From Polyangiaceae bacterium (GTDB lineage Bacteria; Myxococcota_A; Polyangia; Polyangiales; Polyangiaceae), in assembly GCA_019637295.1 (NCBI GenBank), contig JAHBVX010000003.1, forward strand, positions 558,001-622,000: 64,000 nt of DNA. The letters run 5' to 3'. Shown in pieces: positions 1-64,000 of the stretch (the first letter of the stretch is position 1; each line of letters begins with the position of its first letter). The position numbers and the translations under genes were made by a program. Under the pieces are notes generated by a model. The model ran no database searches. It had not been told where the DNA came from and saw only the letters and a list, made by a program, of their open reading frames with translations.

Positions 1-920
<920 letters not shown>

Positions 921-1015
921 GCGTGGCCTACCCGGATTGTTTCACAACCTGGCTGCGCTTTCGAGCCGGGCCTTCCGCTGGGGCGTCCTGACGGCTCGAT
1001 TCGAGGCCGGGGACG

Positions 1016-1609
1016 GTGTATAGGGCCGCGGTGGCAACCGGCGAGAGGTACCTCACATTCCGCTGCACGGGCTGCGGCAACTGCTGCAAGGAGCCGCTCT
1101 TGCCCCTGACGGACACGGATCTCGCACGCATCCTCGGCCGCACCGGCGAGCGGGCTCGGGACGTCGTGCGCTGGGTGTCACGTCAAGAGATCGATCTGGA
1201 CGACGAGCCGGAGTCCTTCGTGCTGCTCCGGCCCGGCCGGCGGGTGATGGTGCTCGGGCACGGCCGGCGCGGCTGCCGCTACCTCGGCCGCGACGACCGC
1301 TGCACCATCTACGGCGCGCGGCCCCTCGGCTGTCGGATCTTCCCGTTCGATCCCGACTTCAAGCGCGATGGCTCGCTCCGTCGCCTGCGGCTGATCCAGG
1401 CCGCGGAGTGCGACTACGCGCTCGATGGCCACAACGACATCCGGCTCATCCGCTCGCTGCACGAGCGCCACGACGAGACGACCGAGCGCTACCACCAGCG
1501 CGTGGCCGAGTGGAACCAGATGCAGCGCCGGCGGCAGCGCCGCGGGGTGCGCCCGGAGGCCCCCGCGGAGTTCTTGCGCTACCTGGGCTTCGACGCCGCG
1601 GGCGCCTGA
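1016..1609 (+). CDS. YkgJ-type cysteine cluster protein
   Basis: A 197-residue cytoplasmic protein with the YkgJ/CxxCxxCC signature: CTGCGNCCKE at about residues 17-26, then a second cysteine group near residues 84-112 (GCRYLGRDDRC and GARPLGCRIFPFD). Families of this type are thought to bind zinc or an Fe-S cluster through these cysteines, but no reaction is established. The GTG start at 1016 leaves only 14 residues before the first motif; a second in-frame GTG at 1031 is also possible. The C-terminus is Arg-rich. It is divergent from the DUF444 gene (95-bp gap) and convergent with the flotillin operon, so it is probably transcribed alone. Confidence 0.8.
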   Translation: MYRAAVATGERYLTFRCTGCGNCCKEPLLPLTDTDLARILGRTGERARDVVRWVSRQEIDLDDEPESFVLLRPGRRVMVLGHGRRGCRYLGRDDRCTIYGARPLGCRIFPFDPDFKRDGSLRRLRLIQAAECDYALDGHNDIRLIRSLHERHDETTERYHQRVAEWNQMQRRRQRRGVRPEAPAEFLRYLGFDAAGA

Positions 1610-1614
1610 GCGGG

Positions 1615-2843
<1,229 letters not shown>

Positions 2844-2844
<1 letters not shown>

Positions 2845-4148
2845 CAGCGTGCTCCTTTCTTCTGACCCGGCCGAAGCAGGTCGTTCATGTCCACGCCGAT
2901 GGCTTGAGCGGTCTCGCGGAGCACCTCGCTGACCGCCGCGGGGAAGCTGGCCACGGCGCCGGTGTAGCTCGCGCCGTCGCCACCATCCACCACACTGAGC
3001 TCCTGGATCTTGGCGCGGGTGACGCGCGCTACGGAGGCCTCGACCATCTCGCGAAGATGCTGCAGCACGTACAGGTCCCGGCCGTCCGAGCCGGCGGCTT
3101 GCCACTCCTGCGCCACGAGGGCGAGGGCCTGGGCCGCTGCCTTGCCGTCCTCGATCACGGGCGCCGCGCTGCCGCGCGCGTCCGCCTCGGCGGCTTGGCG
3201 TGCCGCGTCCGCGGGGAGCACCACGTCGCACTCGAGGCGCAGCTTCTCGAGCTCGGCGCGCATCCGCTGCAGCTCTTGCTCGGCCTCGGCCCGCGCCGTC
3301 TCCGCGGCGACCGCGGCCTCGTTCTCGATGGCCTTGGCCTCGGCTTCGAGGCGGGCCATCTCCGCGCGCAGCTCGTTGCGCCGGGTCAACACCGTGGCCT
3401 CCGCCTGCTTCTGCGCGGTCTCGGCGCGGCTGCGCGCCTCGGCCTGCGCTTCGGCCACCGACTGATTCGCGGAGTTCTCCGCGTTCTGCGCGTCGCGGAT
3501 CATGCGGGCGATGCGCGCGCGGCCGAGGTTGTTGAGGTAGCCCTGCTCGTCCGACACGCTCTGGATCTTGAGCACGTCGAGCTCGAGCCCGAGCTTGTCG
3601 AAGTCGTCCTTGGCGTTCTTGATCAACGTCTCCGAGAAGCGCAGTCGGTCTTCGTTGACCTCTTCCGGCGTCAGCTCCGCGACGACCTCGCGCAGCACGC
3701 CTTCCAGGGTCTGCTGAGCCACCGCGCCGATCTGCCGCGGCGTCATCGACAAGGAACGCTCGATGGAGTTGCGGATGTACGCCTGGTCGCTGGTCACCTT
3801 CACGTTGGCGATGGCGTGCACCATCAGCGGGATGCCGCCCTTGGAGTAGGCGTTCTGCACCTCCACCTGCACGGGGATGAGCCGCATGTCCATGCGGTTG
3901 ACCTCCTCGAGCATCGGGATGCGGAAGCCCCGCCCGCCGTGCAACACCTTGAAGCCGACGACCGAGCCGTCCGGCAGCCGGTGCTTGCGACCGCTGATGA
4001 CGACGATCTCGTTCGGCTTACAGATCACGAGGAAGCGCGAGACGATGAAGACGACGAACGCGACGAGCAGAACGACGCCGATCGAGCCCATCAGCATGAG
4101 CATGGCGGTGGCGGGATCGACGCCCAGATCCGGTACTGTTTGCCCCAT
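2844..4148 (-). CDS. flotillin-like SPFH/Band 7 membrane protein (first copy)
   Basis: A 434-residue paralogue of the next gene. One membrane segment (about residues 15-43) is followed by VICKPNEIVVISG, the usual start of the SPFH domain, which runs to about residue 210 (motifs NAYSKGGIPLMVHAIANVKV and LTPEEVNEDRLRFSE). A coiled coil rich in Ala/Glu/Arg occupies about 225-335 and a conserved tail ends near SVVDGGDG and the C-terminus. It is the middle gene of a leftward operon: NfeD-like gene (54 bp upstream), this gene, then the second flotillin with a 1-base stop/start overlap. The pairing of an NfeD/YqiJ-type protein with flotillins is a known conserved arrangement; having two flotillins in tandem is less usual. 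Confidence 0.9.
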
Positions 4149-4202
4149 GGCGCCGGAGCATAGAGGAACCTCGCGGCGATGATCCCAAAATCCGCCGCGG
4201 GC

Positions 4203-4808
4203 TCAGGATTTCGGCGGCAGCTTGGGCGGCAAGAACTCTTGGGGCGCCCGGGAGACTCGGACCACCTGGCCGTCGAGCTCCTCCACCATCACCAGCTCGC
4301 CGCTGGCGAAGCCCTCGTCCTCCGTGGTGGCGATCAGATCCAGGGACTGTCCGCGCAGCTCGATGCGCACCTTGCCGCGGCTGCCGGGGTTGACGGGCAG
4401 CAGCACCTTGCCCACCTGCCCCACCGTGTCCCGCGGAGACGCCGCGCTGGTCGTCTCCGCGCGCTTGAGCGCGCGAAACGTCCAGGACGCGAGCGCGCCG
4501 GAGCCCGCGCCCATGACGACGGCGAGGATGGGCGTGAGCCAGGAGCTGGCGAGCTGGAACACGTGCAGGAGCGTGCCCACCATGCCAAAGGCGAGCAGGA
4601 AGAAGGTCCAGAAGCGGAGCGACAGCAGGAAGGGCATGAGCCCCGCGTCGCCGTGGACGTGTCCGTCCGCGTCAGCGTCTCCGTCCGCGTCGCCCCCGTC
4701 CGCGTCGGCGCCGTCGAGCTCGGCTCCGTCCCCCTTGCCCGCAAACAGCAGCTGCACCGCGATGGTGCCCACTCCGATGACGAGCGCCGCCAGGTAGATG
4801 ATGCCCAC
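4203..4808 (-). CDS. NfeD/YqiJ-like membrane protein with C-terminal OB-fold
   Basis: A 201-residue membrane protein. One segment is at about residues 2-22, then an acidic/His loop made of repeated DAD/DGD units (about 30-53), then two further segments (about 58-85 and 88-110), and a soluble C-terminal domain (about 125-185; GQVGKVLLPVNPGSRGKVRI and GELVMVEELDGQVVRV) with the look of the OB-fold in NfeD/YuaF/YqiJ proteins. Members of this family accompany flotillin genes and are thought to help the scaffold function. It is the first gene of the leftward NfeD-flotillin-flotillin operon. The very acidic loop is probably a metal-binding or merely flexible segment (inference). Confidence 0.75.
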   Translation of the reverse strand: MGIIYLAALVIGVGTIAVQLLFAGKGDGAELDGADADGGDADGDADADGHVHGDAGLMPFLLSLRFWTFFLLAFGMVGTLLHVFQLASSWLTPILAVVMGAGSGALASWTFRALKRAETTSAASPRDTVGQVGKVLLPVNPGSRGKVRIELRGQSLDLIATTEDEGFASGELVMVEELDGQVVRVSRAPQEFLPPKLPPKS

Positions 4809-4851
4809 GCGGCGAGCATATCATCGGTCGGCGCGCCAGCCGGCATCCAGG

Positions 4852-4889
4852 CAAAGAAAAACCCCGCGCCCGACCAGCGGGCACGGGGT
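4852..4889 (-). terminator. Rho-independent terminator of the repeat lipoprotein gene
   Basis: On the minus strand an imperfect hairpin (arms ACCCCG-C-GCCCG and CGGGC-A-CGGGGT, one C/A mismatch, 5-base loop, positions 4861-4889) is followed directly by TTTTCTTT (4853-4860). It begins 25 bp after the stop of the lipoprotein gene at 4914, the right place to end that transcript before the NfeD-flotillin operon. Confidence 0.7.
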
Positions 4890-4913
4890 CTTGGCAGACC
4901 GAGCCGAGTCAGC

Positions 4914-5378
4914 TCAGTTGCAGGGGGCCTCGCCCGCGGCGTGCGGGCAGTGCAGCGCCTTGTTGCCGGCGACCGCGTTGGCCAGGTGTTCAATCACGCA
5001 GGTCCGACGCGCGGAGTCGTAGCCCTCGAACTTGGTCTTACAGTCCGTCTCGCTGGCGTAATAGTTACTCTCGGCGCCGTAGACGCAGGTGGCGTCGAAG
5101 CCGTCGCAGAACTGCTGCGACGCGCTCGCGCCCGCCGAGCCTGCGTTGCCCGCGGAGCCAGCGCTGCCCGCCGAGCCGGCCGTGCCGCCGCTGCTGGTGC
5201 CGCCGCTGCTGGTGCCGCCGCTGCTGGTGCCGCCCGTGCCGGTGCCGCCCGTGCCGGTGCCGCCCGTGCCGGTGCCACCCGTGCCGCCGCCCTTGTCGTC
5301 GTCTTCCCCGCAGCCAACGAGGGCGCAGCTGCTGACGACGGTCAAGATCCCAAGAGTACGAAGCAAATTCCAAGACAT
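4914..5378 (-). CDS. lipoprotein with Gly/Thr/Ser tandem repeats and cysteine tail
   Basis: A 154-residue predicted lipoprotein. The signal peptide ends in a lipobox (LVGC, Cys23). The next segment (about 30-85) is low complexity: GTGGT units, then SSGGT units, then AGSAGSAGN. The globular C-terminus (about 87-154) carries four cysteines (FCDGFDATCVYG, CKTKF, CVIEH, CPHAAGEAPC), probably disulphide-bonded. A good ribosome-binding site (GGAGG) lies 6 bp before the ATG. The repeat-linker-small-domain plan is common in myxobacterial surface lipoproteins. The function is unknown. A terminator follows at 4852-4889. Confidence 0.8.
   Translation of the reverse strand: MSWNLLRTLGILTVVSSCALVGCGEDDDKGGGTGGTGTGGTGTGGTGTGGTSSGGTSSGGTSSGGTAGSAGSAGSAGNAGSAGASASQQFCDGFDATCVYGAESNYYASETDCKTKFEGYDSARRTCVIEHLANAVAGNKALHCPHAAGEAPCN
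5172..5290. repeat. in-gene tandem microsatellite-like repeat (Gly/Thr/Ser linker)
   Basis: Inside the lipoprotein gene are three near-identical 15-bp units (GCTGCTGGTGCCGCC on the plus strand) followed by four 15-bp units (CCCGTGCCGGTGCCG type). They encode the GTGGT and SSGGT linker. Such tracts can change length by slippage in units of 15 bp without breaking the frame. Confidence 0.8.
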
Positions 5379-5508
5379 GTGAACCTCCGAGGCCCCGAGG
5401 CTAGCACGGGCCGGGGGCGGAACTCCAACTTGGGATTCGTCTCATGATTACTGAGGCTTGCGCCGGCTACCCTTCCCCGCCCGCAGACCCCCGGCTAAGC
5501 TCCGGTGC

Positions 5509-6471
5509 GTGCTCAGCCGACCCCGACGCAATCGCCGCACCGCGGGCCTGAGGGCCCTGGTGACCGAGACGCACCTCTCCCCCGCCCACCTGGTGCTGCC
5601 GCTGTTCGTCCAGGAGGGGGCCGGGCAGACGCCCATCCCGAGCATGCCGGGCCAGGCGCGGCTGGGCATCGAGCCGCTGCTGGCCGTCGCCCGCCGAGCG
5701 CTGAGCGCCGGCGTCGGCGGCGTGGCGCTGTTCCCGGCGCTGACCGACGCCCTGAAGACCCCACGCGGTGAAGAGAGCCTGAACGACGACGGGCTGCTGC
5801 AGCGCACGGTGCGGGCGCTCAAGCGCGAGCTGCCCGAGCTGGTGGTGTTCACGGACGTGGCCCTCGACCCCTACTCGTCCGACGGTCACGACGGCGTGGT
5901 CATCGACGGCCGCATCGACAACGACGAGACCGTGCCGCTACTGGCCAAGATGGCAGTGGCCCAGGCTCGCGCGGGCGCCGACGTGGTGGCGCCGAGCGAC
6001 ATGATGGACGGGCGCGTGGAGGCCATCCGCCGAGCGCTCGACGAGGCCGGCTTCCAGGACGTCGGGATCCTGAGCTACTGCGTGAAGTACGCATCCGGAT
6101 TCTACGGTCCGTTCCGCGATGCCCTCGACTCGGCGCCGCGCAGCGGCGACAAGAAGACCTACCAGATGAACCCGGCGAACGTGCGCGAGTGTCTGCGGGA
6201 GATCGCCCTCGACGAGGCCGAGGGCGCCGACCTGCTCATGGTCAAGCCCGGCCTGCCCTACGCGGACGTGCTCCGCTTCGTCCGGGAGCACTCCACGCTG
6301 CCCATCGCGGCGTATCACGTCAGCGGCGAGTACTGCATGCTGAAGGTGGCCGCGGAGCGCGGCTTCCTCGACTACGAACGATGTTTGCTGGAGAGTCTTT
6401 TGTGTCTGCGCCGCGCGGGAGCGGATCTGATCTTCACCTACGGCGCGCTCGAGGCGGCCGAGCTGCTCTAG
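5509..6471 (+). CDS. hemB: delta-aminolevulinic acid dehydratase (porphobilinogen synthase)
   Basis: Condenses two 5-aminolevulinate molecules to porphobilinogen in haem/tetrapyrrole synthesis. About 320 residues, the usual length. Both Schiff-base lysines are present: SYCVKYASGFYGPF (about 194) and LLMVKPGLPY (about 246). At the metal-site loop the sequence is FTDVALDPYSSDGHDG (about 125-140), with Asp/Ala in place of the three cysteines of zinc enzymes, so it belongs to the cysteine-free, Mg-responsive class seen in Pseudomonas. I chose GTG 5509 because the conserved family start (RPRRNRRTAGLRALV) follows directly; a TTG at 5458 would add 17 unconserved residues. Monocistronic or co-transcribed with the cyclase gene 13 bp downstream. 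Confidence 0.95.
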   Translation: MLSRPRRNRRTAGLRALVTETHLSPAHLVLPLFVQEGAGQTPIPSMPGQARLGIEPLLAVARRALSAGVGGVALFPALTDALKTPRGEESLNDDGLLQRTVRALKRELPELVVFTDVALDPYSSDGHDGVVIDGRIDNDETVPLLAKMAVAQARAGADVVAPSDMMDGRVEAIRRALDEAGFQDVGILSYCVKYASGFYGPFRDALDSAPRSGDKKTYQMNPANVRECLREIALDEAEGADLLMVKPGLPYADVLRFVREHSTLPIAAYHVSGEYCMLKVAAERGFLDYERCLLESLLCLRRAGADLIFTYGALEAAELL

Positions 6472-6484
6472 CCCGCGACCCGCG

Positions 6485-7807
<1,323 letters not shown>

Positions 7808-7826
7808 GCGTTGCCGCCGGGGCTGT

Positions 7827-10733
7827 TCACTCCACCGCGAGCCCGAGCACCTCGAGGTAAGCCGCGCGCACCGCGCCGGTCACGTCACGGTACTGGCCGA
7901 GCAGCTCCTCGCGCGCGCGGCCGCTGCCCGCTCCCCCGAAGCCCATGCGGCGCGCGAGCTCCGTGAGCCCCGGGCGCTGCTCGTCGAGCACCGTGGAGCT
8001 CTTGCCCTGCAGCACGTGCATGCGCTGCTCGAGCCGCCGCAAGAAGACGTAGGCTTCGCGCAGGATCTCGTAGTGGGGGCGCGCGAGGTAGCCCGAAGCG
8101 GTCAGCGCTTCGAGGGCGTGCAGCGTGTCCGCTGTGCGCACCCGAGGATCGCGACCGTGCGTCATCTGCAGCCACTGAGTCGCGAACTCGACGTCGAGCA
8201 GGCCGCCGCGCCCGGTCTTGAGCTCGTAGCGCCCGGGGCGCTCCTGCCCGAGCTCGCGCTCCATGCGCATGCGCAACCGATGCAGCTCCTCCACGCCGGG
8301 CGGTCCGCGCTCGTACGCCGCGCGCGCCGCGATGACCTCGGCGCGGCGGCCCACCTCGGGATCGCCAGCGGCTGCTCGCGCGCGGATCAGCGCCTGCCGC
8401 TCCCAGGGCGCGCCCGAGGACTGCACCGAGGGAGCCGCCTGCGACGCGTCCAACGTCAGCCCGTGGTAGCGCGCGAAGGAGCCGAGCGAGGTGACCAGCA
8501 TGCCGTGGGAACCGGAGGGCCGCAGGCGGGTATCGAGCTCGTAGCCTGGGCCCGCCGGGTGCGGCTCCGAGAGGGTACGGATGATGCGCTGAGCGGCGCG
8601 AGAGAAGTGCTCTTGCGGGTCGCGCCCCGCCGGCGCTCGCTCGGGCTCGAAGACGAACAGGACGTCGAGATCCGAGCCGTAGCCGATCTCGCGGCCACCG
8701 AGCTTGCCCACCGCGAGCACCGCGAGCCCCGACGTCTGCGGTCCCAGCTCGAGGCTGACGGATTGCTCGAGGGTCTCGTCTGCGAGATCGCTCAGCACAC
8801 GCGTCGCGTCGCGAGTCTCGATGGTTCCGGCCAGATCCGCCACCGCGACCTCGACCATGACCCGCCGCTTCGCGCGTCGCAGGGCGTACAGCAGGCGATC
8901 CCGATGTTCCCAGGGATCCTCGTCCGCGGGCGCGACCCGCATCACCTCGGCTACCTCGGCGGACACGGCCTGCTTCGCGTCGGGCGGTTGCCCCGCACCG
9001 AAGAGCAGCACGTCGCACAGCTCCGGGAAGCCGACGACGGCGTCGCCGACGAAGGCGCTCGAGCCGAGCACGGTAGCCATCCGACGCGCGGCGATGGGAT
9101 CGGCGGCCAGCGCCGCCACGTAAGCCGCGGGGCTCACGAAGCGCGCGAAGAACGCCCTGAGCGTGCGCGCCGCCAGCACCGGATCCGGCGCGCCAACCAC
9201 GGCGTCGAGCACCGTGTCGGCCAGCTCCGGGTGGCGCTCGCGGGTGAGCTCACCGAGCAATCCGTCGGGCCGGGTCGCCAGCGCCACCAAGTGTTCGCCC
9301 ACCTCTTCGCTGCCGAACACCTCGGCCGAGATGCGGTCGAGCTCGTCGGGGTCTTCGTCGAGGTGCGAGAAGAAGACGGTGTGACGCGAGGCCGGCCGCG
9401 GCGCCTCCGGGAGCAGCGCCGCGAACAGCTCCTGTACGGCCCTTCGGTGTACGTCCAGGGCGGCCTCGAGCGCGGCGCCATCGGCATAGCCCAGCGAGCG
9501 ACCGAGCCGCTCGAGCTCCGGCGACGGGGGCGGCAGCTGGTGGGTCTGCACTCCGGTCATCCACTGCACCCGGTGCTCCACGCTGCGGAGCAGCTCGTAG
9601 GCCGCGGCAACCGTGCGCGCCTCCCGGTCGGTGACGCGTCCGCGGCTCTGCAAGCGACCGAGGCCGGAGAGCGTGCCGGACGCGCGCAGGCTCGGCTCCC
9701 GACCGCCCCACACCAGCTGCAGCGCTTGCACGAAGAACTCCGCTTCGCGGATCCCGCCGGGTCCGAGCTTGAGATCCCGCGCGGGCTCCCGAGACAACTC
9801 CGCGCGAGAGCGCACGAGCAGCTCGGCGATCGCCGTCACGATCGACGGATCGACGCCGCGGCGGTACACGAAGGGCACGATGATGTCTCGGCTCAGCTCG
9901 CGACCCAGCTCCGGAGCGCCCGCGATGGCGCGGGCCCGGAGCATCGCGGCGCGCTCCCAGAGGCGGCCCCAGGTCTCGTAGTAGCGCTCCGCGGCAGCCA
10001 TCGAGTTGACCAGCGGTCCGCGCGAGCCCTCGGGGCGGAGCCGCAGATCGACCCGCCAGACCATGCCGTCGGCGGTGGGCTCCTCCATCGTGGCCACCGC
10101 GCGACGGACGACTCGCGACCAATGCTCGTGCAGCGTCAGCTCGCTGCCGCCGTCGTCGGTGTCGTAGATGAAGATGAGATCGACGTCGGAGCCGGCGTTC
10201 AGCTCGTAGCCGCCGAGCTTGCCCATACCCAGCACCACCAGGGTGGACGCGCGCCCGGCGCTGGTGCGGGGCGAGCCGTAGCGCTGGGCGGCGTAGTTCG
10301 CGGCCTCCGCCAGGGCGACCTCGATGGCCGTCTCTGCCAGCTCGGAGAGCTCGCGCGCCGTCACCTCGAAGGGCGCGCCGCCGAGCTCGGACGGCAAGAG
10401 CTCCCGCAGCGCGATCCGCGCGCGCTCCGCCCACACCGAGCGACGGAGGTTTCTGACCACCTGCTCGTGCTCGGCGAGGTTGCCCACCGCCGAGAGCAGT
10501 CGGGTCATGTAGTCGCTGCGCTCGCGACGCGCGCGCCACCCTTCGGCCTCGATGCGACCGAGGGCCTCGCGCTGCCAAGCGAGCGCCGGCACTAGCGGCG
10601 GAAACGCGGTAGCGAGCAAGAGCCCCGACGGCAGCTTGGACAGGTCCGTCGCGAGCGCGCCGCAGCGCTCCGGGTCGACGACCTCGGCAAACGCACGCAG
10701 GCTCTTTGCTTCGCGTCGCTTCACGAGGGTCAC
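7827..10733 (-). CDS. glnE: bifunctional glutamine synthetase adenylyltransferase/adenylyl-removing enzyme
   Basis: Controls glutamine synthetase by attaching and removing AMP in response to PII state. The protein has 968 residues (E. coli GlnE 946). Two nucleotidyltransferase domains are clear: VLGMGKLGGYELNAGSDVD (about 168-185, N-terminal, deadenylylase half) and VGKLGGREIGYGSDLD (about 672-687, C-terminal, adenylylase half), each followed by the helical GlnE/PII-uridylyltransferase-type domain (for example GPGGIREAEFFVQALQLVWG and GRGGLLDVEFATQWLQM). Start is GTG at 10733. Convergent with the cyclase gene (19 bp). The next upstream gene on the strand, at 10810, is 76 bp away. Confidence 0.96.
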   Translation of the reverse strand: MTLVKRREAKSLRAFAEVVDPERCGALATDLSKLPSGLLLATAFPPLVPALAWQREALGRIEAEGWRARRERSDYMTRLLSAVGNLAEHEQVVRNLRRSVWAERARIALRELLPSELGGAPFEVTARELSELAETAIEVALAEAANYAAQRYGSPRTSAGRASTLVVLGMGKLGGYELNAGSDVDLIFIYDTDDGGSELTLHEHWSRVVRRAVATMEEPTADGMVWRVDLRLRPEGSRGPLVNSMAAAERYYETWGRLWERAAMLRARAIAGAPELGRELSRDIIVPFVYRRGVDPSIVTAIAELLVRSRAELSREPARDLKLGPGGIREAEFFVQALQLVWGGREPSLRASGTLSGLGRLQSRGRVTDREARTVAAAYELLRSVEHRVQWMTGVQTHQLPPPSPELERLGRSLGYADGAALEAALDVHRRAVQELFAALLPEAPRPASRHTVFFSHLDEDPDELDRISAEVFGSEEVGEHLVALATRPDGLLGELTRERHPELADTVLDAVVGAPDPVLAARTLRAFFARFVSPAAYVAALAADPIAARRMATVLGSSAFVGDAVVGFPELCDVLLFGAGQPPDAKQAVSAEVAEVMRVAPADEDPWEHRDRLLYALRRAKRRVMVEVAVADLAGTIETRDATRVLSDLADETLEQSVSLELGPQTSGLAVLAVGKLGGREIGYGSDLDVLFVFEPERAPAGRDPQEHFSRAAQRIIRTLSEPHPAGPGYELDTRLRPSGSHGMLVTSLGSFARYHGLTLDASQAAPSVQSSGAPWERQALIRARAAAGDPEVGRRAEVIAARAAYERGPPGVEELHRLRMRMERELGQERPGRYELKTGRGGLLDVEFATQWLQMTHGRDPRVRTADTLHALEALTASGYLARPHYEILREAYVFLRRLEQRMHVLQGKSSTVLDEQRPGLTELARRMGFGGAGSGRAREELLGQYRDVTGAVRAAYLEVLGLAVE

Positions 10734-10809
10734 GATGACCCGTCTGGCCGCTGCGAATCAAGCCGGCTGGGGTACGGCCCACCGTTGATCGAGGATCCGG
10801 CGCCGAGCG

Positions 10810-11661
10810 TCACCGGTCCCGCGCCGGACCCAACACCAGGGAGTCGACCTGCGCGAAGAAGAAGGGAAACTCGTCGTCGTCGCCGAGCTGCCAGCCCGCG
10901 CGAAATCGCGTGGGCAACGTGTAGCCGTCGCGGGTTTGCTCGTCAGCCCACCCGTCGACGTCGAAGCGGTGGTAGCCGGCGGGGCGACCCGAAGCTGCTT
11001 CGCGCCAACGGCGCACGCTGCTCTGCAGCAAGCGGCCGCCATCGTCCACCGTGAGCTCGCAGCGGACGCGCTCGTCGCCAACCTGCATCAGGTACGCCGC
11101 GCGTGCGTGGTCGATGTCCTCCCACTCGGTCCCGAACTGCGGCAGCAGGGTGGCCGGCACGAAGACCGCCTCACCCGCCACGCGCCCGGCGGCCGAGCGG
11201 CTCACGTCCCGGCCGCTCGCGCTGGCCACCGGCACCAGGCCAAAGAGCTTCCAGCGCATCTCTCCCTCGCCGTCGAAGTAGCGGTCGTAGCCGCTGATGC
11301 GCATGACACCGGCGCCCACGCGCGCGCACCACACCAGGCCCCGGGGCGGAGCGAGCACCTGCTCGGCCGTCATCGCGACGGGCTCACCGCCGGGCTTCAG
11401 GAGCATGGTCCCCACCATGGTCAGCCGCGCGCTCTGCCACAGGGGTGCGCCGGGCGCGATTGCGCGACCCAGGAATCGGCGCGCGGGCGCCGGGAGCGAG
11501 CGCAGCCCCTCGGGGTCGAAGACGCCGCGCGCCGGCGTGGCCGCGAGCGCCTGCCAGTTCGCGCGCACCACGGCAGGGATGCGAGACGACGGACCTCCAT
11601 CGACCAGCGACATGATGACCGGGATGAAGCAAGCCGCGGACCAGCGCGCGCGGCGCTGCAT
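10810..11661 (-). CDS. DUF6544/DUF6920-like protein
   Basis: About 283 residues. It has the pattern I associate with the DUF6544-like family: LPAPARRFLGRAI followed by a beta-rich region (QSARLTMVGTMLL, FDGEGEMRWKLFGLVPV, and a C-terminal RFRAGWQLGD). No catalytic motif is obvious and no clear signal peptide is present. The start is uncertain: ATG 11661, ATG 11613 or GTG 11712 are all in frame and none has a good ribosome-binding site. It lies upstream of glnE on the same strand but 76 bp away, so a shared transcript is possible. The role is unknown. Confidence 0.65.
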   Translation of the reverse strand: MQRRARWSAACFIPVIMSLVDGGPSSRIPAVVRANWQALAATPARGVFDPEGLRSLPAPARRFLGRAIAPGAPLWQSARLTMVGTMLLKPGGEPVAMTAEQVLAPPRGLVWCARVGAGVMRISGYDRYFDGEGEMRWKLFGLVPVASASGRDVSRSAAGRVAGEAVFVPATLLPQFGTEWEDIDHARAAYLMQVGDERVRCELTVDDGGRLLQSSVRRWREAASGRPAGYHRFDVDGWADEQTRDGYTLPTRFRAGWQLGDDDEFPFFFAQVDSLVLGPARDR

Positions 11662-11756
11662 CTCGCGCCGAGGGTGCGCAGTGCCTGCGCGCGAGGCCCC
11701 GGAGCCACGCACACCTCGCGGCGACGACTTCCCGCCAGTTTGCTAGCCTGCGGCGG

Positions 11757-12269
11757 ATGCGCCTCACCGTGCTCGGAGTGCTGGTCACCGCGTGCGCGGC
11801 GTCGCCGAGCGAGCCGGTCCGGTCTCGGGCCCCCGGGGACGCGCCGGCACCCGCGGCTCACGCGACCGCTGTCAGCGCCGCGACCGCGGGCGAAGCCGCG
11901 AGCGGCTCGGCCGGGGCCGAGGCGGTGAGCCCCGAGGCCGAAGCCCCCTGCCCCGCGGCGGACCATGGGCCGCACTGCGTGTGGATCGCGACGCGACCAC
12001 CGAACGCGTTTCGTGCCAACCTCGTCGCGAAGAAGCTCACCAAGCAGGGCTACGCTGCGTTCGGGGACGGCGACCGCATCATCGTGCACGCGACCGACGA
12101 GCAGCTGCGGAGCCTGCTCGGCGCCGACGTCTCGCACGAGCGGCGGGCCGCGAGTTCGAGCGATGGGACTCGCTGCGTGGCCGCCGTCGGACCCGACCAC
12201 CGTCTGCCTGCGAGCATTCGCGGCGAAGTCGGCGACTTCATCGTCGACGATCCGACCTGCGAGCTGTGA
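11757..12269 (+). CDS. small secreted or lipoprotein of unknown function
   Basis: A 170-residue protein. A very short N-terminal hydrophobic stretch ends at VLVTAC (Cys13), a possible lipobox. It is followed by an Ala/Ser/Glu-rich linker (about 15-62) and a folded C-terminus with CPAADHGPHCVWIATRPP (about 65-82) and two more cysteines, which could form two disulphides. I do not recognise the family. The n-region of the signal is only three residues, so a start slightly upstream cannot be excluded, but there is no in-frame start nearby. It is divergent from the DUF6544-like gene (95 bp or less, depending on that start) and convergent with the Uma2-like gene. Confidence 0.6.
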   Translation: MRLTVLGVLVTACAASPSEPVRSRAPGDAPAPAAHATAVSAATAGEAASGSAGAEAVSPEAEAPCPAADHGPHCVWIATRPPNAFRANLVAKKLTKQGYAAFGDGDRIIVHATDEQLRSLLGADVSHERRAASSSDGTRCVAAVGPDHRLPASIRGEVGDFIVDDPTCEL

Positions 12270-12299
12270 CTCGGGCTGAAGGAACCGCCTGACTCGACG

Positions 12300-12878
12300 T
12301 CAAGCCGGGAGCTCGGCGTAGAGTGCGGCGAGGTCGAGGATGGCGCCAGAGGCGAGGACGAGCGTGCCGCTCGTGACGTCGAGGTACTCCCAAGCCCCGG
12401 ACGGTAGACGCGTGTAGCACTCCACGCGAGGGTGGCTCTGGCTGACGATCACGTACTGCGTGAGCGACGGAATCAGCTGGTAGTGCTGCCACTTGTTGCC
12501 TCGGTCCTCTTCCTCCGTCGACGCCGACAGGACCTCCACCAGCAGCGTGGGGTTGGTGATCGTCGCGCCGGTCGGGTCCGCTGGGTCTCCTTCGATGGCT
12601 CCGCACACGAGGGATGCGTCGGGATACATTGCCCGGCCGGTGGCCAGGACACGGACCTTCTGGTCGGACTGAAAAGCGACACAGCCGGGTTTGCGACCGG
12701 ACTCGAGCGCCGCGCTGACACGCGACGCGAGCGCGTTGTGGCGGCGTGTCCCGCCCGCCATGGCCACGATCTCTCCGTCTTCGAACTCGTGTTTCAAGCC
12801 GCTGTCTCGTTCGTACGCCAAGTACTCCGCGTAGGTGTGGCGATGGCGCGAACGCCGCGCGAGACTGCTGCCGGTCAT
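12300..12878 (-). CDS. Uma2 family (DUF820) putative restriction endonuclease-fold protein
   Basis: A 192-residue protein of the Uma2/DUF820 family, a PD-(D/E)xK nuclease fold that expands in cyanobacteria and myxobacteria. Features: YAEYLAYERDSGLKHEFEDG near the N-terminus, then MAGGTRRHNALASRVSAAL, the core YPDASLVCG and LLVEVLSAST (Asp and Glu of the active site) and KWQHYQLIPSLTQYVIV. The ATG at 12878 precedes the conserved start; the open frame extends upstream to 13049 but that part overlaps the next gene and is not conserved-looking. The cellular role of Uma2 proteins is not established; some are linked to mobile elements. Confidence 0.85.
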   Translation of the reverse strand: MTGSSLARRSRHRHTYAEYLAYERDSGLKHEFEDGEIVAMAGGTRRHNALASRVSAALESGRKPGCVAFQSDQKVRVLATGRAMYPDASLVCGAIEGDPADPTGATITNPTLLVEVLSASTEEEDRGNKWQHYQLIPSLTQYVIVSQSHPRVECYTRLPSGAWEYLDVTSGTLVLASGAILDLAALYAELPA

Positions 12879-12993
12879 GCTGCTCAGGCTATCATATCGG
12901 TCGCTTGGCGAAGACGACGCCCGCGCCCAGGCGTCCGGGCCGCCCGTTCCCCGGCAGGCCAGCGGGCGCCGGCCATCAGAGACTGAAGCGATC

Positions 12994-13287
12994 TCAGCCC
13001 GCGCCGCCCGCGCCAGCGTCGACCAACGGGGCCGCGTCGCAGGCCGCAACGCACTGATCCTTCAGGGTCGGGCACTCCTTGGCGTTGTCGTGGGCCTTGG
13101 TGTGGCAGTCGTTGATGACGCCCGGGTCACCGGTGTCCTTCTCGTGACACGCCTCCATGATGTCGGCGCAAGCCTCCGACAGGCCGCCGTGGGAGTGGCC
13201 GCCGGCGCCGCCGTGCTCGTGGTCATCCCCACAACCGAGGGCGAAGAGCGGAAGGAGGGCCAGCGAGGCGAGCACGGTACGGAGCAT
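12994..13287 (-). CDS. small cysteine-rich lipoprotein
   Basis: A 97-residue protein: signal peptide with lipobox ALGC (Cys near 18), an His/Asp/Gly segment (DDHEHGGAGGHSHGG) and a helical domain with six cysteines spaced in pairs (EACADIMEACHEKD, DCHTKAHDNAKECPTLKDQC). The His-rich start could bind a metal (inference). The ATG at 13287 has GGGAG 9 bp upstream; an upstream GTG/ATG at 13344 would place the signal peptide internally. It is divergent from the metallophosphoesterase gene. The family is unknown to me, though similar six-Cys lipoproteins are common in myxobacteria. Confidence 0.75.
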   Translation of the reverse strand: MLRTVLASLALLPLFALGCGDDHEHGGAGGHSHGGLSEACADIMEACHEKDTGDPGVINDCHTKAHDNAKECPTLKDQCVAACDAAPLVDAGAGGAG

Positions 13288-13430
13288 CGGTGATGCTCCC
13301 TTAGCACCGCGTCTCGGGTCCGGCCGTGCGGCAAATTGTCGCACAAGTGCGAGGTGCGGCGGCGCTCGGACGCCGGAAGCGTAGGGCCGGGGGTGACACG
13401 CACCGGGTCGCGACTAGACTCCCGGGGCCC

Positions 13431-14069
13431 ATGCGATTCTTGTGCGTCTCGGACATCCACGGCCACGCCGCGCGCCTGTCGGCGATCCTCGCGGCCGCGG
13501 GCGAGCACGGCTTCGATCAGCTCGTCGCCTGCGGCGATCACCTGTTCCCGGGGCCAGAGCCGCTCGAGACCTGGAAGCTGCTGGTGGGTCACAAGGCGCT
13601 GTGCGTGCAAGGGCTCGGCGACAAAGCCCTGGCCACGATCCGCCCGGCGACCCTGCGCGCCATCACTCCGCACGAGAAGGAGCGCCTGGCGCGTCTGACC
13701 GAAATGCACGCCGAGCTGGGCGAGCTCATCGTGGCGCGCTTGGGCAAGCTGCCGACGATGGCGCGCCTGCCGCTGGAGGACGGCTCGGAGCTCGTCGTGG
13801 TGCACGGCTCGCCGGCGGACCCGACCGAACCCTTCACGTCGGACATGAGCGACGAGGAGCTGAGCGCGCTGCTCGGCGACGACCCGGGCGATCTCATCGT
13901 CTGTGGCGGCAGCCACGAGCTGTTTCAGCGTCAGGTCGACTACGTGCGCATCGTAAACGTCGGCAGCGTGGGCGAGGCCGCCGGTGGCGGCTATGCCACG
14001 GCAGCGCTGATCGAGTCCACCCCGCTCGGCACGGCCATCCGCGAGCTCTCGGTCGAAGTCGCGGACTGA
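13431..14069 (+). CDS. calcineurin-like metallophosphoesterase (YfcE-like), with missing ligands
   Basis: A 212-residue protein starting RFLCVSDIHGH, the DxH motif of metallophosphoesterases. The second motif is ACGDHLFPGPE (GD) and the later VVVHGSP contains the conserved His. Two motifs deviate: where the family has GNxD/E there is VQGLGDKAL, so the metal-binding Asn is Leu, and where it has GHTH there is CGGSHELF, so one of two His ligands is Gly. About 4 of 7 usual ligands remain plus the last His. It may still work with altered metal binding or be a non-enzymatic relative. Start is ATG 13431, directly before the conserved motif. Confidence 0.8.
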   Translation: MRFLCVSDIHGHAARLSAILAAAGEHGFDQLVACGDHLFPGPEPLETWKLLVGHKALCVQGLGDKALATIRPATLRAITPHEKERLARLTEMHAELGELIVARLGKLPTMARLPLEDGSELVVVHGSPADPTEPFTSDMSDEELSALLGDDPGDLIVCGGSHELFQRQVDYVRIVNVGSVGEAAGGGYATAALIESTPLGTAIRELSVEVAD

Positions 14070-14075
14070 AGGTCT

Positions 14076-14214
14076 GTCAAGAATTGACCCAGTTCATGCC
14101 GGCGAAGCCGGCCCGCGTGGGGTGGGGCCCCAACGAATTCACTTCGATGGGGCGGGGAGGCGCGTGCCTCCCCGGAGACAGAATGAAAGAGCTGTCGAAT
14201 CTTCGACAGCTCTT
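14076..14214. other. hairpin-rich intergenic element (possible structured RNA or repeat element)
   Basis: Seven bases after the phosphoesterase stop there is a chain of inverted repeats: GTCAA-GAA-TTGAC (14076-14088), GCCGGC-GAA-GCCGGC (14098-14112), the palindrome TGGGGCCCCA (14123-14132), GGGGAGGC-GCGT-GCCTCCCC (14154-14173) and a perfect 13-bp pair with a 2-base centre (14187-14214, arm AAGAGCTGTCGAA). The last is followed by only TCTT-G, not a clear T-run, so it is a weak terminator at best. There is no convincing ORF in it. The region 14215-14342 that follows shows nothing I can name. Confidence 0.6.
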
Positions 14215-14342
14215 GAGGACCCCCGCAACCTCGAGTTGGCGGCTCGTACCGGCCGGTTGGCACCCCGCGGCGGCGCGCTCTTCATTCAACCCCGAAGCTC
14301 GGGCGCACCGCGCTCGGCACCAACCTTGCACAGGGTCGCGCC

Positions 14343-16421
14343 GTGTACCGACTCCCCCTGCTCTTGCTCGTGTGCCTGGTCCTCCTGCAACCCCTCGCTT
14401 GCTCGGCGCCCGAGGCCGAGGCGCCGTGCGACGGTGAGCACGGCGCGACCACGAGCACCACGAGCGAGGCGCTGTCGAGCATCGACTGCTCCGAGTCCCA
14501 AGACACGGGCTACTCGGCGGGCAAGGCGTTCGCCATCACGGTCGTGACCGTCGACGGCAAGAAGGTCGAGAAGGACACCGCGAACGCCTACTACGTCATG
14601 GCGCAAGCCGCCGCGGCCGCGGGCGTGAACCTCAAAGTGGTCAGCGGCTTTCGCACGATGGCGGAGCAGCAGACGCTCTACAGTTGCTACGTCAACTGCA
14701 GCTGCAACAACTGCAACCTCGCCGCGAAGCCCGGCTACAGCAATCACCAGAGCGGGCACGCGCTCGATCTGAACACGTCGGCCAGCGGCGTGCTGACCTG
14801 GCTCAATACGCACGGCGCGAGCTTCGGCTTCAAGCGCACCGTTCCGAGCGAGCCGTGGCACTGGGAGTGGTGGGGCGGCGGCCCGGGCGGGGGGCCCTGC
14901 GGCGCCGAGCAGCAGAGCGTCGAAGCCCAGCTCGGCATCCTCGATGGCTCACCCTCGACCGACCTCGACGGCGACGGCCGCGCCGACGTGTGCGCCCGCG
15001 CGGCCAAGGGCGTCGTGTGCTCCGCGTCCGGAGGCGGCTCAGCGACGACCATCGACGGTCCTGCGCTCTCGAACGACAGCGGCTGGACCAAGCCCGAGTA
15101 CTACGGCACCCTGCGCATGGGCGACCTGGACGGCGACGGCAAGGCCGACCTCTGCGCCCGCGCCGCCGCGGGGATGCGCTGTTGGCTCAGCGATGGAGCG
15201 GGCTTCCCCGTGCAGCTCAGCGGCCCCGAGTGGAGCGACGCGAATGGCTTCGGCGACGTGAAGTACTGGAGCACCCTGCGCTTGGCCGACGTCACCGGCG
15301 ACGGCAAGGCGGATCTCTGCATCCGCACCGCGTCGGATTTCCGCTGCCATCCGTCGACGGGCAGCGGCTTCGGGGCCGCGATCATCGGCCCGGCCCTGAG
15401 CGACGCCTCCGGCTGGGGGAGCAGCCGCTACTACGCGACCTTGCGCATGGCGGACGTCAACGGCGACGGCAAGGCCGACGTGTGCGCCCGCTCGAGCGCG
15501 GGCGTGCAGTGCTGGCTCAGCGACGGAGCGGGTTTCCCCGACGCGATCAGCGGGCCCGAGCTGAGCGACGCGAGCGGCTGGGGTAACGTGCAGTACTGGT
15601 CCACCTTGCGCATGGCGGACGTCGACGGTGACGGCCGCGCCGACGTGTGCGCCCGCGCCGCCGCGGGGCTGCGCTGCTGGCTGAGCGATGGCGCGAGCCT
15701 GACCCAGCCGATCACCGGACCCGAGCTGAGCGACGCGAGCGGCTGGAACAAGCCCGAGTACTACTCCACCATCCGCTTCGCGGATCTCGACGGCGATGGC
15801 CGGGCCGACGTGTGCGCCCGCGCCGCAGCAGGCCTACGTTGCTGGCTCAGTGATGGTTTGGGTTTTGAAACCGCGGTGACGAGCGACGAGCTGAGCGACG
15901 CCAAGGGCTGGAGCAAACCCGAGTACTACTCGACCATCCGCGTCGCGGATGCGTCGGGTGACGGCCGTGCCGACGTCTGCGCCCGCGGCATCGCCGGCGT
16001 GTTCTGCTGGCATTTCGACGGCGCGCAGTTCTCGGCTCCAGTGACCGGACCGGCGTGGTCGGACGCCAGCGGCTGGAACGCGCCCATGTACTACTCGACG
16101 CTACAAGCAGCCGGCGGCTGCGCACCGAGCCCCGAGACGTGCAACGGCGCGGACGACGACTGCGACGGGCTCGTCGACGAAGACGACGTGTGCAAGACCC
16201 CGGGAGTCGGCGGCGCGTCCGGAGGCGGGAGCGGCGGCAACGGCGCCAGCTCCGGCACCGGCGCCAGCAGCGCCGACGCCGACCCGCCCGGCGACAGCGA
16301 CGCGTCCGGCTGCGCCTGCCGCGCGCCTCGCTCGCCCACCCGGGGCGGTGCCTGGCTGCTGGCCGGGCTCGGCCTCGCGGCGCTGGGCGTCAGCCGCCGG
16401 CGTTCGGCGCGTCGCGCCTAG
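14343..16421 (+). CDS. secreted M15 D-Ala-D-Ala carboxypeptidase-like protein with FG-GAP/VCBS-type repeats and MYXO-CTERM tail
   Basis: A 692-residue exported protein. The signal peptide covers about residues 1-20. The peptidase domain (about 55-178) has the M15 motif SNHQSGHALD (zinc ligands His135 and Asp142), the SGFRTMAEQQ substrate loop (about 101-110) and EPWHWEW (general base Glu170, ligand His173), as in VanY/DacB-type peptidases that trim peptidoglycan peptides. Residues about 200-580 hold seven or more repeats of about 50 residues of the form DLDGDGRADVCARA, a calcium-binding beta-propeller type. About 583-606 is a MopE-like ETCNGADDDCDGLVDEDD motif. The end has ASGCACRAP, a hydrophobic helix and Arg-rich tail, the MYXO-CTERM sorting signal. 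GTG start. Confidence 0.9.
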   Translation: MYRLPLLLLVCLVLLQPLACSAPEAEAPCDGEHGATTSTTSEALSSIDCSESQDTGYSAGKAFAITVVTVDGKKVEKDTANAYYVMAQAAAAAGVNLKVVSGFRTMAEQQTLYSCYVNCSCNNCNLAAKPGYSNHQSGHALDLNTSASGVLTWLNTHGASFGFKRTVPSEPWHWEWWGGGPGGGPCGAEQQSVEAQLGILDGSPSTDLDGDGRADVCARAAKGVVCSASGGGSATTIDGPALSNDSGWTKPEYYGTLRMGDLDGDGKADLCARAAAGMRCWLSDGAGFPVQLSGPEWSDANGFGDVKYWSTLRLADVTGDGKADLCIRTASDFRCHPSTGSGFGAAIIGPALSDASGWGSSRYYATLRMADVNGDGKADVCARSSAGVQCWLSDGAGFPDAISGPELSDASGWGNVQYWSTLRMADVDGDGRADVCARAAAGLRCWLSDGASLTQPITGPELSDASGWNKPEYYSTIRFADLDGDGRADVCARAAAGLRCWLSDGLGFETAVTSDELSDAKGWSKPEYYSTIRVADASGDGRADVCARGIAGVFCWHFDGAQFSAPVTGPAWSDASGWNAPMYYSTLQAAGGCAPSPETCNGADDDCDGLVDEDDVCKTPGVGGASGGGSGGNGASSGTGASSADADPPGDSDASGCACRAPRSPTRGGAWLLAGLGLAALGVSRRRSARRA

Positions 16422-16460
16422 CCCGAACACACGGGGACGGGACCGGCGCCCGTTGCCACG

Positions 16461-17474
16461 CTATTTCTCGCGACGGGATCGCCGAATCCACAGCGCGAGC
16501 AGGAGGAGGACGACGACCGCACCGGCGGCTGCGACCCACCAGCTGACTGCGCGACGCGGTGACGCGTCGACGCCGCTATCGGACACCGGCGCATCGGGCG
16601 CAGGCGGTGAGTCCGGCGACGCGTCGCTGGGCGACGCATCCAGCGGCCGCTCGAGCGGAGGATCGAGGCCCTCCGGCACCCGGGCCCCGCTGACCGTGAA
16701 GCGTTCGCCCTGCAGCGCGAGCTCGAAGGACGCGTTCTCGCTGCCGTCGTCGGACAGCGCTGTGAGCAGCCAGCGCTCGCTCGGCGGGCCGGGCGCGCGG
16801 TCCGAGTAGGAAATCGCGCTCGGTTCACAGTAGCCGCTCCGCACGAAGCCGCCGGCGTCGGGGAACAGCCAGGCGCCGTCCTCGAGCGCCGGCAGCTTGC
16901 CCTCCCGCGCCGTGCGGGCCACGATGACTGCGGGCGCCGCACCAGCGTGGCCAGCGCGAAAGTCGACGAACATACCGTCCACCGTGGGCTCTTCGTGCGC
17001 AGACGCCTCCGAGGGTCCCAGCCAGCGGGGACGCCGTGACCCGCTGCCGGTCTCGAAGGACGCGAAGCGGCGAAGCTCGCTGTCCTTGCCCGCCGCCGCG
17101 ACCACTTCGTACTTCGTCTTGGGCGCCAACGGCGCCCGCGGCACGATCCAGACTCTCGGGTGGCGCCACTCCTTCTCGGACGCCGCCTTCACGTCGATGG
17201 CTACCGGCGGGCCGCCCTGCACGCGCAGCCCGATGCGCACCCGCTCCGCGGCAGCCGGCCGCTCGAGGCTGGTGACCTCTCGCGGATCGTCGCGCATGGG
17301 GTCAAAGCTCCGCTCCATGACGACGGCGGCCAGGCGAACGTCGAGCGACACTTCCTCGAACTCATCGTGACTGGTGACGACCATGGGCATCATGCAGCTG
17401 ATCGCGGCTGCCTTCGGTGCGACGAGCAGCACCAGCCCTGCCACGGCGAGCGCGAGCGCGTGACGCGCCCCCAT
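16461..17474 (-). CDS. secreted protein anchored by a C-terminal helix
   Basis: About 337 residues. The N-terminus is a signal peptide (ALALAVAGLVLLVAPKAAA then ISCMMPMVV), the middle looks like one or two beta domains (about 30-270, including HPRVWIVPRAPLAPKTKYEV, an Ig-like strand pattern), then an acidic/Pro/Ser/Asp-rich linker (about 280-310), one membrane helix (about 315-335) and an Arg/Lys-rich end. The layout is that of a protein held in the inner or outer envelope facing outward. It faces the MYXO-CTERM peptidase gene with a 39-bp convergent gap. ATG 17519 is an alternative start that would add 15 residues. I do not recognise a family. Confidence 0.7.
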   Translation of the reverse strand: MGARHALALAVAGLVLLVAPKAAAISCMMPMVVTSHDEFEEVSLDVRLAAVVMERSFDPMRDDPREVTSLERPAAAERVRIGLRVQGGPPVAIDVKAASEKEWRHPRVWIVPRAPLAPKTKYEVVAAAGKDSELRRFASFETGSGSRRPRWLGPSEASAHEEPTVDGMFVDFRAGHAGAAPAVIVARTAREGKLPALEDGAWLFPDAGGFVRSGYCEPSAISYSDRAPGPPSERWLLTALSDDGSENASFELALQGERFTVSGARVPEGLDPPLERPLDASPSDASPDSPPAPDAPVSDSGVDASPRRAVSWWVAAAGAVVVLLLLALWIRRSRREK

Positions 17475-17873
17475 CGTCGCGTCGCAGAGCCCCTGGCGCA
17501 CGGTGACGGGGGTCGACATCCAGCGCCGGAGAGTATCGCACTCGCCCGAGCTGAGAAAGCGCTCCCGTCCCCGCGACCCGCGCAACCGCAACACGCCCAC
17601 GCCTGACCCGTGATCACATCTCCCGGAGGGCCCAGCCTTCCGCCATGGCTCCGAAATTTCTCGAATCGGCGCATGAGCGTTCCCATCCCGGTGGACCGCT
17701 CGATTCTCGGTGGCCGCCGAGCTGAGCAAGCTGCACCACGCTTGCTGGTGCTGCCCGCACTCTGCGCGGCTGGAACGACGTTGGGCGCCTCGTTGCTCGC
17801 GTTGCCTTGCGCTCGGCGCGGACTGTCACGAGGAGCTGGCCGTCCGGCGTCGTCGCGTTCTCACTCGCTCGCT

Positions 17874-18022
17874 ACCCAACGCGGGTCGTGCGTTTGCCAC
17901 GCCGCGCGTTCTCGCGCTCGCGACCCAACGTGGGTCGTGCGTTCACGCCGCGCGTTTTCGCGCTCGCGACCCAAGGTGGGGCGTCGTCGTCGCGCTCGCG
18001 CTCGCGACCCAAGGTGGGTCGT
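17874..18022. repeat. cluster of palindromic repeats GACCCA-AGG-TGGGTC (four copies)
   Basis: Within a gene-free 780-bp stretch (17475-18254) are four copies of a short inverted repeat: 17874-17888 (ACCCAACGCGGGTCG), 17922-17938, 17968-17984 (one mismatch) and 18006-18022. They lie in a loose tandem array with periods of about 48, 46 and 38 bp and shared flanking CGCGCGTT(C/T)TCGCGCTCGCGACCCA. Short ORFs read through them but only as repeat-derived peptides. The rest of the gap holds nothing recognisable. Confidence 0.8.
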
Positions 18023-18254
18023 CGGTCGTTGCGCTCTCGCGAAGAATGTCTCGCGCTCATGTCGATTTCGCTGGACAGCATTTTCGACGCGCCGCGTGCA
18101 CGCTCCGCAGGCGGATGTGGATGAGCGCGCTCCGGGCCCTGCGCGGCGCGCTGGCGCGCTTTCGCGCGCGCGGCGAGTTTCGAGGCGATCACCCGCGCCC
18201 TCGCCGCGCAGCGCGCCGCTGAGAGGGCCAAAATTTCGCGTGCTATGCGAGGGC

Positions 18255-19734
18255 ATGCACGAGAGTCAGCACCAACGCCAACACCAGGGCCACTACCACC
18301 GCGACTACGAGCCGGCGCTGCCGACGCGCGAGCTCATCGAGCGCGTGCGCGCGCTGCTCACGGATCAAGCTGCGGCCGAGCGGCGTCTCCCTGCCGCTAC
18401 CTGGCGGATCTGGCCGAAAGCGGGTCCGGGGGCCGCAGCGATCCAGAACCGCGCCTACGCGGACGAGCTGGGATGCCGCGAGGTGCTGCTTTGGTTTGGG
18501 GTCCGGCAGACGCGGGAACTGGCTCCGGGCGTCAAGCCGCGCTGCGCACGCTGCCCGCGATCGAGCGCGCGTTCGTCGAGGGTGACCTGTCGTAACGGGC
18601 GCGAGACGCGCGGCCACCAATTGAGACGGAGCTTGCGTGGCTCGAGCGCAGCGCCCGAGATAGCGCCCTCGAACGCCGGGCGGCGGGAGTAGAGGGAGGC
18701 CGCGCGCATGGCGGCTGGAGCGAGTGCCGCGTCGGCCGCAGCGAGCGTGGGCGCAACCTGCGGCGAGTGTGAGCGCATCGCCCGCGACGAGCGTCGGCGG
18801 GACGCTCGCACTGGGCGCGGGAGCGCGTGGCGACGGCACGCTCGCGCCGAGTGGCGAACGCCGTCCAGCGTGCGGGTCACGGTCGGTTCTCGGCGGAGGC
18901 GTGGGCGCTGCTCGAGCGGGCGATGGTGGGCGCGCGGGACGCCAGCGGCGGGGGCATGAGCGACGGCGAAGCGCTGGAAGCGCTGGCGCGCGACGCGCTC
19001 GGTGGAGCAGTCCCGGCTCGGATCAGGCCGCGGCGCTCGGTCGTGGGTTCACGGTGAGTGCGCGGTGCCAGAGCAGCGAGCTTCGATACCCGCGCCGGCG
19101 TGTACTTCCGCGCCGGGCGCGTTGCCGCGCGCTCGGTTGCGGCGCACGAGCACGAGCTGAGTCACCGAGCGCGCGGTGGAGGCGACCAGCGCGCTCCGGG
19201 AAACGGAGCCACGCGGCGCTCCCATGCCGGCCGGCGTGCGGCGCGCGGTTTCGCGAGATCAGCGACCTGCCGCGCGTGCCCGGCTGCCATCGCCGGCGCT
19301 ACGTGGACGTGCACCACCTGCGCGCGCAGTCGAGGGGTGGCGAGCACTCGCGGCGCAACTGCGTGTGTCTCTGCACCACGCACCACCTGCTGCTGCATGA
19401 GGGCAAGCTCCGCATCGAGGGCAACGCCGACGTCGCCGCCTCCCTGCGCTTCTTCGACGTCCACGGCGAGCTCACCGCGGCTCCGCTCGGGTGCCCGGTG
19501 ACCCAAGGTGGGTCGTCGCCAGGCGCCGTGACCCAAGGTGGGTCGTGGGGAGCGGAGGCCGGAGCGCGATTGCTTCGGGTGATGGCGCGGCGCGGCGGGT
19601 GGACGATGGACGGCCTCGTGGACGCGAGCGGGCTGCCGGTGCATGCCGTGAGCGCGACGCTGGTCGCGCTTCAGCTCGAGGCGCGGGTGCGGGTGCGCCG
19701 GGGGTGCTTCGAGGCGGTAGCTCGCCACAGGTAG
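18255..19734 (+). pseudogene. decayed HNH endonuclease gene
   Basis: Remnant of a gene for a Polyangiaceae-type HNH endonuclease of roughly 400-450 residues. Pieces appear in order but in changing frames. The ATG frame at 18255 gives RELIERVRALLTDQAAAERR; a second frame gives RYLADLAESG; back to the first for NRAYADELGCREVLLWFG; then the second again for RTLPAIERAFVEGDLS followed by an in-frame TAA near 18593; WLERSARDSALERRAAG and AEAWALLERAMVGARDASGG continue in that frame to a stop at 19055. The HNH part is in a third frame at about 19263-19400 (PGCHRRRYVDVHHL, CTTHHLLLHEGK) and runs to TAG 19734. At least four frameshifts and one stop. Confidence 0.8.
19500..19546. repeat. palindromic repeats inside the HNH remnant (two copies)
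   Basis: Two exact copies of GACCCAAGGTGGGTCGT at 19500-19516 and 19530-19546, 30 bp apart, sit in the linker between the HNH motif and the C-terminal helical part. They match copies at 17874-18022 and 19862-19878. In this frame they would encode TQGGS. Confidence 0.8.
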
Positions 19735-19755
19735 CTGAACTGCCGTCTCGGACGG

Positions 19756-19881
19756 CTGCACGAAGCCAAGCTCCGCATCGAGGGCAACGCCGACGCCGCC
19801 GCCTCCCTGCGCTTCTTCGACGTCCACGGCGAGTGCACGCGGCTCCGCCCGGGTGTGCGGCGACCCAAGGTGGGTCGTCGC
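19756..19881 (+). pseudogene. duplicated fragment of the HNH endonuclease gene
   Basis: About 125 bp nearly identical to 19393-19518 of the HNH remnant, including KLRIEGNADAAASLRFFDVH and, at the end, another copy of the palindrome GACCCAAGGTGGGTCGT (19862-19878). It lies 363 bp from the first copy and has no other part of the gene, so it is a local duplication or the remains of a second neighbouring HNH gene. Confidence 0.75.
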
Positions 19882-19883
19882 AA

Positions 19884-19902
19884 CCCGCCCCCGCCCCCGC
19901 CC
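19884..19902 (-). other. predicted G-quadruplex motif downstream of trpA
   Basis: The minus strand reads GGG-C-GGGGG-C-GGGGG-C-GGG, four G-tracts with one-base loops, the strongest class of quadruplex motif. It lies 235 bp beyond the trpA stop in the direction of trpBA transcription. A second, three-tract stretch follows at 19909-19921. Confidence 0.6.
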
Positions 19903-19923
19903 ACGCAACCCGCCCCCGCCCAT

Positions 19924-20037
19924 GCGACACGCAAACGCCCACGCGACACGCAAACGCCCACGCGACACGCAAACGCCCACGCGACACGCAAACGCCCACG
20001 CGACACGCAAACGCCCACGCGACACGCAAACGCCCAC
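19924..20037. repeat. 19-bp tandem repeat, six exact copies
   Basis: The unit GCGACACGCAAACGCCCAC is repeated six times without change. It lies in a 250-bp tract (19880-20130) in which the plus strand has almost no T (C/A/G only). As 19 is not a multiple of 3, every frame gives a 19-residue peptide period, so the long ORFs here are artefacts. The tract fills the space between the HNH fragment and trpA. Confidence 0.95.
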
Positions 20038-20136
20038 GCCCACGCAACCCGCCCACGCCCACGCCCACGCAAGCGCAAGCGCAAACGCAACCCGCCCACG
20101 CCCACGCAATCGCAACCCGCCCCCGCCCAGCGCGCG

Positions 20137-20937
20137 TCACAGCGCCGCGCGCAGCGCGGACACCAGCTTCGTCACGGCGGCGACGCGACCAGCGCGGTCA
20201 CCGGCGGCGGCGATGGCGGCGACCACCGCGCTGCCGACCACGACGCCATCGACGCCCGCAGACGCGACCTGGCGCGCCTTGTCCGGCGTGTCGATGCCGA
20301 AGCCGACGACGACGGGCAGCCCCACGCGCGCGGCGAGCGCGGCGGCGGACTGGGCGGCGCGCGCGAGCGGCGCGTCCGCGGAGCCGGTCACGCCGGCGAC
20401 GGACACGTAGTACAGAAAGCCGCGCGCGCCACGCGCGACCTCGAGCTGGCGCGCCTCGCTGGTGGTGGGCGCGACCAGCGGGATGATGGCGAGCTCGGCG
20501 GCGTCCGCGGCGGCCCGCAGCCGCTGCCCCTCTTCGGGGGGCAAGTCGACCACCAACAGGCCGTCCACCCCGGCCGCGATCGCGCGGGTGGGCAGCGCGG
20601 CCTCACCGGCGGCGAGCACGGGGTTGACGTAGCTGAAGAGCACGAGGGGCGCGTCGGACTCGCGCCGGAGCTCGGCGGCGACGTCGAGCGCCCGCGCGAG
20701 GGAGCCCCCCGACGCGATGGCGCGGTGGCTTGCCGCCGCGATCACCGGGCCGTCCGCCGATGGATCCGAGAACGGCACGCCGAGCTCGAGCACATCCGCG
20801 CCGGCCGCCAGCGCGGCGCGGGCGCAGGCCAGGCTGTCCTCCACGCTCGGATCGCCGATGGTCAGATAGATGACGAGCGCAGGCCGCCCCTCGGAGCGAC
20901 AGCGAGCAAGGCAGCGCTCGATGCGCGCGACCGTCAC
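20137..20937 (-). CDS. trpA: tryptophan synthase alpha subunit
   Basis: Cleaves indole-3-glycerol phosphate to indole, passed to TrpB through a tunnel. 266 residues, normal length. The catalytic Glu and Asp are in [17 protein letters not shown] (about 48-64); the phosphate-binding region is [11 protein letters not shown] and GVVVGSAVV near the end. Start is GTG 20937, overlapping the trpB stop by 4 bp (GTGA), so the two subunits are translationally coupled; an open frame further upstream is only the shadow of trpB. The gene ends at the edge of the T-poor repeat tract. Confidence 0.95.
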
Positions 20938-22139
20938 GACGACCCCCGCTCCATCAGCGTCGCGAGATCCTTGTCGCCGCGGCCCGAGAGGCAGACGGCG
21001 ATGCGCACCGGGCGCCCCCGCTCCGCGCCGAAGTCGCGGGCCACCGACCCGAGGCGCGCAAAGGCGTGGGCGGTCTCGAGCGCGATGAGCAGACCCTCTT
21101 CGCGAGCCACCAGGTGGGCCGCAGCGACGGCCTCGTCGTCGGTGGCGGTGAGGTAACGCGCGCGGCCAGACTGCGCGAGCGCCGCGTGCTCGGGTCCGAC
21201 GCCGGGGTAGTCGAGTCCGGCGCTGATGGAGTGGGCCTGCAGGATCTGTCCGTCTGCGTCGCTGAGTACGCGCGTCTTGGCGCCGTGCAGCACGCCGACG
21301 GTGCCGGCGGTGATCGTGGCGGCGTGGCGCGAGGTGTCGAGCCCCTCCCCGGCTGCCTCCACGCCGACGAGCGCCACTGGGTCGTCCATGAAGGCGCGGA
21401 ACATGCCGATGGCGTTGGAGCCGCCGCCGATGCACGCGACCACGACGTCGGGCAGCTGACCGCTCTGGGCCAGGAGCTGCTGGCGCGCCTCGTCGCCGAT
21501 CACGCGCTGCAGCTCGGACACCAGCGTGGGGTACGGATGCGGACCCGCAGCCGAGCCCACGCAGTAGTGGGTGTGGGCGACGTGGGTGACCCAGTCCCGC
21601 AGCGCCTCGTTCATGGCGTCTTTCAGCGTGCGGGCGCCGCTCTGCACGGGGATGACGCGCGCACCGAGCAGGCGCATGCGCGCCACGTTGGGCGCCTGGC
21701 GCTCCACGTCGAGCGCGCCCATGTACACCTCGCAGGGTAGGCCGAGCACCGCCGCGGCGGTGGCGGTGGCCACGCCGTGCTGACCGGCGCCCGTCTCTGC
21801 GATGATGCGCCGCTTGCCGAGCTGCTTGGCGAGCAAGACCTGCCCGAGCGCGTTGTTGATCTTGTGCGCGCCGGTGTGACAGAGATCTTCACGCTTCAGC
21901 CAGAGTTCGGCGATGGTGTCGCCTTCGGGATCGAGCGCGTGGGCCAGGCGATGAGCCCGCGACAGCGGCGTAGGCCGACCCACGTAGTGCTCGAGCAGGC
22001 CGCGCCACTCCGCTTGAAATTCGGCGCTCGGCACGATGGTCGCGAGGGCGTGCGTCAGCTCCTCGAGGGCGGGCACCAACGTCTCGGCCACGAAGCGACC
22101 GCCAAACTGGCCGAAGTAGCCGGGTCGCGGCGGGTCCAT
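20934..22139 (-). CDS. trpB: tryptophan synthase beta subunit
   Basis: PLP enzyme joining indole and serine to give tryptophan. 401 residues from ATG 22139, which directly precedes the conserved [20 protein letters not shown]. The PLP lysine is in [20 protein letters not shown] (about 82-101), the phosphate loop is [12 protein letters not shown] (about 231-242). An upstream in-frame start at 22187 would add 16 unconserved residues. It forms the trpB-trpA unit, with the phosphotransferase gene 58 bp upstream on the same strand. No trp leader or attenuator is visible. trpF is 5 kb away in another operon. Confidence 0.96.
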
Positions 22140-22197
22140 GCTCGGCTTCACCCGCCGAAGCCTCCCTCGATCGGGCGGCGCGGACAAGGGTCGCGCA

Positions 22198-23097
22198 TCA
22201 GTCGTCCGCGGGAGCGAGCTGCGCGGCGGCGCTCGCCCGGTGCTGGGGCTCCCGTGAGCTCAACGCGAACAGGGCGTACACGAGCGGCGCAGCCGCTACG
22301 AGCCCGGCGCAGCGCTCCGCGAGGCGCGGATGGGCGACGCCGCCGGCGGCTCGGTAGGCCTGCACCGTGGCGTCGAAGGCCGCGGGCCCCATCATGTGCT
22401 GGTAGGTGAAGTCGATCGCCGGATCTCCGACCTTGGCGGTCGTCCAGTCGAGCACGCCGAGGATGCGCGCCGGAGTGTCGATGAGCACGTGCGCTGCGTA
22501 CAGCTCGCCATGAGTGAACGCGACGTGATCGGGCCACAGCGCGTCGTCATCGAGCCAGGCCGACCAGCGCGCATGTAGCGCGGGCGCGATGGGGAACTCG
22601 GAGCGCACCGTCTCGAAGTCGGCGCGCCACCGCGCCCTCACGCCGCTCGCCGACATCGCCGGGACTCCGGCCGCAGCGGCGGCCTCCGCGTCGAGGGCGT
22701 GCAGCTCCGCGATGAGCCGGCCGAGCGCCGCCGCGAACTCGGGGGACGACGGCTCGAAGTGCCACTCGGGCTGACCGCTCGCGTCGAGGGTGAGCCCCGG
22801 CTCCCCGGGGAGCCGCGGGTAGGCCACGAGTCGCTCGCTGCACACCTGCCAGCGCGGCACCGCCACCGACAACCTCGGCGCGACGAACTCGAGGATGCGC
22901 TGTTCCTCGCCCAGCTTCGCGGACACGTCCGCGCGCCGCGGGACGCGCAGCACCCACTCGGCTCCGTCCCGTGCCCGCGCGAAGGCGACGCGGTAGTCGA
23001 GCCCCGCCTCGTTCAGTCGCACTCCGTCCGTCAGCAGCTCGAGGCCGTGACCGGCGGCAAGCTCGACGAGCTGCTCCGGGGTGAGGTTGGCTTGCAC
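22198..23097 (-). CDS. macrolide 2'-phosphotransferase-like (APH family) protein with altered catalytic motif
   Basis: A 299-residue APH-fold protein closest in pattern to Mph macrolide kinases: LRFNE-like [15 protein letters not shown] (about 26-40), [11 protein letters not shown] (about 48-58, Lys/Arg region for ATP), PRLPGEPG (about 94-101) and [17 protein letters not shown] (about 227-243). The Brenner motif, HGDLHPGH in Mph proteins, reads [12 protein letters not shown] here (about 207-218), so the catalytic Asp is Glu. It may have another substrate or be inactive. GTG start at 23097. It sits upstream of trpBA on the same strand, 58 bp away, and could be co-transcribed by accident or read-through. 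Confidence 0.8.
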
Positions 23098-23247
23098 GCG
23101 GCGAGCCTACTCGACCTTGACGCGATGCCAAGGATGAGGCGTCACTCAGTCCGCCGCGCCCACCCGCAGGGACTCGATGTCGGCGAACGGCCAACCGGCA
23201 CCGGACGGCGATGGCGGCGCCTCGGGCGATGGCGTAGGGACCGTCGT

Positions 23248-24630
23248 ATGGGAGCGCCTCTCGAACCCGACGACGAGACCCTCGCCGACTGGACCGCTCG
23301 CGCCGCTGCGTTCGTGCGGGCGCAGCTCGCGGCGCTCGCCCACCTTCCGGCCGCAGACGTCGACGACGTGTCGGCGCTGGTCGAGAGCTTTCGCGAGGGG
23401 CTGCCCGAGCAGGGCGTGGGGCTGGAGGAGTTGCTCGCGCGCCTCGACCCGGCCGTGCGGAAGTCATTCACGACTCCGGGCCCCGGCTATCTCGCCTTCA
23501 TCCCCGGGGGCGGCTTGCCGTCATCGGCCCTCGGGACGTACATCGCGGCGAGCGTCAATCGCTACGTTGGCGTCGCCCAGGCCGCCCCCGCCCTCGCGCA
23601 GATCGAGGCGACCACGGTGCGCTGGCTCGCAGAGAGCATGGGCTACCCGCTCGACGCGACCGGCGTGCTGACCACGGGCGGGTCCCTCTCGACCCTGACC
23701 GCCATCGTCGCCGCGCGCGGCGCGCGGCTGGGCGAGGACTTCGGACGCGGGGTGATCTACACGTCGGAGCAGACTCACGCCTCGCTGGCCAAGGCGCTTC
23801 GCGTGGCCGGATTTCGTCGAGATCAGCTGCGGACCCTGCCCGTCGACTCGCGCTTCCGGCTCGTTCCCGCGGCGCTCGAGGCAGCCATCGAAGCCGACCG
23901 AAGCCGCGGTCTGACGCCCTTCTTGCTGAACGTGAACGCCGGCACCACCAACACGGGCGCCGTCGATCCCATCCCCGCGCTCAGCCGGGTCGCGCGGGAC
24001 GCCGGGTTGTGGGTGCATGCCGACGCCGCCTACGGTGGGTTCTTTCGCTGGGTGGACGAGGCGCTGGTCCCGGGCCTCGAGCTGGTGGACTCGATCACGC
24101 TGGACCCGCACAAAGGGCTCTTCTTGCCGTATGGCACGGGTTGCGTGCTCGTGCGGGACGGTGGAGCGCTGCGCCGCGCGTTCGAGAGCGACGCCGACTA
24201 CCTGCGAGACGTGGCCTCGGCCGGAGAGGCGACGGACTTCACGGATCTGTCGCCGGAGTTGTCGCGTGCGTTTCGCGGTCTGGCGCTGTGGCTGCCGCTG
24301 ATGCTGCACGGTGTCGCCGCCTTTCGCGATGCTCTGGCGGAGAAGCTCGAGCTGGCGCGGTACTTCGCGGCTCGTCTCCGACAGGACGAGCGCTTCGAGC
24401 TACTCGACGAGCCTCAGCTCTCGGTCGTGGCGTTCCGCCTGCGGGGTCAGGATGACCACGCGAACGCAGCGCTGCTCCGCCGGGTCAACGCCCGCGGGCG
24501 CGTCTTCCTGTCGAGCACCCGCGTCCAGGGCAGGCACGCGATACGCGTCTGCGTGTTGTGCTTCCGCACCCACCGGGATCGCCTGGATGACGCGCTCGAG
24601 GCGTTGCGACAGGAGGCGCGGCCCAGCTGA
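23248..24630 (+). CDS. PLP-dependent group II decarboxylase (aromatic-L-amino-acid/glutamate decarboxylase family)
   Basis: 460 residues, the usual length of the DDC/GAD family. The PLP lysine is in SITLDPHKGLFLPYG (about 287), with the preceding WVHADAAYGG (Asp and His stacking on PLP, about 255-264), and LLNVNAGTTNTGAVDPI (about 229-245). Earlier is SFTTPGPGYLAFIPGGG. The substrate cannot be fixed from the sequence; aromatic amino acids are the commonest for this branch. Start is ATG 23248, with 150 bp to the divergent phosphotransferase gene. No neighbouring transporter or hydroxylase points to a pathway. Confidence 0.9.
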   Translation: MGAPLEPDDETLADWTARAAAFVRAQLAALAHLPAADVDDVSALVESFREGLPEQGVGLEELLARLDPAVRKSFTTPGPGYLAFIPGGGLPSSALGTYIAASVNRYVGVAQAAPALAQIEATTVRWLAESMGYPLDATGVLTTGGSLSTLTAIVAARGARLGEDFGRGVIYTSEQTHASLAKALRVAGFRRDQLRTLPVDSRFRLVPAALEAAIEADRSRGLTPFLLNVNAGTTNTGAVDPIPALSRVARDAGLWVHADAAYGGFFRWVDEALVPGLELVDSITLDPHKGLFLPYGTGCVLVRDGGALRRAFESDADYLRDVASAGEATDFTDLSPELSRAFRGLALWLPLMLHGVAAFRDALAEKLELARYFAARLRQDERFELLDEPQLSVVAFRLRGQDDHANAALLRRVNARGRVFLSSTRVQGRHAIRVCVLCFRTHRDRLDDALEALRQEARPS

Positions 24631-24686
24631 CGTCGCCATCAACCCGTTGCCGTGCGGCCATTCGGTCAGGTTGGCGTTGACCACAT

Positions 24687-24700
24687 GACCACAAGTGGTC
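24687..24700. terminator. short hairpin between convergent genes, possible bidirectional terminator
   Basis: GACCAC-AA-GTGGTC, a perfect 6-bp hairpin, lies in the 79-bp gap between the convergent decarboxylase and cysteine-rich lipoprotein genes. It is followed by GTTTGG only, so it is weak as an intrinsic terminator. Confidence 0.3.
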
Positions 24701-24709
24701 GTTTGGTCG

Positions 24710-25618
24710 TCAATCCGGCTCCGGATACGCGCACACCCGCAGGAACGCCGGCGCCACGCCGTCCGGCGCCGGCTCGCAGCCGGTCGCCTCGCGCCCCCAG
24801 TGCTTCGGGCAGTCCTCGAGCCGAGCGCAGAGGATCGGGGAGAAGCGATCCCCCGCGAAGCCCGGCGCCGCGCACTGGTAGACGCGATACGGCATGTCCG
24901 CCATCTTGCCGCAGGTGTAGCCAGCGCAGTCCTTCGCCGACGCGCAGGCCAAGTAGGCGACGTCGTCGTTCGGCTCCCCGAGCTCCTGCGGCACGCCGGC
25001 GATGCAGGTCCCGCCCCGCGCGGCACCGTCCCAGCGACACACGGGTCGGTCACCGGCGCAGCGCGCCGCGCCGCAGTCGACGCCCGGGCGCGCGAGCGCG
25101 CAGTACCCGTGCTCACTGTCTGCCGAGATGCGACACTCGAACTCTGCGCGACAACCGCCAGGGCCCAGGCAGGCCTCGGCCATCTCGACCTCGCAGCGAC
25201 TCCGTTCGCACTCCAGCTTCGGCGGGCAGCCGCCGGAGCAGTCGTAGGTCCGACAGCAGACCGCGTCGTGGCCGCAGTCGCTGCGGTCGTCGCAGTATTT
25301 GGCGAACTCGTCGTCCTTGCACTCCGGCTGGTTCGGATCCGCGGAGCGCGACTCGCAGCGCAGTCCGTTGCCGTTCGCGTCCGCGCAGCAGACTTGGGTC
25401 TGGGCGCTGCAGGTCGCCGACCCGCAGCGGATGCGACCCGCGGCGGCGCCCGGCGCACGCTCGCCGTCATCCGCGGCCGCGTCTTGGCCCCCAGGACGGT
25501 TCGCTGCGTGCGCAGGGTGAACCGGCGCTGCGGAGCAGCCGTGGGCAGCGACCGCGCCGAGCAGTAGGCTCGCGGCGAACCACCCGAGAGCCTTGGGTCG
25601 GCGAACGTGGGGGAGCAC
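24710..25618 (-). CDS. cysteine-rich secreted lipoprotein
   Basis: 302 residues with a signal peptide (ALGWFAASLLLGAVAAHGC, lipobox AHGC, Cys28) and about 30 further cysteines spread over the rest in short spacing (CGSATCSAQTQVCCADA, CDDRSDCGHDAVCC, CGAARCAGDRPVC, CASAKDCAGYTC). The spacing suggests several small disulphide-bonded modules like those in myxobacterial surface proteins. Start is GTG 25618, the only start codon that leaves a proper signal peptide. The function is unknown. Its 5' end overlaps the possible start of the divergent frameshifted gene by 12 bp. Confidence 0.75.
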   Translation of the reverse strand: MLPHVRRPKALGWFAASLLLGAVAAHGCSAAPVHPAHAANRPGGQDAAADDGERAPGAAAGRIRCGSATCSAQTQVCCADANGNGLRCESRSADPNQPECKDDEFAKYCDDRSDCGHDAVCCRTYDCSGGCPPKLECERSRCEVEMAEACLGPGGCRAEFECRISADSEHGYCALARPGVDCGAARCAGDRPVCRWDGAARGGTCIAGVPQELGEPNDDVAYLACASAKDCAGYTCGKMADMPYRVYQCAAPGFAGDRFSPILCARLEDCPKHWGREATGCEPAPDGVAPAFLRVCAYPEPD

Positions 25619-26926
25619 GGGGACAGAGTACGCGAGATCCCGCAGGCGCTCCCGGGCGAGAGTAACCTCCCAAGTGGGAGGTGTGAGCCGAGGAAGGCCG
25701 GGATAGGCTGGTGGACCATACGCTCGCTCGGGTTGGTCTTCGTTCTCTGCGTCGTTGCCTGCGGCGACGACGACACGCCGGGGGGCTCGGGTGGGGTCTC
25801 GGCCGGGGGGGCAGCCGGCTCGGGCGCCAGCGGCGGCTCCGCGGCCAGCGGGGGCGCGACGACCGGCGGCACCGGTGGGTCGAGCGGCGCCGCGGGGGGC
25901 GGGACCGGTGGCTCGGCCGCGGCCGCATCGACCGGCATCCGTCACCGCGTGGCGGCGACACCCGCAGACGACCTCATCGTCGCGGGCAGGGTGAGCTCCG
26001 GCGGGGAGTTCTTCGGTCCGGTTCAGCTCACGCGCCCGGTGGGTCTGGTGCTAGCCAAGCTCGACCCCGCGGCGAGTCGAAAGTGGCTCACGACGTTCGA
26101 GGTCCAGCAAGCCATCACCGTCGCGACACCGTCTCGGGGTGTGGCGCTGGAGCCCCTCGCGGATGGCGGCGCCATCTACGCGGTGACCGTGGACGGCGGG
26201 ATCGACGTGGGCAACGACACGCTCCATCCGCTGGGCGGAAGCGACGTGTTCATCGCTCGCATTGGCGCGACGGGCGACGTCGTCTGGTCGCGGCGCGTCG
26301 GTGGCGCCGGGACGGGTCGACGACTCGACGGTCGCCGCCGAGTACGAGGTAGGCGCCGCGGACTTCATGGTCGATGGCCAGACCGTCGCGGCGACGTCGT
26401 CAGTGAAGACCGTCGCCGTGTTCTTGGACGCGAAGACCCTGGTGGCCGACGAAGCTCGAGTCCTCACCATCGGAGAGGCCACCTCCCACCGCAGGTTCCA
26501 CAGCAGCCCGAGTCGCGAGCTGGTCTTCGGTCAGTACTTGTCCAGCTCCGTCGAGGTGGACGGCGTCGTGGTCGGTCCCAGCGGCGGCTGGGGGCACTTC
26601 GTCACGGCGCGCACTGCCTCCGGCACGCAGTGGCTGCACAATCCCCCAGGGATGGGGTTCCGAGGCACTCACGCTCAGTGCCGCTCGGCATCCGGGACCA
26701 TCGCTTACGCGGGAACCATCGAGGCTGGCTCCATTGGCAGCCTTCAGCTTCAAGCCGTCGGCGCGGGCCTGGAGAATCGCAAGTCGTGGGTGGCGGCCCT
26801 GGCACGACGGGCGACGTGCTCGGCGCCGTCGAGGTGCAGAACCACGCGCATTGCGCGTTCCTGTCGGACCAGCGCGTCGCGCTGGTTGGCGCCAAGGGCA
26901 TGACGATCGCCGACCTTGGCCTCTAG
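25607..26926 (+). pseudogene. lipoprotein with beta-propeller-like body, broken by two frameshifts
   Basis: One protein of about 430 residues is spread over two frames. Frame A: GLVFVLCVVACGDDD (lipobox VVAC), a Gly/Ala/Thr/Ser linker, then VGLVLAKLDPAASRKWLT and IGATGDVVWSRRVGGAG. At about 26315 the reading moves to the next frame (GRVDDSTVAAEYEVGAADF, FVTARTASGTQW), and near 26800 it returns to frame A (TTGDVLGAVEVQNHAHCAFL) to end at TAG 26926. Both breaks are in G-rich spots and each would be mended by one base, so a real pseudogene and a pair of assembly errors are both possible. The repeated GDVVW motifs resemble SBBP-type propellers. The N-terminal start (GTG 25607) is doubtful. 26927-27129 holds nothing I recognise. 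Confidence 0.65.
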
Positions 26927-27129
26927 TCTCGACGGCTTGGCTGCGCTGCTCGCTCACGCTCTCGAGGCTCGCACTCATCGCGCGGCTGCCATGCTCGTGC
27001 TACCGTGGCCGCAGAGGACCGAGCGCCACGCCGAGGTCCTTGTCTCACTCGCGCTCGTCGTCGCTGCCAGCGCTTGCCACGCGTTCTACCAGGTGCGCCG
27101 GCCCCTGACCGCGACGTTCGGCGAGGCGC

Positions 27130-27762
27130 TCACCCCGCCGAGCGCGCCGCGAGCACGAAGGCGCGGATCCGGGCTTCGTCCTTGATGCCCGGGGCGCCCG
27201 GCAGCTCGACGCCGCTGGCCGTGTCCACGCCGAAGGGGCGTAGCTGCTCGATGACGGACGCGACGTTCTCGGGCGTGAGGCCGCCGGCCACGATCACGTC
27301 GCGCTCGCGCACGATGACCTCGAGCAGGGCCGGGTCGATCCGCACCCCGGTGCCGCCGCGCTGCCCCGGCACCTTGGCGTCGACCAGCAGTCGCTCGCCG
27401 GGGAAGGCGCACGCCTGCTGCGCGTCTTCGGCGCTGCCGACGCGCACGGCCTTGAAGGCGCGAGGACCGAGGGAGCGGAGCAGGCTCGCCGGCTCGCTGC
27501 CGTGCAGCTGCAGACGGGCCTCGGGCGCGGCCGCGAGCAGCGCCTGCAGCTCCGCTTCTGCGCGATCCGCGACGACCAGCACCACCTCGATGCGCCCAGC
27601 CGCCGCGCGGCACAGCTGGAGCGCCCGTGGCTCGTCGACGGCGCGGGGGGTGCCGGGCACGAGGTTCAGGCCGACGGCGCTGGCGCCGGCAGCGATGACC
27701 CGCTCCAGATCCCGCTCGCGGGTGACCCCGCAGACCTTCACCCACACCCGCGCGCTCTTCAC
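27130..27762 (-). CDS. trpF: phosphoribosylanthranilate isomerase
   Basis: Converts PRA to CdRP in tryptophan synthesis; 210 residues, a TIM barrel. General base Cys is in VKVCGVTRERD (about 8-18), general acid Asp in LVDAKVPGQRGGTGV (about 125-139), and the phosphate loop in GGLTPENVASVIEQLRPFGVDTASGVE (given in parts: AGGLTPENV and GVDTASGVE). GTG start at 27762 overlaps the stop of the response-regulator gene by 4 bp (GTGA). It is thus the last gene of a GAF-regulator-trpF operon and not next to trpBA. Confidence 0.95.
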   Translation of the reverse strand: MKSARVWVKVCGVTRERDLERVIAAGASAVGLNLVPGTPRAVDEPRALQLCRAAAGRIEVVLVVADRAEAELQALLAAAPEARLQLHGSEPASLLRSLGPRAFKAVRVGSAEDAQQACAFPGERLLVDAKVPGQRGGTGVRIDPALLEVIVRERDVIVAGGLTPENVASVIEQLRPFGVDTASGVELPGAPGIKDEARIRAFVLAARSAG

Positions 27763-28145
27763 TCGATCTTGAGCAGCTCCTTCACGGTGGCGATCACCTG
27801 CGGCGCTTGGATGGGCTTGGTGATGTAGGCGTTGGCCCCGAGCTGCAGCGCGCGCTGCCGGTCCTCCTGGGAGCCCTCGGTCGTGATGATCACGATGGGG
27901 GTGTCCTTGTGCATGGGGTCGCTGCGCACACGCTTGACCAGCTTCAGGCCATCCATGATGGGCATGTTGATGTCGGTGACGATGATGTCGTAGCGGGCCG
28001 ACGCCAGCTTACGCAGACCATCCACCCCATCGTCCGCCTCCGTGACGCGGAGATTCTTCACGCGGGCGAGCGCGAAGACCAGAAGCTGCCGCATCATGGG
28101 CGAGTCTTCGACAATCAAGCAGGAATATTCGACCATGGCACTCAC
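27759..28145 (-). CDS. single-domain response regulator (CheY-like receiver)
   Basis: 128 residues consisting of one receiver domain. The acidic pair is in LIVEDSPMMRQ (about 10-20), the phospho-acceptor Asp in IIVTDINMPIMDG (about 58), the switch Thr in VIITTEGS and the Lys in YITKPIQAPQV. There is no output domain, so it acts by protein contact. GTG start at 28145 overlaps the upstream GAF gene by 4 bp (GTGA); ATG 28136 is an alternative. It is followed by trpF, again with a 4-bp overlap. Confidence 0.93.
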   Translation of the reverse strand: MSAMVEYSCLIVEDSPMMRQLLVFALARVKNLRVTEADDGVDGLRKLASARYDIIVTDINMPIMDGLKLVKRVRSDPMHKDTPIVIITTEGSQEDRQRALQLGANAYITKPIQAPQVIATVKELLKIE

Positions 28146-28981
28146 ACACTGAGATCGAGGAATGCTTCGAGCCCGGGCATCTTTCGGCCCGCCTGCGCGA
28201 AGAGGCTCGCGCTGACCAACGCTGCTGCGGCGTGCTGCCCCAGCAGCTTGAACAGCTCGAAGTCGATCGTGTCAAACTTCGTTTTCTGCGACAAGGTGGC
28301 AAACACGGCGATGACGCCGACCACTTGGTCGTCCACCGTGAGTGGCACGATCGCCGCAGGGCGGCCGACGCTGCCCTCGCAGGAGCGGATTTCGTCGTCG
28401 ACCGCAGCCTTGCCTTGGGCGAACGCGCGGCCGATGGCGCCGTCGCTGGCGGGCACCGGAGAGAGCTCCTCGCCGCGCACGCCCTCGGACGCGACCGGCA
28501 CGAGCACGTGCCGCTCGGGCTCGGACAGGTAGATGGCGTAGCGCTCCGCGCCCACCAGCTGCGCGAGCACCTCCTTGACCCGCCGCATCACGCCGCGGGG
28601 AGACAGGCTGGCGTGGAGCTGGTTGCTGGCGACGAACAAGTTGGCCAGGTTGGAGAACTCCGTCTCCACTTCCTCGAAGCGCACCGAGAACTCGTTGGAG
28701 ACCGCCTCCGCCTGCTTGGTGCGGGAGAGCAAATCCCGCTTCTCGGTCTCGAGCGCCTCGATCTTCTCGAGCAGCTCGCGCATGGCCGAGTCCTCTTCGA
28801 CCTTGGTCCGCAGTTGAGCGTTCTCGCTCTCGAGGGTCGCGAGCTGGACTCGAACGCGCTCGTACTCTGCGATGAAATCTTCCGTGAGCCGCCCGCCCTT
28901 CATGAAGTTCTGGAGGAACTGATCCCGCTCCGCGCGCAAATCCGGGGGCGGGTCGTCGCTCTTGCGCCGCTGGCTACTCAT
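28142..28981 (-). CDS. coiled-coil GAF domain protein
   Basis: 279 residues: a hydrophilic N-terminus, a long coiled coil (about 40-125, heptad-like Leu/Glu spacing, ATLESENAQLRTKVEED), and a GAF domain (about 130-265, AERYAIYLSEPERHVLVPV, IGRAFAQGKAAVDDE, IVPLTVDDQVVGVIAVF). There is no kinase or other output domain, so it is a likely sensory partner of the single-domain regulator encoded next. ATG 28981 is preferred; the longer frame to 29056 is not supported by composition. Head of the GAF-regulator-trpF operon. 28982-29208 upstream is a divergent intergenic region with a hairpin (CCCGGCC/GGCCGGG, 29106-29128). Confidence 0.85.
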   Translation of the reverse strand: MSSQRRKSDDPPPDLRAERDQFLQNFMKGGRLTEDFIAEYERVRVQLATLESENAQLRTKVEEDSAMRELLEKIEALETEKRDLLSRTKQAEAVSNEFSVRFEEVETEFSNLANLFVASNQLHASLSPRGVMRRVKEVLAQLVGAERYAIYLSEPERHVLVPVASEGVRGEELSPVPASDGAIGRAFAQGKAAVDDEIRSCEGSVGRPAAIVPLTVDDQVVGVIAVFATLSQKTKFDTIDFELFKLLGQHAAAALVSASLFAQAGRKMPGLEAFLDLSV

Positions 28982-29208
28982 CGTGTCGTTCCGGGCGCCA
29001 CGGTAGCACGGCCAGCCAGCGCCCCGCACCCGGCCAGCGCGCCGCTGCGGCCCCACGCGGCGCCGGGTGAAAGCCAGGGAAATGTGGGCGACTGGTGCCC
29101 GCGAGCCCGGCCTGGGGGCCTGGCCGGGATGAAGCTTTGGTCAGCGCCGGACGGCCGCGGTAGGCTCCGAGCCGAGGGCCGACGCTGGCCCGAGCCGCGA
29201 GGAGATCC

Positions 29209-29529
29209 GTGACCGAACCCGACAACGACGCCGTCGATCAGCTGCTGGAGGCCGGGGACTTCGATGGGGCACGCGCGCTGCTCGCGCAGGTCACGCGCCA
29301 GGATGACGCGACTCAGGTGCTGCGCATCAAGCTCGGACTGTACGACGGCTCGCTGCCGTCCGGTGCCGCGATGCAGCGGTTGATCCAGCTCATGCGCAAG
29401 GGCGGTGAGATCCCCCGCGCCAAGTCCCTGTACCAAGAAGCGTCGAACCGCGCGTACGAGAGCCGGCAGTCGTCGGTCTCGCACTCGCATCCGCCGCCGC
29501 CGGCCACGCCGGACGACGAAGACTCTTGA
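29209..29529 (+). CDS. small conserved-looking hypothetical protein
   Basis: 106 residues, acidic, mainly helical: VDQLLEAGDFDGARALLAQV at the start resembles one TPR-like helical hairpin and is followed by a second (AMQRLIQLMRKGGEIPRAKSL, given as a 20-residue window AMQRLIQLMRKGGEIPRAKS). The tail is Ser/His/Pro-rich then acidic (DDEDS). GTG start at 29209 has GGAG 8 bp upstream. The stop overlaps the next gene's TTG start (TTGA), so it is probably co-translated with the spermidine-synthase-like gene. Function unknown. Confidence 0.75.
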   Translation: MTEPDNDAVDQLLEAGDFDGARALLAQVTRQDDATQVLRIKLGLYDGSLPSGAAMQRLIQLMRKGGEIPRAKSLYQEASNRAYESRQSSVSHSHPPPPATPDDEDS

Positions 29530-31913
29530 GAGCACCGGCGCTCGCGGAGCGGAGCTTCCTCCTCGGCCTCGCGCTGACGACGGGCTGCATGCTCGCGCTC
29601 GAGGTGCTCGACACGCGAGTGCTGTCGGTCGTCACCTGGTACTCGCTCGGTTTCTTGGTGCTGGGCATGGGCCTGTTCGGGCTGACCGCGGGCGCGGTGG
29701 ACGTGTACTTGCGGCCCCAGCCCTGGGACGAAGAGCGCATCGGGGAGTCGTTGGCGAAGGAGGGCGTGCGCTTCGCGTACTGCATCCCGCTCTCCGCGGT
29801 CTTGCTCCTGATCGTGCCGCTGCGGGTCGAGCCCCAGCTGACGACGCTGCCGCTGTTCTTGCTCTTCTCGCTGGGCATCGCCCTGCCCTTCTACCCGGCC
29901 GGTCGCGTCGTGGCCGCGGCGCTGACGCGCACCCGCTTCCCCGCCGGCCGGGTGTACGCCGCGGATCTGCTCGGGGCCGCCTTGGGCGCGCCGCTCGTGC
30001 CGGCGCTGCTCGCCGTGCTCGACGGCACCTCAGCCACCATCGCCCTCGGCGCCCTCGCCGCGCTCGGGGCCGCAGCGTTCGCCCACGCCGCGTCGAGTCG
30101 GGCAGAGCGGCGCCGCGCGCTGTGGGTCGGCGCGGCCCTCGCCGCTTGCGCCGCGCTCAACGCCTCGACCAGCCACGGCCTGCGGCCGCTCTGGATCAAG
30201 GGCCGCCCGGAGTCGCGGGAGAACGTGGTCGCGGAGAAGTGGAACAGCCACTCGCGCGTCCAGCTCTTGCGTCCAATCCGGGCGCCCGCAGCGCTGTGGG
30301 GCGGTGGCGCGCGCTGCCCGAGCAAGACGGTCCTGCAGCAAGGACTCGAGATCGACGGTCACGCGGCGACGCCCCTGTACCTGGTGGGCAACGACCTCGG
30401 CCAGCTGGACTTCCTGCGCTGCGACGTGACCAACATCGCGCACGAGCTGCGGAGCAAGGGACGCATCGCGATCATCGGGGTCGGCGGCTCGCGCGACATT
30501 CAAGCGGCGCTGCTCGCTGGACACCAGCGCATCGTCGGCATCGAGCTCAATGGGCGGCTGCTCGACATGCTGCAGGGGCCGCTCTCGCGGGAGATCGGCA
30601 TCAGCGAACGACGCGAGGTGGAGTTGGTCCACGACGAAGCGCGCAGCTACCTGACCCGTCACGCCGAGACCTACGACGTGATCCAGGCGTCCTTGATCGA
30701 CACCTGGGCGGCCACTGGCGCGGGCGCGCACGCGCTCAGCGAGAACGGCCTCTACACCGTCGAGGCCTTCTCGCTGTTCTTGGATCGACTGGCGCCGGGC
30801 GGCATCTTGACCGTCAGTCGCTGGGCCAACGTGGAGACGGCTCGGCTGACGGCGCTGGCGGTCGCGACGCTGCAGGCGCGCGGCGTGGCGGAGCCGCGAG
30901 CGCACGTGGCGCTCGTCGCCGCCGGCCCGGTGGCCACGCTGATCCTGGGGCGCGAGCCGCTCTCGGCGTCGGATCTGGCCACCCTCGCGGCGGTCATCCC
31001 CGAGCGGGGCTTCGTGCCGGTGGCCCTGCCGGGGCAGCCCTCGCTGGTGCCACGGCTCGAGGGGTTCCTGTCGGCACCGACCCGCGCGGTCCTCGAACAG
31101 CGCGCGCTCGAGCCGGTGCTCGACTTCCGACCCAGCACCGACGACCGTCCGTTCTTCTTCAACGTCGTCCGGCTCGGCGCGGTGTTCGGCGCCTTGCCCG
31201 ACGAGACCCGCGGCACCATCGAGGGCAACCTGGTCGCCACCCGCGCGCTCTTGGCGGCGATCCTCTCGTCGCTCGTGCTGGTGCTCGCCGCCATCGTGGC
31301 GCCGCTGTCCCGGCGCCTGCGCCCCGCCACTCCGCCGCCGCGCCCGCAGCTGCGCGCGGGGCTCGTCTACTTCGGCGCCATCGGTCTGGGCTTCATGTTC
31401 GCGGAGATCGCGCTGTTGATGAAGCTGTCGCTCGTGCTCGGGCACCCGAGCTTCAGCCTGATGGTCGTGCTGGCGAGCCTGATCGCCGCCGCCGGCCTCG
31501 GCTCACTGGCCTCGGATCGGCTGCCCCTGACCCGACGACCCTACTGCTACGTGTATCCGCTCGTGCTGGCCGCGGTGCTCGTGTGCTTGAACGTCGCCTG
31601 GCCGTGGCTCAGCGCCCCCTTCGCGCAGGCGTCGACCAGCGTGAGGGTGCTGTTCTCCATCGGTGTCTGCGCGGTCGTCGGCGTTCCCCTCGGGATCGCG
31701 TTCCCCGCCGGCCTCGGGCTCGCGCGCCGGCACCTGGCCTCGCAGACGCCATGGCTGTGGGGCCTCAACGGCGTGGGCAGCGTCGTCGCGTCGACCACCG
31801 CGGTGGCCATCGCGCTCGGCGCGGGGCTGAGCGCGCTGTTGTGGGTCGCCGCCGCCTGCTACCTCGCGCTCGTGCCCTGTATCCGCGTGTTGTCCAAGAG
31901 CGAGACCGAGTGA
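29526..31913 (+). CDS. polytopic membrane protein with central spermidine-synthase-like domain
   Basis: 795 residues. Hydrophobic segments flank a central soluble part: five or six helices in about 5-215, a SpeE-like Rossmann domain in about 270-540, and about seven helices in about 565-790. The central domain has an SAM-type glycine loop (IAIIGVGGSRDIQAALL), the acidic loop IVGIELNGRLLDM and DVIQASLIDTWAATGAGAHA. The known relatives are membrane-fused spermidine-synthase-like proteins of uncertain substrate. The TTG start at 29526 sits in a 4-bp overlap with the previous gene; the end shares one base with the next gene (TGATG). Chemical role unassigned. Confidence 0.85.
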   Translation: MRAPALAERSFLLGLALTTGCMLALEVLDTRVLSVVTWYSLGFLVLGMGLFGLTAGAVDVYLRPQPWDEERIGESLAKEGVRFAYCIPLSAVLLLIVPLRVEPQLTTLPLFLLFSLGIALPFYPAGRVVAAALTRTRFPAGRVYAADLLGAALGAPLVPALLAVLDGTSATIALGALAALGAAAFAHAASSRAERRRALWVGAALAACAALNASTSHGLRPLWIKGRPESRENVVAEKWNSHSRVQLLRPIRAPAALWGGGARCPSKTVLQQGLEIDGHAATPLYLVGNDLGQLDFLRCDVTNIAHELRSKGRIAIIGVGGSRDIQAALLAGHQRIVGIELNGRLLDMLQGPLSREIGISERREVELVHDEARSYLTRHAETYDVIQASLIDTWAATGAGAHALSENGLYTVEAFSLFLDRLAPGGILTVSRWANVETARLTALAVATLQARGVAEPRAHVALVAAGPVATLILGREPLSASDLATLAAVIPERGFVPVALPGQPSLVPRLEGFLSAPTRAVLEQRALEPVLDFRPSTDDRPFFFNVVRLGAVFGALPDETRGTIEGNLVATRALLAAILSSLVLVLAAIVAPLSRRLRPATPPPRPQLRAGLVYFGAIGLGFMFAEIALLMKLSLVLGHPSFSLMVVLASLIAAAGLGSLASDRLPLTRRPYCYVYPLVLAAVLVCLNVAWPWLSAPFAQASTSVRVLFSIGVCAVVGVPLGIAFPAGLGLARRHLASQTPWLWGLNGVGSVVASTTAVAIALGAGLSALLWVAAACYLALVPCIRVLSKSETE

Positions 31914-33610
31914 TGACGCGCAGCCTGGCGCGCTGGCCGCGGCTCTCCGCACTGCTCGCGTCGCCTCGCATGGTGGTGCTGGCCGCGGCGCTCGGGGCGC
32001 TGTTGTGCGCGTCGAGCGTGCCCTCGGGCTTCGCCACGGAGGACTACCTGTTTCGCGCCGGCGCGCAGCTGCCCTTCGACTGGTCCCGAATCAACCTGTT
32101 CGATGCGCGCGACGTGCGATACGGCGTCGCAGACGCGCGCGCGCACGGCACGCTGCCGTGGCTCGCGGCGGACGAGCTGTCCATCTCGTTCTGGCGTCCG
32201 CTCACGTCCCTCACCCATCACCTCGACTATCGGGTGTTCCCGCATCAGCCCACGCTCGCGCACCTGCACAGCCTGCTCTGGTACGCCCTCTGCGTCGCCG
32301 CGGTGGGGCTCGGGTTTCGCCGCGTGCTGCCGGGGAGCTGGCTCGCGGGGCTGGCGACGCTGCTGTTCTCCGTGGATCAGGCCCACGGTCACGCGGTGGG
32401 CTGGCTCTCGAACCGACACGTCCTGCTCGGCACGGCTTTCGGCGCGCTCTCGCTGATGCTGCACCTCGTCGCGCGCGCCGGCGACCGGCGTGCGAAGCTC
32501 GCGGCCCCCGCGTGTCTGGGGCTGGCGCTCGCGTGCAGCGAGAGCGCCCTGGGCGCCCTGGGCTACTTGCTGGCGTACGCCGCGTTGCTCGATCGAGGCC
32601 CGCGGCGGCTGCTCTCGCTCACCCCCTACGCGCTCGTGCTGGCGGCGTGGATCGCCGTCTTCCGCGGCCTCGGTCACGGCGCGCGCGCGTCGGCGCTGTA
32701 CATCGACCCAGCGTTCAGTCCACTCGAGTTCTCGAGCGTGCTGCCCGAGCGCGTCGGCGTGCTGCTCTTGGCGCAGCTCGGCGGCCCGTCCGCCGAGCTG
32801 TGGCACGTCTCGAGTCCGCTCACCCGCGCGACCCTCGCCGCGCTGGGTTTCGCCGCCTTGGGTCTGTGCATCGCGGTCGCGTCGCGCCGCCGTACGGCGC
32901 TGTTCTTCGCCTGTGGCCTGGTGCTGTCGCTCGTGCCCCAGGCGGCCACCTTCCCGAGCGATCGCTCGCTGTGGCTCTCGGGCATCGGCGGCTTCGGTCT
33001 GGTCGCGCTCGTGGTGGAGCGCGCGGTCCGGGTGGCGTCACCGGCGCGCATGGTCGCCGCGCTGCTGCTCACGCTGCACGCCGTGGTCAGCCCGCTCGGG
33101 CTGCCCGGCCGCAGCCTGGCCATGGCGCGATTGCACGCCGACGTCGAGCGCGCCAGCGACGCCGCCTACGGCGCGCTCCCGGAGCGAGCCACCGTGCTCG
33201 TCCTGGTCACCGCGCCGGACCTCTACTTCTGCAGGCTGCTCCGGGATCTCCGCTACACCCGCGGGCTGCCCGCCCGCCCCCTGCTCTGCCTCACCGGGAC
33301 TCTGGGTCCGCTCGAGCTCGAACGCGTGGATCCGAACGCCCTGCGGGTCCGCGTACCCGCCGGCTATCTCGACCGACCGTTCAACCAACTGTACCGAGAT
33401 CGCCACCACCCCCTGCGCGTCGGGGACTCGCTGTTCACCGGCACCGCGTCCGTCACGGTGGAAGCGACGACGCCCGAGGGCGGGCCCACGGTGGTCTTGT
33501 TTCGGTTCCTCACCCCGCTCGAGGACGAGCGCCTGGCCTGGATGCACTTCGGCGAAAGCGGCCCGGTGCGCTGGACCCCACCCGCCGTGGGCGTGACCCG
33601 CAGCGAGTGA
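31913..33610 (+). CDS. polytopic membrane protein, GT-C glycosyltransferase-like
   Basis: 565 residues with about 10 membrane helices in 20-420 and a soluble C-terminus (about 425-560). The first loop has FATEDYLFRAG and ELSISFWRPLTSLTHHLDYR, resembling the conserved first loop of PMT/TMTC-type GT-C transferases, where an acidic residue (E/D) is catalytic; Asp and Glu are both present (TEDY). The fit is suggestive, not certain. ATG 31913 shares a base with the previous stop. It ends with TGA 33608-33610, and the BrnT/BrnA pair follows on the other strand. A role in glycosylating a lipid or surface polymer is likely (inference). Confidence 0.7.
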   Translation: MTRSLARWPRLSALLASPRMVVLAAALGALLCASSVPSGFATEDYLFRAGAQLPFDWSRINLFDARDVRYGVADARAHGTLPWLAADELSISFWRPLTSLTHHLDYRVFPHQPTLAHLHSLLWYALCVAAVGLGFRRVLPGSWLAGLATLLFSVDQAHGHAVGWLSNRHVLLGTAFGALSLMLHLVARAGDRRAKLAAPACLGLALACSESALGALGYLLAYAALLDRGPRRLLSLTPYALVLAAWIAVFRGLGHGARASALYIDPAFSPLEFSSVLPERVGVLLLAQLGGPSAELWHVSSPLTRATLAALGFAALGLCIAVASRRRTALFFACGLVLSLVPQAATFPSDRSLWLSGIGGFGLVALVVERAVRVASPARMVAALLLTLHAVVSPLGLPGRSLAMARLHADVERASDAAYGALPERATVLVLVTAPDLYFCRLLRDLRYTRGLPARPLLCLTGTLGPLELERVDPNALRVRVPAGYLDRPFNQLYRDRHHPLRVGDSLFTGTASVTVEATTPEGGPTVVLFRFLTPLEDERLAWMHFGESGPVRWTPPAVGVTRSE

Positions 33611-33632
33611 CGTCGACTCTTCGCGCAGCACG

Positions 33633-33914
33633 CTACCCGACTCGCTTTGCGATCAGCGCATTCACCGTCGTCTTGGCGGCTCGGGCCTCCGCCTCGAGGC
33701 GCTTCCAGGTGTCGCACGGTAGTCGAACACTGCGCACCGCCGTCGGCTTGCCGCGCGGCCGACCACGCCGCACCAGCTTACCCACCGCGCTAGAGGGCAT
33801 TTCCCACAAGGACCAGAGGGCGATTCCGTCGGCCGGATCGTAGTCGGCGAACGGGTTACCAGGAACGCGCTTCCACGCCTTCGTATCGATGGGCTCATCA
33901 GTCCAATCCGTCAT
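33633..33914 (-). CDS. brnA: BrnA-type antitoxin (ribbon-helix-helix like)
   Basis: 93 residues. The first part is acidic and aromatic (TDWTDEPIDTKAWKRVPGNP), and the end is a CopG/RHH-like region RSVRLPCDTWKRLEAEARAA then KTTVNALIAKRVG. BrnA proteins neutralise BrnT and repress their own operon. The ATG at 33914 lies inside the end of brnT (17-bp overlap), the usual toxin-first order. Start chosen because it is the only ATG in the right place. The longer open frame to 34178 is the shadow of brnT. Confidence 0.8.
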   Translation of the reverse strand: MTDWTDEPIDTKAWKRVPGNPFADYDPADGIALWSLWEMPSSAVGKLVRRGRPRGKPTAVRSVRLPCDTWKRLEAEARAAKTTVNALIAKRVG

Positions 33915-34179
33915 AGATCCTCCGCTGTGCAGGGCTGGCTCGCCGAGCGCTGACGATGCGGATCTCGTCGCGACCCACTTCAGCGTGAACGACGAAGAGC
34001 AGTCGACTCTTCGCCGAGAGTCCAATGAGGATGAGGCGGTCTTCATAGGAAGGGGCCTCATTGCGCAAGTAACATCCGTCTGGGTCGTCGAAGCACGTCG
34101 CCGCTTCCCGAAAGCTGACCCCGTGTTTGCGCTTGTTCGCGGCGGCCTTCTTGGGATCCCACTGGATCTTGACGCCAAT
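33898..34179 (-). CDS. brnT: BrnT-type toxin without a standard start codon
   Basis: About 93 residues of clear BrnT (DUF497) sequence: KIQWDPKKAAANKRKHGVSF, EAATCFDDPDG, APSYEDRLILIGLSAKSRLL, and REIRIVSAR-type DEIRIVSARRASPAQRRIYD, a small RNase-toxin fold. In this frame there is a TGA only six codons upstream of the conserved core and no ATG, GTG or TTG between it and the core; the only plausible starts are ATT at 34179 or GTT/GTA nearby. An ATG (about 34191) exists in the neighbouring frame, so a one-base indel may have cut the toxin off. Antitoxin brnA overlaps downstream. Confidence 0.8.
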   Translation of the reverse strand: MGVKIQWDPKKAAANKRKHGVSFREAATCFDDPDGCYLRNEAPSYEDRLILIGLSAKSRLLFVVHAEVGRDEIRIVSARRASPAQRRIYDGLD

Positions 34180-34257
34180 TACTGTAACACATCAAATGGA
34201 GAGCGTCCATCCTGCGCAGCCCGTGATCGATTCGGCCTCCGGCGACACGACCGGGGG

Positions 34258-35940
34258 GTGAGTGTACGAGCGTGGATCGTGATCGGCTTGCTGTGCTCGA
34301 CTGCAGCCGGATGTCTGGCGAGCACCGGCCCTTCAGTGGTCGCCCGCGGCAACGTGCAGTACGTGACCGGGGACCCGCAGTTCGACGAGTTCTTCGCGGC
34401 CCTCCATGCGCTGCAGGTCGAGCTGGGCTCGGCTCCATCGACCGAGCGTGACGCGCGGCGGGGGCTGGCCGCGCGCCTCGGGGTGCCTCCGGGCGCGCCC
34501 GCCGACGACATGATCGAGGCCGCCCGCCAGGCAGCGACACGCTTGGCGCTTGGAGGCACGCGACTGCGCGTCGACCTCGGCACCGACACCGTAGCCATCA
34601 CGCCCATCGGTGCGCCGCTGGACGAAGAAGGACAGGCCCTGGTGGATGACATCGGGCGCACGGTCCGCGCCCACCTCGAAATCGCCGCTCGAGCGACCCG
34701 AGCCAGACCCGAGGCCGATCGCCTCGCCGCGATCGAACCGGTGCTCCGTGCGCAGGTGGACAGCGCGTTCCGCAAGAGCCTGCGACAGCGCAGCGACGTG
34801 CGGAAGAACCTGGCGGACGCGGCGCTTCTCTTCGCGCTGATCCGAGTTCGCGCCAACGAAGTGCGGGGACGGGCCAGCGCGACGGCCGAGCGGCTGGCCG
34901 ACGCGGTGCGCACTGACGATGGACGCGCAGAGGCGCCGCCCGTCGCCCTGCCCCTGCCGCCGGCGGACCCCGAAGGCGCGCCGACGACGACGCCCGCGCC
35001 CGACGCGCCGGTCGACCCCGACACCGGCGCGCCGGAGCCTGCGTCCGACGCACCCGTGCCCGTCGCGGTGGGACCCGAGGACGACCCCCCGCTCGACCCC
35101 GCGCCCCCGCCCCAACCTGCGAAGCCGCACCCGAAGCTCGAGGCCCCGCCGCAGGCCGACTCCACCAGCGTGGACTCCAGGTCGGCGTCGACCCACTGGC
35201 AGCGCGACTGTGCCGCGGACCCCACTCAGGAGATCTGCAGAGAGCGGGGCTCCGCGTCGATCGGACCGAGCGGCGCGTTCGCGAGCTTCTCCCGCGAGAC
35301 CGTGACGCGAGTGAAGGAGCCGCCGAGCGGCTCGGTCAACTTCGCCATCGACGGCTCGGTAGTGTTCGGCCGCACGAGCTACGAGATGCCCGTGCTCTTC
35401 CAGGGCCAGACGCCCGCGACCATCGAGTCCACCTTCACCGGTGGCGGCGTATCGCTGGGCGTGAAGATCCTCACGGGTGGCAAGTTCCCGGGCCAGGAGG
35501 GGGGCAGCTGGGTGGGCGCGTTCATCGACCCGGCGGTCGCCGTCTCCGGCGCGGGCGGCCAGCTGACCATCCCCGCGATGAACGTAGGAAGCGTTCACAT
35601 CCCGGAGTATCAGCAAGGCTACGGGATGCTGCTGATCGACGGCGGCGTCTCCGCAGGCGTCCAGTGGCTCGTCTTCGGCAGCATGGATCCGACGACGCTG
35701 CGCCAGGGCGGCTTCGGCCTTCAAGGCGGCTACCGGATCGGCGCGCAGGGCAGCCAGATGTACTTCAAGGGCGGCTCCGGCGACTTCACTGTCGGCTTCG
35801 CCCACGGGCCCGTGTTCGGTGTGACCCTGCCGACGTACAACGCGGGCACCGCGCACCTGACCCGGGTCTACGTTCAGGGAATGGTGCTGCCCTTCGGAGA
35901 CATCTTCCTAGTCACGGTGGCCGCGGGCGCCGCGTTCTGA
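34258..35940 (+). CDS. predicted lipoprotein with helical N-half, Pro-rich linker and beta-barrel-like C-half
   Basis: 560 residues. The N-terminus (IVIGLLCSTAAGC) is a signal with lipobox AAGC (Cys18). About 35-235 is mostly helical, rich in Arg/Ala/Asp (LAARLGVPPGAPADDMIEAA). About 240-330 is a Pro/Ala/Asp linker. About 350-560 is Gly-rich and beta-like, ending LPFGDIFLVTVAAGAAF with a terminal Phe as in many outer-membrane beta proteins. GTG 34258 is preferred because the signal follows directly; the open frame runs back to 33889 but only across brnT. Divergent from brnTA with 78 bp between. Function unknown; an outer-membrane component is a reasonable guess. Confidence 0.7.
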   Translation: MSVRAWIVIGLLCSTAAGCLASTGPSVVARGNVQYVTGDPQFDEFFAALHALQVELGSAPSTERDARRGLAARLGVPPGAPADDMIEAARQAATRLALGGTRLRVDLGTDTVAITPIGAPLDEEGQALVDDIGRTVRAHLEIAARATRARPEADRLAAIEPVLRAQVDSAFRKSLRQRSDVRKNLADAALLFALIRVRANEVRGRASATAERLADAVRTDDGRAEAPPVALPLPPADPEGAPTTTPAPDAPVDPDTGAPEPASDAPVPVAVGPEDDPPLDPAPPPQPAKPHPKLEAPPQADSTSVDSRSASTHWQRDCAADPTQEICRERGSASIGPSGAFASFSRETVTRVKEPPSGSVNFAIDGSVVFGRTSYEMPVLFQGQTPATIESTFTGGGVSLGVKILTGGKFPGQEGGSWVGAFIDPAVAVSGAGGQLTIPAMNVGSVHIPEYQQGYGMLLIDGGVSAGVQWLVFGSMDPTTLRQGGFGLQGGYRIGAQGSQMYFKGGSGDFTVGFAHGPVFGVTLPTYNAGTAHLTRVYVQGMVLPFGDIFLVTVAAGAAF

Positions 35941-35951
35941 GCCCCGCCTCG

Positions 35952-36056
35952 GTGCTCTGCGCCTGCCGCGCCGCCGGCTCGAGCCCCTCCCGCGGCCTCG
36001 CGGCGCTCTCGTTGCTCGCGGCGCTCGGGGTGGTGCGGCGGCGAGTTCGTAGCTGA
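35952..36056 (+). pseudogene. orphan MYXO-CTERM-like sorting tail
   Basis: Eleven bases after the stop of the 560-residue gene, in another frame, is VLCACRAAGSSPSRGLAALS then LLAALGVVRRRVRS and a stop: a Cys motif, a hydrophobic helix and an Arg-rich end, the three parts of a MYXO-CTERM signal. Nothing that looks like the body of a protein precedes it in this frame. It is either the last remnant of a deleted gene or a tail lost by frameshift. A GTG (35952) would open a 34-residue ORF. Confidence 0.6.
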
Positions 36057-36107
36057 CGGTGATCGATCGCCCCGCGCCCGGCACTACCCGGGACAAGAGG
36101 AGGCAAC

Positions 36108-37004
36108 ATGTCCCTGATCAGTGGCCGAAGGGCGGCCCGCTTCTTGCTGGCGTCCATCCCCATCGCGTCCGGCGCGCTCGCCCAGAGCAGCCCGCCGAAC
36201 ACCATCCAGGTCGCGCTCGAGCCCGGCGACACCTTCCAGGCCCACGACACCATGACGGTGCGCATCGAGGGCAAGAACACGGGCGCGAGCCCCACGTTGC
36301 ACCACCCCGTCACCATCCTGCGCTGTGAGCTCCTGCGCTCCTTGCGCAAGGACGCCAAGGGCAAGTGGGTGGAGGAGGCCTTCCCCTTCGCCTGCAGCCA
36401 GGCGACGCACGACGTGGTCCGCTTCGGCCGGCTCGAGCCGGGCGCCAGCGAGACGCTCTCGGTCCCCATCAACGCGGGGGCGACCTCGTGCGCCATGGCC
36501 GCGGTGGTCCAGCACAAGCCGGGCCAGGTCCAGGTGCCGGCGACCGCGGCGATGGCGCCCTACTACGTCACCAACGTCGCCCCGGTATCGAACGCCACGC
36601 TGGCCAGCTCCATCGACGTCCAGCAAGTGCTCGACAAGAAGAAGAAGCCCACCAGCCTGCGGCGCATCACCGTCGACTACACCGTCACCACCACCGTCGC
36701 GCCCGCCCACGCGAACGCCACCGTGACCGTGGCCGTGTGCCGGGACCCGCGCTGCTTCCTCAAGGCCACGCAGAAGCCAGACTCGTTCACCTTCGTCAAG
36801 GAGAAGGTGGGCTCGACCTGGGTCAACAAGCACGTCGCCAAGGGGCGCATCACCACCGAACACACGCTGGCGAAGCACGACCTCTACGCCGGCGTGCCCA
36901 ACGAGGTGCGCGTTGCGCTCGTGCGCGCCGCCCCGACCAGCCAGCACCTGATCACGCGGCGCTGCGACGCGCCCGCGTTCGTCCAGTACGCCCCGTTGAA
37001 GTGA
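36108..37004 (+). CDS. secreted protein of unknown function
   Basis: 298 residues with a clear signal peptide (FLLASIPIASGALA, cleavage near 26, then QSSPPNTIQVAL). The body has repeated beta-like strands with Thr/Val (RITVDYTVTTTVAPAHANAT, LEPGASETLSVPINAGATSC) and five cysteines, similar to CARDB/fibronectin-type folds, but I do not recognise the family. The ribosome-binding site AGGAGG is 7 bp before the ATG, the strongest in the window. It is followed 20 bp later by a lipoprotein gene, probably in one transcript. Confidence 0.75.
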   Translation: MSLISGRRAARFLLASIPIASGALAQSSPPNTIQVALEPGDTFQAHDTMTVRIEGKNTGASPTLHHPVTILRCELLRSLRKDAKGKWVEEAFPFACSQATHDVVRFGRLEPGASETLSVPINAGATSCAMAAVVQHKPGQVQVPATAAMAPYYVTNVAPVSNATLASSIDVQQVLDKKKKPTSLRRITVDYTVTTTVAPAHANATVTVAVCRDPRCFLKATQKPDSFTFVKEKVGSTWVNKHVAKGRITTEHTLAKHDLYAGVPNEVRVALVRAAPTSQHLITRRCDAPAFVQYAPLK

Positions 37005-37023
37005 ACAGCCCCGGAGAATCCCC

Positions 37024-37791
37024 ATGCACTCATTGGTCCACCGCTCCCCGTCGTTCCGCGTCCTGGCCGTCCTCGGCGCGCTGCTGCCGACCATCGTCGT
37101 CGCCGCCAGCTGCTCGAAAGAGAACACGGTCAACCAGAACAACGCCACGAACTACACGTCCGTCACGCAGACCGTGCTGACGGGCGCCGACACCACGCTC
37201 GTCCATCCCGAAGGCGCGAACCTGTTCTTCCCGGCGGGCGCGGTATCCACCGACACGCAGGTGACCGTCAGCAACGTGCCGCCCTCCGAGGCGCCCCCGC
37301 TGCCGGCTGGCGCGACGCTGCTCGGCCAGCTCTTCCTACTCGAGCCCGCGGGCCTGAGCTTCGGCAACCCCGTGACCCTGCAGATCAACACGGGCTCGAA
37401 GCCCGCGACCATCCATCGCGCGCCCGCCGGGGGCGGCTGGCAGGCAGTGGGCGGCTCGCAGAGCGGGCTGTACGTGCAGACGACGATCACCGGCTTCAGC
37501 CACTACGCCGCGCTGGCGTCCGGCGGCGGCACCGACGGGGGCACGGCTGGGCCAGTGCGGTTCGTGAGCGACAACGAGTGCAGCTGGTGCGCCATCGACG
37601 GCGGGGGACCCTGCTATCAAGAGTTCCTGGACTGCAACCAAAGTCCGTCGTGCTCGCAGTGCAACCAAGACATGACGAAGCCCGGGTGTACGAGCGACGC
37701 GGTGTTCAGCCTTCTGGTGGAGTGCGCGTGCTCGACCTGCCTGGGTCCGTGCGCGGCCGAGTGCGAGGCCGCCTCGGGGCTGGGCTTCTGA
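37024..37791 (+). CDS. lipoprotein with ZU5-like domain and cysteine-rich tail
   Basis: 255 residues. Signal peptide with lipobox VAASC (Cys30). About 35-165 has the pattern of a ZU5-like beta domain: TTLVHPEGANLFFPAGAVST, a later VTLQINTGSKPATIHRAPAG and a closing TGFSHYAALASG. About 185-250 is a cysteine-rich tail (CSWCAIDGGGPCYQEFLDC, CNQSPSCSQCNQD, CACSTCLGPCAAEC) with about fourteen cysteines. Both parts are common in myxobacterial surface lipoproteins. Likely in one transcript with the gene before it. GGAG lies 10 bp before the ATG. Confidence 0.8.
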   Translation: MHSLVHRSPSFRVLAVLGALLPTIVVAASCSKENTVNQNNATNYTSVTQTVLTGADTTLVHPEGANLFFPAGAVSTDTQVTVSNVPPSEAPPLPAGATLLGQLFLLEPAGLSFGNPVTLQINTGSKPATIHRAPAGGGWQAVGGSQSGLYVQTTITGFSHYAALASGGGTDGGTAGPVRFVSDNECSWCAIDGGGPCYQEFLDCNQSPSCSQCNQDMTKPGCTSDAVFSLLVECACSTCLGPCAAECEAASGLGF

Positions 37792-37876
37792 GCCGATCCG
37801 TGTCGGTCAGACGCGGCCACGACGCGAGCCCGCCGTCACCGCGTCGGCTCGACTACGAACCCGCTCCTCGCTCGCG

Positions 37877-38497
37877 TCACGGCGGGCTGGCGTTCACCCC
37901 CAGCAGCGCCTCACCGATGCTGCGCGTCCAGCCATCGAGCCCCGCCAGCGACGTGGCCAGGCGTCCGGGCGAGCGATCCAGCTCGTCCAGGCGCGCGCGC
38001 AAGGCCTCGAGGCCGCGGCGCAGGCGGCTGCGCACGGTGCCCTCCGGCGCCCCCACCACGGCGGCGATCTCCGGTCCGCTCAGGCCCTCCCAGTAGAACA
38101 GCTCGAGGGCGATCTGCAAGTCCATCGGGATCGAGCGCAGGGCCTCCAGCAGGCGGCGCTCTTCACCGACTCGAGCGAGCAGCTGACTGGGCGACGGCTC
38201 CAGATCGAGCAGGCTGGACACGGAGGTGTCCACCGCGCGCTTCTTGGTGCGGCGCCAGTGCCCGAGTAGCTCGTGATGCGCGATCGCGAAGAGGAAGGTC
38301 CGGAACGACGACTGGGCGCGAAAGCGCTCCTTCGCCTCGACGCAGCCGAGGAAGGTGCGCTGCACCAGATCTGCCGCGTCCGACGGGGCCTTGTTCGAGA
38401 AGAAGCGATGAACCGCGTCGAAGTGACGCTCGAACAGATCGTTGCCGGCGCGGGTGTCCCCACCCCGCCATTCCTCCAGCAGTGCAAAGTCGTCCAC
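37877..38497 (-). CDS. ECF-like RNA polymerase sigma factor
   Basis: 206 residues: region 2 (about 10-80, LFERHFDAVHRFFSNKAPSD, DLVQRTFLGCVEAKERF, FRTFLFAIAHHELLGHWR) and region 4 (about 120-175, LALELFYWEGLSGPEIAAVV-like EGLSGPEIAAVVGAPEGTVR, SRLRRGLEAL). A C-terminal extension of about 30 residues follows. No anti-sigma gene is adjacent; instead the gene lies 31 bp downstream of the kinase-ATPase gene, in the same direction. Start is GTG 38497 (VDDFALLEEW); the frame runs upstream into the kinase gene. The pair suggests kinase-controlled gene expression (inference). Confidence 0.88.
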   Translation of the reverse strand: MDDFALLEEWRGGDTRAGNDLFERHFDAVHRFFSNKAPSDAADLVQRTFLGCVEAKERFRAQSSFRTFLFAIAHHELLGHWRRTKKRAVDTSVSSLLDLEPSPSQLLARVGEERRLLEALRSIPMDLQIALELFYWEGLSGPEIAAVVGAPEGTVRSRLRRGLEALRARLDELDRSPGRLATSLAGLDGWTRSIGEALLGVNASPP

Positions 38498-38528
38498 AGT
38501 CTGCCAACCGTACCAGACTTCGGCGCCT

Positions 38529-41500
38529 TCAGCGCATGGCGGCGTCCTCGTGCAGGATGGCGGGCGAAGCTCCCCGGGAAACCACGGCCGCCAGCGCGCG
38601 CTCACGGTGTGCTCGTCCCTCGTCGCCGCCGAGGCGCAGGCCGAGCTGATGGGCGGCGATGGCAGCGTCGAGGGGCCGCAGGTGTCGCTCGGCTGCGGCC
38701 TGTGCGCCGCGCAGGTGGGCCACGGCGCCGCACCGATCGCCGCGGGCGTCGGCGGCGTAGGCCAGGATCCGCTGGTCTGCGCCGGCCATCAGCGGGGGCG
38801 AGGTCGCGATGCGATCGGCATACCAGCGCAGCCTGCGGAGACTTGCGCGCCGATCCCCGAGGCGCAGCGCCCGCGCCTCGAGGAGTCCGCCCACCATGGC
38901 GAAGGCGCCGGCGTAGGTCGTGTCGTAGAAGCGAAAGCGGCGCGCCAGCCGCTCCGCGTCCCGGTACTCGACCAACGCGTCGACGCGCTCGGGTTGGTAC
39001 ACGTCGGGCATGTGGCGATAGAGCAACGCGCCGGCGTGCTGCACGTTCGGCCGGCGCGTGTCGAACTTCGCGACGATGCGCTGTGCCCGCTCGCGACAGC
39101 CGGCGAAGTCGCCGAGCACGTAGTGCAGGTAGGCATCGAGCAGCTCCACGTGGGCCACGATCAAGTCGCCCCCCTGCTCGTTCAGGTGCTGGCGAAACCA
39201 GGCCACGTGCTCGCGCATGGCGGCCACGTCCTGTCCGTACACGTCCGGCATGGTGCGCCAGGAGCGGCTCATCAACCGCTCGCTGGGCCGGTTTCGGCGA
39301 AGGAAGCCTCCTTCTGCGGCATCGAACGCGCGCCGCGACCGTTCCCAGCGCCCCGCGCGCAGCGCGACCAGCCCATCGACGAAGTCGAGCATCGCGCGCG
39401 GCTCCTCGACCGAGCGCCCTCCGAGCAGCGCGCGAGCGCGGGCGGCGTACCGATCTGCGAGCGGCACGCGCCCGTGGCGCGAGCCAATCAGCGCCAGCAC
39501 GGCGAACATGGCCTCGCACTGCGCCTCGTCGTCCACGGCGCCCGCGCCGGCGAAGGCGTCGCGGGCGCGGAGCAGGTGCCGCACGCCGCTGATGGGATCG
39601 AGGAACGCCAGCAGGACGCCGATCTGCAGATCACGGCTCGCCGCGTCGCGCCCCGTGGGTCCACGGCGTGGCAGGGCTGCCCGGACGCGGTGACCCGGCG
39701 GGCCGAGCGCGAAGGACGCCGCCTCGAGCAGGCTGCGCGGGCTGCGCGAGTAGGTCGCCGGCTCGCCCGCCGCGCGCAGCGCTGCATCCAGCCCGAGCAG
39801 CCCGGCGTCGACCTCGCCCGCGGCGATCAGCGCGTGCGCTCCGGCCAGCGCGAAGTCCAGGCGCCGGTCGCCAGTGGCCCCCCGCCCGAGCAGCGCCCAC
39901 TCGTCAGCGGCCTCGCGGTGACGACCCACGCGCTCGAGCGCCAGCGCGCGCCGCTCGCGCAGGCCGCCGGACGCGTCCCCAGCGTGGCGAAGCGCGACCG
40001 CAAGCATGTCGGCGGCCAGACCGAAGGCGCCCTGCCGCTCGGCCCTCTCCGCCGCTTCGAGCGCGAAGGGCGCCGCCAGGTCCTCGCGACCGGCGCCGAT
40101 CCAGTGGCGAGCGACGCGCGCCGCGGGCGCCTTGGGGTCCGCGGCGAGCAGCGCCGCCCAGCGCGAGTGGGCCACGGTAGTGGGCCCGGAGAAGACCTCG
40201 GTGACGAGGTGGCGCACGCCGTCGTGATACACGTCGACTTCACCGTCGATGCGCGCACGCGCGCCGCGACGCACCAGCCCCCGGCGCTCCAGCTCGGCGG
40301 CGGCGCGCTCGACGGCGACCAGGGGCATCCCCGCCAGTCGCGCCAGGAGCGGGAGCTCGCTGAAGCCATCGGCGACCACCACGGCGGCGAGCAGCTCCAT
40401 CTCGACGGAGGAGCACGCGGCGACGACGTGCTCGAGCTCCACGGGACCGCCGGTGGCCAGCGCGCGCCCGCGAACCTCCGCGAGGAAGGGCCGGCCGTCG
40501 CACGCGGCGGCGGCCGCCCGTGCCTCTCCCGGCGCCAGCGCGAACCCCGACGTGCTGGCGATGATCTCGGCGAGCACCTCGGGCGCCAGCCGGGGGATCG
40601 ACAGCTCGCACTCCCTCCCGGCTGAAGCGACCCAGCGCGCCGCAGGAGTGTTCCTCAGATCGTCGCGAACCGCGAGCAGCACGCGCAGCCAAGGTGCGCC
40701 GCGCAGATGCGCCAGCAGCGCCAGCGTGTCGTCGTCGGCCCACTGGAAGTCGTCCAGGGCGATCACCACGCCGCGCGCGCCGCCGGCGGCGCGCCGCATG
40801 AGCCACGCGAGCGCGTCGAAGGCGCTCGGCCGCGTGACGTCGGGTTCAGAACCGAACAGTCGCGCGCGAACGTGCTCCTTGAGCTGCTCGGAGACCGCAC
40901 ACCCGATGCCGGACAACACCGGGAACATGCCGCACGCCGCGACGGCGTGCCGTCGTACCTCCTCGTCCCGCTGCCCAGGGCGGTCCAGGCACCGGGCAAG
41001 CTCGTCGACCGCGCCGTCGACGGCGTTGAAGGGCACGCGTTCCTCCGGGCGCGCGCTGCCACGCAGCACGACCCAGCCCGCCATCGCGAGCTTCTGCGTG
41101 ACGAGCTCCATCACTGCGGTCTTGCCCACACCGCTCGGACCCGTCAGGCCGAGCAATGGTCGGTCTGCGCGTTCGATGCGCGTGATGGCGTCGTCGACGA
41201 GCGTGTCCCGTCCGAGGATCAGCTTGCGCGCCGGCTTCCGGCGCGGCGGCGACGGTGCGCCGGAGCGCGTCAGTCGCGCAAGCAACTCGCCGGCGGTGGG
41301 ACGCGCGCGTGGATCCTTGGCGAGCAGCTCCTCGCAGAGCGCATCGAACAGCGGGTCGACGCCCGGCGCCACCTCGCGTAGCCGGGGCGGCGGCTGTGCC
41401 CTGTGTGCCTCGAGCACGCCGAGCCGCGTGCCCTCGAACACCGGGCGCCCCGCCGACAACTCGAAGAGCAGGCATCCGAGCGCGTACAGGTCGCTCGCGG

Positions 41501-42026
41501 CCACCGCGGGCTCGCCGGCGATCTGCTCCGGGGCCATGTAGCCCGGCGTTCCCGCGATGGACCTCCAGGTGTGGCTCGACGCCGCGTCCGCGACGCCGAA
41601 GTCCAGCACCTTCAGCGTGCCGTCCGCACGCACCAGCACATTGCTGGGCTTCAAGTCGCGATGCACCACGCCGTGGGCATGGATGTAGGCGAGCGCGTCC
41701 GCGAGCTGCCGGAGCAGCGACGCGATGGGCGCGCCGGCAGCTCGCACGTAGGCATCGACGGGCTCGCCGTCGATGGCCTCCATGGAGAACGCCAGTCCAT
41801 CGGCGTCCTGTAGCAGCTCGTACACGCGCACCAGGTTGGGGTGCGACAGCTGCGCCAGCAGACGAAACTCCGCCTTGAACCTACCCACGACCACCGGCGC
41901 GGTCAGGCGCTTGAGCGCGACCGCATGGCCGCGCTCCCGGTCGTGTACCAGCTCTACGACCCCCATCGCCCCACGCCCCAGCTCGCGCACTGGACGAAAC
42001 CGACCCGTCACCCCGCCGTCGTCCAT
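38529..42026 (-). CDS. Ser/Thr protein kinase fused to AAA ATPase and TPR-like region
   Basis: 1165 residues. Kinase domain about 8-280: GRGAMGVV glycine loop, Lys39 (VALKRL), HRDLKPSN (Asp124), LDFGVAD (142-144) and TPGYMAPEQ. An NACHT/AAA_16 type ATPase follows from about 285: Walker A GPSGVGKTA (about 293-301) and Walker B VVIALDDFQWAD (about 418-429). The rest (about 600-1160) is Ala/Arg/Leu-rich helical repeats like TPRs of LuxR/MalT-type STAND proteins. The combination is typical of myxobacterial signalling. ATG 42026 gives the right start just before the kinase; a 19-bp overlap with an upstream small ORF exists. The sigma-factor gene follows at 31 bp. Confidence 0.9.
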   Translation of the reverse strand: MDDGGVTGRFRPVRELGRGAMGVVELVHDRERGHAVALKRLTAPVVVGRFKAEFRLLAQLSHPNLVRVYELLQDADGLAFSMEAIDGEPVDAYVRAAGAPIASLLRQLADALAYIHAHGVVHRDLKPSNVLVRADGTLKVLDFGVADAASSHTWRSIAGTPGYMAPEQIAGEPAVAASDLYALGCLLFELSAGRPVFEGTRLGVLEAHRAQPPPRLREVAPGVDPLFDALCEELLAKDPRARPTAGELLARLTRSGAPSPPRRKPARKLILGRDTLVDDAITRIERADRPLLGLTGPSGVGKTAVMELVTQKLAMAGWVVLRGSARPEERVPFNAVDGAVDELARCLDRPGQRDEEVRRHAVAACGMFPVLSGIGCAVSEQLKEHVRARLFGSEPDVTRPSAFDALAWLMRRAAGGARGVVIALDDFQWADDDTLALLAHLRGAPWLRVLLAVRDDLRNTPAARWVASAGRECELSIPRLAPEVLAEIIASTSGFALAPGEARAAAAACDGRPFLAEVRGRALATGGPVELEHVVAACSSVEMELLAAVVVADGFSELPLLARLAGMPLVAVERAAAELERRGLVRRGARARIDGEVDVYHDGVRHLVTEVFSGPTTVAHSRWAALLAADPKAPAARVARHWIGAGREDLAAPFALEAAERAERQGAFGLAADMLAVALRHAGDASGGLRERRALALERVGRHREAADEWALLGRGATGDRRLDFALAGAHALIAAGEVDAGLLGLDAALRAAGEPATYSRSPRSLLEAASFALGPPGHRVRAALPRRGPTGRDAASRDLQIGVLLAFLDPISGVRHLLRARDAFAGAGAVDDEAQCEAMFAVLALIGSRHGRVPLADRYAARARALLGGRSVEEPRAMLDFVDGLVALRAGRWERSRRAFDAAEGGFLRRNRPSERLMSRSWRTMPDVYGQDVAAMREHVAWFRQHLNEQGGDLIVAHVELLDAYLHYVLGDFAGCRERAQRIVAKFDTRRPNVQHAGALLYRHMPDVYQPERVDALVEYRDAERLARRFRFYDTTYAGAFAMVGGLLEARALRLGDRRASLRRLRWYADRIATSPPLMAGADQRILAYAADARGDRCGAVAHLRGAQAAAERHLRPLDAAIAAHQLGLRLGGDEGRAHRERALAAVVSRGASPAILHEDAAMR

Positions 42027-42256
42027 CGCACGTCGAGCGCGCCCACGTCGAGGGCGAAGAGCCGGACCCGCACCTGGGGGACCGCGCCGTGGTAGCTGTC
42101 GATGAAGTTGGGGACATTGCGAAACCCCAGACGCCAGTGGCGCAGCGCCACTCGCAGCGCCGTGACGGTTCCCGGCTCCACGGACACACCGTACGCCTTG
42201 GGGGTGCGCTCGAACACCCCTTCGAGATCGAGCACGCCCATCATCACGCGACCCAC
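42008..42256 (-). CDS. small hypothetical protein upstream of the kinase gene
   Basis: 82 residues (GTG 42256; ATG 42244 is another start): VLDLEGVFERTPKAYGVSVE then VTALRVALRHWRLGFRNVPN and VRLFALDVGALDVRWTTAG. It overlaps the kinase gene by 19 bp, so translational coupling is likely. It may be the end of a longer gene: in another frame ATG 42378 gives LPDLAGLSEFNAASRDEPLD and runs into this one, the join being one indel at about 42290. I do not recognise either part. Confidence in it as a separate gene is moderate. Confidence 0.4.
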   Translation of the reverse strand: MGRVMMGVLDLEGVFERTPKAYGVSVEPGTVTALRVALRHWRLGFRNVPNFIDSYHGAVPQVRVRLFALDVGALDVRWTTAG

Positions 42257-42648
42257 CAGGCTGTCGGCGAAGGCGGCTTGGCCGAGCCCACAGCCAGCTC
42301 ACGATGCGCCCCCACGTCCAGCGGTTCGTCGCGCGACGCCGCGTTGAACTCGGAGAGACCGGCGAGGTCCGGCAGCATGCGCGTGAGTGTGGGGGCGCCG
42401 GGGTGAGCTTACAAGCCCAATTGCCGGCGGGCCTCCCAGACGCCGGCGAGCGCGAGTTGCGCTTCGCGGTCGGGTGTCGGCGGGCGTTCGCGCAACCGCT
42501 GCGCCACTCGAGCGCGTCGGACGCGGTCAGGCCGGGAGCAGGCGATGGGACTCAGCGCAGCATTGCGCGTGGCCAGGGCCGCCCCGCTATCCAGCGCCTC
42601 GTGCGGCCTCGAGTTGACATCGCGCCGGCGCTTCTCGATATCAAGCGC

Positions 42649-43206
42649 ATGACTGACGTGTTGGTGATCGGTGACGGTCCGGGTGGCCTGAGCGCCGCGC
42701 TCTTTCTGGCGAAGAACGGCATGAACGTGGTCGTGCACGGCCAGGACAAGACGGCGATGCACGCCGCGCTGCTCAGGAACTACCTGGGCATCCCCGAGAT
42801 CCTCGGCAGCGACTTCCAGGCCGTCGCGCGGCAGCAGGTCGCTGCCCTCGGCGCGAAGGTCCTGGGAACGCGCGTCGAGGCTCTCGCGAAGCAAGGGGAC
42901 GTGTTCCAAGCCACGCTCGAAGACGGCGCGGTCGTCCGGGCGCGGTACGTGATCCTGTCGGAGGGCAAGTCGCCGCGCCTCGCGCAGATGCTCGGCCTCT
43001 CCCACGATGCGGCGACGGGGCTCGCCACGGACAAGAACGGGCGCACCGCGGTGGCCGGAGTGTACGCCGTCGGGCGCTCGACGCGGCCGGGTCGCAGCCA
43101 GGCGATCATCAGCGCCGGCGACGGCGCCGCGGCAGCCATCGACATCCTCTCGCTCGAGAAGGGCGAGTCCGTGACGGACTGGGACTCGCCCCCGGAGGCC
43201 GGCTGA
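42649..43206 (+). CDS. small FAD-binding protein resembling a truncated thioredoxin reductase
   Basis: 185 residues. It opens with DVLVIGDGPGGLSAALFLAK (GxGxxG Rossmann motif, about 3-22) and ends with GVYAVGRSTRPGRSQAIISA (the FAD-binding end of the fold, about 143-162). Between them is one beta-rich part. A normal thioredoxin reductase has 310 residues with an inserted NADPH domain and a CxxC; both are missing here. Such short single-domain forms are known in some archaea and bacteria, but the electron donor and acceptor are unclear. ATG 42649 is the natural start. Region 42379-42648 upstream holds a leftward open frame ending at 42409 that I could not classify. Confidence 0.75.
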   Translation: MTDVLVIGDGPGGLSAALFLAKNGMNVVVHGQDKTAMHAALLRNYLGIPEILGSDFQAVARQQVAALGAKVLGTRVEALAKQGDVFQATLEDGAVVRARYVILSEGKSPRLAQMLGLSHDAATGLATDKNGRTAVAGVYAVGRSTRPGRSQAIISAGDGAAAAIDILSLEKGESVTDWDSPPEAG

Positions 43207-43288
43207 CACTGTCGCGGGGGGTCGCCGGCGCCGTCACCGGTAACCCACCCGCAGAGCCCGAACACCGGCAGCGACCCGCCATCGCCCT

Positions 43289-43415
43289 GCCCGAGCACGG
43301 AGCGCGTTTCGTCTCCGGCCTCTGCGCGCGCGAGGACGGCTTCTCCGTGCATGCCGCCACCACCGCTCCCGGACGCACGCGCTCGCGAGACTCTCTGCCG
43401 CTCAGACGGGCCAGC
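43289..43415 (+). pseudogene. possible relic of an IS91-like transposase
   Basis: In one frame is EHGARFVSGLCAREDGFSVH followed by AATTAP; a shift then gives DARARETLCRSDGP. This resembles the segment of IS91-family transposases that reads roughly GFSLHAAT..., D.R..LE.LCRY.... No inverted repeats or other parts of the gene are visible in the 265-bp gap (43207-43472), so it is a weak assignment. Confidence 0.3.
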
Positions 43416-43472
43416 GCTCCAACTCGGTGCCGTGATTCGAGCACGACGCCCCCAGCGATGCCCGGCTGCTCG

Positions 43473-44621
43473 CTAGCGACCGGCGCGCGCGTGGCTGGGA
43501 TCGAGGGCGCCGCTGCCGTAGCCGAGGGTGAGCAGCTTCTTGACCAGCGGCAGGTCGTCCACTCCGGAGCGGATGACCGCGTCGAGACCGAGCTGGATGG
43601 CCCGGCGAGCGGCGGCGGGCACGCCCACCCGGAGCGCGATGCGCCCGGCGATCGCGCGTGCTGCGCCGGCGTCGAGGCGGCCGCGCTCGAGCGCCGCGAG
43701 GGTGCCCTGGGCGGCGATGAAGCCCGACTCCAGGGCGTGCCAGATCCCCTCGCCGCTCAGCGGATCGACGAGCCGCGCGGCGTCCCCGAGGGTGAGCAGG
43801 CCGGGACCGCTCGGCGGCAAGGTCGGTCGCGCGAGCGGCAGCTGCCAGGTGCGCTCGCGTCCGCGCGCATGGGCGCCGCGGAAGCGCTCGGGATGCGCCG
43901 CCAGGAACTGAGCGAGCAGCGCGTCGAGCCGCGTCTCGCGTCGCTTGTACGCATCCACGGTTTGATAGACGCCCACGTTGCTCGCGCCGTCGACCGCGGG
44001 GAAGACCCAGCCATAGCCACTGGGCAGGAAGCGCTCGAAGTAGTGCTCGCTGACGGCCGGAGCGAGTCCAGCGGGCAGCTCTTCGAGGTACGTGGTGATG
44101 GCGATGCCCAACGCTTGGGGCGCGGGCGGCGAGCGCCCGGTGGCCTCCCAGGCGACGGAGCCCGGGCCGTCGGCCGCCAGGACGACCCGCGCGCGCCAGT
44201 CGAGCTCCGCGCCGAGGGCGCGTGGTCGGGTCGGATCGGCCACCACGCGACGCACGCTCACCCCCTCCATGACCTCGGCGCCGCTCTGCTCGAGGGCGTC
44301 GCGCAGCGCCGCGTCGAGCAAGAGCCGCGGCACGATCAGGCCCGGCGTGGGGTAGCGCCGCTCGATGTGCGTGCCGTCCGGCAAGATGGCGTGCGCCGCG
44401 CGCACCGTCGCGTGCGAGCGCTCGAGGACGCGACCGAGCACGCCGAGATCCGCGAGGCGCGCGACGGCGCGATTGGACAGCGCGTCGCCACAGGTCTTGT
44501 CGCGAGGAAAGCGGGCGCGATCGACGACGGCGACGCGGACCCCGGCGCGCGCTAGCAGGATCCCGGCCGCCGCGCCCGCGGGTCCCGCACCGACGATCAG
44601 CACGTCCGACTCGCCTCGCAT
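43473..44621 (-). CDS. geranylgeranyl reductase family FAD-dependent oxidoreductase
   Basis: 382 residues. The FAD motif is DVLIVGAGPAGAAAGILLAR (about 6-25), then RFPRDKTCGDALSNRAV (about 38-54, the conserved CGxxL/S turn), and GLLTLGDAARLVDPLSGEGI (about 280-299), all typical of ChlP/GGR-like reductases that saturate isoprenoid double bonds. AGAGGAG 6-10 bp before the ATG is a good ribosome-binding site. It is divergent from the UbiA prenyltransferase gene (119 bp apart), which suggests a shared prenyl-lipid or quinone pathway (inference). Substrate not determinable from the sequence. Confidence 0.88.
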   Translation of the reverse strand: MRGESDVLIVGAGPAGAAAGILLARAGVRVAVVDRARFPRDKTCGDALSNRAVARLADLGVLGRVLERSHATVRAAHAILPDGTHIERRYPTPGLIVPRLLLDAALRDALEQSGAEVMEGVSVRRVVADPTRPRALGAELDWRARVVLAADGPGSVAWEATGRSPPAPQALGIAITTYLEELPAGLAPAVSEHYFERFLPSGYGWVFPAVDGASNVGVYQTVDAYKRRETRLDALLAQFLAAHPERFRGAHARGRERTWQLPLARPTLPPSGPGLLTLGDAARLVDPLSGEGIWHALESGFIAAQGTLAALERGRLDAGAARAIAGRIALRVGVPAAARRAIQLGLDAVIRSGVDDLPLVKKLLTLGYGSGALDPSHARAGR

Positions 44622-44740
44622 CCGCTTCTCCTCTAAGGTTGACGCGGGCTCGGACGCAACGCTCGAGGCGCGCGCTCCGGTTTTCGTTGGAATTCCACGC
44701 CAGCCACCGGGATGATGAGTCCGAGGACGACGAAGCGCGC

Positions 44741-45616
44741 GTGAACCCGCCCCGGCACCCCGATCTGCCCCGCGACGCCAGCGGCCACCTGAGGGCGGGC
44801 TTGCGCATCGTTGCCAGCGTGCTCGTGTACCGCTTGGTGCGGCTGGAGATGGCGAACCTGGTCGCCGCCGCCTCCCTCGTGATCGCGCTGCGCCTGTCAG
44901 CCGCGGACGCGCTGGTGCGCGTCGTGTTCGCGTTCGTGCTCAACGTGCTGGCGTACACCATCAACGACTACGTCGATCGGGACCTCGACCAAAAAGAGGG
45001 GCGTGCCCCGGAGAAGACGCGCTTTCTGATCGCTCACGCGCGTGAGGCGCTGTGGGCTCAACTCGTGCTCGCGGCCGTGCTCGTCGCCATCGCGCTGGCG
45101 CACGATCCTTTCCTGCTCGTGTCGGGCGCGCTCGGCGCGGGCCTGTGCTGGGTGTACACCGCGCGCTGGAAGGCCAGCCCGGGCGCGGACGTGCTGGCCA
45201 TGACCGCGTGGGGCGCCGCCATGCCCCTGTGTGCCGTGCCCCTCGACCGACCGATGGGCTTCGTCCTGATCGGGCAGCTGGCGCTGTTCTCCATGTGCTT
45301 CGAGATCTTGCAGGTGATGCGCGATCGGGAGTCGGACGCCGCCATCGGCGTGCGCACGACCGCGGTGGCCCTCGGCGCCGAGGGCAGCGAACGGCTGCTG
45401 CGCGGCGCGGTGGTCCTGGCCGGCGTGTACGCGGCGCTGTTCGTCCACGTCACCCTGTCGCCGCTGGTCCTGCTGGCCGCCCTCGTGCCTACCCGTCGCC
45501 GCACCGAGCGGGCCTGGCACATGGTGCGCTTCATCTTCGGCCTGGCGTGGCTCGGCATGCTCACGGCGGTGTACCTGACGGGGACGCTGGAGGGTTGGGT
45601 CGGCCCGGCGCGGTGA
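44741..45616 (+). CDS. UbiA family prenyltransferase
   Basis: 291 residues, about eight membrane helices. The two Asp-rich motifs of UbiA enzymes are present: NDYVDRDLDQ (about 74-83) and DRESDAAIGV (about 194-203), which bind Mg and the prenyl diphosphate. GTG 44741 is the likely start; the frame goes back to 44639 without conserved content. Divergent from the geranylgeranyl-reductase-like gene and followed by a methyltransferase gene 66 bp later. Candidates are quinone, haem or lipid prenylation; no menaquinone genes are seen nearby. Confidence 0.88.
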   Translation: MNPPRHPDLPRDASGHLRAGLRIVASVLVYRLVRLEMANLVAAASLVIALRLSAADALVRVVFAFVLNVLAYTINDYVDRDLDQKEGRAPEKTRFLIAHAREALWAQLVLAAVLVAIALAHDPFLLVSGALGAGLCWVYTARWKASPGADVLAMTAWGAAMPLCAVPLDRPMGFVLIGQLALFSMCFEILQVMRDRESDAAIGVRTTAVALGAEGSERLLRGAVVLAGVYAALFVHVTLSPLVLLAALVPTRRRTERAWHMVRFIFGLAWLGMLTAVYLTGTLEGWVGPAR

Positions 45617-45682
45617 CGGTGGCGGCCGGACCGCGGACCACGCCGCGCGGACGCAGGTGTGCTACGGAGCGCTCAGCCGTCG

Positions 45683-46393
45683 ATGAGCAGTCGAGAGCCC
45701 TCAGACGCCGCGACGACGGCCGACGTCGCGGACGAGCACGTTCGCATCGGCCCGGTGCGGCTGCGGGTGCCGGCCGGGAGCGAGGTCGCGCTCGACGAGC
45801 GGGGGCGCAAGATCTGGGGGCACCTCGCGCTCCGGGACTTTCTGGCGTTGCTCGCGCCTGGCTCGTCCATCCTGGACGTGGGCAGCGGGCGACTGCAGTT
45901 GCAGGCGGGGATCATGCGCGCCAGCGGCTTCACGCCGGTCACCACGGATCTGGGCGGGGACGTCGACTTCCCGGGCAGCTACGAGTCCGTGGAGTTCGGG
46001 CGCGAGTTCGACGGGATCTGGTGTTGCCACATCCTGGAGCACGCGCTCAACCCGCACGACTTCCTGCTCAAGCTGCGGCGGGACGTGCGCGAGGGCGGGC
46101 TGCTCGCCATCACGGTGCCGACCATCACCGAGCGGCTGCTGCGCGGGCACGTGAACCTGTTCAACGCCGGCATCGTGCTCTACCGCCTGGTGTGCGCGGG
46201 TGTTGACTGCTCGTCGGCGCTGGTGTCGCGCTACGGCGCCAACATCAGCGTGATCGTGCGCGTGAAGAAGATCGAGCCGTGCTACCCGGACGCGAGCAGT
46301 CTCGAGGACCTCGCGCCCTTCTTCCCCGTGCCGGTGCATCAGCGCTTCAACGGCGACATTCGCGCCGTGGACACGCTGCGGCGCGGGCGGTGA
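45683..46393 (+). CDS. class I SAM-dependent methyltransferase
   Basis: 236 residues. Motif I is ILDVGSGRLQLQAGIM (about 65-80), followed by FTPVTTDLGGDVDF (about 85-98, the acidic loop), FDGIWCCHILEHALNPHDFL (about 111-130, typical of Methyltransf_11/UbiE-like proteins) and VREGGLLAITVP (motif of post-core strand). Substrate unknown. It may be co-transcribed with the UbiA gene (66-bp gap) and could then act on its product. It faces the next gene with a 10-bp convergent gap. Confidence 0.85.
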   Translation: MSSREPSDAATTADVADEHVRIGPVRLRVPAGSEVALDERGRKIWGHLALRDFLALLAPGSSILDVGSGRLQLQAGIMRASGFTPVTTDLGGDVDFPGSYESVEFGREFDGIWCCHILEHALNPHDFLLKLRRDVREGGLLAITVPTITERLLRGHVNLFNAGIVLYRLVCAGVDCSSALVSRYGANISVIVRVKKIEPCYPDASSLEDLAPFFPVPVHQRFNGDIRAVDTLRRGR

Positions 46394-46403
46394 GCGGGCT
46401 CCG

Positions 46404-47855
46404 TCACGGGCTTGACGCGCAAGCCCGGGGGTCGTCGGCTCGGAGCGCCGCGAGGGGCACCCGGGTCAGCCCGATGCGCTGCTTGCCGACGCTGTAGGCG
46501 ATCCACAGGTGACGCTCGCTCACGCGGCTGCTCGGGTACTGGGCGCCAGACTGGTGCTTGAAGAGGCCCGGCCAGAAGGGCTCCTGCGCGCCCGCGGCGA
46601 GCAGCCAGCTGCACTCGAAGCGGCGGCCATCGACGCTCCGCGTCAGGTACAGCCCGTGGCGGTCCGGCAGTCCGCCGACGACGAAGGCGCCGCCGTCGGG
46701 CAGCTCCCCCGCGCTCATGAGTCCCCAGCCGGGCAGGTTGGTGCGCGCGGAGCAGCCGTAGCTCGGCGCGGTGGGCCCGCGAACCGACGCGTAGTAGACG
46801 CCCAGTCGCGCCAGGTTGTCGCGCAGCGCGACGCGCGCGCCGTCGGCTCTCCCGAACTCGCTGGCGTGCCCGGGCCGATCGGGACCTGGCTCACAGCTCG
46901 GCGGTGCGGGCGCGGGCTCGACCGACCCGCGATCCGTGCGAGGCGCCGCGAGCTGCCGTTGCATGTCCGCGGGCGCGCGCGTGATCGGGGGGCGCTCGGC
47001 GTACGCCTTCTCGAGGGGACCGACCTTCAAGCGCACCTCGGGAGTGACCTGGAGCTCCTCTCGGAGCGCCGTGGTGAAGTAGCGCTCGGAGGTGGCCACG
47101 AGCCCTCCGTCCACCACGTCGAAGCGCTGGACGAAGTCCATACCGAGCCCGAACCAGACGTCGAGGTCGAAACCCGCGCGCTCGTCCCGGGTCGCTCTCC
47201 ACCGAGCCGTCGGCAGCGGCGACCCGTCGTAGCGCTTGCGAAACTGCGCCGCGTCGGTCCAGCCGATCGTGGCCAAGGTCCGACCGAAGAAGAACAACGC
47301 TCCGCCCATCACGCGAAACCCTCCCCACACGTACACACCGTTGACACGGCCGGCCTTCAGCTCGGGTTCGCTCGACCGGGTGCGAGCGGCGAAGGGAACC
47401 GGCGAGGGCGCCACGACGACCGGCGCGCTCACCGCCAGCTCGGACTCGGACACGGCGACCCCGAGGACGCGCTGACCGGGACCGTTCTCGTCTTGCTGGT
47501 GGTTCTGCCAGAGGACCACGACGTGCCCGCGATGGATCAACAGCTCTGGCACGTGATTGTAGGTGCCGCAGCGCTCGGTCTCCGCGCCGCACGGGGCGGG
47601 GTCGAACAGGGTCCGGTGGCTGCTGCTGCCGAGCAGCGGGAGCCCGAGATCCGGACGCTGCGGCGCGAAGCTCGGCGGAGGCGTCCAGCGCACCGCCGCG
47701 TCGTCGCGCGGGGCGGCGCCCTCGGCCGAGCGCGTCAGTCCCTCGTCCTGGGGCGGCGACGGGGGCAGACCCTGCGGCGAGCTCGCGCCGCGGCAGGATG
47801 CGAGCGTCAGCGCGACCAGCGGCAGCAGCGTCCCAAGGAGGTTCAGCTGCCGCAC
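46404..47855 (-). CDS. lipoprotein of unknown function
   Basis: About 483 residues. Signal sequence with lipobox TLASC (ending GTLLPLVALTLASC), then a Pro/Ser/Asp/Glu linker (about 25-60) and a large beta-rich body with ELLIHRGHVVVLWQNHQQDE, GVYVWGGFRVMGGALFFFGR and RHGLYLTRSVDGRRFECSWL, a pattern like BNR/sialidase-type beta propellers. GTG 47855 or GTG 47879 are possible starts. It is divergent from the polysaccharide genes (93 bp), and could act at the surface on that polymer, but this is a guess from position only. Confidence 0.65.
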   Translation of the reverse strand: MRQLNLLGTLLPLVALTLASCRGASSPQGLPPSPPQDEGLTRSAEGAAPRDDAAVRWTPPPSFAPQRPDLGLPLLGSSSHRTLFDPAPCGAETERCGTYNHVPELLIHRGHVVVLWQNHQQDENGPGQRVLGVAVSESELAVSAPVVVAPSPVPFAARTRSSEPELKAGRVNGVYVWGGFRVMGGALFFFGRTLATIGWTDAAQFRKRYDGSPLPTARWRATRDERAGFDLDVWFGLGMDFVQRFDVVDGGLVATSERYFTTALREELQVTPEVRLKVGPLEKAYAERPPITRAPADMQRQLAAPRTDRGSVEPAPAPPSCEPGPDRPGHASEFGRADGARVALRDNLARLGVYYASVRGPTAPSYGCSARTNLPGWGLMSAGELPDGGAFVVGGLPDRHGLYLTRSVDGRRFECSWLLAAGAQEPFWPGLFKHQSGAQYPSSRVSERHLWIAYSVGKQRIGLTRVPLAALRADDPRACASSP

Positions 47856-47948
47856 TCTCTGGACATGATACAGATGCACCGACGATTCAAGCCCCTCGTG
47901 CTAGACGCAAGGTGGCGAGTCCCGGGTGGGACTCCGTCGTTTGCTGCC

Positions 47949-50900
47949 ATGAAGGTCTTGTTCTACCTGCAGCCCCGCGTCGAGCTCGGCGATCCGTTCT
48001 TCCGCTATGCGACGCTGCGCGGCCCCATCGTGGCGCAGCTCGAGTCGCTGCGGCGGAGCGGCGTGCAGACCCACTTGGTGCTCGGCCAGGCCGTGCGCGA
48101 GCGGGCGGCGGAGCACGGGCTCGTGCCGAGGCTCGGCTCGCACTCGGTGCTGACGGACTCGGCGCTCTCGGGTGTGCTGTCGAGCTACCAAGCCGACGCC
48201 CGTGCCTGGTATCGGCAGAGCGCGACGCCGAGCCAACACGACGCGATGCGGCGCCTGGTCGAGAGCTCGCTGCCCTCCGGGTTCGTGCCCGACGTCATCC
48301 TGGTGTGGGAGACCCCGACTCCCTATCTGCAGGAGCTGTTTCCGCACGCGCTCCTCCTGTACCAGTGGCCCGGCTTCGTGTCGCGGCCTCCGTTCCCGGA
48401 GCTCGTCACGTTCGACACGGGCCTCCTGGGGCGCTCTGCGACCTCCCGTGTGCTCGACGCGATGCTGCCGCACATCGGGCTGGCCGAGGCGCAGCGACGG
48501 CTGGAGCCGCTGCGAGAAGACGCGGGCCTCGCGCTGGGGCGATTCGACCCACTCGAGCGCCTCGTGCAGCGCTACCGGCACCAGTTCGAGCGGCTCGTGC
48601 TCGTACCGCTGCAGGTGGACGACTACTTCACCATCACGGAGGTGCTGCCAGAAGGCCAGTCCCAGCTGGACTTTCTGGTGGCGCTGCTGTCGCAAATCCC
48701 CGAGCACGTCGGCGTGGTCGTGACGCAGTACGTCTCCTCGAGTCTGACGGGTGAGGTGCTGACGCCCGCGGTGGCCGCCAGCTTGCGCGAGAGATTTCCG
48801 CACTTCCTGTACGATCCGCTGACCGACCGCGTCCCGTACTGTTCACAGTTCTTGGTGCGTGCGCTGGACGGCACCATCGCCATCTCGTCGTCGGTAGGGC
48901 TGCAGGCCGCGCTCTGGTCCAAGCCGCTCTTGGCCGTGGGCGACTCCCACATCGCGCCCTTCGCCACGGCACAGGACGTGCCGGAGCTGCTGCCTCAGCT
49001 CGGCGGTCCGGAGCTCGAGCGCAGTCGCCAGCTCGCCGTCCTGCTCCCGCGCCAGCACCCGCCCCTGCGCACGCTGGTGACTCGCGACGGCCTGTTGGCA
49101 GCGCACCTAGCGCAGCTCTACGCCGCGAACCAGTCCGGCGACCTCGCAGCCGGCCGCTGGCCGCTCGTGCTCCCGGAGCCCGAGTACTTCGCCGCGATGG
49201 CGAGCCTGCTGCGCGCGCCGGAGCTGAAGGCCGCGCTCCAGCGAGCGAACGTCGTCGTTCCTCGCGCGACGGATCCCTACGACGCGATCAGCGCGGCGGA
49301 CGTCGTGTGTTTCGATCTCTTCGACACCCTGCTGCAGCGCCCCCTCGAGCACCCAACGGACGTCTTCAGCTTCATGGAGGCCGAGGCGCGGACGCTGCTC
49401 GAGCTGCCCGCGCTGGACTTCGTGCGCGCGCGGCGCGAGGCGGAGCGGCGAGCCTTCGCGACGAACCTCGCCCGGGGCGTGCAAGAGTCCACCCTGCTCG
49501 AGATCTACCAGGCGCTCGCGGCGGAGCTGGGCGTGCCCGAGCGGGAGGTCTCCGAGCTGATGCACTTGGAGCTGAAGCTCGAGCGTGACTTTCTGCGGCC
49601 GCGCCCGATCGGCAAGGCGCTCTTCGACTTCGCGCGCTCCCGGGGCAAGCGAGTGGTGGTCATCTCCGACATGTACCTGCCCGAGGAGTTCTTGGCCGAG
49701 CGGCTGGCGGAGCACGGCTTCGCCGGCTACGAGCGGCTCTTCGTCTCCTCGAGCCACCGCGCGAAGAAGCAGACCGGAGCCCTGTTCCAGCTCGCCATCG
49801 ACGCGCTCGGCGCGCCACCCGAGCGAATCCTCCACATCGGGGACAACCCCGTGGGCGACCTCGAGCAGCCGCGCCGGGTCGGCCTGCAGGCGCTGCTCCT
49901 GCGTCGCGCCATGCCCTATTTTCGAGAGACGTCCGCCTACGGCCTGCTCTGGTCCCGCGACGAGCAGAAGCACCATCGCGACTGGCGCGCCGTCCTGACC
50001 GTGGTGGCTCAGGGTCTGTACGACGAGCCCCTGGACTCGCACCGAAGTCGCACGCTGTTCTCGGGCCAGGCGCGTGCGCTGGGCTACTACGGGCTCGGAC
50101 CGTTGCTGCTGGGGTTCACCAAGTGGCTGGCGGACGAGGCGGTGCGTGATCGGAAGGAGCGCTTGTTCTTCCTGGCGCGCGACGGGCTCGTGATGCTGCG
50201 GGCCTACGAGGCGGTGACCCGCGCGCGTCCAGAGGCTCCCCGGGGCAGCTACCTCCTTTGTTCCAGGCGCGCGGTGAACGTGGCGAAGCTGTACGACGTC
50301 GCGGACATCATGTCCTTGGTCGACATCGACTACGCGAAGATGGAGTTTGGGCGCTTGCTCGAGCACCGCTTCGGGCTCACGCGCAGCGCGGCGCTCGAGG
50401 CGAGCATCGCCCGCTCGGGATTGAGCTGGGACAGCCCAGTCGACGTAGACTCGCGCGCGGAGGTGAAGGCAGCCGTCGCGCTGGTAGCCGACGCCATCCT
50501 GGAGTCCGCCGCCGCGGAACGCGCAGCGTACCTCGCCTACCTGGAGCAAGAGGGGGTGGCGGGCAGCGATCGCGCCGTGGTGGACATCGGCTACGCCGGC
50601 ACCATGCAGGAGTCCCTGTGCCAGCTGCTCGGCCAACGAGGCGAGCTCGACGGCTACTACCTCATGACCTTTCGCGCCGCCCTCGCGCGCCAGAGGAGCC
50701 TGGGACGTCGGCTTCGGGGGTACCTGGGAGAGTTCGTCGATCGCCACGACACCTGGCACCCATTCTGCAAGCACGTGCCCCTGTACGAGACGCTGCTGAG
50801 CAGCCAGACGACGTCGCTCGTGCGCTTCACGCGGAGCGAAGACGGCTCCCCGCGCCCGAGCTTCTTGCCGCGTCTGACCGAGGAGGCGCAGCGCGTCGCG

Positions 50901-51368
50901 TTCGTCGCCGAAGTTCAGGACGGCGCGCTGAGCTTCGTGACGGACGCGGTCCGCGCCTTCGGCCCGCACCTCCAGGCCATGGACATCGAGCCCTTCAAGT
51001 CGCTCCGTCCCCTGCAGCTGCTCTTCGATGACGCCCACCCGGTGGATGCCCGGATGTTCCAGGGAGTCCGCTTCGAGGACGCCTACGGCGGCGCGCAGTC
51101 ACGCTGGATCCTGGCGCCCGCCCCGCGCCTGCGCCACGACGCCAGCATTTGGACGCGTGGTCGCGAGGTGCTGCTGAAAGACGCCCGCAGGCGCAACGGC
51201 AGCCGGGACTCGGCGGGCTGGGTGCGTCGAGCGGTGCACGGCGTCGCCGATCGCATCCTCGACCCGCGCAAGAGCGCCAAGCTCAGGCGCGATCCGGCAC
51301 GCTTCTTCGCGGACGCGAAGGTGCCGCTCCGCTGGCTGGGCAAGCTCTATCCGAGCGCCAAGGGCTAG
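47949..51368 (+). CDS. fused capsule-type glycosyltransferase and HAD hydrolase-like protein
   Basis: 1139 residues, the first gene of the rightward polysaccharide set. N-terminal half (about 1-430) resembles capsule-export/Kdo-transferase type glycosyltransferases (VLFYLQPRVELGDPFFRYAT, VLVPLQVDDYFTITEVLP, DGTIAISSSVGLQAALWSKP). The C-terminal part is HAD-like: DLFDTLLQRP (about 455-465), VVVISDMYLP (about 568-577), SSSHRAKKQTGALF and ILHIGDNPVGDL (about 623-634). A further region (about 700-1000) has ERLFFLARDGLVMLRAYE and VVDIGYAGTMQESL, known from long HAD proteins of polysaccharide loci. ATG 47949 is chosen; the frame upstream is antisense to the lipoprotein. Confidence 0.8.
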   Translation: MKVLFYLQPRVELGDPFFRYATLRGPIVAQLESLRRSGVQTHLVLGQAVRERAAEHGLVPRLGSHSVLTDSALSGVLSSYQADARAWYRQSATPSQHDAMRRLVESSLPSGFVPDVILVWETPTPYLQELFPHALLLYQWPGFVSRPPFPELVTFDTGLLGRSATSRVLDAMLPHIGLAEAQRRLEPLREDAGLALGRFDPLERLVQRYRHQFERLVLVPLQVDDYFTITEVLPEGQSQLDFLVALLSQIPEHVGVVVTQYVSSSLTGEVLTPAVAASLRERFPHFLYDPLTDRVPYCSQFLVRALDGTIAISSSVGLQAALWSKPLLAVGDSHIAPFATAQDVPELLPQLGGPELERSRQLAVLLPRQHPPLRTLVTRDGLLAAHLAQLYAANQSGDLAAGRWPLVLPEPEYFAAMASLLRAPELKAALQRANVVVPRATDPYDAISAADVVCFDLFDTLLQRPLEHPTDVFSFMEAEARTLLELPALDFVRARREAERRAFATNLARGVQESTLLEIYQALAAELGVPEREVSELMHLELKLERDFLRPRPIGKALFDFARSRGKRVVVISDMYLPEEFLAERLAEHGFAGYERLFVSSSHRAKKQTGALFQLAIDALGAPPERILHIGDNPVGDLEQPRRVGLQALLLRRAMPYFRETSAYGLLWSRDEQKHHRDWRAVLTVVAQGLYDEPLDSHRSRTLFSGQARALGYYGLGPLLLGFTKWLADEAVRDRKERLFFLARDGLVMLRAYEAVTRARPEAPRGSYLLCSRRAVNVAKLYDVADIMSLVDIDYAKMEFGRLLEHRFGLTRSAALEASIARSGLSWDSPVDVDSRAEVKAAVALVADAILESAAAERAAYLAYLEQEGVAGSDRAVVDIGYAGTMQESLCQLLGQRGELDGYYLMTFRAALARQRSLGRRLRGYLGEFVDRHDTWHPFCKHVPLYETLLSSQTTSLVRFTRSEDGSPRPSFLPRLTEEAQRVAFVAEVQDGALSFVTDAVRAFGPHLQAMDIEPFKSLRPLQLLFDDAHPVDARMFQGVRFEDAYGGAQSRWILAPAPRLRHDASIWTRGREVLLKDARRRNGSRDSAGWVRRAVHGVADRILDPRKSAKLRRDPARFFADAKVPLRWLGKLYPSAKG

Positions 51369-52213
51369 CGCGACGCTTGCAGCGCTTGCAGCCGCGCGAA
51401 GATCAGGTTGACCGCGGTGCGGGCCACGAGCACGTAGCCGCGGTCGCAGAGCAACTCGGACAGCAACTCGGACGTGCGCCGGGTCGGTTCGACGCGGAAG
51501 CGGTCGCTTGGCTCGACCACGATCACTCGCGGCGCGAAGCGCTCGAAGTCCAGCGAACGGAGCACCGGGAGGTCCATCGACTCGAGGTCCACGTCGAGCA
51601 GGTCCGGAGGCTCGGCGGCGAAGTGCTGCTCGAGGACGGCGTCGAGGGTCGTCGCGCCGACCATCAACGTGTGGACGACCGTGTCCGCCAGCGTGGCGCC
51701 CGGCCTGCCGTGGTGGAAGTGCGCGACGAACTCCGCGCTGAGCGACGACACCTCGTGCGCGCCGGACAGGTGCAGCCGAACCCGCGAGGACTCCAGCGTC
51801 GGCACGACGGCCTTCTGCAACACGACGTCTCGTGGCCGAACGCGCCGCAGCTCGGCGGCGAGATGCGGGATCGGCTCCACCAGCACTCCCGAGTGTCCGA
51901 GCTCGTACAGGCGCCATGTGTTGCTGGTGCTCACCGGGTGGTTGGCGCCGAGATCCAGGTAGCGCAGCCTCCCCTCGGCGAAGCGCGCGGGCTCCATCGC
52001 GCCGAGCAGCGCGTTGACGATCAGATCTTCTGCGCATTGGCCGTAGTAGGGCACCGGCGAACCCGGCAGCGTGGGCTGACTGCAGCCATGGCGCGCGATC
52101 GCGGCCTCGACGTGCGGGTTCGTCCGCGCCTCGTCGAGCACCTCGGCTCGTTGCTCGCGCTGCCTGGCCCTCGCACGTCGCCGGGCCTGCTGAAGCTTCC
52201 ATGACCACACCAC
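51365..52213 (-). CDS. FkbM family methyltransferase
   Basis: 282 residues. FkbM pattern: YYGQCAEDLIVNALLG (about 56-71), LRYLDLGANHPVSTSNTWRL (about 84-103, SAM motif I), VLVEPIPHLAAEL, and DLLDVDLESMDLPVLRSLDF near 205. FkbM enzymes methylate hydroxyls of sugars or polyketides. GTG start at 52213. It converges on the previous gene so tightly that both stop codons lie in one CTAG (51365-51368). It is the last gene of the leftward part of the locus, after the CgeB-like gene (114 bp). Confidence 0.88.
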   Translation of the reverse strand: MVWSWKLQQARRRARARQREQRAEVLDEARTNPHVEAAIARHGCSQPTLPGSPVPYYGQCAEDLIVNALLGAMEPARFAEGRLRYLDLGANHPVSTSNTWRLYELGHSGVLVEPIPHLAAELRRVRPRDVVLQKAVVPTLESSRVRLHLSGAHEVSSLSAEFVAHFHHGRPGATLADTVVHTLMVGATTLDAVLEQHFAAEPPDLLDVDLESMDLPVLRSLDFERFAPRVIVVEPSDRFRVEPTRRTSELLSELLCDRGYVLVARTAVNLIFARLQALQASR

Positions 52214-52327
52214 CCGGGCGAGTCTAGACGGCTTCGAGCGCTTGAGTAAGAGCAGGTCTCGAGAGCGTGCCGAGCCGGGCGGACCGCGGCGCGCCCCTGA
52301 GCCGGCGGCGATGGATCGGCCGGTCGC

Positions 52328-53329
52328 TCACACGCCGACCACGCCCCGCAGCGCGTCGAGCCGATGTGCCCAGGTGTGCTGCTCGGCGACGTGACGGGCT
52401 CCCGCCTCGGCCCGGTCGCAGTCCTCGACGCTCGGTCCTCGGGCGAGGCGCGAGAGCAGCTCGCGAGCGCCGTCGCGGTCGCTGACGACGTGACAGTACT
52501 CGCCGAACCAGCGCTCCACCGCCAGGGCCGGCGTGGTCACCGCGATGCTGCCGCACGCCAGGATCTCCAGCAGACGCCGCGACAACATGGTCGGCGAGTC
52601 CTCCACCGTGTTGACGTTGAGCGACACCAGGTGGTCCTGGTAGATCCGCGCCGTCTCGGCGTGCGGTACGGCGGGCCGGACGTCGCAGCCCGGCAACACC
52701 GGGTACCGGTAGTGGGCGCCCCTGCGCCCGGAGTTCCGGTCGAAGACCGTCAGCCCGAGGGTCGAGCTCGCGGCCTCGAGCAGCATGTCCTGGCGCTCCC
52801 GCCGGCGATCGTGGATGTGGCGGCTGTAGCTGCCGACGAAGCAGGCCCGCTGAACCTTGGCCGGTCCAGCGCGGAAGCGGTGCAGTCGCGGCTGCACCGC
52901 GAACATGAGCGGATGCACCGAGGCCTCGGCCCCCATCACGGCGCGATAACGCGGAATGCTCGACTCGTCCACCGTGAACACGTGGTCGAACAGCTTCGCG
53001 CTGTCGATGAAGCGCTCGAAGTGGACGCCGTCTTCTTTGCTCCAGAAGACGCAGGGGATGCCGCGATCCCGCGCCCGGGAGACCAGCTCGGCGAGCGTGC
53101 GATTGTTGCGCCTCGGGTGGTCTGGATACGCCGCGATGCGGAACTTCCAGCGATCACGAAGCCCCTGCCACGCAGACTCGACCAACACCAAATCCGGCTT
53201 CCATAGGGCGAGCACGAAGCGGTAGTTGAGCGGCGTCAGGTCTCGGATCTCGCACTCGCGCGACAAGCACTCTCGCGTGATCGCGTCTGCGACGAGCGCG
53301 ACACGTAATCGCACGTTCAGTCCGCTCAC
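52328..53329 (-). CDS. CgeB-like glycosyltransferase family protein
   Basis: 333 residues. Core motifs PDLVLVESAWQGLRDRWKFR, PCVFWSKEDGVHFERFI, DHVFTVDESSIPRYRAVMG, ACFVGSYSRH, DRNSGRRGAHYRYP and SLNVNTVEDSPTMLSRRLLE are those of CgeB/DUF3880 type glycosyltransferases, with RRLLEILACGSIAVTTP as the C-terminal nucleotide-sugar segment. It is a close paralogue of residues about 172-490 of the 1241-residue protein at 54788. GTG 53329 is preferred; GTG 53314 is possible. Divergent from wecC with 154 bp between. Confidence 0.85.
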   Translation of the reverse strand: MSGLNVRLRVALVADAITRECLSRECEIRDLTPLNYRFVLALWKPDLVLVESAWQGLRDRWKFRIAAYPDHPRRNNRTLAELVSRARDRGIPCVFWSKEDGVHFERFIDSAKLFDHVFTVDESSIPRYRAVMGAEASVHPLMFAVQPRLHRFRAGPAKVQRACFVGSYSRHIHDRRRERQDMLLEAASSTLGLTVFDRNSGRRGAHYRYPVLPGCDVRPAVPHAETARIYQDHLVSLNVNTVEDSPTMLSRRLLEILACGSIAVTTPALAVERWFGEYCHVVSDRDGARELLSRLARGPSVEDCDRAEAGARHVAEQHTWAHRLDALRGVVGV

Positions 53330-53483
53330 GCGCGTCGATCCGATCTTGTGCAGAGCACCACGTCGGCTAGAGTACCCTCTACCGAGCAGCGCCGGGATTT
53401 GCCAGCGCTTTCGACGGGGGCCCTGGCCGAAGCGCAGCGCCAAGCGGGCACGCGCTCCCCGGCCCGCGCATGAACGATCCGTG

Positions 53484-54791
53484 ATGTCCGAGCCACCCAG
53501 CAACAAGACCGTCTCCGTCGTGGGCCTCGGATACATTGGGCTACCGACCGCCGCGGCCTTCGCCGCGCGGGGTGTCCGAGTCCTGGGCGTAGACGTGAAT
53601 CCGCAGGTGGTCGACGTGGTCAACCGCGCAGAGGTCCACATCCCAGAGCCCGAGCTCGCGCGCGTCGTACGCGCCGCCGTGCGCGAGGGTTGCCTGCGCG
53701 CGTCCGGACAGCCCGAGCGCTCGGACGCGTTCCTGCTCGCGGTTCCGACACCCATCGCCCAGGACCGCTCGCCGGATCTGAGCTTCGTGCGGACCGCGGC
53801 GAGTGCCGTCGCCCCGGTGCTCGAAGCCGGCAACTTGGTGGTGCTCGAGTCGACCGCGCCCGTGGGGACCACGCAGCAGCTCGCCGCGTGGCTGGCGGAG
53901 GCACGCCCGGATCTGACCTTTCCACAGCAGCACGGCGAGCAGTCGGCGATCGCCATCGCCCACTGCCCCGAACGTGTCTTGCCGGGACAGATCCTGCGCG
54001 AGCTAGTCCACAACGACCGAGTGATCGGCGGGATGACGCCGCGCTGCGCGGACGCCGCGGCAACGCTGTATCGCATCTTCGCGCGGGGCGAGTTGCACCT
54101 CACGGACTGCCGAACCGCAGAGCTGTCCAAGCTCGCAGAGAACTCGTACCGCGATCTCAACATCGCCTTCGCCAACGAGCTGTCCCTACTGTGCGATCGC
54201 CTCGGCATCGACGTGTGGAAGCTCATCGCGCTGGCGAATCGGCATCCCCGAGTGGAGATCCTGCGCCCGGGTCCGGGCGTGGGCGGCCACTGCATCGCGG
54301 TGGATCCGTGGTTCGTCGTTCACGCCGCGCCAGACCTGGCCACGCTCGTCCGCGCAGCCCGCGACGTCAACGACCGTAAGCCGCTCTGGGTCCTGGACCA
54401 GGTAGGTAACGCCATTGCGCGCCAGCAGCGGACCCACGGCCGCGCGTCGCGCCCCGTCACGGTCGCGCTCCTGGGCCTGGCGTTCAAGCCGGACGTCGAT
54501 GATCTGCGAGAGAGCCCCGCCGTGTTCATCGCGCGACGGCTCGCGGAGCGCGACGACGTCGAGCTCTGCATCGTGGAGCCCAACATCACGACACTTCCGC
54601 CGGCGCTGACCGATCGCCGGCTCGTGGCGCTGGACGAGGCCCTCGCCCGCGCGGAGGTGGTAGTGGTCCTGGTCGGGCACCGAGAGTTCGGCGGGCTCGA
54701 CCGCGCACTAGCGCCGCACCAGCTGGTGGTGGACACGGTGGGCCTGCTCGAGCGCGCCGGCCCACGGCCGGCGCCCGCGGGGCAAGCATGA
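53484..54791 (+). CDS. wecC: UDP-N-acetyl-D-mannosamine dehydrogenase
   Basis: Oxidises UDP-ManNAc to UDP-ManNAcA, four-electron NAD enzyme. 435 residues. Motifs: VSVVGLGYIGLPTAAAF (about 10-26, NAD), LAVPTPIAQDRSPDLSFV, STAPVGTTQQLA (about 128-139), ELSKLAENSYRDLNIAFANE (about 213-232, WecC-type, not Ugd), GPGVGGHCIAVDPWF (catalytic Cys about 267-270), and LGLAFKPDVDDLRESP (about 330-345). With wecB 8 kb further right it completes the UDP-ManNAcA route. It opens a rightward operon whose next gene overlaps by 4 bp (ATGA). Confidence 0.93.
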   Translation: MSEPPSNKTVSVVGLGYIGLPTAAAFAARGVRVLGVDVNPQVVDVVNRAEVHIPEPELARVVRAAVREGCLRASGQPERSDAFLLAVPTPIAQDRSPDLSFVRTAASAVAPVLEAGNLVVLESTAPVGTTQQLAAWLAEARPDLTFPQQHGEQSAIAIAHCPERVLPGQILRELVHNDRVIGGMTPRCADAAATLYRIFARGELHLTDCRTAELSKLAENSYRDLNIAFANELSLLCDRLGIDVWKLIALANRHPRVEILRPGPGVGGHCIAVDPWFVVHAAPDLATLVRAARDVNDRKPLWVLDQVGNAIARQQRTHGRASRPVTVALLGLAFKPDVDDLRESPAVFIARRLAERDDVELCIVEPNITTLPPALTDRRLVALDEALARAEVVVVLVGHREFGGLDRALAPHQLVVDTVGLLERAGPRPAPAGQA

Positions 54792-57700
54792 AGCCGGAAT
54801 CCCTGCAGCGGGAGCTCGACCAGGCCGCGAGCTGCGATGACCTGGGCGAGCGACGCGCGCGCGAACTCGAGCGCGAAGTCGAGCGACTCCGAGCCCAGCT
54901 CCGCGCCGTGACCAGCGAGGCCGCGCGCGCCCAGACGCGCCTGCGCGAGGCCACGAGAGCCCTGGCGGACTGCCGAGCAGACGCGGAGCGGCACCGGCAG
55001 CAGAGCATCCTCGCGGAGAATCAGGTCAGCAAGACCCGGGCCACGCTGTCCTTTCAGCTCGGCTACCTGCTCATCCACGGGCTGAGGTCACCGAGCGCGT
55101 TGATGCAGGTGCCCCGTCAGCTGCACGCTTTGAGCCAAGAGGCGAAGCGGCGCAGGGCGCTGGCTCGGGCGCGTAGCGGCACACCGAACCCCTCACCGCA
55201 GAAAGCGCCTCGTACTCCGCGGTCGTCGAGCCCGAGCGCCGCGCCCAAGCGCGCGCCGCCGCGGCTGAGCCTCGCGCTCGACGGCACGGAAGCCTCGTTC
55301 AAGGGGCTCAAGGTCGCCTGCATCGCGGACGAGTTTACCTACGCCTCCCTCGCGCCGGAGTGCGATCTGCGGCAGCTCTCCGCGGACCAGTGGGAGCATG
55401 AGCTGGCTCACTTCCAGCCGGCCTTCCTGTTCATCGAGTCTGCCTGGCGGGGCCAGAGCGAGGCCTGGCGGGGGAAGCTGGCCCACACCAGCCACGAGCT
55501 CGTGGGCGCAGTGCAGTGGTGCATTACCCGCGGCGTCCCGACGGCCTTCTGGAACAAGGAGGACCCAGTCCACTTCGAGACGTTCCTGAACACGGCGAAG
55601 CTGTTCGACTACGTCTTCACCACGGACATCGAGTGCATCCCTCGATACAAGGCGATGCTCGGACACGACCGAGTGCACCTCTTGCCCTTCGCGTGTCAGC
55701 CTTCGCTCACCAATCCAATCGAGAAGTACTCGCGCAAGGACGCGATCTGCTTCGCCGGCGCATACTACGCACGCTACCCCGAGCGCGCCCGGGATCTGCG
55801 CAACCTGATCGACGCGCTCGGCGAGCAACGCCCGGTGGAGATCTACGACCGCAACCACGGCAAGAACGACCCGAACTACCGGTTCCCCCCGGAGTACCAG
55901 CCGCTCATCTTGGGAAGCCTCCCGTTCGACCAGATCGACCGCGCGTACAAAGGCTACCGCTACGCGCTCAACCTGAACTCGGTGACGCAGTCGCAAACCA
56001 TGTTCGCGCGTCGAGTGTTCGAGTTGCTCGCGTCCAACACCGTGACCATCAGCAACTTCTCGCGCGGGCTGCGACTCCTCTTCGGTGATCTGGTGCTGGC
56101 GACGGACGATGGCGCCGAGGCGACGAGGCGTCTGACCGAGCTCAGCGCGGACGACGTGCGGCGGCGGAAGGCCTGTCTGGCAGGCCTGCGCAAGGTGATG
56201 GCAGAGCACACGTACCAGGATCGCCTGGCTACCGTGCTCTCGACGCTGACCGGCAGCCCCGTGATCGCGCCGCTGCCGTCGGTGCTGGTCGCTGCCCACG
56301 CCCGGAGTCTTGCGGAAGTAGCCTCGGTGCTGGGCAGCTTTGCGCGGCAGACCCAGGCGGGTCGCCGGTTGCTCCTGGTGATCGGGGAGGGTCTGTCGCC
56401 CGCGGTGCCGGCAGATGAACGGGTCCGCGTGCTCCGCGCCGACCAGGCCGGAGTCGCGATGAGCACGCTGCTTCGCGACGGCGAGTGGCTCGCGGGGTTC
56501 GTGGGGGACGACTACTACGGGCCGAACTACCTGCGCGACCTCGTGCTCGCCACCCGATACAGCCAGGCTGGCGCCATCGGCAAGAGCTCACACTGGTCTC
56601 GCTCCGGCTCCGGCAGCCTCGACCCGGCCTACCCAGGCCGGGAGTATCGACGCGGTGAGCCCCTCGCGATGCGAAGCGCCCTGGTGCATCCGAGCGCACT
56701 AGGCAACCTCACTCTGCTCGAGTGGCTCACGTCGCTCCGCACCCGGGAGCTCGCGAGCACAGATACCCTGTCCGTCGACGCGTTCAACTATTGCCGCAAC
56801 GGCGGGCTCGGTGGCCTGAGCGTGGAGCACGCCGCCGCCGTGAACGACCTCGAGGGGCTCGACCGCGGGATCACGGCGGGCGAGCTGCAGCGCCGCGCCG
56901 AGAGCCTCGCTCCGGAGCAGGCGGCGCTGGACGCGACGCCGGCCCTTACCGGCAGGGAGCTGGCAGGCTACTTCCGTGCGCCTACCGGCAAGGGACTGGG
57001 CTTCTCTGCGCTGGGCGCCACATGGACGATCGAGTCGGACTTGCCGGACGGGACTCACCAGTATGTGTACGCGGCGCGAGACGTGCGCCCGGAGGACCTG
57101 GGCTTCGGCCGCCACGCTCGCTTTCAGCTAGACGTCACGCCCGGGCTGAACGTCCAGCTGGTGATGCTCTTCCTGGACGAGCAGAAGCAGCGCATCGGAC
57201 ACGTCATCAAGGGCCCGAACCGCAACGAGGAAGCGTCCATTCCGGCGGCGACCCACTGGCTCCGGCTCGGGGTCCGCATCTACGGGCCCGGGGCCGCGCG
57301 CATCAACGCGCTGCTCCTGGGGCATCGTCCGCCACGCCCGCCGCAGGTCATCGCGCGCTCGCGGCTGCTGGTGCTAACCAACCACTACCCCGCGTACGGC
57401 GACCTCTATCGCAACGGCTTCGTACACACACGCGTCAAGGGCTACGCCAAGCGCGGCGTGCGCAGCGACGTGTTCCGGCTCAGGGCCGATGAGGTGGCCT
57501 CGTATCGCGAGTTCCAGAACGTCGACGTGGTCACCGGCTCCGAGGAGACGCTCGACCGGCTGCTCGCGTCGGGCCAGCACCACTCCGTGCTCGTGCACTT
57601 CCTGAACGAAGGCATGTGGCGAGTACTCGAGCGGCACCTGCCCAGGGCCCGGGTCTGCATTTGGATCCACGGCGCCGAGATCCATCCCTGGCAGCGTCGC

Positions 57701-58513
57701 TCGTTCAACTACGAGAACGACGACCAGCAACGGGCCGCCCAGGCCCAGAGCCAGAAGCGAACGGCGCTGTGGCAGCGGGTGCTGAGCTCGGCCCACGACA
57801 ACCTGCAGTTCGTCTTCGTGTCCGCGTCCATGGCGCGGGAGGTGGCGGAGGACTATGGAGTGGACCTGCGGGGCCTCCCGCACCATGTGATCCACAACCC
57901 CATCGACACGGAGCTCTTCTGCCACGTGCCGAAGCCTGCGGAGCAGCGCAAGCGCGTGCTCTCCATCCGGCCCTTCGCCTCCCGGCAATACGCCAATGAC
58001 CTCTCGGTGCAGGCCATCCGCGAGTTGGCGAGCAGACCCTACTTCGACGAGCTCGAGTTTCGCATCATCGGCGATGGTCCGCTGTTCGAGCGCACGGTAG
58101 AACCGCTGGCGGCGCTGCCCAACGTCCACCTCGAGCGTCGCTTCTTGACCCAAGGCGAGATCGCGGAGCTTCATCGAGACTACGGCGTGTTCCTGTGCCC
58201 GACGCGCTGGGACTCCCAGGGCGTCTCCCGGGACGAAGCGATGTCGTCGGGGCTGGTGCCGGTGACCACCGCGGTGGCGGCCATTCCGGAGTTCGTCGAC
58301 ACCCGCTCGGGGGTGCTCTGTCCACCGGAGGACGCATCCGCGCTCGCTCGCGGCATCGCGACGCTGTACGAGGAGCCTGAGACCTTCCTGTCGCTGTCCC
58401 GCGCGGCAGCCGCGCGGGTACGCTCCCAGCGCGCGTCCCACGACGTCATCGAGCGCGAGCTCGGCGTGGCGGGTATGACCACAGTCGCACGAGCGGAGCC
58501 AGCGCCAACATGA
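54788..58513 (+). CDS. multidomain glycosyltransferase (coiled coil, CgeB-like, GT-A-like, GT4)
   Basis: 1241 residues. (1) about 5-85 is a coiled coil (ERRARELEREVERLRAQLRA), with linker to 170. (2) about 172-490 is CgeB-like (FIESAWRGQSEAWRG, PTAFWNKEDPVHFETFLNTA, FAGAYYARYPERA). (3) about 495-640 is GT-A-like (VLVAAHARSLAEVASVLGSF, GFVGDDYYGPNYL with a DD metal motif). (4) about 745-850 is beta-rich, perhaps carbohydrate-binding. (5) about 858-1225 is GT4 (LTNHYPAYGDLYRNGFVH, HNPIDTEL, CPTRWDSQGVSRDEAMSSGL with the catalytic-site Glu). It overlaps wecC by ATGA and the next gene by ATGA, so all are co-translated. Confidence 0.85.
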   Translation: MKPESLQRELDQAASCDDLGERRARELEREVERLRAQLRAVTSEAARAQTRLREATRALADCRADAERHRQQSILAENQVSKTRATLSFQLGYLLIHGLRSPSALMQVPRQLHALSQEAKRRRALARARSGTPNPSPQKAPRTPRSSSPSAAPKRAPPRLSLALDGTEASFKGLKVACIADEFTYASLAPECDLRQLSADQWEHELAHFQPAFLFIESAWRGQSEAWRGKLAHTSHELVGAVQWCITRGVPTAFWNKEDPVHFETFLNTAKLFDYVFTTDIECIPRYKAMLGHDRVHLLPFACQPSLTNPIEKYSRKDAICFAGAYYARYPERARDLRNLIDALGEQRPVEIYDRNHGKNDPNYRFPPEYQPLILGSLPFDQIDRAYKGYRYALNLNSVTQSQTMFARRVFELLASNTVTISNFSRGLRLLFGDLVLATDDGAEATRRLTELSADDVRRRKACLAGLRKVMAEHTYQDRLATVLSTLTGSPVIAPLPSVLVAAHARSLAEVASVLGSFARQTQAGRRLLLVIGEGLSPAVPADERVRVLRADQAGVAMSTLLRDGEWLAGFVGDDYYGPNYLRDLVLATRYSQAGAIGKSSHWSRSGSGSLDPAYPGREYRRGEPLAMRSALVHPSALGNLTLLEWLTSLRTRELASTDTLSVDAFNYCRNGGLGGLSVEHAAAVNDLEGLDRGITAGELQRRAESLAPEQAALDATPALTGRELAGYFRAPTGKGLGFSALGATWTIESDLPDGTHQYVYAARDVRPEDLGFGRHARFQLDVTPGLNVQLVMLFLDEQKQRIGHVIKGPNRNEEASIPAATHWLRLGVRIYGPGAARINALLLGHRPPRPPQVIARSRLLVLTNHYPAYGDLYRNGFVHTRVKGYAKRGVRSDVFRLRADEVASYREFQNVDVVTGSEETLDRLLASGQHHSVLVHFLNEGMWRVLERHLPRARVCIWIHGAEIHPWQRRSFNYENDDQQRAAQAQSQKRTALWQRVLSSAHDNLQFVFVSASMAREVAEDYGVDLRGLPHHVIHNPIDTELFCHVPKPAEQRKRVLSIRPFASRQYANDLSVQAIRELASRPYFDELEFRIIGDGPLFERTVEPLAALPNVHLERRFLTQGEIAELHRDYGVFLCPTRWDSQGVSRDEAMSSGLVPVTTAVAAIPEFVDTRSGVLCPPEDASALARGIATLYEEPETFLSLSRAAAARVRSQRASHDVIERELGVAGMTTVARAEPAPT

Positions 58514-60420
58514 AGGAGGCTCGGGTGCTGGCGACGGAGGCGAGCGTTCGCTGCGGGCCGGAGCCGCTGTGGCGACCGTGCAACTTGCCGCGCGGCAGCT
58601 ACCGGCTCCGAGCGCTCACGCGAGGCGAGCCAGGCACTACCGAGAATGCTGCGCTCGTCTGCTTCGAGACCGAGCGACCACTCGAGCAGCCCCCGATGGG
58701 GCTCACCCTCTCCGCGAGCGTCGGGCCCTACGTCTACCTTCAGACCGGCAGCGGCCTGCGCGCGACGGATCATCTGTTATCGGTGCCGGAGCGCGTCCGC
58801 CGCTACGCCCTGATGAGCTGGGGGGACCGGGGCGCGACGCGGATCGAGGCGATGAACCTCGAGCGTCTGCCGGACGCCGACGCCGTGCGGGCCTGCCCGA
58901 CGGACTTCTTCCTTTCCTTCGACGTGGAGGCTTTGCCCGGCCGAGCGCCAAGCGACTCCCTCGTGAGTCACCTCTTGTGGGGCAAGGTCGGCGGCGGCGA
59001 GTTCGGCATCCGTCGGCTGTGCAGCATCCTGGACGAGCACGACATCCGCGGCAACTTCATGGTCGACTTCTCGAGCTGCCTGACGGACGAACGGGGAGTG
59101 AGGCAAGCGGTCGAGTTTCTGGCGGCCAGCGGTCACGAGGTGCAGCTCCACCTGCACCCAGAGTGGGTGCTGCGGGGTTGGGGCCTCGCCAGCTCCGACG
59201 GGCCACCGGTGCACTTCGACGAACTCGACTATGACGTGGCCAGTCGGGTACTGGAGTTCGCCTGCCAGCGCTACCTCCAGTACCTGGGCAAGCCCGCCAC
59301 GATCTTCCGCAGCGGAGGGTTTCGCTTCAACCTCGACACAGTGCTGGCGGCCCGCGCGCTGGGGATCACCGCGCTCTCCAACACCCGGTTTCGCTTCACG
59401 AGCGAGCCTTCGACGCCCGGAACGATGGCGCACAACGACGGCCCCTTCGTGTGGCACGGCGGGCTGGTGGAGCTGCCCGTCGACTTTTCACCGGAGCCAT
59501 TGTCCTCCGCGTTCGAGAAGCTGGAGGGGGCACACTTGCGAGCGCTGCGCTCGCGCCGGCACAAGACCTTCAACCTCGTGATGCACTCCTGGTCCCTGCT
59601 ACGGCGCAGCGCCAATGGGCATCACGAGGCGTTTGCCCCAGAGCACGAGACGCGGCTTCATCAGCTGTGCGAGTATGTACGGTCCAGCGGACGCAGCTGG
59701 ACCTACAGCGAGTATGTCAGCGCCCGCGGCGACGAGTTGCCGAGACTCGCCCTGCGCCACGTCGCGCCTCGCTTGGAGCGCGCGCCGTCGGCGGTTCAGC
59801 CCCGCGCCGAGTGTACGCTGTGCGGGGCGCTAATGAGCCGCGACGCCCTGCGGGGCGACACATGCCTGGGCTGTGGCGCGCGAGCGCGACACCGGCAGCT
59901 CAAGGACGTGTTCGACAAGTACGGCAATGTCTTCGACGGAAGATCGGTGATCGCTTGTCACGCCACACCCAGTGAGAAGGCCGCGTTCTTGGCGCGCGTG
60001 ACGCGCCTGTTCAACTTCGATATCCGGCCAGTCGGCTACGCCGACGCGCAGCTGGACATCCAAAACCTAGAAGGAGTGCAAGACGCGAGCTTCGAGGGAT
60101 TCTTCGCACTCCACGTCCTGAACCACGTGAAGGACGACGAGCGCGCGTTGTCGGAAGTGCGGCGCGTGCTCAAGCCCGGGGGCGTCTTCGTCACCACCGT
60201 CCCCCATCGCGAAGGTGAGCCGACGACCCCCGCTCCCGACTTGACGGAGCACTACGGCGAGGAGAGCCTGACGCGCTACGGCGTCGGCACCTACCGGCGC
60301 TACGGCCTATACGACTTCCTCGCGCTGCTGACGCGCTCTTTTGCGGTCTCCACCATATCCGGCTACGACTCGCTCAGCATGGAGGCGTCGAGGGTGTTCA
60401 TCGCGAGGGTCGAATCGTGA
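58510..60420 (+). CDS. NodB-like deacetylase, zinc-ribbon and methyltransferase fusion
   Basis: 636 residues. About 1-120 is beta-rich, then a polysaccharide-deacetylase-like domain (about 125-400): SFDVE (Asp of the D-D motif, about 133), HEVQLHLHPEW (the H-x-x-x-H metal motif, about 207-217), IFRSGGFRFN (about 268-277) and LVMHSWSLL. A CxxC/CxxC ribbon (CTLCGALM and CLGCGARARHRQ, about 435-460) leads to a class I methyltransferase-like end (about 470-636; FFALHVLNHVKDDERALSEV, LKPGGVFVTTVPHR). The ribbon plus methyltransferase is known from other polysaccharide enzymes; the deacetylase fusion is less usual. ATGA overlaps on both sides. Confidence 0.8.
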   Translation: MKEARVLATEASVRCGPEPLWRPCNLPRGSYRLRALTRGEPGTTENAALVCFETERPLEQPPMGLTLSASVGPYVYLQTGSGLRATDHLLSVPERVRRYALMSWGDRGATRIEAMNLERLPDADAVRACPTDFFLSFDVEALPGRAPSDSLVSHLLWGKVGGGEFGIRRLCSILDEHDIRGNFMVDFSSCLTDERGVRQAVEFLAASGHEVQLHLHPEWVLRGWGLASSDGPPVHFDELDYDVASRVLEFACQRYLQYLGKPATIFRSGGFRFNLDTVLAARALGITALSNTRFRFTSEPSTPGTMAHNDGPFVWHGGLVELPVDFSPEPLSSAFEKLEGAHLRALRSRRHKTFNLVMHSWSLLRRSANGHHEAFAPEHETRLHQLCEYVRSSGRSWTYSEYVSARGDELPRLALRHVAPRLERAPSAVQPRAECTLCGALMSRDALRGDTCLGCGARARHRQLKDVFDKYGNVFDGRSVIACHATPSEKAAFLARVTRLFNFDIRPVGYADAQLDIQNLEGVQDASFEGFFALHVLNHVKDDERALSEVRRVLKPGGVFVTTVPHREGEPTTPAPDLTEHYGEESLTRYGVGTYRRYGLYDFLALLTRSFAVSTISGYDSLSMEASRVFIARVES

Positions 60421-61139
60421 ACGACCGACCCGCGACCGGCGCTCGCGAAGCGAGTCGACGCAGGCTGGACCCGGCGTTTGGCAGCAACAAGCTGCTCGAG
60501 ATCCAGCGCATGAAGACGGCGTGCGACAACGACGGCGCGCTCTTGGTCGACGGCTCCTTGCCCGAACCCGGACCGTTCGACGTTCGCGGAGAGACGATCG
60601 CGGCCGCGTGCAAGGCCAGCGAGAGCTGGTCCACGCTGCAGCTCATCTACCAGCTCGTGGTGCTAGAGGCGCCGGGCGTCGTGGTCGAGCTGGGCACCAA
60701 CCTGGGGTTCTCGTCTGCGTACATTGCCGCCGCGCTGAGCGCGCTGGGGCGCGGGGGGCGGCTCTTCACGATCGATGCCTCGCCCTATCGCGCCAGATTC
60801 GCCCGAAGGCTGCACGCAGGGCTGGGGCTGGGCGGCGTGGACTACCGGGTGGGTCTGTTCGAGGACGTGTTGCCGGGCCTGCTCGATGAGCTGCCAGTGG
60901 TGGATCTCGCGTTCATCGACGGTCAACACGAGCATGACGCCACCCTGAGGTTCTTCGAGCTGCTGAGCGCCAACTGCCCTGGTGGGGCCGTGCTTTTGTT
61001 CGACGACATCCTGAACTACTCGCCAGAGATGAGCCGGGCGTGGTCCGCAGTGCGGACCCACGCCGCGGTCCACTCTTGGGCAGAGTTCGGTGACGTGGGC
61101 ATGGTCATCCTGGGCGATCGCCCAGGGTCCAATCGCTGA
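60417..61139 (+). CDS. class I SAM-dependent methyltransferase (Methyltransf_24 type)
   Basis: 240 residues. SAM motif VVVELGTNLGFSSAYIAAAL (about 88-107), acidic loop LFTIDASPYRARFA (about 116-129), and VDLAFIDGQHEHDATLRFFE (about 162-181; the Asp-Gly-x-His signature of Methyltransf_24 and CmcI-like enzymes), followed by CPGGAVLLFDDI. A catechol- or sugar-hydroxyl methylation is likely. GTG 60417 overlaps the previous stop by 4 bp (GTGA). It is the last gene of the wecC-led rightward operon. Confidence 0.88.
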   Translation: MNDRPATGAREASRRRLDPAFGSNKLLEIQRMKTACDNDGALLVDGSLPEPGPFDVRGETIAAACKASESWSTLQLIYQLVVLEAPGVVVELGTNLGFSSAYIAAALSALGRGGRLFTIDASPYRARFARRLHAGLGLGGVDYRVGLFEDVLPGLLDELPVVDLAFIDGQHEHDATLRFFELLSANCPGGAVLLFDDILNYSPEMSRAWSAVRTHAAVHSWAEFGDVGMVILGDRPGSNR

Positions 61140-61156
61140 GGTGATGGCGCGGTGCC

Positions 61157-61930
61157 TCAACGTGACCGCAGCCGATACACCGGGTCCTCGATGGGCGCTC
61201 GTGGACTTGCCGGGTCGAACTCGAGCACGACCTGAAAGGCGTCAGTCCGCAGATCGAAGTCCGGGTACTGCTGCAGCACTGGGCGATGCGGCTCCAACTG
61301 GGCCGGATCCAGCTCGGACTGGATCAGCACCTGGTGGGTGACCAAGAAGCCCAGCTGCCGGAAGTAGAACAAGTAGTGCTGCAGCGAGAGGCGGTTACAC
61401 CAGTAGTACCAGGGCAGCTCGGCCAGGCCATGTTTGGCCTTGAGCTCCTGGGGAGAGTACACGAGGTGCGGCCACGGCTCGTCGGTCATGTGATAGAGGT
61501 GGCTGGCAAGGGGTGAGCCGTACAGCCACGCGTACAGGTACTTCTTTCCGTCGCTCTTCAGCAGTCGCTGGCAGCTCCGCAGCGCAGACCACGGGTGCAT
61601 GATGTGCTCCCACGCCACGAAGGACACGATGCGATCGAAGGACTCCGACTCGAACGGAAGCGCGTCGGAGGCGATGTCCGCCTGCACCAACTCGATGCGC
61701 GGATGCGCTCCGATCTCCCGCCAATCTGCCTGAGCGGCAACGTCGAGACCCACCACCCGACACTCGTACTCCTTGGCCAGGACGTCGCACAGGTCCCCGG
61801 CGCCGCAGCCGACCTCGAGCACACGCCGACCGCGCAGGCCGATCAAGGACTCCAGATCTCGCGCTCGCGCCCGAGCCCGCTCCAGTCGGGCTTCCGGCGT
61901 GTACGAGACGCTCGCGCGCTGGGTGCTCAA
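61157..61930 (-). CDS. class I SAM-dependent methyltransferase (Methyltransf_11/UbiE type)
   Basis: 257 residues. VLEVGCGAGDLCDVLAKEYE (about 37-56), acidic loop VVGLDVAAQADWREIG, LVQADIASDALPFESESFDR (about 81-100) and IVSFVAWEHIMHPWSALRSC. It ends with DPVYRLRSR. The start is TTG 61930, the only one that leaves room for the fold; it lies 45 bp after wecB on the same strand. Convergent with the rightward operon. Substrate probably a sugar of the same polymer (inference). Confidence 0.85.
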   Translation of the reverse strand: MSTQRASVSYTPEARLERARARARDLESLIGLRGRRVLEVGCGAGDLCDVLAKEYECRVVGLDVAAQADWREIGAHPRIELVQADIASDALPFESESFDRIVSFVAWEHIMHPWSALRSCQRLLKSDGKKYLYAWLYGSPLASHLYHMTDEPWPHLVYSPQELKAKHGLAELPWYYWCNRLSLQHYLFYFRQLGFLVTHQVLIQSELDPAQLEPHRPVLQQYPDFDLRTDAFQVVLEFDPASPRAPIEDPVYRLRSR

Positions 61931-61975
61931 GGCGCCACACTCTCCAGCAAGGCCACGTCGCGCGGACGCGCAGCG

Positions 61976-63163
61976 CTACGCATCGACCCCAACGAGCGAG
62001 AACCCGCTCGGCCGCTGGGTGCGACGATCCAGCTCGAACCCGGCGCGGATGGCCTTGATGATGCGGTCGCACGCGGTGCCGTCTCCATACAGTTCGCAGA
62101 CCTGGCTCCTGCGCTCGTGGTGCTGTGAATCGCTCATTAGCCGGTGAATCGCCGCGAGGATTGCGTCGGCGTCCGTGCCGACCAGCTCTACGGTGCCTGC
62201 GGCTACGGCCTCCGGGCGCTCGGTGCGCTCGCGCATGACAATCACTGGCTTGCCCAACGATGGCGCTTCCTCTTGGACGCCACCAGAGTCCGTCAGCACC
62301 AAGTGGGCGCGCATCATCAGATACACGAACGGCAGATACTCGAGCGGCTCCGCCAGGTGCACGTTCGCCAGGTCGCTCAGGCGGCGGCTCACGGTGCTCC
62401 CGACAGCCGGGTTGAGGTGAACCGGGAACAAGAAGTCTGCGTCCGGGAAGAGCCTCGCGGCGCTCTCGATGGCCCGACAAATGCGGTCGAAGCCCTGACC
62501 AAGATTCTCGCGCCGATGTCCAGTGACGAGGACCAACCGAGCGCCGGGGCGAAGAAAGGAGAAGCGCTCCCCCAACCGAACCCGCAGCGCGGCGTCCCCA
62601 TCCAACTGGCGACGCACCAGCTTCAGCGCGTCAATCACCGTGTTGCCTGTCACGTGCACGCCCGCGCTCACGCCTTCGGCGCGCAGGTTGGCCGCCGCCT
62701 CTCGGGTGGGCGCGAAGTGCAGGCGGGCCAGCGTCGCGGTGAGCCTTCGGTTGGCCTCTTCCGGGAAGGGCGCGCCCAGGTCGCCGGTGCGCAGCCCGGC
62801 CTCGACGTGCCCCACCGGGATCCGCCGGTAGTAGGCCGCGAGGGCGGCGCAGAGCGTCGTCGACGTGTCGCCGTGCACGAGCACCAGATCGGGTCGAGCT
62901 TCGACGAGCACCGGGTCGAGACTCCCCAGAATGTCGCTGGCGACACCGGACAGGGATTGCCCGGGCTTCATCACGTCGAGGTCGTAGTCCGGACAAATGG
63001 CGAACAGGTCCAGCACCTGGTCGAGCATGTGCCGGTGCTGCCCGGTCACGCACACCGAGGACGCGATCCGTGGCTCGCACTGCAGCCGCTTGACCAGCGG
63101 CGCCATCTTGATGGCCTCCGGACGCGTGCCGAACACGCTCAGAACACGCAAATCACGCGGCAC
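61976..63163 (-). CDS. wecB: UDP-N-acetylglucosamine 2-epimerase (non-hydrolysing)
   Basis: Interconverts UDP-GlcNAc and UDP-ManNAc; 395 residues. Motifs: VFGTRPEAIKMAPLV (about 10-24), LVHGDTSTTLCAALAAYY (about 94-111), VGHVEAGLRTGDLGAPFPEE (about 117-136), VLVTGHRRENLGQGF (about 211-225) and LTDSGGVQEEAPSLGKPV (about 293-310). GTG start 63163 with GGGAGG 6-11 bp upstream. With WecC it yields UDP-ManNAcA. It lies between the export gene and a methyltransferase gene, all leftward, so the operon probably starts with the export protein. Confidence 0.94.
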   Translation of the reverse strand: MPRDLRVLSVFGTRPEAIKMAPLVKRLQCEPRIASSVCVTGQHRHMLDQVLDLFAICPDYDLDVMKPGQSLSGVASDILGSLDPVLVEARPDLVLVHGDTSTTLCAALAAYYRRIPVGHVEAGLRTGDLGAPFPEEANRRLTATLARLHFAPTREAAANLRAEGVSAGVHVTGNTVIDALKLVRRQLDGDAALRVRLGERFSFLRPGARLVLVTGHRRENLGQGFDRICRAIESAARLFPDADFLFPVHLNPAVGSTVSRRLSDLANVHLAEPLEYLPFVYLMMRAHLVLTDSGGVQEEAPSLGKPVIVMRERTERPEAVAAGTVELVGTDADAILAAIHRLMSDSQHHERRSQVCELYGDGTACDRIIKAIRAGFELDRRTQRPSGFSLVGVDA

Positions 63164-63223
63164 GCTCGACCTCCCGCCTACCCTGGGGCCGCCTCTCGGC
63201 TGGCTCTCGTCCCACCCAACGGC

Positions 63224-64000
63224 TCATAAGACCAACAATACCACGGCCGTGGACACGGCGATCTGGAAGATGACCTGCGTCACGTCCGCGAAGTTCTGCA
63301 GGGTCTTGCTGTCGATGCGCGGCGGCACGAGCACCTCGTCCCCCGGACCAACCCGGATGTTGCCGTCGCCGACGACGACCTGCGCGTTCGGGTGGATGAC
63401 GATGATCTTGGTTTGGTCGGCGCGGTCACTGTAGCCGCCCGCGTCGATCACGAAGTCTCTGGCGCGCAAGCCCGGCCGGTACATGACCGCCTGGGCGACC
63501 ATGACCTCACCGGAGACGCGGACCACGTTGGTGCGCTGCGGGATGACGATCACGTCGTTGTGCTCGAGGGTGACGTTGTACTGAGCGCCGCCGCGCGAAG
63601 TGACCACCCGCCCGAGCGGCTGCAGCAGGCGGGCCCGCTCGACGAACTTCAGCGTGAGGTCCGCCTCCTTGACGCGGATGTTCGACTCGCCGTTGGACTG
63701 GGAGAGCGCGAGCAAGGAGCTGCGCTCGAGGCGGAACAGCGCATCGTCGATGGAGCGCTTCTGGGCCTGGGCCACCGACTCGCGGCGGATGTGCACCGAG
63801 CGCACGTCGCCCAGCACCGGATCGACCGGGACGTAGTTGAGTACGTCGATGAGCCGTGCGCCGCGTCGCACCGACAGCACGGACGGACCGCGGAACTGTC
63901 CCTCGAACCGCACGAGGATGGTGTCGGTCATGCCATCTACGCGCAGATCGATGCTGTCGCCGTGGCGGACCTCGAGCTTGGAGAAGTCCGTGAGCGCAAC
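63224..64000 (-). CDS. polysaccharide export protein, Wza-like with SLBB domain, partial
   Basis: The gene enters from the right edge; 258 codons seen, the N-terminus is missing. Visible: a poly-export-like strand pattern, LVRFEGQFRGPSVLSVRRGA (about 28-47 of the seen part), NVTLEHNDVIVIPQRTNVVRVSGEVMVA (shown here in part: HNDVIVIPQRTNVVRVSGEV), an SLBB-like repeat and IIVIHPNAQVVVGDG with VGPGDEVLVPPRID. A short hydrophobic tail (VIFQIAVSTAVVLLVL) ends the protein. Wza-type proteins are outer-membrane secretins for capsule or EPS. The first ATG inside the window (63931) is not the true start: 23 codons in frame continue upstream. 61 bp lie between it and wecB. Confidence 0.85.
   Translation of the reverse strand, partial: VALTDFSKLEVRHGDSIDLRVDGMTDTILVRFEGQFRGPSVLSVRRGARLIDVLNYVPVDPVLGDVRSVHIRRESVAQAQKRSIDDALFRLERSSLLALSQSNGESNIRVKEADLTLKFVERARLLQPLGRVVTSRGGAQYNVTLEHNDVIVIPQRTNVVRVSGEVMVAQAVMYRPGLRARDFVIDAGGYSDRADQTKIIVIHPNAQVVVGDGNIRVGPGDEVLVPPRIDSKTLQNFADVTQVIFQIAVSTAVVLLVL

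Follow-up and report, generated by a model that had tools for sequence, protein, structure and literature searches.

Why should one short palindrome recur several times in and around a single decayed gene? The window (the whole 64-kb stretch analyzed, C19:558001-622000 of the own genome G000, which spans 7.65 Mb in 25 contigs) carries copies of GACCCAAGGTGGGTC upstream of an HNH endonuclease gene, within it, and in a fragment attached to its end. The relevant features are listed by their positions in the window.

17849..18022, forward strand: 5' palindrome array of four direct repeats of about 41 nt, each with a (partly decayed) palindrome
17873..17887, no strand assigned: degenerate palindrome TACCCAACGCGGGTC with 3 mismatches (start earlier given as 17874)
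17922..17936, no strand assigned: palindrome GACCCAACGTGGGTC, arms intact, centre ACG instead of AGG
17968..17982, no strand assigned: palindrome GACCCAAGGTGGGGC, right arm broken
18006..18020, no strand assigned: palindrome GACCCAAGGTGGGTC, an exact match in both the window and the genome pattern search
18255..19734, forward strand: decayed HNH gene copy with frameshifts and stops, its start set by analogy with L024:3869 (MHESQHQ...)
19270..19395, forward strand: HNH motif (CHRRRYVDVHH...NCVCLCTTHH), in which a frameshift removed the first zinc-type Cys
19500..19514, no strand assigned: linker palindrome 1, exact GACCCAAGGTGGGTC, coding VTQGGS
19530..19544, no strand assigned: linker palindrome 2, exact GACCCAAGGTGGGTC, coding VTQGGS
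19552..19734, forward strand: C-terminal winged-helix region (Pfam DprA_WH in both the window ORF and its homologues; model of a homologue)
19755..19889, forward strand: duplicated HNH-to-linker fragment, joined to the 3' end of the gene, with the same join at L025
19862..19876, no strand assigned: palindrome GACCCAAGGTGGGTC inside the duplicated fragment

A sequence-only reading of this DNA had counted seven exact palindromes. The window scan retained four as exact (18006, 19500, 19530 and 19862), while the remaining three have another centre (17922), a broken arm (17968) or a degenerate sequence (17873). The four-copy upstream array described in that reading was recovered at 17849-18022, as was the copy in a duplicated fragment, since 19862 falls within 19755-19889, a duplicate of 19392-19527 (93%/87%). 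The same reading held that the density of palindromes exceeds chance, and the counts agree. Allowing up to 3 mismatches, the 64-kb window contains 13 matches, whereas 100 dinucleotide shuffles averaged 2.0 and never exceeded 6, hence the window palindromes are not a product of chance. Genome-wide, a pattern search of the contigs found 19 sites of GACCCA-N3-TGGGTC and 3 of the reversed control pattern. A chance origin is ruled out by the shuffles, the genome control and the ranking of palindromic 10-mers at HNH loci reported below. A known RNA family was rejected as well, as Rfam gave no match up to E=1. At 19879-20130 lies a minisatellite with a period of 19 (CACGCAAACGCCCACGCGA), and tracts likewise rich in CCCACGC border further copies of the element.

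The gene was also correctly recognized as decayed. Its protein match is interrupted by two TGA and one TAG codons, and it shows frameshifts and stops against an intact copy 137 kb away, a full-length gene at L024:3869-5449 encoding 527 aa (P0001). The window copy, which includes the ORF at 18724-19734, is 88% DNA-identical to this gene over 17951-19750. Comparison of element DNA places the beginning of the repeated unit at the array (17850-17938, then 17951 onward). In the linker of L024, the palindrome has multiplied to up to four copies. Further fragments of the element, many of them internally deleted, are dispersed across the genome, and all 19 genomic sites lie within or adjoining copies or fragments of the element, one of them (C7:36252) being the upstream array alone. 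By sequence comparison, the window gene is a decayed member of a dispersed HNH gene family. The odd join at 19734-19755, where the 3' end of the gene is followed by a second HNH-to-linker segment, is shared with L025:3236-3241. A separate repeated ORF at L024:454-1075 resembles a four-helix-bundle protein; its counterparts at L019 and L020, 83-84% identical (by eye), are fused to fragments of the HNH element.

According to sequence, Pfam and a structural model, the encoded protein of the focal lineage is helical in its N-terminal region, carries an HNH motif and ends in a winged helix. The motif reads C..GC..VDVHH..N..C..HH; of the five homologues scanned, three (L111, L090, L089) scored above the Pfam HNH cut-off, and P0001 and the window copy fell below it. 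Pfam and NCBIfam recovered HNH and winged helix or RuvA_C from the homologues, and no Y1 transposase domain. The winged helix predicted at the C-terminus is close to that of IclR-type repressors. Winged helices of the IclR family bind palindromic operators. The palindrome-bearing linker has a pLDDT below 50 in the focal lineage and is unstructured in the model of a homologue. Carriage by phages or plasmids was considered and rejected, given that the protein had no matches in phages, plasmids or viral contigs; a 17-mer DNA pattern matched viral contigs at eight scattered single positions, which we read as chance.

The palindrome and the gene family largely travel together among relatives. We surveyed 183 genomes of the order, counting the palindrome with a spacer of 2 or 3, and at least seven sites were found in G040 (64), G000 (19), G024 (10), G167 (10) and G135 (7). 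Homologues at E<1e-30 are confined to G000, G024, G040 and G135, which are four of the five richest genomes, and the other 179 hold at most 3 sites, the array of G167 excepted. All ten sites of G024 lie within or adjoining HNH gene copies. In G135, five of the seven sites are inside gene copies and the remaining two look like background; one full-length gene there has no palindrome. A link to HNH genes was rejected for G167, where nine of the ten sites form a local 18-bp tandem array whose centre differs, and the tenth stands alone with yet another centre. The nine GACCCAACCTGGGTC sites (C1:752841-753067), partly an 18-bp tandem array, are unrelated to HNH genes. The homologues of G040 have lost the HNH domain and have kept the N-terminus, the winged helix and a palindrome-packed linker. 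Linker palindromes in these HNH-less homologues (L100, L101, L179) code TQSGS or THRGS repeats, with up to four palindrome copies in L101. The 61 spacer-3 sites of G040 are mostly outside the gene family, in arrays or as singles, often just 3' of genes.

Within genes, the DNA word is kept more strictly than the protein. In the coding frame of gene copies from four genera, the palindrome reads ACC CAA NGT GGG TC. The third encoded residue is Gly, Cys, Arg or Ser, with a codon nearly always ending in T, and the Gln within the palindrome is always CAA, although these genes use CAA for 16% of their Gln. Among G000, G024 and G135, conserved residues share the same codon in only 36-57% of cases. The central base of the palindrome and the base after it are free, and conservation ends at the borders of the 15-mer (positions 2-6 and 10-14 were imposed by the search, the remaining positions were not).

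The pattern extends to the phylum Myxococcota, in a sample that includes draft and MAG genomes. A search of 235 genomes for the 14-mer GACCCACGTGGGTC found 24 sites in 12 genomes, and 14 of these lie within or next to HNH genes of the superfamily. Two genomes have one site per gene, namely G198 with five HNH genes and five sites and G285 with four of each. Here the site is read in the frame D-P-R-G-S before the central domain, so that both frame and place differ from the focal lineage. We also scanned 107 HNH loci from 31 genomes, collected by protein search, for all palindromic 10-mers. The commonest was CCCACGTGGG, present at 59 loci in 19 genomes, followed by a 10-mer at 15 loci in 10 genomes. 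Control DNA from the same genomes (twenty 20-kb stretches, 400 kb) contained ten cores, all in one array of G147, and none in the other 380 kb; the apparent background rate of 10 cores per 400 kb was therefore rejected. Clustering with HNH genes of the family, which the sequence-only reading had proposed to look for here and in relatives, is thus seen in the own genome, among the richest genomes of the order and in the phylum-wide ranking. Several HNH families lack the CCCACGTGGG core (G212, G224, G232, G283, G008, G119), as do the two actinobacterial homologues found. The latter (L162, L164) both carry GGTCCACGTGGACC in VVVHVD codons, which may reflect codon bias or another intragenic palindrome.

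The arms beyond the core vary in a coordinated manner. Flanking pairs at ±1 are complementary in 47% of cases versus 30% when shuffled, and pairs at ±2 in 64% versus 42% (both P<=0.0005); the pair at ±3 is marginal and no covariation is seen further out. Examples of covarying arms are GCC...GGC, GCT...AGC, TGA...TCA and TGG...CCA. Arm sequences shift by lineage. Because the word is kept despite changes of residue, frame and position, the sequences indicate that the constraint acts on the DNA, and that the palindrome has a DNA-level role tied to the HNH gene family. Selection on a protein motif (xHVG or TQxGS), with the palindrome a mere by-product of GC-rich codons, is improbable as an alternative. 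Preferred codons alone favour the palindromic NCC CAC GTG GGN, and 46 of the 75 sites within ORFs code xHVG, which does count against our preferred explanation. However, the phases x-H-V-G, D-P-R-G and P-T-W are used 46, 18 and 11 times, so that 29 sites use a frame other than x-H-V-G, and another 13 lie outside ORFs. Genes of G179 and G178 have two sites each, about 110-125 bp apart, the second in a frame that varies among copies. Codon bias would also not explain the fixation of the rare codons CAA and NGT in the focal lineage.

Among the three roles that the sequence-only reading had left open, a site recognized by the nuclease fits best. The simplest and most likely reading is that the palindrome is a recognition site for the encoded protein, with binding and cleavage both putative. 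Recognition is suggested by the resemblance of the winged helix to IclR-type palindrome binders and by the shift of arm sequences among lineages. A use in copying the gene is suggested by the multicopy dispersed genes, the arrays and the fragments. The HNH protein, probably as a dimer, would recognize the palindrome, and nicking or cutting there might allow gene copies and bare sites to spread through repair or gene conversion. We give an even chance to the full proposal, in which a dispersed Myxococcota HNH family would carry the palindrome in cis as a DNA site that the encoded protein recognizes and that aids the spread of gene copies. More tentatively, HNH genes might target themselves across the phylum, with arms and specificity co-evolving by lineage and cleavage-driven recombination spreading copies and leaving REP-like arrays.

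Possible traces of copying include tandem arrays of the palindrome without a detected HNH gene in G040 and G147. The window has a minor instance of such an array upstream of its gene. The HNH genes of G147 carry CCCACGTGGG as its array does. This array (L360:6523-8052) consists of about 14 tandem units of ~111 bp, and every unit holds CCCACGTGGG or a variant differing by one base. Breakpoint tests lean weakly toward copying at the sites. Fragment breakpoints in G000 fall near linker palindromes in 7 of 32 cases versus 2.8 expected (p~0.02, biased by alignment ends and shared ancestry), and in G179, G349 and G344 the end of homology coincides with a palindrome in 7 cases versus 1.6 (P=0.01), a count biased because a conserved word attracts the end of an alignment. 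Neither empty sites nor recent insertions came to light, which counts against the proposal. Several points count against recognition by a nuclease. A nuclease cutting its own gene needs protection or regulation, the genome with the most sites (G040) has homologues without HNH, and some HNH families as well as the one G135 gene have no core.

Autoregulation is the main rival. The palindrome would then be an operator, an autoregulatory or silencing site upstream of and inside the gene for the HNH-winged-helix protein or a host repressor, and would have no role in mobility. This is unlikely in our assessment, even though the modelled C-terminal domain resembles binders of palindromic operators, sites precede the ORF in G000, G336, G344 and G022, and the homologues of G040 retain sites after losing HNH. 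Gene copies examined in G024 and G135 have no exact upstream site beside them, the arrays of G040 and G147 are distant from any such gene, and site positions vary widely.

A selfish in-frame palindromic insert comparable to the Rickettsia palindromic elements, which an unrelated enzyme would spread and the gene family would put up with in an unstructured linker, is less likely again and rather doubtful. Known elements of this kind are in-frame insertions in unstructured segments (PMC2996958). Compatible with such an insert are the low-confidence linker predicted around the palindrome in the focal lineage and the multiplication of the palindrome within the linkers of L024 and G040 L101. Yet in G000, G024, G198 and G285 the sites belong to one gene family rather than to many genes, the sites of G198 hold a fixed position ahead of the central domain, and distant lineages share the word, its arms covarying. 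Our preferred reading remains recognition by the encoded protein.

Known systems share parts of this arrangement. The multicopy DUF222/HNH genes of Actinobacteria (13E12 repeat) combine a helical N-terminal region with a C-terminal HNH domain. The HNH element is likewise multicopy with a helical N-terminus and HNH, a likeness of general architecture that serves as a lead only. Unlike those genes, its homologues are not called as DUF222 by Pfam (five homologues gave no hit up to E=1), and the two actinobacterial homologues have no core palindrome. HNH homing endonuclease genes also consist of dispersed nuclease gene copies with, possibly in our case too, a cognate site. A homing gene normally sits within its own target site and thereby destroys it, whereas most gene copies here contain intact palindromes, if the palindrome is indeed the target.

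Protein-coding palindromic elements of Rickettsia and Wolbachia, and PARCEL, are palindromic DNA read in frame in unstructured protein segments (PMC2996958). The in-frame palindrome in a linker of low pLDDT is similar in the focal lineage, and other lineages carry the site elsewhere. The differences are that our palindrome is only 14-16 bp, occupies one nuclease family in several genomes and is read in three frames across lineages. Rather than being spread over many unrelated genes, it sits in element copies (19/19 sites in G000, 10/10 in G024, 5/5 in G198 and 4/4 in G285).

The nearest likeness is to REP/REPIN palindromes and their RAYT genes, where short palindromes, dispersed and arrayed, go with a single nuclease-type gene family in each genome (PMC3116915). 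Our palindromes are also short, dispersed and in arrays, and linked to one such family. In REP/RAYT the enzyme is a Y1 tyrosine transposase and here an HNH protein, the sites here lie inside coding sequence, and the gene itself is multicopy. A constant GTAG/CGTC tag is absent, with CGTC flanks in G000 and CATG/CATC in G024 and G135. The REP trait of many extragenic palindromes is seen in the sites of G040 outside the family and in the G147 array, while G000 has only 19 sites, all tied to the element. The REP-like role first suggested for this locus therefore fits the arrays and fails on enzyme type and tag, so we do not file the HNH palindrome under REP/RAYT. To our knowledge, a single enzyme class, RAYT, accounts for REP elements. 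A search of the non-subscription literature found no paper that connects HNH genes with REP-like palindromes. If our reading is true, this would be a second, independent pairing of palindrome and nuclease, with the site built into the enzyme gene across many lineages. It would also offer a testable guess at the role of a multicopy nuclease family without an assigned role here, and natural enzyme-site pairs with covarying arms as a ready set for reading specificity. By analogy, the HNH palindrome system appears to work most like REP/RAYT (PMC3116915), with the site inside its own gene.
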